Virus record (IMG/VR): IMGVR_UViG_3300017917_000046
Location: 1-32,151 of that record
Origin: a virus
Reading direction: 5' to 3' (one strand)
DNA length: 32,151 nucleotides
The position numbers were made by a program, and so were the translations under genes. Of the stretch, positions 1 through 32,151 are shown one piece after another. The notes beneath the pieces are model-generated. The model made no database searches. It was given only the letters and a program-made list of their open reading frames with translations, and was not told the DNA's origin. Numbering within the stretch: position 1 is the first letter of the stretch; the number at the start of each line of letters is the position of its first letter.

Positions 1-234
1 AGTATCTACAGCCTTACGCTTGTAATCTTTTGGATTTGTGTGTTCTTTAACAACAATGGCTAAGCCACGTTTTTCATCATAACTTGGTGAATCTGCATCC
101 AATTCACTTACGAAGCGAATTTGAACGCTTTGACCATCGTCTAGTTTTAACCACTTAATTTTTGGACTATTTGAATCATACTTTGGCTTGTCTAATGCAG
201 CCTCAATATTTTTTAGCCCTTTGATAATTGACAT
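1..234 (-). CDS. Putative gp32-like single-stranded DNA-binding protein (3' part beyond window)
   Basis: The open frame runs from an ATG at 234 to the window edge (78 codons) without a stop, so the C-terminus is missing. The start is supported by AAGGAGAAAATAT directly upstream. The visible part begins MSIIKGLKNIEAAL and continues with KIKWLKLDDGQSVQIRF and EHTNPKDYKRKA, a pattern that resembles the N-terminal region of gp32-like ssDNA-binding proteins of phages, where a short helical start leads into an OB-fold strand of the form WLKLDDGxSVxIRF. It would coat unwound template at the fork. It lies 11 bases behind the primase gene, which fits a replication operon of helicase, primase and SSB. 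The family call is from pattern memory only. The cysteine cluster expected further on would lie outside the window. Confidence 0.5.
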   Translation of the reverse strand, partial: MSIIKGLKNIEAALDKPKYDSNSPKIKWLKLDDGQSVQIRFVSELDADSPSYDEKRGLAIVVKEHTNPKDYKRKAVDT

Positions 235-245
235 ATATTTTCTCC

Positions 246-1229
246 TTAATGTTTGCTCTGTAAATGAGCGTTACTTAATTCTATCATAAGAGATCCTAAA
301 TCGTCAAGTCTATCTACGAATATTTTTAGTTCCTCGTCTGACATATCAGATACGTCTTTAATCTCTTTTGGTAAGGATGGGGTAACGCATCCAGAACCAA
401 AATATGTTTTCATCTTATCTGACATTCTTTCTCCTGCTTCATCATTATCTGCTAAGAGTATTATTTGGTTAAAGTATTGTTTTAGCAATTTTCTTTGCTC
501 TTTAGATATTGTTGCACCTAGGGTTGCTACAGCATGCATACCAACTTGCTCTAGTCTTATAGCATCAAAAGATGATTCGACAACAAAAACTTTATCATAT
601 CTTTTGGCTCTATGCAAATTAAATAAAGTTTTACTCTTTGGTAGTCCAGGGGTATTTTTAAATGTTTTACCTTCTATAGATCTTCCTACAAAACCTAAAC
701 ATAATCCGTCTGGAGTGTATACAGGGATTGTTACCATATCCTGTTTTTCAGAGTATCCAAGTTTATACTTTATTACACTATCTTTAGTTATATTTCTAGA
801 CCTATAATAGTCTGCTGCTCTTTGACTATTTAAAGCATTGCTATTTAATTTATTTATTGTTTCTAAGTCATACTCAACAAATTCTACTTTTTTTTCTAAT
901 ACCTGAGTTAAATTTTCTACTATATTTTTATTTTCTGATTTAGAATCTATTAATCTGGCTGCTTCAAAAAATGATCTACCAGTTGCTTGCATTACTACTT
1001 CTACTAAACTCTTACTTTCTTGACAAGAGAAACAATAGAATAATCCATTAGTTTTATGAACTTCTCCTGCTGGAGTTCTATTATTACTATGAAACGGACA
1101 AAAGATTATAAAGTCTATATCTACTTCTGAAACTATATCTATGCCAGAGGCTACAAGACTCCGCCTGATTTGATTTTCTGAGTAATAGGTGCTACTATCG
1201 CCATGTTCTTGTCTATTCCTCGTACGCAC
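246..1229 (-). CDS. dnaG: DnaG-type DNA primase (CHC2 zinc finger plus TOPRIM)
   Basis: This 327-residue protein would make RNA primers for phage replication. A CHC2-type zinc-binding site is visible at about residues 44-69 (CPFH, then CFSC). The middle holds the usual region linking zinc finger and catalytic core (YYRSRNITKDSVIKYKLGY, then GFVGRS). The TOPRIM core has the acidic ExxxD motif in VVESSFDAIRLEQVG and the DxD motif in LLADNDEAGERM. It is far shorter than bacterial DnaG (about 600 residues) and lacks a C-terminal helicase-binding domain, as is common in phages. The start is a GTG inside the preceding gene, giving a 79-base overlap. AGAAGG lies just upstream and no other ATG, GTG or TTG occurs before the zinc finger. 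It follows the DnaB-type helicase and the 104-residue gene. Confidence 0.88.
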   Translation of the reverse strand: MRTRNRQEHGDSSTYYSENQIRRSLVASGIDIVSEVDIDFIIFCPFHSNNRTPAGEVHKTNGLFYCFSCQESKSLVEVVMQATGRSFFEAARLIDSKSENKNIVENLTQVLEKKVEFVEYDLETINKLNSNALNSQRAADYYRSRNITKDSVIKYKLGYSEKQDMVTIPVYTPDGLCLGFVGRSIEGKTFKNTPGLPKSKTLFNLHRAKRYDKVFVVESSFDAIRLEQVGMHAVATLGATISKEQRKLLKQYFNQIILLADNDEAGERMSDKMKTYFGSGCVTPSLPKEIKDVSDMSDEELKIFVDRLDDLGSLMIELSNAHLQSKH

Positions 1230-1465
1230 TGTGCCTTCTTCTTTCCAACATATACTCCATAAACTGATAACTCAAAATCAAATGTCTTTCCATTATAACT
1301 TACTGTAAAGTCTGGGTCAATATCATACCTTGGAACATATCCTTTGTTCTTCATACCTAAAACAATCATATAGATATATTGGCTTTTTATTTTAGGAATT
1401 TGAGCATCATCAAAGATCTCTCCTTCTAAACCAAATCTAGTAATTTTCTTATGACTGTACGACAT
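1151..1465 (-). CDS. Conserved-looking small protein between helicase and primase, function unknown
   Basis: A 104-residue protein, basic at both ends, with a central stretch of alternating hydrophobic and polar residues (YDIDPDFTVSYNGKTFDFELSVYGVYVG) that looks like beta structure. I recognise no catalytic motif. It lies between dnaB and the primase, and its last 79 bases overlap the primase start, so the two are probably translationally coupled and the protein probably serves replication. The ATG at 1465 has no Shine-Dalgarno. An exact extended -10 (TGATATAAT) ends six bases before the ATG, so the mRNA probably starts at or next to the start codon (leaderless). No nuclease or zinc motif is visible. 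Confidence 0.7.
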   Translation of the reverse strand: MSYSHKKITRFGLEGEIFDDAQIPKIKSQYIYMIVLGMKNKGYVPRYDIDPDFTVSYNGKTFDFELSVYGVYVGKKKAQCVRGIDKNMAIVAPITQKIKSGGVL

Positions 1466-1471
1466 AATTAA

Positions 1472-1480
1472 ATTATATCA
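1472..1480 (-). promoter_or_regulatory. Extended -10 promoter for a leaderless gene
   Basis: The minus strand reads TGATATAAT, an exact TGnTATAAT extended -10, in the 22-base gap behind dnaB. It is followed by TTAATT and then the ATG at 1465, with no Shine-Dalgarno. With normal -10 to start-site spacing, transcription would begin at the ATG. No -35 match is evident, as is common for extended -10 promoters. This would renew transcription into the primase and SSB genes. Confidence 0.6.
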
Positions 1481-1487
1481 ATGGTAT

Positions 1488-2714
1488 TTAAGATACCCCC
1501 TCGTTATCCTTATACATAAATTTACCACTATCAAAGTCGATATCTATCATAAACTCCCCAGAGAATCCATGTCTATTCTTTCTAAAGATACATTCAAGAA
1601 TGCTGCTTCCTGCTGCACGACCTAGTGCTAGGACCCAGTCAGCATCATATGCTAACTGTCTAGACCAAGCAACTTGACCAAGAGATGGAACGCTATACAT
1701 ATCTGTTGCATCATCTGGTGTTGCAGAAGCAATTGCTACAATTGGCACTTGTTCTCCAATAGCCAATATTTTTAATTCTCTAGATATGTTTTTAATTTTT
1801 ACTACTTCATTATCTACAGTATTATTTGATTGCATTAATTGAATATAGTCTACAAAAACTATGTCAGGAGAATACTGATCTATTTTACCTCTTAGAATTG
1901 ATGGTGTGACTTCTCCTAAACCGTCATTTGAAACAATGTGAAATGGTGGCATGTTTTTTAAATGTTTTTCTCCCCAAATCTTAAATGACTCTGGATCAAC
2001 ATTTCCTGCACTAAGTTTTCTATGAGAAAACATTCCTTGACCCATAATGGTATATACACGATTTCTTACTTCTTTTTCTGTCATTTCAAGTGACAAGATT
2101 AATGGTTTTCTTCCGTTCTTCCATGCTTGTACAGCCATAAAAAGTGCAAGCCAAGATTTACCAATAGCAGGATAGGCAAGAAGAATGCCAAACTGACCAG
2201 GACTAATACCCGCTGGAAGATAATTATCAAAGCCAGCCAAACCTGTTTTAATGCCTGCAATACCTTTTTCATTCATCTCCTTTATATGTTTATAGTGAGC
2301 AAGTGCATCTTCAATATCTACTGCATCTACGTCTCTAATATCTGCAGTAATTCTTTTTAATTCAGAAGTCTTACTGATTATGCTATTCAGTGCTTCATTA
2401 GGTTGTTTATTTTTTAATTTATTAGCAGTATCCATAAGTACATTACTTAGGCTACTTTCTAAATGTTCTGTTCTTAACTCTTCTAAATGATGTTTAGTAT
2501 TGCCTATGTCTTTTGCTGGCTCAAAGTCTCTAAACTTATCTACAACTAATTCAACTGGTGGAACTGTACTATTTTGTTCTTGATAATTCTTAATAAAATC
2601 CCAAACATCTTTATGTGTTTTAAATAAAGAATCTGGATTAGCCTGCAATAATATATGGATCTGTTTATCTTTTAAGACAGCAGATAATGCTTTACTTTCT
2701 AATTCTGCTGACAT
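1488..2714 (-). CDS. dnaB: DnaB-type replicative DNA helicase
   Basis: This 408-residue protein is a RecA-fold hexameric helicase that would unwind the phage fork with the neighbouring primase. An N-terminal helical domain (about residues 1-100) is followed by a linker and the ATPase domain from about residue 155. The Walker A is AYPAIGKSWL (first glycine replaced by alanine), then comes the DnaB motif LSLEMTEKEVRNR, Walker B DIVFVDYIQLM, NISRELKILAIGEQVP, and the C-terminal sensor/arginine-finger region with SRQLAYDADWVLALGR and FRKNRHGFSGEF. Length is slightly below bacterial DnaB (about 470). The ATG shares a base with the stop of the preceding gene (TAATG), so translation is coupled. It belongs to the operon that starts at the zinc-ribbon gene. 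Confidence 0.92.
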   Translation of the reverse strand: MSAELESKALSAVLKDKQIHILLQANPDSLFKTHKDVWDFIKNYQEQNSTVPPVELVVDKFRDFEPAKDIGNTKHHLEELRTEHLESSLSNVLMDTANKLKNKQPNEALNSIISKTSELKRITADIRDVDAVDIEDALAHYKHIKEMNEKGIAGIKTGLAGFDNYLPAGISPGQFGILLAYPAIGKSWLALFMAVQAWKNGRKPLILSLEMTEKEVRNRVYTIMGQGMFSHRKLSAGNVDPESFKIWGEKHLKNMPPFHIVSNDGLGEVTPSILRGKIDQYSPDIVFVDYIQLMQSNNTVDNEVVKIKNISRELKILAIGEQVPIVAIASATPDDATDMYSVPSLGQVAWSRQLAYDADWVLALGRAAGSSILECIFRKNRHGFSGEFMIDIDFDSGKFMYKDNEGVS

Positions 2715-3034
2715 TAATCTTTAAGCCAATCTCTTGATTGCTGTTTCAATATTGCCCTTACTCTCTTGTCTTCTTCTTTTATTAACTTAGCCCTATTAAT
2801 TTTATCAGCATTATTCTTAAACCACAACCATGATGGAGTTAAAGATACACTAAAATAATATTCTATTAGATCGTAGCAGCCCTTGAGCGTATAAGACTTA
2901 ATCAACGCATCTGCTGCATGCTGTTCTGTATACACGTTCATACTATCATCTAATCCCTTTTGTCTTAGACGTTTTCTGAACTCACCAAGTAGGGCATGCT
3001 TATCTTGGCTTTTTACTTTCTTTACTTCAGACAC
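2714..3034 (-). CDS. Small basic protein upstream of DnaB, possible helicase loader
   Basis: A 106-residue, lysine- and arginine-rich, mostly helical protein. It shows AALDALIK-like helical text (HAADALIKSYTLKGCYDLIEYYF) and a tryptophan-rich segment SLTPSWLWFKNNADKI, then a charged C-terminus. There is no ATPase motif, so it is not a DnaC-type AAA+ loader. Phages often encode a small helicase-loading or primosome protein directly before dnaB, and the TAATG overlap with dnaB suggests coordinated amounts. That function is inferred from position only. Its own start overlaps the stop of the 66-residue gene. Confidence 0.7.
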   Translation of the reverse strand: MSEVKKVKSQDKHALLGEFRKRLRQKGLDDSMNVYTEQHAADALIKSYTLKGCYDLIEYYFSVSLTPSWLWFKNNADKINRAKLIKEEDKRVRAILKQQSRDWLKD

Positions 3035-3234
3035 TATTCTAATTCTTTCTTAGCATCCTCAATCTTTTCTACGACTTTTGTTTCAATGAATTTGTAAACT
3101 CTTTCCATTGCTTGATCTGTGTTTTCTCCTTCACGAACAAAGTCTGTGCATCCTAGATCAACTCTAAGACTTTGAAAATTTCCTAAATTTAACGTATAAC
3201 CTAAAGTAACATTTACTGTTGTTTTGTCAGACAT
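3034..3234 (-). CDS. Small conserved-looking phage protein, function unknown
   Basis: About 66 residues, starting MSDKTTVNVTLGYTLNLG, with a beta-like first half (TVNVTLGYTLNLGNFQSLRVDLG), a glutamate-rich linker and a helical, charged C-terminus (MERVYKFIETKVVEKIEDA). I do not recognise a named family with certainty. The layout (beta-hairpins then an amphipathic helix) looks like a small dimerising or DNA-associated factor. The ATG at 3234 is preferred because it falls just behind the stop of the MerR-like gene. An upstream in-frame ATG at 3258 would add eight residues, overlap that gene and has no clear Shine-Dalgarno. Stop and start are shared with the next gene, within a tight replication operon. 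Confidence 0.65.
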   Translation of the reverse strand: MSDKTTVNVTLGYTLNLGNFQSLRVDLGCTDFVREGENTDQAMERVYKFIETKVVEKIEDAKKELE

Positions 3235-3236
3235 AA

Positions 3237-3791
3237 TCACCACGTTTCCTCTTGCCATACAGGGATGAACCGCCCATCCTCTGTTTTGGTATATAACATT
3301 ATACCGTCTCCTATCAAAGAACGCAACTCCTTTTCTGTTGGAACATCTTTTCTTGGAGTTATTCTTCCATCTTTTCTAGGTCTTCCCTTATGTATTGTAG
3401 CAGCAACTGAACGAATTGTAAAGAGGTCATCTTCGGAATAATAAGATTTTGCTTGCCATTTTCTTTCACCTCCTGGAATGGCACCAGTAGGAGGTTTTAT
3501 TAATCCATCTCTTATCCATCTTTCTAATTGCATTCTAGATCTATTAAAAATTTTCAAGGTAGTGGATATAGTAAATGCCCTTTTTCTATGCTTTTTAAAA
3601 TCAGAATAAAGCATTGTTTGATTTTTATTTTGATTAAAATTAAATAATTCACATATATCGTTGGCTCTATTAAAATGAATTAATCTTACAAGATTATTAT
3701 TGACAAAGAATATAGCCTTGCTAGGCTTAATCTTACCTAGATTACGTTCCCAGTTCTCTTGGCTCTTGCTTTTTCTAATTTCATTATCCAT
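3237..3791 (-). CDS. MerR-like DNA-binding protein, candidate phage regulator
   Basis: A 184-residue basic protein. Residues about 20-70 form a beta-rich N-terminal part (KAIFFVNNNLVRLIHFNRAND, then LYSDFKKHRKRAF). Residues about 72-125 look like a MerR/excisionase-type winged helix: FTISTTLKIFNRSRMQLERW, then IRDGLIKPP and a YYSEDDL helix start. The C-terminus is basic (HKGRPRKDGRITPRKD). Such proteins bind DNA as transcription regulators or recombination factors. The MerR-like domain is visible, but the target is not. It sits between the zinc-ribbon gene (55-base overlap, another frame) and the helicase group, right where late structural genes give way to replication genes. The ATG at 3791 keeps the whole N-terminal domain. 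Its Shine-Dalgarno is weak, so it probably depends on coupling. Confidence 0.7.
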   Translation of the reverse strand: MDNEIRKSKSQENWERNLGKIKPSKAIFFVNNNLVRLIHFNRANDICELFNFNQNKNQTMLYSDFKKHRKRAFTISTTLKIFNRSRMQLERWIRDGLIKPPTGAIPGGERKWQAKSYYSEDDLFTIRSVAATIHKGRPRKDGRITPRKDVPTEKELRSLIGDGIMLYTKTEDGRFIPVWQEETW

Positions 3792-3931
3792 CTTGATCTT
3801 TCACCATGACTTTCTGGGTGAGGGTACATTTCTCTTTTGCCACAATTTAAACAATATAATTCTAAATGATCTTGAGATAGAAATACTCTATCAACGAACA
3901 TTCGTCCGTTACACTTTAAGCACTTAATCAT
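3737..3931 (-). CDS. Small zinc-ribbon protein
   Basis: A 64-residue protein with two CxxC knuckles, CLKCNG at residues about 4-9 and CLNCGK at about 27-32, the hallmark of a zinc ribbon. The C-terminus is basic (SRWIMKLEKARAKR). Zinc ribbons of this size bind nucleic acid or contact RNA polymerase, but nothing here settles which. It is the first gene of the replication/regulation operon: an extended -10 (TGCTATAAT) lies upstream and AAAGGAT acts as the ribosome binding site. The last 55 bases overlap the MerR-like gene in another frame. Both overlapping frames look genuine, because each carries a recognisable domain. Confidence 0.75.
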   Translation of the reverse strand: MIKCLKCNGRMFVDRVFLSQDHLELYCLNCGKREMYPHPESHGERSRWIMKLEKARAKRTGNVI

Positions 3932-3958
3932 TTTTATCCTTTAAATAAATGTTATAAG

Positions 3959-3967
3959 ATTATAGCA
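3959..3967 (-). promoter_or_regulatory. Extended -10 promoter of the replication/regulation operon
   Basis: The minus strand reads TGCTATAAT within GTGCTATAATCTTATAA, in the 40-base gap between the last tail gene and the zinc-ribbon gene. The core GTGCTATAAT is repeated exactly at 19862-19871, before the tail chaperone gene, and with one change before the LamG-like gene. No good -35 is seen. A leader of about 20 bases with AAAGGAT leads to the ATG at 3931. Confidence 0.6.
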
Positions 3968-3971
3968 CAGA

Positions 3972-4412
3972 TTAGTTAGGTATGCCTATTGCTATAAAGT
4001 TAACGCCTATATTTATACCCCCAGATTGGCTAAATCTGATGTCTCCTAGGGCTTGAGTTGTTCCTACTGACGTTAGAACTAGGGTAGCACTATTTCCAGC
4101 ATCAGTTCCACTAACGCCTCCATAGTTTACCAATGTCGCTACTACTACTGGTGCGGTTTTAAATCCAGCACTTGAGTAGTTAAAATCTGGCATTTTTATA
4201 ACCTGAGTAGAGGAAGCATTTTTTTCAGATACTAGTAAGGTTGCTGCAAAAAATCTTAAGTTTCCAGTGGTCTCTGTTACTTTGTTTACTTGAGAACTGC
4301 TACTTTGTCTAATTGCTAAGGTATTAGTTAATGAGTTAATTTGACTAGCCATTTCATAGATGTAATTTACATCTAGTGGCTGTCCTTTTTCTGGTAATGA
4401 TATCGCTGCCAT
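3972..4412 (-). CDS. Tail-tip or fibre protein, possible H-type lectin-like fold
   Basis: A 146-residue protein. The N-terminus (LDVNYIYEMASQINSL) looks like a short helical trimerisation segment. The C-terminal two-thirds is beta-rich, with FKTAPVVVATLVN and the closing GVNFIAIGIPN. This arrangement recalls H-type lectin-like domains at the ends of phage fibres, where a strand of the form FxxxFxxxPxVxVxL is followed by a final strand ending in IAIG. A receptor-binding or fibre-tip role is inferred. It is last in the tail module and has its own strong promoter overlapping the end of the previous gene, with AGGAGATAAC as ribosome binding site. That would allow extra expression of a fibre protein needed in several copies. 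Confidence 0.6.
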   Translation of the reverse strand: MAAISLPEKGQPLDVNYIYEMASQINSLTNTLAIRQSSSSQVNKVTETTGNLRFFAATLLVSEKNASSTQVIKMPDFNYSSAGFKTAPVVVATLVNYGGVSGTDAGNSATLVLTSVGTTQALGDIRFSQSGGINIGVNFIAIGIPN

Positions 4413-4427
4413 GTTATCTCCTATTTA

Positions 4428-4459
4428 ATTATACCAGGCTGACTACGCCTGTATCAAGT
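4428..4459 (-). promoter_or_regulatory. Consensus-like promoter inside the end of a tail gene
   Basis: The minus strand shows TTGATA, an 18-base spacer and TATAAT preceded by TG (TGGTATAAT at 4428-4436). This is the best sigma-70-type promoter in the window, with five of six -35 matches and a full extended -10. The TAA stop of the upstream 163-residue gene lies inside the -10 box. Transcription would begin a few bases before AGGAGATAAC and the ATG at 4412. Confidence 0.65.
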
Positions 4460-4920
4460 ATCTTAAACTTATCTGATAATGTGGGTGGATGACAGGATGC
4501 TTGAATAATGATCCTTATTGTTGTTGCTGAATTATAAGGAATTATAGAAAAAGAGTTATCCTTTGTTCTGCCCCAATAAATAAACTCTGGGGTAAGAACA
4601 TCATCAAATTTAACAAAAACATCTGCATCGTGGATCTTCCATTCACTTTCATGAGTATGCAGCACGGAGGCTCCTATTGCCGATGCTCCTGTATTGTATA
4701 TAGAAGGAGTGTCCCAATAAATATTTACTAAGTCAGTGCTTGCGGTTAAACTATATGTAGACTCTAATGGGTATATTTGCCCAAGGCTTGGAACAACAAA
4801 AAGTGTTGACCATTCTGAAAAACTGTTTCTATCTTCGTTAAATATTCTAAATCTTAATGAGTGTGATCCGTCAAAGTATGGTGCTGGCAAATTTTGTACT
4901 GGAATTATAAACTTTGGCAC
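4429..4920 (-). CDS. Minor tail / virion structural protein
   Basis: A 163-residue beta-rich protein with a fibronectin-III-like feel: LRFRIFNEDRNSFSEWSTLF resembles the strand pair around the SxWS motif of such domains. No enzymatic motif is present. It follows the 376-residue tail protein, with the GTG start (4920) overlapping the preceding TAG stop by one base, so it is part of the tail-tip operon. Its likely role is an accessory part of the tail tip or fibre attachment. The final codons carry the promoter for the next gene. Length and position fit a minor tail protein, but I cannot name a family. Confidence 0.65.
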   Translation of the reverse strand: MPKFIIPVQNLPAPYFDGSHSLRFRIFNEDRNSFSEWSTLFVVPSLGQIYPLESTYSLTASTDLVNIYWDTPSIYNTGASAIGASVLHTHESEWKIHDADVFVKFDDVLTPEFIYWGRTKDNSFSIIPYNSATTIRIIIQASCHPPTLSDKFKILDTGVVSLV

Positions 4921-6050
4921 TATCCATCAACGCCAATTCCAAATCTATATTCAATATAATTGCTTGTATTTTCTTGTTTTAAAATAGGATATCCATCGTC
5001 TGTTTGTAATAAGTTATATGCAAATAGACTATACAATGGGTTTTCTGAAGTAAGATTTTCTAGTCTCATTCCATCAAATACAACATAGTAGTCATCTGTT
5101 GGCTCATCATTAACTATAACAGTTGTATGTATTTTCATATAGTTAATATTTGACCAAGAGAATGTATCGTCTTTAACAAATTGAGAAAGTTTTTTATTTA
5201 CTACCATATATCTCATAACATTATCATATTCATCGGTAAAATCTGATCCATTTAGTAGTATTTTTAAAGTGGCTTTTGGTGCTGTAACGGTTATTCCAGC
5301 AAGGTTATTAATAAACTGTATATAAATTCTTACCTCATCTGGATTTGCTGTAACTGCAGCAGATTTACTTACTAATGAAAAAGCAAGTTTTATTTCATCG
5401 TCTGGAAGATTTTGACCTAAATCAAAATTAATATTAGCATTTTCTAATGATAAAGATCCTGTTGATGGAATAAAGGTTGGGCTTAAAAATGCAACGCTTC
5501 CGCTTACCATCAATGAGGTATTTAAAAATCTAGGACCTTCATTTCTATTCTTTCTACTTTCATTATTAAATATTGTAGAATCTGAATTTATAAATAAAAC
5601 ATCTTCTATATTGGCATCAATATCACTTGCTAGGTTATCGCTATCTAATGCTTCGTTAGGATATGATACTGCTGAAGCACTACCATTTATTACGTATTGC
5701 CACTGTTCAGTTGGAGAAAAGGTCAATAATAATTTACTATCGTACTTACCAGCAACAGCATTACTAATTGCTGGGTACACACCTAGTTCTGTTATTTGAT
5801 ATCTTTGCTCTGAAGGCATCTCTGCTTTAAAGATGATCTTTTCTATACCATCCTCTTTAATAAAACCTTTGGAAGTAATGGGTACTCTAAAAGCCTCAAA
5901 ATCAAGACTTTGTTTGGTTGGTGGAATTATTGTTGTCTCTTGTGAAGATAGTGCTTTATAGCCTACTCCAGCAGCCAAATAAGAGGCATAGGCTGGTGCT
6001 TGACCAAGTAAATATTTAGCGACTAGTTGTTTTCCAGAATTAGTAATCAA
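4920..6050 (-). CDS. Minor tail / baseplate-type protein
   Basis: A 376-residue protein. The N-terminus (LITNSGKQLVAKYLLG, then APAYASYLAAGVG) is typical of phage proteins that sit on the tail tip and carry fibre domains. It is followed by a region with RYQITELGVYP as seen in tail-fibre assembly domains. The C-terminal half is rich in beta strands, including KATLKILLNGSDF and INYMKIHTTVIV with YYVVFDGMRLE, which looks like a jelly-roll carbohydrate-binding-like module. The start is a TTG at 6050 overlapping the TGA of the previous gene, with AAGGGG eight bases upstream. No ATG lies near. A role in receptor contact or tail-tip assembly is inferred from position. Confidence 0.7.
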   Translation of the reverse strand: MITNSGKQLVAKYLLGQAPAYASYLAAGVGYKALSSQETTIIPPTKQSLDFEAFRVPITSKGFIKEDGIEKIIFKAEMPSEQRYQITELGVYPAISNAVAGKYDSKLLLTFSPTEQWQYVINGSASAVSYPNEALDSDNLASDIDANIEDVLFINSDSTIFNNESRKNRNEGPRFLNTSLMVSGSVAFLSPTFIPSTGSLSLENANINFDLGQNLPDDEIKLAFSLVSKSAAVTANPDEVRIYIQFINNLAGITVTAPKATLKILLNGSDFTDEYDNVMRYMVVNKKLSQFVKDDTFSWSNINYMKIHTTVIVNDEPTDDYYVVFDGMRLENLTSENPLYSLFAYNLLQTDDGYPILKQENTSNYIEYRFGIGVDG

Positions 6051-6823
6051 ATCTCATACCCCTTATATATTGTACCACCAGACTCTATTTCTACCTCAAC
6101 CAGTTCTGTTGAGTTCATATTTATTAATTCAATTACTAGATTTCCAGAGGTATCTATATAAACATAATCTGTAGTGTTAGTTTGTCCACCCGCAGTTATT
6201 TTAGGGTTGTCTCTTAAATATTTTTCTCCTGGTATTTTATCTTGTAGTTTTATATTAAAAATATCAAAGTATGATCTATCTGGTATTTGTCTAGATATTA
6301 AAGATGCTGGGTCAAATTGTTTTTTTATTGAAGAAAGATTAGATATGATGTCATAATTTGCATTTGTACCCTCGATAGTATCATGTCTTTCAAACTTAAC
6401 AAGTTCGTTAGCACCTAAATTTTCAAACAGTAGGTTTGTAACTAGTTCTATACCTACATTAGAATCGTCAGCATAATTAATAACATCTTTAGTAGGAATT
6501 TTAACAATGCTGTCTGGTGTGCTAGTTGTGCTTGTTGTTTGGCTTGTAGAATTTTGTGTTGAGACTGTTGCCGAAAACTTCATTGCTAAATCTGGTAACC
6601 ATGGTGCTTTTCCTGCAGTTCCAGAATACCCAGATTGTCCATAAAGGGTTGTATTAAATTTTTTATCTAAAGAAGTTAATTCATCTTTTGATAATCCACC
6701 TCTAGCGGCATCCTTAATTTCTTTTAGGGCAGCCTTTTGTTGTGTTGGCGGAAGAAGTTTGGCTTGCTTTTCTAAATATGTCTGTCTTGCTTGAGTTTGT
6801 TTTGCTGTTGGTTTATTTGCCAT
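6047..6823 (-). CDS. Minor tail protein of unknown fold
   Basis: A 258-residue protein. Residues 1-55 are helical, lysine- and glutamine-rich (KQTQARQTYLEKQAKLLPPT) and probably form a coiled or docking segment. Residues about 85-105 are a serine/threonine/glutamine-rich linker (STTSTPDS). The C-terminal part is mixed and ends in beta strands (LVIELINMNSTELVEVEIES). It begins on the TAATG overlap with the large hub gene and ends overlapping the TTG of the next gene, so it is translated as part of the same chain. This is probably a linker between tail hub and fibres. No enzymatic signature is visible. Confidence 0.65.
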   Translation of the reverse strand: MANKPTAKQTQARQTYLEKQAKLLPPTQQKAALKEIKDAARGGLSKDELTSLDKKFNTTLYGQSGYSGTAGKAPWLPDLAMKFSATVSTQNSTSQTTSTTSTPDSIVKIPTKDVINYADDSNVGIELVTNLLFENLGANELVKFERHDTIEGTNANYDIISNLSSIKKQFDPASLISRQIPDRSYFDIFNIKLQDKIPGEKYLRDNPKITAGGQTNTTDYVYIDTSGNLVIELINMNSTELVEVEIESGGTIYKGYEI

Positions 6824-9800
6824 TATACTTCAACTACCTTCATTGCCGTTGTTGGACCAGATTGATCTCGTCTATAGGTTATTGCAGAAACAACAAACTG
6901 GGTTTCTGGGTCAACAAACTTATAACCGTCTGGTAATTCATAATCTATTGTAACAATATCTCCAAGTTGAACATGCGATGTTCCAAAGGTTTCTATGCCT
7001 ATCTTTTTTCTTTGTTTCAATGTTTTATTTACTAACCAAGACATAAGGTTGGTAGCAGCATCATCATTTTGAATATATGGAGAATCTAGAGAAAACTCTC
7101 TCTTTCCATATTTTGATCTACTCAACTGTATATTTTGATAAGTTTTTTGAGCAATCTGAGGAGAATATATAGTATTATTAACAATTAATGGGTCAGACAG
7201 GTCTGATCTTTTTCTAAAATAATCATCTACTGTTAATACATTTGAGGTAGCCTGGGTAAAAGCAATGCCAAAGATTCTTAAATAATTTCCAGTAGTTTCA
7301 TCTAATTTAATCATCTTATCTGTATTATTAAATATTAAAAATTCTGCACCATAACTTCCTGCTCTATAACTTGAAACTGTGTAAGATTTTTCCTTGCTAA
7401 TTGTAGGTGCAATAGCAGATATAAATGCTGGATATGCCTGATCATACCTAATATTAAAATAGGCACACTCCCTCATAATTGTTCCAAACTCTTCAAAATA
7501 TATTGCATATTTAGGTGCTGCGTTTGCACTAATGCCAGATAAATGTGTTGATTGAATTAAACTAGATACAGAGTATTTTCTTAATACATCTGATGTTGTT
7601 AACTCCTCGTCTCCAAAAACTGGTGCAATACTTGTTGAGGTAACTTTTCCAGTATTATCTCTTATGTTCTTTACTATGGTTGCTCCTATGTCTTGATATT
7701 GAACATTTTTTAAACCATAAATATTTTCAAACATACATTTAGATGATCCTCTAACAAATAGGGCAATATTGTTATAATTAGAAAGTGGTTCAGTATCATC
7801 TACTGTAGCAATAATAGTATTGTTTAAGTATAAGTAGAATCTTCTTACACTTCCTATATCTTCATATTCTACCGCTAAATCATATACAGTTGGATTAGTT
7901 TGAGATGTAAGTCTATCTTGACCTACCAATGTACCTTCGTCCACTAATATTTTTGCTATACCTCCCCACAACTTTGTAGGTGTTGCAAAACCTTCCATAA
8001 ATTTTTGTTTATAAAATATTACATTATGAATAACCACTGTCTCTCCAGTTGTTTCATTTTGAGTTGTAAACTGTTGTAAATTGTCAGTGGTTAGTGATAA
8101 AATTTCAAAGTAGTATCCTGACCCATTGTCTGGGTTAACCATGATTCCAATACCGCCAGACCCTCCAGCAAGTGCTGTAGGTTGCGAAGTAGTTGATGCA
8201 ACTGTATAATATTCTGTTGAGTTAACTGGATTCTGTGTTCCAGTTGTTGACCCTTTCTTTCCAATTATTCTCATTCTTGTTCCGAAATGAGTAAAGTCAT
8301 TTGTAAGTTCTTTATAAACATAACTTGTTAAATCTCTTGCTTTTAAACCCTCTGGAATTGGCGTAGGTCCTGCAAATACAAATGCAGAAGATTGGACAAC
8401 TGCAGAATCTGTTGATTTAGCAACTTTGAGAGCATCATCATTTGGTATCAACTCTCTATTAAAATTTGCTATTATTCCTGATCTTATTGATTGTTGAGCA
8501 GCAGAGTTATTTTGACCAAACCCTTGTCCTGATGTATAGGTTAAGGATGTAGAGGCTGATGTTGTTTTAAAAATTAAATCTGAAGGAACTACTGTTCCTC
8601 TAACATTAGAATTGTTTGACCAGTATTCGGCCAATCCAGCGTAATGCTCTGCTATATCGGTACCAAACTGTGCACGACCATGTGCTTTTACTTCACCATT
8701 TTTATAAACAACTTGCTCATTAACTGATCCTTGATTTATAACTTCATAATATGGCTCAGTATAAATTCTTATATTTCCAGTAGGATACATCTTTCCATTA
8801 AATGGTAAGTCAGCAAAATATTTTTGATATTCTTGATTGCTTCTAATCCATTGTTTTGTAGATCCAGATATAGCGTATTCTACTGCATCATATCTAATTA
8901 TTTCTCCATTAGCATATAGATATCCTTGAAATCTTGGTAGCCAGTAAACATTTTCACCTAAATCTATAATATTATTTATTATTACTCTATTAACTACTGA
9001 AGGAGGATTAGCATTAAGATTAGTATTCAAAGGAACTGCTCCTAATGTATACCCTGCAGAATTCTTTGCCTTTTCATTAATAGTTTTTTGTTGTTCATCT
9101 GATGCTACTTCCCATAGTAAAACAGGTTTATAGATATAGGTTCTATCTTCGTCAACATAGGATGCTTGCTTAAAACTAGAAGGAGATCTTTGAATGTATC
9201 TTGTTGTATAGTTAATATTGCCAGAGTTAAATATATTAACTTCTGCACTTTCTATAGCAGTTAAGTTTACGATACCCTTTGCACTTGTTTCTCCTAAAAT
9301 TTCTAAATCTGTAGTTCTAGCACCAGTATCTGGTAGCATATATTCTTTTGTCATTACAACAAAATTATTATATTCATCAAAGAACATTGCTGTTTGTGTA
9401 GCGACTGCTAATCTTTGTAACACTTCTGCAACACTAGCATCTGGCTCAACAAAAAAGTATGGTATTACTGGATCGGTTGAGTTAGTTATAGTATTAAATA
9501 CATAATTACTAAATCCTATATTATCTAGTAATATTGCAATTGCTGATGTTAGTGTAGTATTTTGTAAAAATATTGTTGGTGCTTTAGTTGTTTCAAGCCT
9601 GAAGAAGAAGTCACGTAAGGTAATTGATACATCTGTTGTTCCACCAGCGACTTTTGGAAAATCTTCTGCATAAAAAGTTTTTAATGGAACAAACTTATCG
9701 TATCCATTTACATCCAAAATTGTTTCGTAAAAATCAAATTTAACGTTTGGTTTAAGATAAGATGAGACAATACTATTCGTATTTTGTTCACTAAATGCTG

Positions 9801-11136
9801 AATCATAATTCATCAAAGTTAATATACCGTTTGAGGCCAATAGACCTCCTACTGGTAATCCAGTAGAATCATTAGCAATAGATTTTGTAATTTCAAAGTC
9901 AAATACGTAATCCGATATGTTAGCCTTTAGCCTAGGAGACATTTCTATTAAGTCAAAAGGTACAGATGGCCCATTCATAGTATTAACAACTGTTCTTAAT
10001 CCTTTAATCTTTACTAACTCTCTATATGTTGTTACCCCATCAATAGTTACAAATCTTGGAGACGTTAAATCTTTAATTAACCCTACTCTTTTTGTATCAT
10101 CGTCCTCTAGCAGTGAAAAGCCATACTCTGGTACGTTAGTATCCCATTCGGATGATTCTAGGTTCCAAGTATAAAGTGTTCCTAAGTTAGTCTCAGTTGC
10201 TCCAACTAAATATGACTCGCCATTCATAATGGCATTAGGAAGTTGTGTGCTTGCACTTAAATAGTCTACTAAATTAAACTGTTGTTTATATTCTTCTGGA
10301 ATCTTTATTCCATAATATAATTCTACGTATCCATCAAAAGAAACTATGTCTGATCCATCTCTTCTTGTTGACTCTTCGTCAAAAGAGATAGCATTAACCC
10401 AATTATTCTGTTCATCTAAATATTCAATTGACCATCTTTTAGGTATGCTAGATTTTGTTCTATCTGCTAACGGATCACTAATATTTTGTCCATCTAATGT
10501 TCTGATAGTTCCTCTTGATGCTTCAGCAAGATTAGTTTGCATTTTAATAACTATTCTGTTTGTATTTAATGGTTCATTATATATAACAAATGGAGCAGCA
10601 TCTTCAATGGCATATCCTATATTGTTTGTTTGTGATAGTGAAGATAGTCCTCTTTCTACCCCATCTTCTTTACGATAAGAAGACCAATATTTAAATTCAT
10701 CATATCTAGAAGCCATATAATATCTAGGTCTTCTTGCTGACCTAATGTTATCAATATACTTGTTATTAAACCACATACATTTATTAATACCTGAGCGAGG
10801 TCTAAATGGTTCAAAACATTCTTTTAAACTAAATAATAATTCTCTATTTTTTTCTACAGTTGTAAACTTTAATGAAGTATCGTCCTTGTCTACTAAAAAT
10901 TCTGAGGTTTTAGTAGACTCAAGTGCTCCAGTATAGTAATTACCTTCGTCAAAGGGGTCATACGAATTTGGAACTGTCCTCAGTTGTACCGAAGCACTAG
11001 TAGGACGATACCTGTAATTGCCATAATTGGCAATATTTTCTAAATCATTTAAGTTCCACTCTGCAACTATAAATGATTCAATACTTAATGTGTTATGTGT
11101 TTTTATGTGCTCTTTGAGATCTTCGTCTTGAAACAT
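6823..11136 (-). CDS. Large tail hub / tail-associated virion protein
   Basis: At 1437 residues this is the second largest protein of the window. It follows the distal tail-type gene, the normal place for the tail-associated (Tal/hub) protein that closes the tail tube. Residues about 505-615 (TSAIAILLDNIGFSNYVF, then VAEVLQRLAVATQTAMFFDE) resemble the hub domain that samples ring-forming phage tail proteins. Residues about 975-1150 contain a concanavalin-A-like segment (YYFEILSLTTDN, then RRFYLYLNNTIIATVDD). The C-terminus (IGIETFGTSHVQLGDIVTID, then YRRDQSGPTTAMKVVEV) looks like another hub/OB-type piece. No peptidase or glycosidase motif is obvious. The ATG shares a base with the previous stop. 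The beta-rich inserts suggest cell-surface binding as well as a structural role. Confidence 0.75.
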   Translation of the reverse strand: MFQDEDLKEHIKTHNTLSIESFIVAEWNLNDLENIANYGNYRYRPTSASVQLRTVPNSYDPFDEGNYYTGALESTKTSEFLVDKDDTSLKFTTVEKNRELLFSLKECFEPFRPRSGINKCMWFNNKYIDNIRSARRPRYYMASRYDEFKYWSSYRKEDGVERGLSSLSQTNNIGYAIEDAAPFVIYNEPLNTNRIVIKMQTNLAEASRGTIRTLDGQNISDPLADRTKSSIPKRWSIEYLDEQNNWVNAISFDEESTRRDGSDIVSFDGYVELYYGIKIPEEYKQQFNLVDYLSASTQLPNAIMNGESYLVGATETNLGTLYTWNLESSEWDTNVPEYGFSLLEDDDTKRVGLIKDLTSPRFVTIDGVTTYRELVKIKGLRTVVNTMNGPSVPFDLIEMSPRLKANISDYVFDFEITKSIANDSTGLPVGGLLASNGILTLMNYDSAFSEQNTNSIVSSYLKPNVKFDFYETILDVNGYDKFVPLKTFYAEDFPKVAGGTTDVSITLRDFFFRLETTKAPTIFLQNTTLTSAIAILLDNIGFSNYVFNTITNSTDPVIPYFFVEPDASVAEVLQRLAVATQTAMFFDEYNNFVVMTKEYMLPDTGARTTDLEILGETSAKGIVNLTAIESAEVNIFNSGNINYTTRYIQRSPSSFKQASYVDEDRTYIYKPVLLWEVASDEQQKTINEKAKNSAGYTLGAVPLNTNLNANPPSVVNRVIINNIIDLGENVYWLPRFQGYLYANGEIIRYDAVEYAISGSTKQWIRSNQEYQKYFADLPFNGKMYPTGNIRIYTEPYYEVINQGSVNEQVVYKNGEVKAHGRAQFGTDIAEHYAGLAEYWSNNSNVRGTVVPSDLIFKTTSASTSLTYTSGQGFGQNNSAAQQSIRSGIIANFNRELIPNDDALKVAKSTDSAVVQSSAFVFAGPTPIPEGLKARDLTSYVYKELTNDFTHFGTRMRIIGKKGSTTGTQNPVNSTEYYTVASTTSQPTALAGGSGGIGIMVNPDNGSGYYFEILSLTTDNLQQFTTQNETTGETVVIHNVIFYKQKFMEGFATPTKLWGGIAKILVDEGTLVGQDRLTSQTNPTVYDLAVEYEDIGSVRRFYLYLNNTIIATVDDTEPLSNYNNIALFVRGSSKCMFENIYGLKNVQYQDIGATIVKNIRDNTGKVTSTSIAPVFGDEELTTSDVLRKYSVSSLIQSTHLSGISANAAPKYAIYFEEFGTIMRECAYFNIRYDQAYPAFISAIAPTISKEKSYTVSSYRAGSYGAEFLIFNNTDKMIKLDETTGNYLRIFGIAFTQATSNVLTVDDYFRKRSDLSDPLIVNNTIYSPQIAQKTYQNIQLSRSKYGKREFSLDSPYIQNDDAATNLMSWLVNKTLKQRKKIGIETFGTSHVQLGDIVTIDYELPDGYKFVDPETQFVVSAITYRRDQSGPTTAMKVVEV

Positions 11137-11726
11137 TAGACCTCCTCAAGGGCAACGTCCACATTGAAAAAATCGTGGGTATTTGTAGATCCTCTTTTAA
11201 CTACTGTATAGTCAAATGAAGAAAAATATACATTTAATACTTCATTATATTTATCCATTTGAGCATATGCTAATGAATCAAACTTATCATATCTATCATA
11301 TGCTAAGAACATATAAAATGAACCAGGATTATTTTCATACCATTTAATTAAATCTACCCCGCCAGCACCACCGTCTGCTGTGTATTCTTCAGACAGAGAT
11401 GTTTGTTTTCCTGTACTGTCGCTAAATATTGGGTCATTGCTAAATGCTCTTGAAGGCAACATATCCCATGACCATGAAGCCGTTACTTTATCTGCTACAT
11501 GATATGATCGCATATTGCCATTAATTAATCTTTTTCTATTTTCTATTCTTTGTTTACTAAAAGATAATTCACTTCTTCCATGATCAGATAAAATAATAAA
11601 ATCTTCACCTTCAACACCGTCTGGAACAACTATTCCTCCACTTAAAATACCAGAGTTATTAGACCAAATTATTCCTTGTGGTCTTCCAAATCTTTTTCTG
11701 CCTAATAAATAAGAACTAGTAGCCAT
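11136..11726 (-). CDS. Distal tail-type protein
   Basis: A 196-residue protein directly behind the tape measure and before the hub protein, the position of the distal tail protein in siphoviruses. It starts MATSSYLLGRKRFGRPQG and contains FSKQRIENRKRLINGNMRSY, then TASWSWDMLP and a C-terminal YFSSFDYTVVKRGSTNTHDF, consistent with a beta-sandwich ring protein whose N- and C-terminal strands pack together. It would form a ring joining the tail tube to the tip. Stop and start codons are shared with both neighbours (TAATG). The function rests mainly on gene order. I see no diagnostic motif. Confidence 0.65.
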   Translation of the reverse strand: MATSSYLLGRKRFGRPQGIIWSNNSGILSGGIVVPDGVEGEDFIILSDHGRSELSFSKQRIENRKRLINGNMRSYHVADKVTASWSWDMLPSRAFSNDPIFSDSTGKQTSLSEEYTADGGAGGVDLIKWYENNPGSFYMFLAYDRYDKFDSLAYAQMDKYNEVLNVYFSSFDYTVVKRGSTNTHDFFNVDVALEEV

Positions 11727-14700
11727 TAGAATCTATTTCCCCTTATACCTCTATCGTTAATTCCTTTAATCTTTCTTATTACTACATTTGCAACTTCTTC
11801 TGCTGAAGAATTTGATCCTGCAAGATTTACGTTTACACTGTAATTATTATTATACAGGGTTGTGTTTCCTTGTAAAGTTGTATTATTAACTGGAGCCATT
11901 GATGCATTTGCTGCTATTCCACCACTTAGTTGTGGGAACACATCTCCATTTAATGCCTTTAGCAATCCTAGATTTTCTTGAGCAACTGATTTACGAACTA
12001 CAAATTCTCCAGGTGTTAATAGTGCTGGAACTCTATCTGTATTGCCTAGTCCTGGAACAATGTTTCCAATAGCCATTCTTACTGGTGCTTGTTCCCTTGA
12101 TCCCTTATAGTTAATATTTCCACCCATTGCATACTTCTTTACCTTGCCACCACCCATGTATCCAACTGCTCCACCAAAAGCATATGGTTTTCTTGCTGAA
12201 TAAATTGCAGCCAATGCATTATCAACTGCTGTCTGTATTTGTTGTTTTCCAATTCTAATTGCATCTGCTGATTGAGATAGGCTACTTAATATGTCTCTTC
12301 CTGTTGAAACTATTCCACCTACTCCACTCTTTTTTGTATCTCCAGCCCATGCTTGTTGTAATGATGTTAAGAATCCTAGTGAATTCTTTCCTTCAATACT
12401 TGCCTCTCCTAAAAATCTTGATAGGTCTCCAGCGTTCTTTCTTGCCTTTGCTGCTTCTGCTGCAAATTCTTCTGATGTTTGATTTGCAATTTGTTGTGAT
12501 CTTAATATAGAATCAACTAATGCTTGAACATTAATACCAAGAGACTGACTCATTGCTGCAATAGATTCAGGGCTATTTGGGTCTAGTCCAATAGATTGTC
12601 CTAATGCTGAAAGTTGTGCACCCATTGCTTGTCTAACTGATTGATTTTGTGTATTTTGCATAGCAGCAGCAATTTGACTCATCTGGATTAATACTTGAAG
12701 TTTACGTTGCTTTTCTTTTTCTGCTGTAATTTGTTTTTCAATAGCAGCAATTTTTTCTTGTTCTGCTTTTATTAGTTGTGCTGTTTGATAGATAGACTCT
12801 TCTAAATTCTTTATATTAGTTTCAATTTGTTCACGAGTATAAAGTTGTCCATTAATTTCTATAGTTATATTCTTTAACTCTTGTTGTCTTGCTTCTTCTA
12901 ATGCTGCCCTTGAGTCTTGTAATTGGTATCCTGCTTCTGCTGATGTAATATCTGCTGCTGCACCTGCGGCTGCTGCAAAATCTCCAGAGGCTAGTGCTGA
13001 TGCTAAATCTATTTGTCTTTGTTGTCTTTGTGCTGCTCTTTCGTTTGCTTGAGAAACTTTATCAATTGCTTCAATTCTTGCATCGTATAATTTATTTACT
13101 GCATCTTCTTTATCAGAAAGTTTTTGAAGACCTCTTTGATATTGATCAATTTGCTCTTGTTGTTTTTGAGAAAGTTCATTATACTTATCTATTTGATCTT
13201 GAATTGGTTGTACCTTAGTTGCTTGAAGCATATCTATGTAGGCACCAAGTGCATCTGTAGTTGCCTTTATAACATCTTGTAGCACTTCTTCATCACTCTT
13301 TAATAATTGTGCTTGAATTGATGCATCTCTTAATCCAGCATTTAAACCAGCAATTGCTTGTTTTTGTTGTTTAACAGTTCCATTTAATATTTTTGCTGCA
13401 GAATCAAAGTCTAGTTGTGCTGCTGCTGTTGGGTCTAGACCCTTCATTCTTAGTTCTATAAGTTGTGCTGTAGTAATAGGTAGAGATCTTCCTCCGCCAC
13501 CCGCTTCTCCTTCTAAGTCTGATATTCCTTGAGCATAAATTGATCCTGGACCAAAATATTTTTTAGTAATGTCTACTGCTCTTTTTGCTGTCTCTGCTAC
13601 TACTTCTTCGTCAGTGACATTAGTTGAAACCATTCCTTGAACCAAACTTGATTGATTCATAACTCTTCTTTGTTGTTCTAAGTCTTTTCTTACTTTGTCT
13701 GCATCTATTGTTTCAAAAACTGTTCTGTAAACTTGAATTGCTAACTTAGTTTGTTCATCTGGTAAAGAATCAAACCACTCAACATTTGCCTCTATACCTG
13801 CAAAATCAGTATCTGACTGAGCAAACTTAATTAATGATTCTTTAGTAACTTTATCTGGAATTTCTTTATCAATTTTTGCAATATCTTCTCCAGCAGCAAC
13901 CATTTCTTCAATAGACACTGTATCAACAACAGCATCCATATTTACATCTTTATCGCTTAAGTTTGTTGCTGTTTCTAAGAAAGAAGTTGCCCTATCAAAC
14001 GCTTCTGGTTTTAAGTCTCTAAAAAGATTTATGGTCTCTCCTCTTTCAAATCTATCTTGAATTTCTGAGGTAGCAGATAATATTCTATTTAATCCTTCTA
14101 CACCAATACCTTTTGCTTCAGCATATAGAGTTATTTGTTTTTGAATACCCTCTTCACTTAATTTGCCATCTTTACCTGTCATAATACTCATTAATGACAT
14201 AGCAGATTCTAATCCAAGATTACCTGATGAAACTTGAGTATTAATTAAGAATGTTAGTTCTTTATTCTTAAATTGTTCTGTTTGAGCAGTAAATGCTCCA
14301 GCAACACCCTCTAAAGGAGTTCCTTTATATGTGCTAGTTACTGCTTCTGAACTTGCTTTTAGCATTTGACCTTGCAATTGTTTATTAGCAGCAAATGTTT
14401 TTATAACAAAATCTAGTGTTTTCTTTTGTTGATTTACTATCTCAACTCTACCTTCTTTATATCTTTCTTCAAAAGAGTTTCTATCTCTAATTAATCTGTT
14501 TAACTTATCTTGTAAAGTTATTTGCTCTTTAGTATTTTTTGTATTACTAATTGCATTTCTTAATACTTTTTCTTGTTCAGCAAATTCTTGTCTTCTGACA
14601 TCCATCTGAATATTATATGTATCTAATGCCTTTTGAGAAGTTTGTAATAGTGATTGATTGTATCCTACTTGTTGTCCTGCTATCTTAGCAATTTCACCGT

Positions 14701-17700
14701 TAAGTTGATATGTTAATTTTGGTAGTTCTCCTTTAAAAATGCTGTCAAAAAATCCTTTAAACCCAAATAATGATTTTGATTCATTTATTTTTTGTAATTG
14801 AGTATCGATTGAGTTTGCAAAATCTTGAGCCTGTGCAGTAGATTCTTCAATAAGTCTTACTCTAACTTCTAAAGGATTTTTATATAAATCATTTCCATTG
14901 ATGCCAATAAGTTCTTGAAGTTTTCCATTAATGCTTAATGAAATATCTTGACTACCTAATGAAAGACCTATTGCTTGTGCTATGCTTTGTGCTTGTGCTG
15001 GATCAATTAATCCCTCTACAACATAGTCTGCTAACTTAGCACCAATTATTTCACCGCTCGTTGGTCCAAAATTATTTTTAGTTAATTCTCCTGTTTGTGC
15101 TAATAATCTCTTTCCTAAATCAGAAGTAATAAATGTGTCTCCAAAATCACTTCTGAGTGGATTTATTGGAGAAAGTCTAGCCTGCTTTTGTCGTTGTGCT
15201 ATTTCTGATCTAGAAACATTTCCAGTCATTTCTCCCATTGCTTTTAAGTCTTCTGAAGTATTACTCATTGACTGAGCAAATTCATAACCCTTTTGTCTAG
15301 CATTATCTACTGATTTTTTCATTAAATATAATGCTGTTGGAATTCCAACAAGTGCAGTAGTCATTAGTACAATAGGATTCATTAACATAGGAAGTGCCAT
15401 TGCTATACTTCCAAATGTTCCTGCAGCAAGAGATATGTTGTTTGCCATTTGTTTTGTTTTTTCATTTTCACTAAGCATACCAACAGCCATTGCTGCACCA
15501 CTTATTCCAAAACCAATCATTCCTGCACGTTGACCAGCATTGTTCATTCTATTTTTTCTTTGTAAATCTTTTGATTGTTTATTAGTGTCATCTAATTGTT
15601 GACTATTTTTATCAATCTTTTCAGCGTTTTTATCCATTCTGTCTATGAGTTTATTGATACCCTTGCCAAGTACGTTTGCTCCAGCGTTGCCAGCAGCAGA
15701 CAAACCTCTTTTCATTGTTTGCTTTGCTCTTGATCCTCTAGAAGTTGGATCTGGTAATCCAAGTGTTTTATTTGCATATCTTGCTGCTTCTTGATCAGTT
15801 GCACCCCAAAGTTTAGAATCAGCATATGCTTTAACCCATTCATCTTGATTAGCAGTTGGTACTGGTGGAGTTGCTTCTGCTCTATAAACCATTCCTCCAG
15901 CATTCATTGCTTGTAATGCTGGTCCAAACTTTTGTGCCTGCTTTGCACCAACAATAAATTCTCCTGGCATTACCATTGCTGGTGTTACGCCTTGTTCTCC
16001 ATATCTTGGAGTTCCACTTTGACGATTTTGATATGCTTGTGCTGCTGTTGATGTAACTGCTGCTATTCCTGTAGCACCTGCAAGTGCACCACCCCATCTA
16101 AATGATGGTCTTTGTGATATAGATCTTGCTCTTGCACCAATACTTGGAGAAGTAGTTTTTACTCCAGCAGTTTGTTTAGAAACATTCATACCTAGTAATT
16201 TAACTAAATTACCTTCTGAATCAAACTCTGGATTTAGATATCTTGGAACAGTTAATCCAAATTTTCCTTGAGTTCTTGCTAAGTTTGGATCATCAATTTT
16301 GCTTAACAAGTTAACAATAGTCATAGGTTTTCCACCTAATTGTTTTCTTCCATATTCTTTGTGTGGTCCTTCTTTTTTAGCCTTCATATTCCTATCTGCT
16401 AAAATACCTTCTTCCCATAATGCATCAACTTCTGAATATAATCTTGCAGTTGCTTGACTTGAGTTTTGTGCTCCACTGGTTGCATTTCTAAATGTTTTTT
16501 GCATTCTATCAATAAGTGCTCTTCCTTCAGGAGAGTTAGGATCTACTCCCTCTGCGGCTATAGTATTAAGAGCATATCTTCTTGACATTTCTGTTTGCCA
16601 AGAACCTTCACTAGGGAATTGTTTTAATTCTGCTTCCAAAGTTTTTAAAGCAACTTTTTGATTAATATTTAAATCTTTTTCATTTCTTAGTCTATCTACT
16701 ATTTTCTTTGCTTCATCTCTATATAGTGGATATCCTTCTACATCTCCACCGCCCATAATTTCTCTAACTACTGGTGCTGTTTTAACATTTGTAGCAGAAG
16801 TTAATTGATTAAATGATTGATTACCTAAAATAGTATAACCAGCGTATCTATATTTTCCACCATCTTTTGCTGTACCCTGTCTCATGTGTAGTCCACCTGT
16901 TTGTAGATGTCCTACTAAGGATATTGAATCAGACTGTCTTGAACTTCCTTCGCCTCTATAAGCCATTTTTCCAAATGCTGGCGTTCCTTTAGTTCTATAA
17001 GTTTGTCCACCTTTATTCATTGCTTCTAATGTTTGAGCATTTTGTCTTGCAGCACTCTTTTTAACAACAAACTCTCCAGGCATCAAAACTGTTGGGACAG
17101 AATCTTTATTTCCAGTTCCAGGAACCCATCCACCATCAGCCATAGGTTTACCAAATTTAGGTCTATTTAATTTACCAGCAGTTCCAGGTTGAAAGAATTG
17201 AGGATTTGAATTAGCAAAAGTTTGAGCGGCTTGACTTGCTTGTCTATATACTGTAGTTAATCTTGCCAATGCTGTTGCCTCTAATGCAAATTGATCTGTT
17301 AATATTTCATGAACATTATGTAAGTTATTAGCAACTGATAGTGCCTCTAATTGCTCATTAGTTAAGTATTGAGTCCCTAATCCTAATTCATTACTTCCTA
17401 TAGTTAATGATTGATATCCTTTGCGAACTAAATTTATACCCTTGCCTATATTTGCAATACCGTTTGCAATCAAACCTATACTCATCAAAAGTACTGGGCC
17501 TATACCACCAATAACTGCTAATAGTGTTACTATTCCTTTTTTAGTTCCATCTGAAAATGTATTAAACTTATCTAATGCTTTTGTAGCAAAGTCTATAATA
17601 GGAGTTAATGTTTCTGCAAATGCTTGACCAAGTGGAACAAGTGCTGCTTTAAGTTTTTCAACAGATGCTTGAAATTTTACTGCTGCTGAATTTGCTGTTA

Positions 17701-19162
17701 GTCCTAATTCTCGCTCTGCCATTATTCCTAACTCTTCTGTTGATGAGGTAGCAAGTTGCATTACTCTAGATGCTTGAGTTCCGCTTTTAGCAACGTTTTC
17801 AAATAATGTAGAAAGTCTAGCAAATTGATATTTACCAAAAATAGTTTCAATTAATCTTGCTTTTGCTAAATCATCTAATGGTTGTAGTGCTGTAGCAAAT
17901 GTCATTACTGTTGCTTTTAAGTCTCCAGCATTTTGTTCTACTATTCCTTTTAAGTTAATTCCTAATTCTGCAGCCATCTCGCTCGCTGCTTTAGTTGGAT
18001 TAATTAAAGAAGCAAGACCTGATTTAAGTGCGTTTGCTGCTTCAGATGCCTTAACTCCGCCTTCTTGCATTGCAGCCATAAATACTGCTAAGTCTCTAAT
18101 GTCTCCACCGAGTTGTTGAATTACTGGTGCGACTTTTGGAATTGCTTGTGTAATGTCATCTAGTGCTACTACTGTTTGGTTTTCTACTGCGTTTAAGAAG
18201 TTTATTGTTTTATCTAATTCTTTTCCTGTTGCACCAAATGCGTTTTGAATTGCTATAGTTGCCTCAAGTGCTTGATCTTGTGCTACTCCACCTAGTACGG
18301 AAAGTTTTGTTGCTTGAGAAACAACATTTTCTAGTTGTGCTCCAGCATTACCAGCAGCCGCTGCATCTGCAGCCATTTTAATAGTGTCTGTAATTGATAC
18401 TCCATATTTTGTATATTCTGCTGCAAGTTTTTTGATGCTATCTAAAGCAGCATTTGTTTCTCCTGTTGTTGTGAAGATATCTCCATATACTTTTTTAAAT
18501 CTAATGGCTTGAGTTTCCATATCTTTAAATGTTCTAATTGCAGTAGATCCTAAAATACTTAAAGGTATTGTAAAACCTACCATCAACTGACGTCCAGCCC
18601 ATTGTGTATTTTTACCAAAATTCAAAAGTTTAGTAGTACCTGCATCTAATAATTTATTAAATATTTGCTGCTTTACGATAGCCATTTGCATTTGTGTAAT
18701 TGGTTTTGAGTAGTCTAAAGAGTTTGGAACTACCTTTACTGCTCTCATTGCACCGTCTGCAGCACGGCCTAATTCTATATGTCTAGATTGTAGCAGTTTA
18801 ACCTTTTCTTCTGCTACTCTTGTGATAGTGCCAAATTCTTTACCAAATAGTTTTCCAAATGTTTTAGTAGATGCCATTGAATATCTAAAATATTCTCTAG
18901 CAGATAATTTATTCTTTTCAAGAGCGTTAGTAAATTTTTCAGTTTCTGTGTGTACCTTGCCCATAGAGGCAGTAAATTTGCCTGTGGCATTTATATTTTG
19001 TATTAAACTAGTATTAAATTCATTTTGTAATCTTGCTGCTTCAGCAGATCCTTGAATAATACTTTTATTAAAAAACTGTATTTGTTTTTCAAGACTTTTT
19101 AAATCGGCTAGGGCTTGTGAGGCATCGAGATTGACTCTAATATTTGCTTGTGCGTCAACCAT
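11726..19162 (-). CDS. Tail tape measure protein (TP901-type)
   Basis: This 2478-residue protein sets tail length and is threaded inside the tail tube. A TP901-type core at about residues 205-405 includes TIAIQNAFGATGKELD and AVFMAAMQEGGVKASEAANA. Hydrophobic segments occur near residue 550 (VTLLAVIGGIGPVLLMSIGL) and at about 1210-1285 (IAMALPMLMNPIVLMTTALV), probable membrane-active parts during DNA entry. Glutamine-rich coiled coils lie at about 1975-2060 and 2085-2165. Three copies of a PGEFVV-type block occur near residues 690, 1065 and 2385. The segment at about 740-1030 is less repetitive and may be a folded insert. It starts on the TAATG overlap behind the frameshifted chaperone. The usual rule of about 0.15 nm per residue suggests a tail near 370 nm. 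Confidence 0.95.
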   Translation of the reverse strand: MVDAQANIRVNLDASQALADLKSLEKQIQFFNKSIIQGSAEAARLQNEFNTSLIQNINATGKFTASMGKVHTETEKFTNALEKNKLSAREYFRYSMASTKTFGKLFGKEFGTITRVAEEKVKLLQSRHIELGRAADGAMRAVKVVPNSLDYSKPITQMQMAIVKQQIFNKLLDAGTTKLLNFGKNTQWAGRQLMVGFTIPLSILGSTAIRTFKDMETQAIRFKKVYGDIFTTTGETNAALDSIKKLAAEYTKYGVSITDTIKMAADAAAAGNAGAQLENVVSQATKLSVLGGVAQDQALEATIAIQNAFGATGKELDKTINFLNAVENQTVVALDDITQAIPKVAPVIQQLGGDIRDLAVFMAAMQEGGVKASEAANALKSGLASLINPTKAASEMAAELGINLKGIVEQNAGDLKATVMTFATALQPLDDLAKARLIETIFGKYQFARLSTLFENVAKSGTQASRVMQLATSSTEELGIMAERELGLTANSAAVKFQASVEKLKAALVPLGQAFAETLTPIIDFATKALDKFNTFSDGTKKGIVTLLAVIGGIGPVLLMSIGLIANGIANIGKGINLVRKGYQSLTIGSNELGLGTQYLTNEQLEALSVANNLHNVHEILTDQFALEATALARLTTVYRQASQAAQTFANSNPQFFQPGTAGKLNRPKFGKPMADGGWVPGTGNKDSVPTVLMPGEFVVKKSAARQNAQTLEAMNKGGQTYRTKGTPAFGKMAYRGEGSSRQSDSISLVGHLQTGGLHMRQGTAKDGGKYRYAGYTILGNQSFNQLTSATNVKTAPVVREIMGGGDVEGYPLYRDEAKKIVDRLRNEKDLNINQKVALKTLEAELKQFPSEGSWQTEMSRRYALNTIAAEGVDPNSPEGRALIDRMQKTFRNATSGAQNSSQATARLYSEVDALWEEGILADRNMKAKKEGPHKEYGRKQLGGKPMTIVNLLSKIDDPNLARTQGKFGLTVPRYLNPEFDSEGNLVKLLGMNVSKQTAGVKTTSPSIGARARSISQRPSFRWGGALAGATGIAAVTSTAAQAYQNRQSGTPRYGEQGVTPAMVMPGEFIVGAKQAQKFGPALQAMNAGGMVYRAEATPPVPTANQDEWVKAYADSKLWGATDQEAARYANKTLGLPDPTSRGSRAKQTMKRGLSAAGNAGANVLGKGINKLIDRMDKNAEKIDKNSQQLDDTNKQSKDLQRKNRMNNAGQRAGMIGFGISGAAMAVGMLSENEKTKQMANNISLAAGTFGSIAMALPMLMNPIVLMTTALVGIPTALYLMKKSVDNARQKGYEFAQSMSNTSEDLKAMGEMTGNVSRSEIAQRQKQARLSPINPLRSDFGDTFITSDLGKRLLAQTGELTKNNFGPTSGEIIGAKLADYVVEGLIDPAQAQSIAQAIGLSLGSQDISLSINGKLQELIGINGNDLYKNPLEVRVRLIEESTAQAQDFANSIDTQLQKINESKSLFGFKGFFDSIFKGELPKLTYQLNGEIAKIAGQQVGYNQSLLQTSQKALDTYNIQMDVRRQEFAEQEKVLRNAISNTKNTKEQITLQDKLNRLIRDRNSFEERYKEGRVEIVNQQKKTLDFVIKTFAANKQLQGQMLKASSEAVTSTYKGTPLEGVAGAFTAQTEQFKNKELTFLINTQVSSGNLGLESAMSLMSIMTGKDGKLSEEGIQKQITLYAEAKGIGVEGLNRILSATSEIQDRFERGETINLFRDLKPEAFDRATSFLETATNLSDKDVNMDAVVDTVSIEEMVAAGEDIAKIDKEIPDKVTKESLIKFAQSDTDFAGIEANVEWFDSLPDEQTKLAIQVYRTVFETIDADKVRKDLEQQRRVMNQSSLVQGMVSTNVTDEEVVAETAKRAVDITKKYFGPGSIYAQGISDLEGEAGGGGRSLPITTAQLIELRMKGLDPTAAAQLDFDSAAKILNGTVKQQKQAIAGLNAGLRDASIQAQLLKSDEEVLQDVIKATTDALGAYIDMLQATKVQPIQDQIDKYNELSQKQQEQIDQYQRGLQKLSDKEDAVNKLYDARIEAIDKVSQANERAAQRQQRQIDLASALASGDFAAAAGAAADITSAEAGYQLQDSRAALEEARQQELKNITIEINGQLYTREQIETNIKNLEESIYQTAQLIKAEQEKIAAIEKQITAEKEKQRKLQVLIQMSQIAAAMQNTQNQSVRQAMGAQLSALGQSIGLDPNSPESIAAMSQSLGINVQALVDSILRSQQIANQTSEEFAAEAAKARKNAGDLSRFLGEASIEGKNSLGFLTSLQQAWAGDTKKSGVGGIVSTGRDILSSLSQSADAIRIGKQQIQTAVDNALAAIYSARKPYAFGGAVGYMGGGKVKKYAMGGNINYKGSREQAPVRMAIGNIVPGLGNTDRVPALLTPGEFVVRKSVAQENLGLLKALNGDVFPQLSGGIAANASMAPVNNTTLQGNTTLYNNNYSVNVNLAGSNSSAEEVANVVIRKIKGINDRGIRGNRF
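11930..12070 (-). repeat. Tape measure PGEFVV block, copy 3
   Basis: The minus-strand translation contains GLGNTDRVPALLTPGEFVVR followed by KSVAQENLGLLKALNG. It matches copy 1 (GTGNKDSVPTVLMPGEFVVK) nearly residue for residue, near the C-terminus at about residue 2385. Copies 1 and 2 lie at about 17010-17130 and 15890-16000. Confidence 0.8.
15890..16000 (-). repeat. Tape measure PGEFVV block, copy 2
   Basis: The translation contains VTPAMVMPGEFIVGAKQAQK and then ALQAMNAGG, near residue 1065. It is more diverged than copies 1 and 3 but keeps the MPGEF core and the trailing L-AMN-GG. Confidence 0.75.
17010..17130 (-). repeat. Tape measure PGEFVV block, copy 1
   Basis: The translation contains GTGNKDSVPTVLMPGEFVVK, then KSAARQNAQTLEAMNKGG, near residue 690. 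The block follows the first hydrophobic region and precedes the 740-1030 insert. Confidence 0.8.
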
Positions 19163-19835
19163 TATTCAATTACCTCATAGTCTAAGCCCATACCAATTCC
19201 AAAACCTGCACGTTTTGCGGCTTTTCCTTGAAGAGCAAGAATATCGTTTGGATTATTTGTCTTACCCTTGCTGTAGACTTTGGCTTTAAGACGTTCCCAT
19301 TCATTATCTGAGACTTTATTTTTGTCTAGATCAACACCTTGTAAGGCTGCCATAAATTTTCTATTAACGTGGTCGTTTTCTCTCTTTGCATCAAGAATAG
19401 CCACTAATTCAGGCATTGTTAATCTGTCCTCCATTTCCTGGTAATCTTTCCAATTACCAAGAAGAAATACCTCAGATTCTATGGCAACGAGGTCTAGTTC
19501 TGACCACTTAGAGCCGCCGTTGCCGCTAGTAGGTTTGGGTCGTTAAGTTTGACCCCCGAGGCTATTTCAATAATTTTATAAACTGTTGGAAGATCTACCA
19601 AATCTTCTAGTTTTTTCTTATCTGCCAATTCTGCATTATATTGCTTCATAGCGATTGCAATACAATCCATTAATAAATCCATTGACTTATCATTGTCAGA
19701 TGCTACTTCTACGTTATCTAATCCTTGAAATTTCTTCATAAATTCTCTTAATAAAGAAATTCTTAAGGGTCTTAGTGTTAGTTTTGTACCGTCAATTAAT
19801 TCAATTTCTACAACTTCATAGACACTTGTTGCCAT
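19162..19835 (-). CDS. Tail assembly chaperone, -1 frameshift fusion (GT-like), 224 residues
   Basis: The short chaperone frame (19835 onward) can continue into the frame that ends at 19162 by a -1 shift at the heptamer C CCA AAC (19533-19539). The fused product would be 101 residues of the first frame plus 123 of the second. The junction reads DPN then PTSGNGGSKWSELDLVAIES, a glycine-rich linker leading into WSELDLVAIESEVFLLGNW, WKDYQEMEDRL and AILDAKREND, typical of the second half of phage tail chaperones. As with lambda G/GT, the minor fusion form would bind the tape measure and recruit major tail protein. The 90-residue open frame from an internal ATG at 19434 lacks the conserved WSELDL start and is not taken as a separate gene. 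The stop overlaps the tape measure ATG. Confidence 0.85.
19494..19835 (-). CDS. Tail assembly chaperone, short form (G-like)
   Basis: This is the 113-residue unshifted product (MATSVYEVVEIELIDGTKLT, then PLRISLLREFMKKFQGLDNV). Charged, helical and small, it sits between the major tail protein and the tape measure, the fixed place of this family. It would coat the tape measure during tail assembly and is absent from the virion in known cases. The ATG at 19835 has the perfect site AAGGAGG and its own promoter just behind the major tail terminator. A minority of ribosomes should slip near codon 101 to make the longer form. Confidence 0.85.
   Translation of the reverse strand: MATSVYEVVEIELIDGTKLTLRPLRISLLREFMKKFQGLDNVEVASDNDKSMDLLMDCIAIAMKQYNAELADKKKLEDLVDLPTVYKIIEIASGVKLNDPNLLAATAALSGQN
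19533..19539 (-). promoter_or_regulatory. Slippery heptamer for -1 ribosomal frameshift
   Basis: The minus strand reads C CCA AAC in the frame of the short chaperone, an exact X XXY YYZ pattern that re-pairs as CCC AAA. It lies 12 sense codons before the TAG of the short form and one codon past the last -1-frame stop (TAA), so it falls inside the only window where a shift can work. An imperfect GC-rich hairpin (AGCGGC-AAC-GGCGGCT, one mismatch) follows within about ten bases. Confidence 0.8.
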
Positions 19836-19861
19836 TAAAATCCTCCTTGGATCTCTATAAA

Positions 19862-19870
19862 ATTATAGCA
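19862..19870 (-). promoter_or_regulatory. Extended -10 promoter of the tail assembly genes
   Basis: TGCTATAAT on the minus strand, part of GTGCTATAATTTTATAG, begins one base after the T run of the terminator behind the major tail gene. TTGTCG lies 17 bases upstream, a partial -35 inside the hairpin. The ten-base core equals that of the promoter at 3959. A leader of about 20 bases contains AAGGAGG. Confidence 0.65.
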
Positions 19871-19871
19871 C

Positions 19872-19900
19872 AAAACCCACCTCCCGACAAGGGAGATGGG
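19872..19900 (-). terminator. Intrinsic terminator behind the major tail protein gene
   Basis: A ten-base stem with one mismatch (CCCATCTCCC / GGGAGGTGGG, loop TTGTC) is followed on the minus strand by TTTTG. It lies 21 bases after the major tail gene. The T run is short, so read-through is likely. Confidence 0.75.
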
Positions 19901-19921
19901 CTAAGTGTCTATTTAGTTGTT

Positions 19922-20590
19922 TTATGCACCAACTACACGATCTACGATTTTACCGTATGAACCATTTGCTGTTGGTAGTAAACGGAATGAAACTTCAAAC
20001 ATTGAAGGTTCGTCACGTTTTGCTGAAACTGTTACGTTGTCAATTGACAATGCACGGTGTGCTACGTATACACGTTCTACTTTGCTTGCACCTGTTGCTT
20101 CTGGATCTCCAGAACCTGGACCAACTGCAATAAGAGCACGTTCTACTGGAACTGAACCAAGTTCACCAGATGCTAGATCTAATGTAACTTCGTTTGGATC
20201 TGTGTCATCTAGATCGTTATCTTGACCTGCAATTGAAACTAACAAGTTTTCAAGTGTGGCTTCAGCAAATGCTGTAACCATGTTAACTTGCATACCTTGT
20301 TTGTAAAGTTTTGCTACGTCTAGTAATTGATCTACTTGAACCTCACCAAAATCTGGTTGGAATTGTACTTCCAAACCGTTCATGGTGTATCCAACATTTC
20401 TCCAGTCTGCACTTGCTTCAACTGTGTCTGCATAGTTATCTCCTGATGCGAAAGCAGGAATCTTTGATACAGAACCTGAACCAAATGTATATACAGCAGC
20501 AGTTGGATTCCATTCAAGAGCACCTTGAGTAGAAACAAACAACTGAGCAGCACCTACGATAATTTGATTGCTATTACCTAATGTTGCCAT
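19922..20590 (-). CDS. Major tail tube protein
   Basis: A 222-residue acidic protein that would polymerise into the tail tube. It lies between the neck genes and the tail chaperones, the standard position. Visible stretches are GNSNQIIVGAAQLFVSTQGA, ADWRNVGYTMNGLEVQFQPD and a C-terminal FEVSFRLLPTANGSYGKIVD, consistent with the beta-sandwich of tube proteins. The central loop DLDDTDPNEVTLDL may face outward. The gene has a probable own promoter, a leader of about 50 bases, the site AAGGAAGGTG and a terminator right after it. This monocistronic design suits an abundant virion protein. Confidence 0.88.
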   Translation of the reverse strand: MATLGNSNQIIVGAAQLFVSTQGALEWNPTAAVYTFGSGSVSKIPAFASGDNYADTVEASADWRNVGYTMNGLEVQFQPDFGEVQVDQLLDVAKLYKQGMQVNMVTAFAEATLENLLVSIAGQDNDLDDTDPNEVTLDLASGELGSVPVERALIAVGPGSGDPEATGASKVERVYVAHRALSIDNVTVSAKRDEPSMFEVSFRLLPTANGSYGKIVDRVVGA

Positions 20591-20617
20591 ATTTTTCTTT
20601 CACCTTCCTTATTGTTT

Positions 20618-20639
20618 AGGAAAAGTGGGGCGATTTCCT
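20618..20639 (-). promoter_or_regulatory. Leader hairpin of the major tail gene
   Basis: A six-base stem (AGGAAA / TTTCCT, ten-base loop) in the untranslated leader. If transcription starts seven bases behind the -10 at 20648-20653, the stem would sit at the very 5' end of the mRNA, where such hairpins can slow decay. No T run follows, so it is not a terminator. Confidence 0.35.
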
Positions 20640-20647
20640 CAATACTA

Positions 20648-20653
20648 ATTATA
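20648..20653 (-). promoter_or_regulatory. -10 element for the major tail gene
   Basis: TATAAT on the minus strand, preceded by AGG (only the G of the extended TGn is kept), just behind the stop of the 195-residue gene. No clear -35 is present. A 5' leader of about 50 bases would follow. Confidence 0.45.
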
Positions 20654-20661
20654 CCTGTATT

Positions 20662-21249
20662 TTATGACTCATTATACTGCTTAGAATGATAGTCATATTT
20701 AATAATAATATCTCTAGATGGCTTATATTCCATTAAATTGGCTACATCTTGTTGACTTTCTGCATACCCCGATTGGAATACATTGATACAGTGAAATCTA
20801 TATCTGAATAGTTCATTATAGTTAGGATCTGTATAATCTTGAAGTTGCTTTGAAAATTGATTAATATCTTCTGCTGCTGCATCCTCTCTATCTAGTATGG
20901 CAGTTATTAAACTAGTCAAGTTTATAGTTACTCCATATCTATCAGAACCATTGGCAGCATTTCCATATAGTGAACCACCATAAATTGTATATCTCATTTG
21001 TTCACTTTTAATAGGATAGAAATATTTGTACTTACCTGTTCTTACCCTTGTAAATTTATCAAAGACTATATATGGTAGATCATTCTCTATAATTTCAGGA
21101 GGAATATTTCCTGCACCCGCTGGAAAGAATGGTATAAAATCGTCTGCTCCAACTGTTGGTGGATATAGGTTATAAAATGATGGAGCCTGTGTTTTAAACT
21201 GTTCCCAAACATATCTATTAATTATATTTTCTGGTCTGTATATTTTCAT
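20662..21249 (-). CDS. Neck protein, probable tail terminator
   Basis: A 195-residue protein directly before the major tail gene, the usual place of the tail terminator, the ring that caps the finished tube and joins it to the head. It begins MKIYRPENIINRYVWEQFKT and shows LPYIVFDKFTRVRTGKYKYF then EQMRYTIYGGSLYG, ending YNELFRYRFHCINVFQSGYA. This strand/helix alternation fits that family. The ATG overlaps the preceding stop (ATGA), with GGAGAAACATT upstream. Assignment rests on gene order plus this fold impression. Confidence 0.6.
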   Translation of the reverse strand: MKIYRPENIINRYVWEQFKTQAPSFYNLYPPTVGADDFIPFFPAGAGNIPPEIIENDLPYIVFDKFTRVRTGKYKYFYPIKSEQMRYTIYGGSLYGNAANGSDRYGVTINLTSLITAILDREDAAAEDINQFSKQLQDYTDPNYNELFRYRFHCINVFQSGYAESQQDVANLMEYKPSRDIIIKYDYHSKQYNES

Positions 21250-21932
21250 AATGTTTCTCCTGGTGCAGATTCAATCCATGATAAAGCCATTTTTCTACCT
21301 GCTAATGCAGCACCGCTTTTACTCTTAACGGCACTTCTAAAATTCTTTATAAAGTCTGTAGGGGTGTTAAAATGTTCATAAAATCTTATAGACTTAAGAT
21401 AGAAGTTAGAGAAGTAGAATTGATAGAATTCATTAAATGCTTTTACAAAGGATCCTCTTGTATTGCTACCCCCTGGATTTGCAATATAGATAGGTCCATG
21501 TCTAAAGAATTCTTCTCCGCCTATTTCAAAAAATAAAACTGATGCATCTTTTTCATTAACTATAACTGGAAGTCCTTCTTCCATAATAGATGCTTTGTCA
21601 TAAAAAGGCTCTGTTCCTGTAGGTGAGACACTGTTTGAGGATAAAAATTCAGTACTAATAATTGCACTATTTTTTGCTAAAACTCTATTAAGTTCAAATA
21701 ATCTACCAAATGGATCTCCTACCTGTCCCCATTCATATACGTGATGAAGCATACCAGGATGTGACCTTGCTAATCCATCTAGATATTCATAGAAAGCAAC
21801 TATGGATGTATCTGCTAATTTTTGAGTAATCTTAGGTTCTCTAAATTTTAATTCTTTTAAAAATGCGTCTGAATATTGCACAGTATTCTTAAGGGTAGAC
21901 ATTAAATCTGTAGCATCTATTTTAACTCTCAT
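21246..21932 (-). CDS. HK97 gp10-like neck / tail completion protein
   Basis: About 228 residues, starting MRVKIDATDLMSTLKNTVQY, helical at first (residues 1-60), then mixed. Contains HHVYEWGQVGDPFGRLFELN and SVLFFEIGGEEFFRHGPIYI. A C-terminal positive stretch (KNFRSAVKSKSGAALAGRK) fits a connector protein. Gene order (third of four connector genes behind the capsid) is that of HK97 gp10-type proteins. The ATG at 21932 is chosen because it shares bases with the previous stop (TAATG) and has AAGGTGGGAG at the right distance. A GTG at 21941 would lie inside that Shine-Dalgarno. Confidence 0.65.
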   Translation of the reverse strand: MRVKIDATDLMSTLKNTVQYSDAFLKELKFREPKITQKLADTSIVAFYEYLDGLARSHPGMLHHVYEWGQVGDPFGRLFELNRVLAKNSAIISTEFLSSNSVSPTGTEPFYDKASIMEEGLPVIVNEKDASVLFFEIGGEEFFRHGPIYIANPGGSNTRGSFVKAFNEFYQFYFSNFYLKSIRFYEHFNTPTDFIKNFRSAVKSKSGAALAGRKMALSWIESAPGETL

Positions 21933-22402
21933 TACTCCCACCTTTGATTCTGTGATTTAGATATAAATACACGAAGATATCGTAAAGTATTATCATAATT
22001 AAAAGTAGGCACTATTGTCTTTACTTCATATTTAGTTGGAACTGGACTTGCTGAGTTTGGCATGTTAGATCCATTAATCCAAACATTTGTTCCAGCAGCA
22101 TCTTTTATATTTGTAATTGATATAGATGTTATAGGATAATATTTTCCATTAGACTTTTTTCTAATATCTTCTGGTGTTCTAAAGAATGCTGAAGAATCAT
22201 ATACAAAATCTGTACCCTTGGTTTTTAGTTCTCCAACCATATCTCCACTTTGTTCTGTTATAACAGAGCACTTTACGGTTCTATCGAATACCCAAGACTT
22301 TGTAATATTGCCATAATCGGCTTGTTTTGTCTCTGCATAGTAAATATCTGCAGTCATAGGAAAAAGTATCTTATTTAGCCCACCAGTGGCGTTAGGAAGC
22401 AT
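21932..22402 (-). CDS. Head closure / neck protein
   Basis: A 156-residue protein with beta-strand text (MTADIYYAETKQADYGNITK, then RTVKCSVITEQSGDMVGELK) and an FRTPEDIRKKSNGKYYPITS segment, compatible with head-closure proteins that plug the portal after packaging. It follows the adaptor gene immediately (TAAATG junction) and is followed by the gp10-like gene through a TAATG overlap. No enzymatic motif is seen. Family assignment is by position and general pattern. Confidence 0.6.
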   Translation of the reverse strand: MLPNATGGLNKILFPMTADIYYAETKQADYGNITKSWVFDRTVKCSVITEQSGDMVGELKTKGTDFVYDSSAFFRTPEDIRKKSNGKYYPITSISITNIKDAAGTNVWINGSNMPNSASPVPTKYEVKTIVPTFNYDNTLRYLRVFISKSQNQRWE

Positions 22403-23275
22403 TTACAACACCCCGAGGCGTATTCTATTTCTATATTTCTCCAAGATCTTATCTACAATAACATTTCCAGTGTTTGTTAGTGCACCTTTAGCAAATTTAA
22501 TCTTGTAATCATCATTATCAAAAGATTCAATATATCTATTGACATATTGCAAAGTTTCATTCTTCATATCTTGAATTAGCAATTCTGATGCTTCTTGTAT
22601 ATCTTGTGGGATTACTTTGTATCCAAAGTCTGCATCAATAATATATTCTGAGCCTTCATTAAAGTCAGCATCCAAATATCTTTCTCTCCATACTTGTTTA
22701 TAGTTTATTTTATTTTCAGGAACTTCAGGGTCTATTGAAATAATAGATGTTCCATCCTTACTTATTTGATATTCAATTTCATTGTTATTAGATGTAGAAT
22801 CATATCTTAATTGTCCATTTTCATATACTTTATAAATCTTATAAATTTTTTCATCTACTGGTAAATAATCAGATCCATTTCCAATAATTTCTTTTTCTTT
22901 TCTTACAAAAATAAATCCTTGAGTTTGACTATCTATAATATATCTTGCTATTCTTTCATAGTCTATCTCACTACCGTCCGTAATTGATAGTGCTGCTGCT
23001 ACATTATCAGTATTACAGTATGGTCTTACTACATCTATATTTGTCAATACTACTGTATCTCCACTTGAATTTTTAACAGTAGCAACTAAGTTTCCTGTAT
23101 AAGTTAAGTATCTATCATCTAAAGTAAATGATACTGATCCGTAAGATGATGTGGCTGAAGCGGAGAATGATTCTCCTGTTAGTAAGTCATCATATTGCAA
23201 AGTATAGTTTCCACTTGGACTTACGCTAAAACTAGCAGTAAGACTTGTTGTATCAGAGTGTCTTAATATTTCCAT
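22403..23275 (-). CDS. Head-tail adaptor-type connector protein
   Basis: A 290-residue protein. Residues 1-95 look like an immunoglobulin-like beta domain (TLQYDDLLTGESFSASATSS, then NLVATVKNSSGDTVVLTNID). From about residue 95 a helical part (DNVAAALSITDGSEIDYERI, then ARYIIDSQTQGF) resembles the adaptor that docks under the portal, whose helices start with a phrase of this type. The C-terminus (EASELLIQDMKNETLQYVNR) completes the helical bundle. An adaptor with an added N-terminal Ig-like domain is larger than the common form (100-170 residues). It is the second gene after the capsid. Confidence 0.65.
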   Translation of the reverse strand: MEILRHSDTTSLTASFSVSPSGNYTLQYDDLLTGESFSASATSSYGSVSFTLDDRYLTYTGNLVATVKNSSGDTVVLTNIDVVRPYCNTDNVAAALSITDGSEIDYERIARYIIDSQTQGFIFVRKEKEIIGNGSDYLPVDEKIYKIYKVYENGQLRYDSTSNNNEIEYQISKDGTSIISIDPEVPENKINYKQVWRERYLDADFNEGSEYIIDADFGYKVIPQDIQEASELLIQDMKNETLQYVNRYIESFDNDDYKIKFAKGALTNTGNVIVDKILEKYRNRIRLGVL

Positions 23276-23277
23276 GG

Positions 23278-23463
23278 TTATACGCCGTAAGCGGCTGCTA
23301 CCTCCTGTGGGGTAGCGATTCTAATTTTATTATTTTTTTCTACCCATTTACTAGCAATTTCTTGAGGAACTACATTGTATCCACGAATTAATTTTCCTAG
23401 TTCTTTATCAACTACGCTTGCACTTTCAACATATAAAGCAACTTTTTCTTTTACTTCGTGCAC
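23278..23463 (-). CDS. Small protein between capsid and adaptor, function unknown
   Basis: About 61 residues, starting at a GTG (MHEVKEKVALYVESASVVDK) and ending RIATPQEVAAAYGV. The GTG at 23463 is preferred because GGAGG lies five to eight bases before it. A TTG at 23475 would put the Shine-Dalgarno inside the gene. The C-terminal TPQEVAAAYG resembles a short helix found in small head proteins. It may be a minor capsid or peptide-like factor, but nothing diagnostic is visible. An extended -10 promoter (TGATATAAT) lies right before it, making it the first gene of the connector unit. Confidence 0.6.
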   Translation of the reverse strand: MHEVKEKVALYVESASVVDKELGKLIRGYNVVPQEIASKWVEKNNKIRIATPQEVAAAYGV

Positions 23464-23479
23464 AATATCCTCCAAGTTT

Positions 23480-23488
23480 ATTATATCA
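23480..23488 (-). promoter_or_regulatory. Extended -10 promoter of the connector genes
   Basis: An exact TGATATAAT on the minus strand, between the hairpins behind the capsid gene and the GTG of the small gene. The predicted start would leave a leader of about ten bases holding only GGAGG. No -35 is recognisable. Confidence 0.6.
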
Positions 23489-23505
23489 TTTATAAAATAG
23501 TTGAA

Positions 23506-23550
23506 GGGGAGACCATAAGATCTCCCCCTCTATTATTTCCAAAAGGAAAT
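23506..23550 (-). terminator. Tandem hairpins behind the major capsid gene
   Basis: Two perfect stems follow the capsid stop on the minus strand: ATTTCC-TTTT-GGAAAT (23535-23550, touching the stop codon), then GGGGAGA-TCTTATGG-TCTCCCC (23506-23527). The second is followed by TTCAACTATTTT, a broken T run, so it may be a weak terminator, an mRNA-stabilising end, or both. Confidence 0.55.
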
Positions 23551-24536
23551 TATTGTTGCATGTAAGCAACTGCGTCTGTTTCTTCAACTTGAACACCAAA
23601 GCGTAAGAAAGTTGTATATTCTACAGTATCTTTCTTAGGTTGGAATTCACGATGAACAGTAACATCACGTTGGAAGCCCCAAATACGGTTTTCTGGGAAA
23701 GTCAACGAAACGAAACCTGCTGGCATCAAAGGAACTTCTACCAATGGAAGACCAAGAACTCGATATTGAATTGGAGCACCAATTGTTTGTGGTGCTGCAC
23801 CATCAATAACTCTTTCTACGATTCTTTCAGTGTTTAGGTTTCCTGATGAGCCAAGACCGTTGATAATTGCTGCAACTGTTTCTGTATCAGCATAGAACTT
23901 CATTGCTGAGCGAGAAGCACGATATTTACGTGGCATTGCAAGAACTAATGCTTGCAAGTCTTCAATATCTGTACCATAAGTTGCACTGTGACCATCAACT
24001 TCTTTAGCAACAAAACCTTCAAGGATATTTAGGAACGCATTTGTTCCTGATCCTGTTCCGTTAATTGCTAGGTCTTCTAGGTCGTTAGCGAATGCACGAG
24101 TCATTGTACGAACTAAATGATCTTCCAATGCTGAGCCTTCGATGTTGTCTTCTAGTGCTTCTGTAGATACTTCCCAATCTAAGCGAATCTTTTTTGTTGA
24201 GATTTCAACTTTTGTGAAAGTAACTCCAGCGTTTGCGTAAGTTGCATCTGCTTGAGCAGCGGCACGAATTACACGTTCTCCTACGTTCATCTTTTCTAAT
24301 TCTGCAGTGTTGGCACGCATTGTTACACGGCGACCGTCACGAGCAAGAACTTGTTGTTCAAAGATGTATTCGATGAATTGACGAGACTGTTCTGGGTTTA
24401 GGATACCACCTCCATCTACTGGAGCAGCAGTTCCTGCAGGTCCCAATTTATCTGCTGCTGGACTTGATACTGAACCAATTCCACCAGAAACGATTGAGCC
24501 TGTTGAAGCAGCCTTTTCTAAAATTTCTTCTGACAT
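23550..24536 (-). CDS. Major capsid protein (HK97 fold)
   Basis: About 328 residues. The ATG at 24536 (MSEEILEKAASTG) has GGGAGGTG at the proper distance. An open frame from 24647 would overlap the protease gene. Residues about 1-50 form a flexible N-terminal arm. Then come QFIEYIFEQQVLARDGRRVT and ERVIRAAAQADATYANAG, the KIRLDWEVSTEALEDNI spine-helix region, EDHLVRTMTRAFANDLEDLA typical of the HK97 long helix, and the C-terminal FPENRIWGFQRDVTVHREFQ with YTTFLRFGVQV. This is the layout of the capsid families of tailed actinophages. It would build the icosahedral shell with the upstream protease-scaffold. Hairpins and a new promoter follow it, so its expression can exceed that of the neck genes. 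Confidence 0.9.
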   Translation of the reverse strand: MSEEILEKAASTGSIVSGGIGSVSSPAADKLGPAGTAAPVDGGGILNPEQSRQFIEYIFEQQVLARDGRRVTMRANTAELEKMNVGERVIRAAAQADATYANAGVTFTKVEISTKKIRLDWEVSTEALEDNIEGSALEDHLVRTMTRAFANDLEDLAINGTGSGTNAFLNILEGFVAKEVDGHSATYGTDIEDLQALVLAMPRKYRASRSAMKFYADTETVAAIINGLGSSGNLNTERIVERVIDGAAPQTIGAPIQYRVLGLPLVEVPLMPAGFVSLTFPENRIWGFQRDVTVHREFQPKKDTVEYTTFLRFGVQVEETDAVAYMQQ

Positions 24537-24558
24537 ATTTTTCACCTCCCAGTGAATT

Positions 24559-25182
24559 TTAACGATATAGGTCAGCGGAATTGAGGAAACGCCCGCCCCA
24601 CATCGACCTTTTTTGTATTTTCTTTTCTGCGACCCCGCCGAGATCACCAGACTTACGGAATGCTGTGTCGTTTTCTACTTCATCAACACGCTTTCCAAAC
24701 TCTTCGACATTTGCTTTTACTTCAGTAACTTCCCCTTTTACTGATTCAATGCCTTTTGTAATTTCAGCAACTTTTTCGTTAATTGATTTAACGGCTGCTG
24801 CTAATTCTTCTACTGCTGCTACAACTGATTTGCTAACTTCGTTAACAGAGGCTTGCACTGTTTCTACAGCCTTTGCTAAGTCAACCTTTGCATCTTCTTG
24901 AGCAGGAGTGGCTTCTGTAGTTTCAGATTTTGCAACTTCTTCAGCAACTGGTGCTTCTTCTGCAACTGGTGCTTCTTCGGCTTTTGCTTCTTCTGCAACT
25001 GGTGCATCTTCGGCTTTTGCTTCTTCTGCAACTGGTGCTTCTTCTGCAACTGGTGCTTCTGGACTATCAGACTTTGCGATTTCGTCTGCAACGACAGTCT
25101 CTTTTTGTGCTTCTGCTTCTACAGATTTTTCTACTTTATCTTCAGCAACAACTTGTGTTGCTTCTTCTGTACTTTTTGCCAT
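24559..25182 (-). CDS. Putative free scaffold protein from an internal in-frame start
   Basis: Inside the protease gene an ATG (MAKSTEEATQ, residue 256 of the full frame) is preceded by AAGGAGGT, the best possible Shine-Dalgarno, with six bases spacing. Translation there would yield a 207-residue acidic coiled-coil protein without the protease. Lambda makes its scaffold Nu3 in the same way from inside the protease gene C. The short form would be made in excess over the protease. The region is repetitive and alanine/glutamate-rich, as expected for scaffolds. Seen: the site. Inferred: its use. Confidence 0.65.
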   Translation of the reverse strand: MAKSTEEATQVVAEDKVEKSVEAEAQKETVVADEIAKSDSPEAPVAEEAPVAEEAKAEDAPVAEEAKAEEAPVAEEAPVAEEVAKSETTEATPAQEDAKVDLAKAVETVQASVNEVSKSVVAAVEELAAAVKSINEKVAEITKGIESVKGEVTEVKANVEEFGKRVDEVENDTAFRKSGDLGGVAEKKIQKRSMWGGRFLNSADLYR

Positions 25183-25947
25183 GTTCTTACCTCCTTCATT
25201 GTTTTCATCAGCCTTGGCTGTATTACCAAGCCCTGTATCCTGTGACTTAAGTAAACCTTTAATCACAGAAGTCTTCTCTGAGTCATTTGATTCAACAAAG
25301 CCTATACAAATTTCATCATTAATAGGATCTTCTTCTTTTGAAAGTCTAACTGTTTGATATTCTTTTGACCAATAAACATTTTCAAAAACTGTTTTAGTAA
25401 GCATTCCACCAATAGTGCTATTTCCATCTTTATTTTTTTGAATAGATAAAATATTTGCAAATTGATTTGCTGGATTATCTACTAATGAAAGTTCGTGTAG
25501 GTCATAGTCCTTAATAACCCTAATCTCTTGATCCAACTCGGAGTTGTATGCCTTATCAGCATCTTTGATGCTACCACCAATAGAAAAACCAGTAAGAGTG
25601 CCATCAAGAACTTTTTCCCAAGTATCTTGAGCACCTTTAGAAATATATGCATCTACGTACACTCCATTATAAAACTTATCTTCTTCTTTATTATAAAATT
25701 TATCTGACTTAAATGAGACAACTTTGCCAACTGCAATTGGCATATGCATTTCTCTTAAATTACCACGAAAACGTTCGAAGGCTTTTAAACTCACGTCTGT
25801 AGGAACAATATCTGCTTGTTTATCTACGTTATCGAGCGTGGCAAAGCCTGACACAATTCGGCGTTCTTTGTCTACTTTAGCGATTGGCATAGATAGCGTA
25901 ATGCTATCTTTTTCTGAGTGCCAAAATGCTTTATGCAAATTAGTCAT
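24559..25947 (-). CDS. Prohead protease fused to a scaffold domain
   Basis: This 462-residue protein has two parts. Residues 1-190 are a prohead maturation protease of the S78/U35 type: RIVSGFATLDNVDKQADIV at the start, a conserved histidine in LREMHMPIAVGKVV, the catalytic serine in TGFSIGGSI, and the closing HELSLVDNPANQ. Residues from about 255 are an alanine- and glutamate-rich region with an APVAEE repeat (300-336), then a coiled coil (about 350-430), typical of scaffolding. A single polypeptide would guide capsid assembly and then cut itself and the capsid arm away. A strong internal start gives a likely separate scaffold. A TATAAT box nine bases before the ATG suggests an extremely short mRNA leader. 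Confidence 0.88.
   Translation of the reverse strand: MTNLHKAFWHSEKDSITLSMPIAKVDKERRIVSGFATLDNVDKQADIVPTDVSLKAFERFRGNLREMHMPIAVGKVVSFKSDKFYNKEEDKFYNGVYVDAYISKGAQDTWEKVLDGTLTGFSIGGSIKDADKAYNSELDQEIRVIKDYDLHELSLVDNPANQFANILSIQKNKDGNSTIGGMLTKTVFENVYWSKEYQTVRLSKEEDPINDEICIGFVESNDSEKTSVIKGLLKSQDTGLGNTAKADENNEGGKNMAKSTEEATQVVAEDKVEKSVEAEAQKETVVADEIAKSDSPEAPVAEEAPVAEEAKAEDAPVAEEAKAEEAPVAEEAPVAEEVAKSETTEATPAQEDAKVDLAKAVETVQASVNEVSKSVVAAVEELAAAVKSINEKVAEITKGIESVKGEVTEVKANVEEFGKRVDEVENDTAFRKSGDLGGVAEKKIQKRSMWGGRFLNSADLYR
24938..25050 (-). repeat. Tandem APVAEE-type coding repeat in the scaffold domain
   Basis: Five copies of the hexapeptide APVAEE (codons close to GCACCAGTTGCAGAAGAA) and two AKAE(D/E) units alternate as APVAEE, APVAEE, AKAED, APVAEE, AKAEE, APVAEE, APVAEE. 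The repeat length is 18 bases, so slippage keeps the frame. It lies between protease and coiled coil and likely forms a stiff, acidic, low-complexity tether. Confidence 0.85.
25182..25196 (-). promoter_or_regulatory. Internal Shine-Dalgarno and start codon for the scaffold
   Basis: AAGGAGGT (25189-25196) lies six bases before the in-frame ATG (25180-25182). This full anti-SD match inside a coding region is stronger than the site at the gene's own start (AGGA). Confidence 0.75.
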
Positions 25948-25956
25948 GCTAGTCCT

Positions 25957-25962
25957 ATTATA
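25957..25962 (-). promoter_or_regulatory. -10 element before the protease gene
   Basis: TATAAT on the minus strand in TTATATAATAGG, in the 51-base gap between portal and protease. Nine bases separate it from the ATG at 25947, so the mRNA would have a leader of only two or three bases. No TGn and no -35 are seen. AGGA just before the ATG could serve read-through transcripts. Confidence 0.4.
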
Positions 25963-25968
25963 TAATGT

Positions 25969-25989
25969 GTTTTAAGGATCTTTTAAAAC
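25969..25989 (-). other. AT-rich inverted repeat between portal and protease
   Basis: A perfect seven-base stem (GTTTTAA / TTAAAAC) with a seven-base loop. There is no T run behind it, so it is an unlikely terminator. It could be an operator near the putative -10 or chance in AT-rich DNA. Confidence 0.3.
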
Positions 25990-25998
25990 TTATAACAA

Positions 25999-27561
25999 CT
26001 ATTGAGTTGATCTTCCTTCGCCCTGAGCGTTTCTGCCAGAGACTGTTGATGGAGAATCACTTGCGTTATCTGTTCTTTGTTGATCCCTCATTCTATTACC
26101 ACTTGCTTGAGCGGCTTGTTCTGCTCTTGCTTGTGAACCCAGAACGATAGGGTCTTGTCCTCCTGGTCTTACAGGATAGCCAAGTCTTTCACGAACCTCA
26201 TTTGGAACCAGAACTTGCATTCTCAAATATCTTTCATCTATCTGACTTTGAGTTACCTCATCAGTTAGAGTTAGTTCATTTAATTTAAATTGTAGCATAT
26301 CTGTTTTTTCTTTGACCATTTTATTAATAACCTTTTCAAGATTACGTTGTGCTGGTCTTGCTACTTGCTCTTTAAAAGTTCTATCTGATGCTAATGCTGA
26401 AGCAATTGATACTCCTGCACCTCCACCTACCTTAGAGAACGGAACTTGATGGGCCATCAAGATATCGTCACGATTTGATTTGCGATATCTATCAAATGAT
26501 CCTTCTTGAACTCCGTTTTCAATAGCCTTCATATCAAATTCAACTTTGTTATCTGGGCTATCTCCAGGAAGTGGAATATATAATGTTCTGTGGTTTTGTC
26601 CACGAAGACCCGATTGTAAGAATCTAAACAACTTATCTTCAGCATCTACTGATAATTTTGCACCTTTTAGGGAGACAATATATCTTGGAACTGCTTTATT
26701 TTCAAAATAGTCAATATTATATTTACCTGCTAAGTTATCTCCTACCATAGATGTTGCTGCAGATACTGTATCTGGAACTCCATAATATGATGTCTTAGGT
26801 GAATACTTTTTGATATGAATTAATTCATTTGGTCTTGGATCTGTAGTAATAGGGTTAGGATCTTCAGTACCCTGAAAATTTCTAAAGAATACTACTCTTT
26901 GATTTACTATTTGAACATATCCATCACGAAGTCTTCTAACACGAATTGTTGTTGCTGGAATATGGCCTATGTATCCTATTTCTCCGTTAACCTTACGACT
27001 AACTTCAATATAGCCATTTCCTACTGATTCTACGTCTGTATAAACCTTTTCAAGAATGTGAGTAAATGTATCTTCATCGTTTAGACTTTCTAGCCATTCT
27101 GCCATTCCAGCCTTAGATCTTTGAATTTTTCTTTGTGCTCTCATTAATTGATCTTCTGATTCTGCCTCTTCTAATCTAGCCATAGTAGAATCTGTTACTT
27201 CAAATGAATATCCTAATCCAACAATATTTGATACCTTTGCGTTAATTGCAGCATGGTTAGCAAATGAGTTCTCATAGAAATATGCTAGTTCGTCTAGGTT
27301 GTATGGTGGGATAACAACATCATATAATCCGTATGCTGTAGTAAGATCCATTTCTGGAAATAATTGTTTTGAGCCAGTATTGTCTTGACCCATATAAACT
27401 TTGTTTAAACTTCTTGATGCTCTTCTTTTAAAATTAGCATCTAATCCTGCATACCCTTTTGCTACTTCAGCATCAATTAAAAATTCATCTGACTTGATAG
27501 GTCTTTCCATCTTGTCAAGATTATCAATTCTAGCGATAGTTTCTAGTTCTTCATTCTCCAT
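25999..27561 (-). CDS. Portal protein (PBSX/HK97-type)
   Basis: A 520-residue protein that would form the dodecameric DNA gate at one capsid vertex. Visible portal-like text includes YFYENSFANHAAINAKVSNI (wing/clip start), VYTDVESVGNGYIEVSRKVN, ELIHIKKYSPKTSYYGVPD, and the stem/tunnel-loop region LMAHQVPFSKVGGGAGVSIA with ASDRTFKEQVARPAQRNLE. The C-terminal 50 residues (SGNRMRDQQRTDNASDSPS) are a polar, glutamine- and serine-rich tail. Length and order agree with PBSX-type portals. The ATG overlaps the previous gene by 11 bases. A terminase should lie upstream, outside this window or separated by the LamG gene. Confidence 0.9.
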   Translation of the reverse strand: MENEELETIARIDNLDKMERPIKSDEFLIDAEVAKGYAGLDANFKRRASRSLNKVYMGQDNTGSKQLFPEMDLTTAYGLYDVVIPPYNLDELAYFYENSFANHAAINAKVSNIVGLGYSFEVTDSTMARLEEAESEDQLMRAQRKIQRSKAGMAEWLESLNDEDTFTHILEKVYTDVESVGNGYIEVSRKVNGEIGYIGHIPATTIRVRRLRDGYVQIVNQRVVFFRNFQGTEDPNPITTDPRPNELIHIKKYSPKTSYYGVPDTVSAATSMVGDNLAGKYNIDYFENKAVPRYIVSLKGAKLSVDAEDKLFRFLQSGLRGQNHRTLYIPLPGDSPDNKVEFDMKAIENGVQEGSFDRYRKSNRDDILMAHQVPFSKVGGGAGVSIASALASDRTFKEQVARPAQRNLEKVINKMVKEKTDMLQFKLNELTLTDEVTQSQIDERYLRMQVLVPNEVRERLGYPVRPGGQDPIVLGSQARAEQAAQASGNRMRDQQRTDNASDSPSTVSGRNAQGEGRSTQ

Positions 27562-27916
27562 GTGCCTTTAAACCTCTTTCTGCATCCATCCATGCACCGA
27601 TATCTGTTTCACTTGCAATATACCCTTCTTTCATTCTTTGAAGTTGTTCTGAGTGTTCCATTTCAGAAACTCGTCTAACTCCTGGCATAAAGATAACCTT
27701 TCCTGCTGGAGCACCATAATACTCTGCTGCCTTTTTTACCTTTGCCATTGCTTCTAAGTCATATTTTCTTCCAGGAAGGTTCATAACATTTCCTTGGCCA
27801 TCGCCAAAAGCCCTTCCGTTGTGATCCATTTGCCACACATATAGGCCATATGGTTGTTCTTTTTGTAGTACTGTTAACTTACTATTACCATCTTTTGCAG
27901 CACGTTGCTTTTTCAT
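27551..27916 (-). CDS. Small head-module protein before the portal, function unknown
   Basis: About 121 residues, basic N-terminus (MKKQRAAKDGNSKLTVLQKE), then YGLYVWQMDHNGRAFGDGQG and NLPGRKYDLEAMAKVKKAAE, ending EMEHSEQLQRMKEGYIASET and a short helix. The aromatic and glycine turns suggest a compact folded domain. I do not recognise a family. It lies between the LamG-like protein and the portal, overlapping the portal start, so it may assist head assembly or DNA packaging. An extended -10 (TGGTACAAT) ends seven bases before the ATG at 27916, with no Shine-Dalgarno, so the message is probably leaderless. The GTG at 27922 would lie within the promoter region and is rejected. Confidence 0.7.
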   Translation of the reverse strand: MKKQRAAKDGNSKLTVLQKEQPYGLYVWQMDHNGRAFGDGQGNVMNLPGRKYDLEAMAKVKKAAEYYGAPAGKVIFMPGVRRVSEMEHSEQLQRMKEGYIASETDIGAWMDAERGLKAHGE

Positions 27917-27923
27917 ATACACA

Positions 27924-27932
27924 ATTGTACCA
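27924..27932 (-). promoter_or_regulatory. Extended -10 promoter for a leaderless head gene
   Basis: TGGTACAAT on the minus strand, with TTGTGT 17 bases upstream as a partial -35. Seven bases separate it from the ATG at 27916, which places the predicted start site at the ATG. It would drive the 121-residue gene and the portal. Confidence 0.6.
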
Positions 27933-27944
27933 CAATATCAACAA

Positions 27945-30900
27945 CTACACAACCCTTCCTTCATATCTATTCCAATTTACATTAGTTACTATTTTAAATG
28001 AGTCAGAGTTTAAAGATAACGTTGCATCATCTTTCACTGTTGCCTTTGCTAAGCCAAAAAGTGATTGATGAATTTCTTCTCCGTTAACTGTAAAGTATAT
28101 AATTTCTTCAGTTAGCCAAGCATCTCTCCAGTTCATAGTATTCCAGAATGACCAAGGAACGCTTTCTGTTGAATCTTCTGGACCAGGAACATCTATGACT
28201 CTTGTTTGGATATCTGTCCAATCTCTTGCGTTTACAACGTTACCGAATATTGTAGAGGATTCGTTGAAGAAGGCCACGTTATTAAATAGGAATCCTTCAT
28301 ATACTTCAAACTGAGCAGTATGATTATCTAAAATAATATCATTAGAGAAAGATATAACTAAGGATGTCCATGATAATGGCTCTATCACTGGATTATTAAC
28401 TATATATCCATTTTGATAATAAATAATATCAAACTGTTCTATACCAGTTAAGGTATCATATATTTTTACTTTTCCTCTTCTACCCCCAGATTCTGTTTCT
28501 AGGTATATATCTAGTTTCTTATTGCTGCTTACGATCCTTCCAATAAGTGTTCTATTATCTATTGTGTAGTCTTTGTTATACATTAACCAAAATTGAATAC
28601 CTCCAAGTGTGTATTGAGGAGCCTTTTGATTATTGATTGGAATACTTAATCCTCTATCTCCGTCTTGTAAGTACGGAAGAACCTGTATGCCTGAATCTCC
28701 AGTAAGATGAATATATGGGGTTGAGTCTTTATAGATTCTAAAAGGATTTCTGCTTTTAAATATATATGCATCATCTAATTTATGGAATGGATATATTTTG
28801 TTTCCAGTTCTAGTATTGATTGGATGAAAGGCTGATTCGTCATATGCCAAAGATGAATATGATAGACTCTTTAGTTTGATACTCTTATTTAATATTCCAT
28901 CAGTTTTTATTTCAATATGTGTTGTTAGATAGTAGTTTTCAAAATCTACTTCCTCTTTTGGAGGGAATATAATTGTTCCATCTACTACTTCAAATTTAGT
29001 ATTAACAATTTGTCCATATGTATAGTTATCTATTTCTAATACTCTACTTTGTTTAATTGGTTCAACGTTAGTGTAGTCTGTATAAAGTTTTTTACCTACA
29101 GAGGCATAGTCTTGTATAGTTACATATGATGTAACTTTTAATGCTGTATCTTCAGTTTGTGACAATGTTCCTTCTGTTATAAGTGGTGATGAATTATCTA
29201 TATTAAACTGAATCATGTCTAGATCGTATATATCATTGCCATTTACATCTTTAACAAATTTAGCAAAGTATGTTAAAGGTAGAGAATCTTCCCAGTATCC
29301 AGCACATCCAATATCTGGAATTAATGACTCTTCTGTCTTTACAACATGATAGGTATAGTTTCCAACATACTTCATTAAGTAAGTATCTACATCTTTATCA
29401 AAAACTCCATTATCTTGAATATATCCTAATAAGTCTTTATTTGTATATAGTCTATTATTAAATGTTGTGCTATATATTCTTCCAGAGAAAGTATTATCTG
29501 CATACCCTCCAATATTTAAAGATATATTCTGAGGGCTAGAGAAAAAGTTTTGTAAAACAGCAGCATAGTTAGCATTTATTCTGTCAACCTCTATTCCAGC
29601 AACAAAGTCTGTACTTGCACTAAGGGCTATTGGAGAATTTAATATTGATAGGTCATTGTATAAATAGTCTAGTCCATTTTCATCTACTACTATCTTAAAA
29701 TTATTTGAATTAATCTTGCTTGTAAACTGCATTAAAATTTCTTGTGTTGATGTTAAAACATCTGGTGATCTAAATACTCCAAATATACTTTTTACTGGAG
29801 AGTTAATTGGATTCATTGATTCGTAATATATAGATCCATAAACATTTTCATATACTTCATTTGGTTTTAGTTTAATAAATGCATAGTCTCCATCTTGAAG
29901 AACTAGGCTATCATAAAATGTATCTGCGGCAGACTTAATTTTCATGTACTGCCAGTCATTATTTTTCCAGTACTCCCAAGTTCTTTCATTGACATTTGAC
30001 CAAGTTCTATATTCTACTGATAAATTAAATATTGATAGATCTGCTCCTATATAAATTATTTCAGGAAGTGTGTATTCTGGAAAAGATAAATATTTTGAAG
30101 TTGCATTTATATTATTAAAATATCCAGCGTTCCAACCTGTCATATTTGGATAGTTTATTGTTGAAGAGTAGTTTGCAAAAGGAAAATCTATATATACTGA
30201 TTCTCCAGAAAAATTGTTAATAACATTTTCTACATTTCCTACACCTTGACCATAAACATATTTTTTCTTTGCTAATTGAGAGGATATTAAATATGGATAA
30301 ATACCAAAACAATCTATTTCAAATGGGTATACATCTTCATTTCCATAAAATCCTAACCAGTCTTCTCTAGGAAAAGGAAGTGATATAAATTCTTGTTCTA
30401 TTTCTATAGTTATAACTGTTTCACCATTAATTAATAAACTAATATTATCTGGTGTATATCTTATATGTATTAACATTGGTCTAAACCATTTACCTACAAA
30501 GTGAGACTTTGAATATCTTCCAATTCTCAATGTCATAAATTCTTCTTCTATGTATAATCCATCATTTGATGTTATTGGTCCAAATATTTTTATTGGTGTG
30601 GCTGAATCTGTATATACTCTTAGCCAGAACTCAGCAGTAACCTGTTTATTTTCTCCTAACTTATTTAAAAATCCTTGTCCTGGAAATATAATTGATGGCA
30701 TACCTTGTGTAATTGGTTTATGTATTTTTGTAACATTGCTTGATCCAAATGTCATAGGTAAGCCATAGTTAACTGCTAACATCTTATTATTGTCTACCAC
30801 GTAATATGCGTCTTTATTTTCTAACAACCCATAAGGGTCTGCATTAACAACTTTAATACCTAATGGTGGAGAGGTAGGAAGTAGTGAATTAAGAACTGCA

Positions 30901-31520
30901 TCTGTTAAGTTTTGTGGAATTACTCCAGTACTATCCGAAAAAAATACTTCTGACCATTGTCCTATTGATAATGAATTTATTTGTAGAGCATAATCATTAT
31001 TTATAACAGAGCCTGTGTAGTTTACTTTTATATATCCTCTAAATTCATCATTATATTTTGTATCTATTGTATGAGTTAACCTAGTCCATTCTTTTTGATT
31101 CATTGTAAATTCTTGAGTGTCATAAGTATATGCTACATCTTCTGTATCTTTATATTTAAATCCTATCTCAATGCTATCTATTGCTGATTCAAATGCATAA
31201 GCATGTGCTGATATTGTAACAGTAGACTTTTCTGGATCCTCTAGTAAGGTCATTTCCATATTTGGGCTTGTAAAGTCCATATAAGACATAGAGCCAGATA
31301 TTGGAATTATTATTGATGATATTTCATCTGGTAGTGGAACATTTTTTGCACTAGATACGGAGGCAGATTCGTGACCGTTTACAGATTCCCAATAGAGTAT
31401 ATCTTTATGGTTTGAGTCTAGAAGTGAAATAAATGATAGTTCATCATCTAGTGGCCATAGTGCTAGCGGGTGTTCTGCAAATGCACGAGAAGCAAATATA
31501 TTAGAGACTTTATGCGACAT
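27945..31520 (-). CDS. Large LamG-like virion or adhesion protein
   Basis: A 1191-residue, beta-rich protein with no signal peptide. Its start (FAEHPLALWPLDDELSFISL) has the ALWPLDD phrase that opens many LamG/concanavalin-A-like phage domains. Further LamG-like segments appear at about residues 297-405 (TAEFWLRVYTDSATPIKIFG, DNISLLINGETVI, EIDCFGIYPYLIS), 575-685 (SIFGVFRSPDVLT, SGRIYSTTFNNRLY) and 970-1095 (GGIQFWLMYNKDYTIDNRTL, WTSLVISFSND). Such folds bind glycans, so it may be a surface decoration, fibre or receptor-binding protein. It lies upstream of the portal, away from the tail module. It has its own promoter and a very short leader (AGAGG). Confidence 0.7.
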   Translation of the reverse strand: MSHKVSNIFASRAFAEHPLALWPLDDELSFISLLDSNHKDILYWESVNGHESASVSSAKNVPLPDEISSIIIPISGSMSYMDFTSPNMEMTLLEDPEKSTVTISAHAYAFESAIDSIEIGFKYKDTEDVAYTYDTQEFTMNQKEWTRLTHTIDTKYNDEFRGYIKVNYTGSVINNDYALQINSLSIGQWSEVFFSDSTGVIPQNLTDAVLNSLLPTSPPLGIKVVNADPYGLLENKDAYYVVDNNKMLAVNYGLPMTFGSSNVTKIHKPITQGMPSIIFPGQGFLNKLGENKQVTAEFWLRVYTDSATPIKIFGPITSNDGLYIEEEFMTLRIGRYSKSHFVGKWFRPMLIHIRYTPDNISLLINGETVITIEIEQEFISLPFPREDWLGFYGNEDVYPFEIDCFGIYPYLISSQLAKKKYVYGQGVGNVENVINNFSGESVYIDFPFANYSSTINYPNMTGWNAGYFNNINATSKYLSFPEYTLPEIIYIGADLSIFNLSVEYRTWSNVNERTWEYWKNNDWQYMKIKSAADTFYDSLVLQDGDYAFIKLKPNEVYENVYGSIYYESMNPINSPVKSIFGVFRSPDVLTSTQEILMQFTSKINSNNFKIVVDENGLDYLYNDLSILNSPIALSASTDFVAGIEVDRINANYAAVLQNFFSSPQNISLNIGGYADNTFSGRIYSTTFNNRLYTNKDLLGYIQDNGVFDKDVDTYLMKYVGNYTYHVVKTEESLIPDIGCAGYWEDSLPLTYFAKFVKDVNGNDIYDLDMIQFNIDNSSPLITEGTLSQTEDTALKVTSYVTIQDYASVGKKLYTDYTNVEPIKQSRVLEIDNYTYGQIVNTKFEVVDGTIIFPPKEEVDFENYYLTTHIEIKTDGILNKSIKLKSLSYSSLAYDESAFHPINTRTGNKIYPFHKLDDAYIFKSRNPFRIYKDSTPYIHLTGDSGIQVLPYLQDGDRGLSIPINNQKAPQYTLGGIQFWLMYNKDYTIDNRTLIGRIVSSNKKLDIYLETESGGRRGKVKIYDTLTGIEQFDIIYYQNGYIVNNPVIEPLSWTSLVISFSNDIILDNHTAQFEVYEGFLFNNVAFFNESSTIFGNVVNARDWTDIQTRVIDVPGPEDSTESVPWSFWNTMNWRDAWLTEEIIYFTVNGEEIHQSLFGLAKATVKDDATLSLNSDSFKIVTNVNWNRYEGRVV

Positions 31521-31535
31521 GTGTACCTCTAATCT

Positions 31536-31544
31536 ATTTTAGCA
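31536..31544 (-). promoter_or_regulatory. Extended -10 promoter of the LamG-like gene
   Basis: TGCTAAAAT on the minus strand within GTGCTAAAATAGATTAGAGG, in the 30-base gap behind the reductase. It differs by one base from the GTGCTATAAT cores at 3959 and 19862. The predicted leader is about eight bases. Confidence 0.5.
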
Positions 31545-31550
31545 CGGTGG

Positions 31551-32151
31551 CTACTTAGTTATGTCTACTATCTCGCATACCCCTGCAACGCATGAAAGTT
31601 CTTGCGTACCAGTGGTTCCATCTTCTTTTTCGTAGAAGGATAGCATTTCCCACTGAATATTTGAAGGACTCTTTTTTACCCATTCTTCATATTCTTCTTT
31701 AGTGATTTCTTGATAAGGTGCTTGTTTGTAAGTATGTTCACTTGCTGGTAAAAATGAAACTCCACCAATAGAATCAAAATTATCAAATACCCATGCACCT
31801 ACTCTTAACCACTCATCTTCGTGAACATTAATTGTGACACTTGGATTGTGTTCTGTCCAGTAAGTTCTATATGCTTTCCACATTTCAAGATGATCTATTG
31901 CTGTTAAATCTTTTGTAACTGTTGCATTTTTTGGAGCCTTTTGTGGAAAATAAAATACTGTTGTTTCATCTGGCTTCATTACATCTGCTTCATTTGGAAT
32001 TCCAGAATCTTTTAAGAATTGTGTCAATGGATCATTATTAGAACCACGAACACTTCTTAAATAATATTCTGAATACCATGGATGAATACCACTTGACACC
32101 CCGACCAATTGACTTACAGTGCCAGAAGGCTTAACACAAGTAATTGATGCA
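31551..32151 (-). CDS. nrdJ: Adenosylcobalamin-dependent ribonucleotide reductase, C-terminal part
   Basis: The open frame continues past the window edge, so only about 199 C-terminal residues are seen. A start at 32108 would be a TTG inside a conserved motif and is not the true start. ITCVKPSGTVSQLVG carries the PSGT phosphate-binding loop, followed by SSGIHPWYSEYYLRSVR, typical of class II reductases. Near the end, CVAGVC gives the CxxxxC redox pair that passes electrons to the active site, equivalent to the C-terminal pair of the monomeric triphosphate reductase of Lactobacillus. The enzyme would supply deoxynucleotides from ribonucleotides using vitamin B12. It needs cobalamin from the host. 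It ends just before the LamG-like gene's promoter. Confidence 0.88.
   Translation of the reverse strand, partial: ASITCVKPSGTVSQLVGVSSGIHPWYSEYYLRSVRGSNNDPLTQFLKDSGIPNEADVMKPDETTVFYFPQKAPKNATVTKDLTAIDHLEMWKAYRTYWTEHNPSVTINVHEDEWLRVGAWVFDNFDSIGGVSFLPASEHTYKQAPYQEITKEEYEEWVKKSPSNIQWEMLSFYEKEDGTTGTQELSCVAGVCEIVDITK

Follow-up and report, generated by a model that had tools for sequence, protein, structure and literature searches.

Nested genes in which a protease and a scaffold share one reading frame are already known from phages lambda and Mu. In lambda, translation of the scaffold Nu3 begins inside the protease gene C, within its 3′ part and in the same frame (Shaw and Murialdo 1980, as cited in PMC8508860), so that the two proteins have the same C terminus, and the pair is encoded in the head operon ahead of the capsid gene. 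Genes I and Z of Mu have the same arrangement, with an in-frame internal scaffold start, and Z is annotated with a 'start site internal to gene I'; for the Pseudomonas Mu-like phage PaMx73, Val177 has been proposed as a start with a Shine-Dalgarno (SD) sequence (PMC4378225). HK97 has no separate scaffold and carries instead a 102-residue domain on its capsid protein (PMC8508860). Here, the nested design is encountered with a protease of the S78 type, where it is unannotated.

The locus lies in a virus record of 32,151 bases, analysed over its whole length (the window). A gene for a 462-residue protein of 50.5 kDa (24559–25947) is flanked by the portal gene (25999–27561), from which it is separated by an intergenic gap of 51 nt, and by the gene for the major capsid protein (23550–24536; 328 aa, Pfam Phage_capsid at residues 42–327); the 462-residue and capsid genes, with all of their elements given below, are on the minus strand. 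The 462-aa ORF matches the head maturation protease family phrog_9427 over residues 3–459 (E = 2e-113) and Pfam Peptidase_S78 (PF04586) with 27.3 bits against a cut-off of 21, and in relatives the gene is annotated as one CDS, either 'capsid maturation protease' or 'head maturation protease'. Near the portal gene there is also an ORF of 1191 aa (27945–31520) without a Pfam or PHROG match.

Inside the protease gene, the SD sequence AAGGAGGT (25189–25196) is followed, after the 6-nt spacer AAGAAC (25188–25183), by an in-frame ATG (25180–25182) at codon 256 of 462. Initiation at this codon would open a nested ORF (24559–25182) of 207 aa, 21.9 kDa and pI 4.4 that begins MAKSTEEATQ and ends at the same TAA (24561–24559) as the long ORF. 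A preceding sequence-only reading of this DNA had reported a perfect SD with six-base spacing, an in-frame ATG at 25182 and a 207-residue product, and it was correct in all coordinates, in the frame and in the length. Residues 1–255 (25183–25947) constitute the protease part, in which His68 and Ser122 are invariant in the alignments of relatives and are likely to be the catalytic residues. In the model of the protease domain (pLDDT 72) the fold, together with a short helix, extends to about residue 238; a Foldseek search with this model gave BFVD matches down to 4e-30, including predicted prohead proteases, and no match in the PDB at E ≤ 0.001. Further downstream there are low-complexity Ala/Pro/Val/Glu repeats of variable length among relatives (about residues 297–340, 24928–25059), a long, coiled-coil-like helix predicted by AlphaFold2 (residues 349–428, 24664–24903; pLDDT mostly about 55–77), and a C-terminal tail, RKSGDLGG...MWGGRFLNSADLYR (24562–24657), which is conserved in the alignments. 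AlphaFold applied to the full protein gave a pLDDT of 44, and that model was used for secondary structure only. The internal start is accordingly located at the border between protease and tail, as the same reading had held. Most relatives, those in Streptomyces and Rhodococcus phages included, have a zinc-ribbon-like C...CxxC stretch at protease residues 183–233 (window 25250–25400), the cysteines of which are lost in the close group of the window.

Ribosome-binding sites (RBSs) were scored as duplex energy with a generic anti-SD, which may not be that of the host. At −13.8 kcal/mol, the internal site is the second strongest in the window, behind that of the capsid gene, whose SD GGGAGGTG (24550–24543) reaches −14.5 kcal/mol, and the protease's own start scores −3.9. 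In-frame internal starts at −11 kcal/mol or below number two among the 23 main ORFs of the window, the other being a TTG at −11.1 in a 1437-aa ORF; in a comparison of 37 loci, such a start was present in 37 of 37 protease genes and in just 2 of the 180 other ORFs, each time as a TTG. Shuffling of synonymous codons in single genes produced an equally good site in 0–12.5% of the shuffles (window, 6%), a result that the encoded peptide itself permits. The single-gene shuffle is thus only suggestive, and it is therefore the comparison across relatives that decides. Synonymous-site conservation in 5-codon windows was also examined and set aside: the SD codons rank from 20/429 to 374/461, which is not extreme, and the test is indecisive because close relatives are too similar.

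Several hundred relatives were assembled from viral contigs, phage records and genome contigs, and tblastn located relatives of the protease gene in 127 Streptomyces and 9 Rhodococcus phage records. The scored set comprises 255 loci in which the gene can be read through the junction, i.e., 209 distinct proteins, and the internal site is present in all of them. The earlier reading had named, as the finding that would speak against it, any relative that has the fusion and lacks the internal SD/ATG; such relatives were sought among these 255 loci, and no refuting case emerged. Even the weakest site (−8.2, in L166) keeps AAGGAG and ATG, and the sole locus without a site, L079, lies outside the 255 and has lost the whole junction through a frameshifting deletion. 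One peptide pattern of the first search spans the internal site, and the patterns of the later sets do not touch it; since the site is also found in the sets fetched by non-overlapping patterns, its conservation is not a product of retrieval. The Stanwilliamsviridae phages of Streptomyces and the Rhodococcus phages Trina and Peregrin, with 34–43% identity to the window, have internal sites of −12.5 to −16.3, compared with about +1 to −3 at the start of the protease itself. As in the window, the two strong RBSs of the relatives are those of scaffold and capsid, and the protease start is weak. Distant S78 proteases from Chloroflexi, Ktedonobacterales and others (L203–L210) are GC-rich and give mixed internal-site scores.

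Some relatives depart from the common gene structure. In one subgroup (L050–L057, L059–L066, L071–L077 and others), an insertion of about 105 residues, with a Hva1_TUDOR domain in it, directly precedes the internal site, and both site and tail are intact. L161 (3001–4254) has an in-frame TAA between the protease and scaffold parts and retains the internal SD and a GTG; the stop may reflect a sequencing error or a genuine division of the gene, and a split fixed in this lineage was not supported, as L161 alone among the 80 loci returned has a stop before the site. Frameshifts or a stop inside the gene (repeats, junction, protease domain) are also seen in L075, L079 and L109, probably through errors of sequencing or assembly; in L075 and L109 the internal site is present all the same.

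The locus counts are not independent, owing to kinship, and changes were therefore counted on a tree. Of the 209 distinct relatives, 109 have ATG as their internal start codon and the remaining 100 have GTG, and in the genes with GTG only 166 of 3742 valines elsewhere (4%) are encoded by GTG. The tree of the protease domain requires at least eight ATG/GTG changes at the internal start, each of which swaps Met and Val in the long protein and exchanges one start codon for another, and at least four changes in the codon phase of the SD. In the window's own subclade the SD is in phase 0 and is read as (E/K)GG, and this subclade is nested in a phase-2 clade reading KEG/KEV; the peptides spanning the SD vary (EGG, KGG, KEG, KEV, KEE) and AAGGAGG persists. 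Because the SD has changed its codon phase at least four times, it is the DNA that has been kept and not the peptide.

The protease's own start is preceded by an element of another kind, a promoter-like sequence that the sequence-only reading had not reported. In the window, a −10 element TATAAT (25957–25962) is located 9 nt before the protease ATG, within the 51-nt gap, and in nearly all relatives a −10 box is found 6–9 nt before the protease start (beginning 12–16 nt before it). At least five of six positions match TATAAT in 116 of 130 distinct upstream sequences (shuffles 27.2, largest 40), and the exact hexamer occurs in 77 of the 130 (shuffles 3.7, largest 10); these shuffles keep base composition only, and the upstream sequences are related rather than independent. 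In most loci the element is intergenic, being carried by 165 of the 171 loci with a gap of at least 20 nt, and several members have a matching −35, e.g., TTGCCT-N17-TATAAT-N7-ATG in L220, L242 and L285, and TTGGCT-N17-TATTAT-N6-ATG at the protease start of Moab. In the same scan, −10 elements were no more frequent at the scaffold start than in shuffles (5 of 105 versus 5.1), and the capsid start likewise showed no excess. A TA-like signal about 10–12 bp before the start marks leaderless genes, which are frequent in Actinobacteria (PMC3160421), and the protease start conforms to this pattern (TANNNT about 10–12 bp before the start in place of an SD). With a −10 box before the protease start and none before the scaffold, the protease is probably translated from a leaderless or nearly leaderless start, and scaffold and capsid probably from SDs on the same mRNA. 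In the window, the box begins 15 nt upstream of the start codon and a weak AGGA also occurs, and the expected leader would be only a few bases long ('nearly leaderless'). At 1465–1480 of the window, TATAAT is also found six bases before the ATG of a 104-aa ORF (1151–1465), a second candidate leaderless gene.

This element bears on the relative amounts of the two products. The sequence-only reading had ranked the internal site above the gene's own start, which holds (−13.8 versus −3.9), and had concluded that free scaffold would outnumber protease, which is likely rather than established: leaderless translation can match leadered translation in robustness in mycobacteria (PMC4633059), and if the protease is probably leaderless, SD strength is the wrong yardstick for the scaffold-to-protease ratio. 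That the ratio in this family is set by two initiation modes on one mRNA, (nearly) leaderless for the protease and strong-SD for scaffold and capsid, is a proposal to which we give even chances; an excess of scaffold over protease is itself likely.

Taken together, the data make it highly probable that this one gene encodes two products in the same frame, a protease-scaffold fusion and a free scaffold from the internal start. A single mRNA would begin at or a few bases from the protease start codon; on it, the protease would be initiated without a leader or nearly so, and scaffold and capsid by their strong SDs. Full-length translation would yield the 462-aa fusion, and a second initiation at the internal SD/ATG would yield the 207-aa scaffold, i.e., the C-terminal part only. 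Free scaffold and capsid protein would build the prohead together, and fewer fusion molecules would bring the protease inside through the shared tail, which would recruit it to the growing prohead. Digestion of the scaffold by the protease would then make room inside for the DNA.

SD-like sequences within ORFs have been reported to slow ribosomes, and the position of the internal site at a domain border would suit a pause that helps the protease to fold, with no second product. Pausing needs no start codon, however, yet the site is set at initiation spacing before ATG or GTG in 209 of 209 distinct relatives, GTG is the sole valine codon used there, and the two start codons have been swapped at least eight times, all of which leaves a pure pause very improbable. 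We consider it equally improbable that there is a single product as in P2 gpO, where protease and scaffold are parts of one gene (PMC8508860), with a fusion that acts as scaffold and cuts itself, and an SD that is a by-product of a conserved peptide. That as many as 12.5% of the synonymous shuffles of a gene can retain a comparable site fits that account, but the peptide is not conserved (phase 0 versus phase 2; EGG, KEG, KEV or KEE), and P2 O itself, a single fusion, has no strong internal site by the same scoring, nor has HK97 gp4. Transcripts nested within a longer gene are known for the scaffold of herpesviruses, and a short product could likewise come from its own transcript and a promoter inside the protease gene; the absence of a −10 excess before the scaffold start, when 116 of 130 upstream sequences have the element ahead of the protease, makes this unlikely, if slightly less so than the pause or the single product.

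Of these accounts, that of two products from an internal translation start is preferred, which leaves the question of what the shorter one does. It could be something other than a scaffold, e.g., an internal head protein or a protease regulator, as its function is assigned from place, composition and predicted helix, and a PDB sequence-profile search retrieved generic coiled coils only and no solved scaffold homologue. This is the least improbable of the alternatives, and still an unlikely one. The capsid protein has about 41 residues ahead of its capsid domain, too few for an HK97-like scaffold domain, and hence has no room for a built-in scaffold; in the annotated relatives examined, no other gene from portal to capsid is labelled as a scaffold. 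We therefore infer with good confidence that the acidic, coiled-coil-like product, which shares its conserved tail with the fusion and is encoded directly ahead of the capsid gene, is the scaffold, in support of the sequence-only reading, to which it had also looked like one. The C-terminal tail common to both products is proposed to be the capsid-binding end.

The annotated records examined list a single protease and in no case a nested start or scaffold, and a literature search, whose scope excluded most subscription journals, returned no description of a nested scaffold in these actinophages. The nested start supplies a candidate scaffold for these Streptomyces and Rhodococcus phages, and a silent GTG to GTT change in cultivable laboratory phages would allow the scaffold-to-protease ratio to be tested. 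It also serves as a warning that in-frame nested genes are missed by gene callers, and the recurrence of the lambda and Mu design with another class of protease bears on how frequently a single gene unites scaffold and protease.

The likeness to lambda C/Nu3 claimed in the sequence-only reading applies to the design and not to homology: lambda C is annotated as S49, and a Pfam scan of the 462-aa ORF returned S78 and XkdF profiles and no S49, so that the relation is one of analogy only. In lambda, the strengths are the reverse of those in the window, with an SD of −2.7 at the annotated Nu3 start and of −12.2 at C's own, which implies that a strong SD is not required for a nested design; unlike in the window, gene D is placed between C/Nu3 and the capsid gene E. 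By our scoring, the best internal start of lambda C, with −10.8, is an ATG at codon 309 (L293:1343; NC_001416 base 5342) rather than the one annotated for Nu3. The internal site of Mu Z, at −7.4, is weaker than that of the window, and the Mu genes are other than those of the window. HK97 has the same class of protease, S78 by Pfam. The Stanwilliamsviridae, Trina and Peregrin genes are true homologues with the same internal start, and differ in that many have the CxxC zinc-ribbon-like stretch lost in the window. In the family of the window the lambda and Mu design is found with another protease class, the internal site is stronger and its conservation deep, and a promoter-like element precedes the protease.
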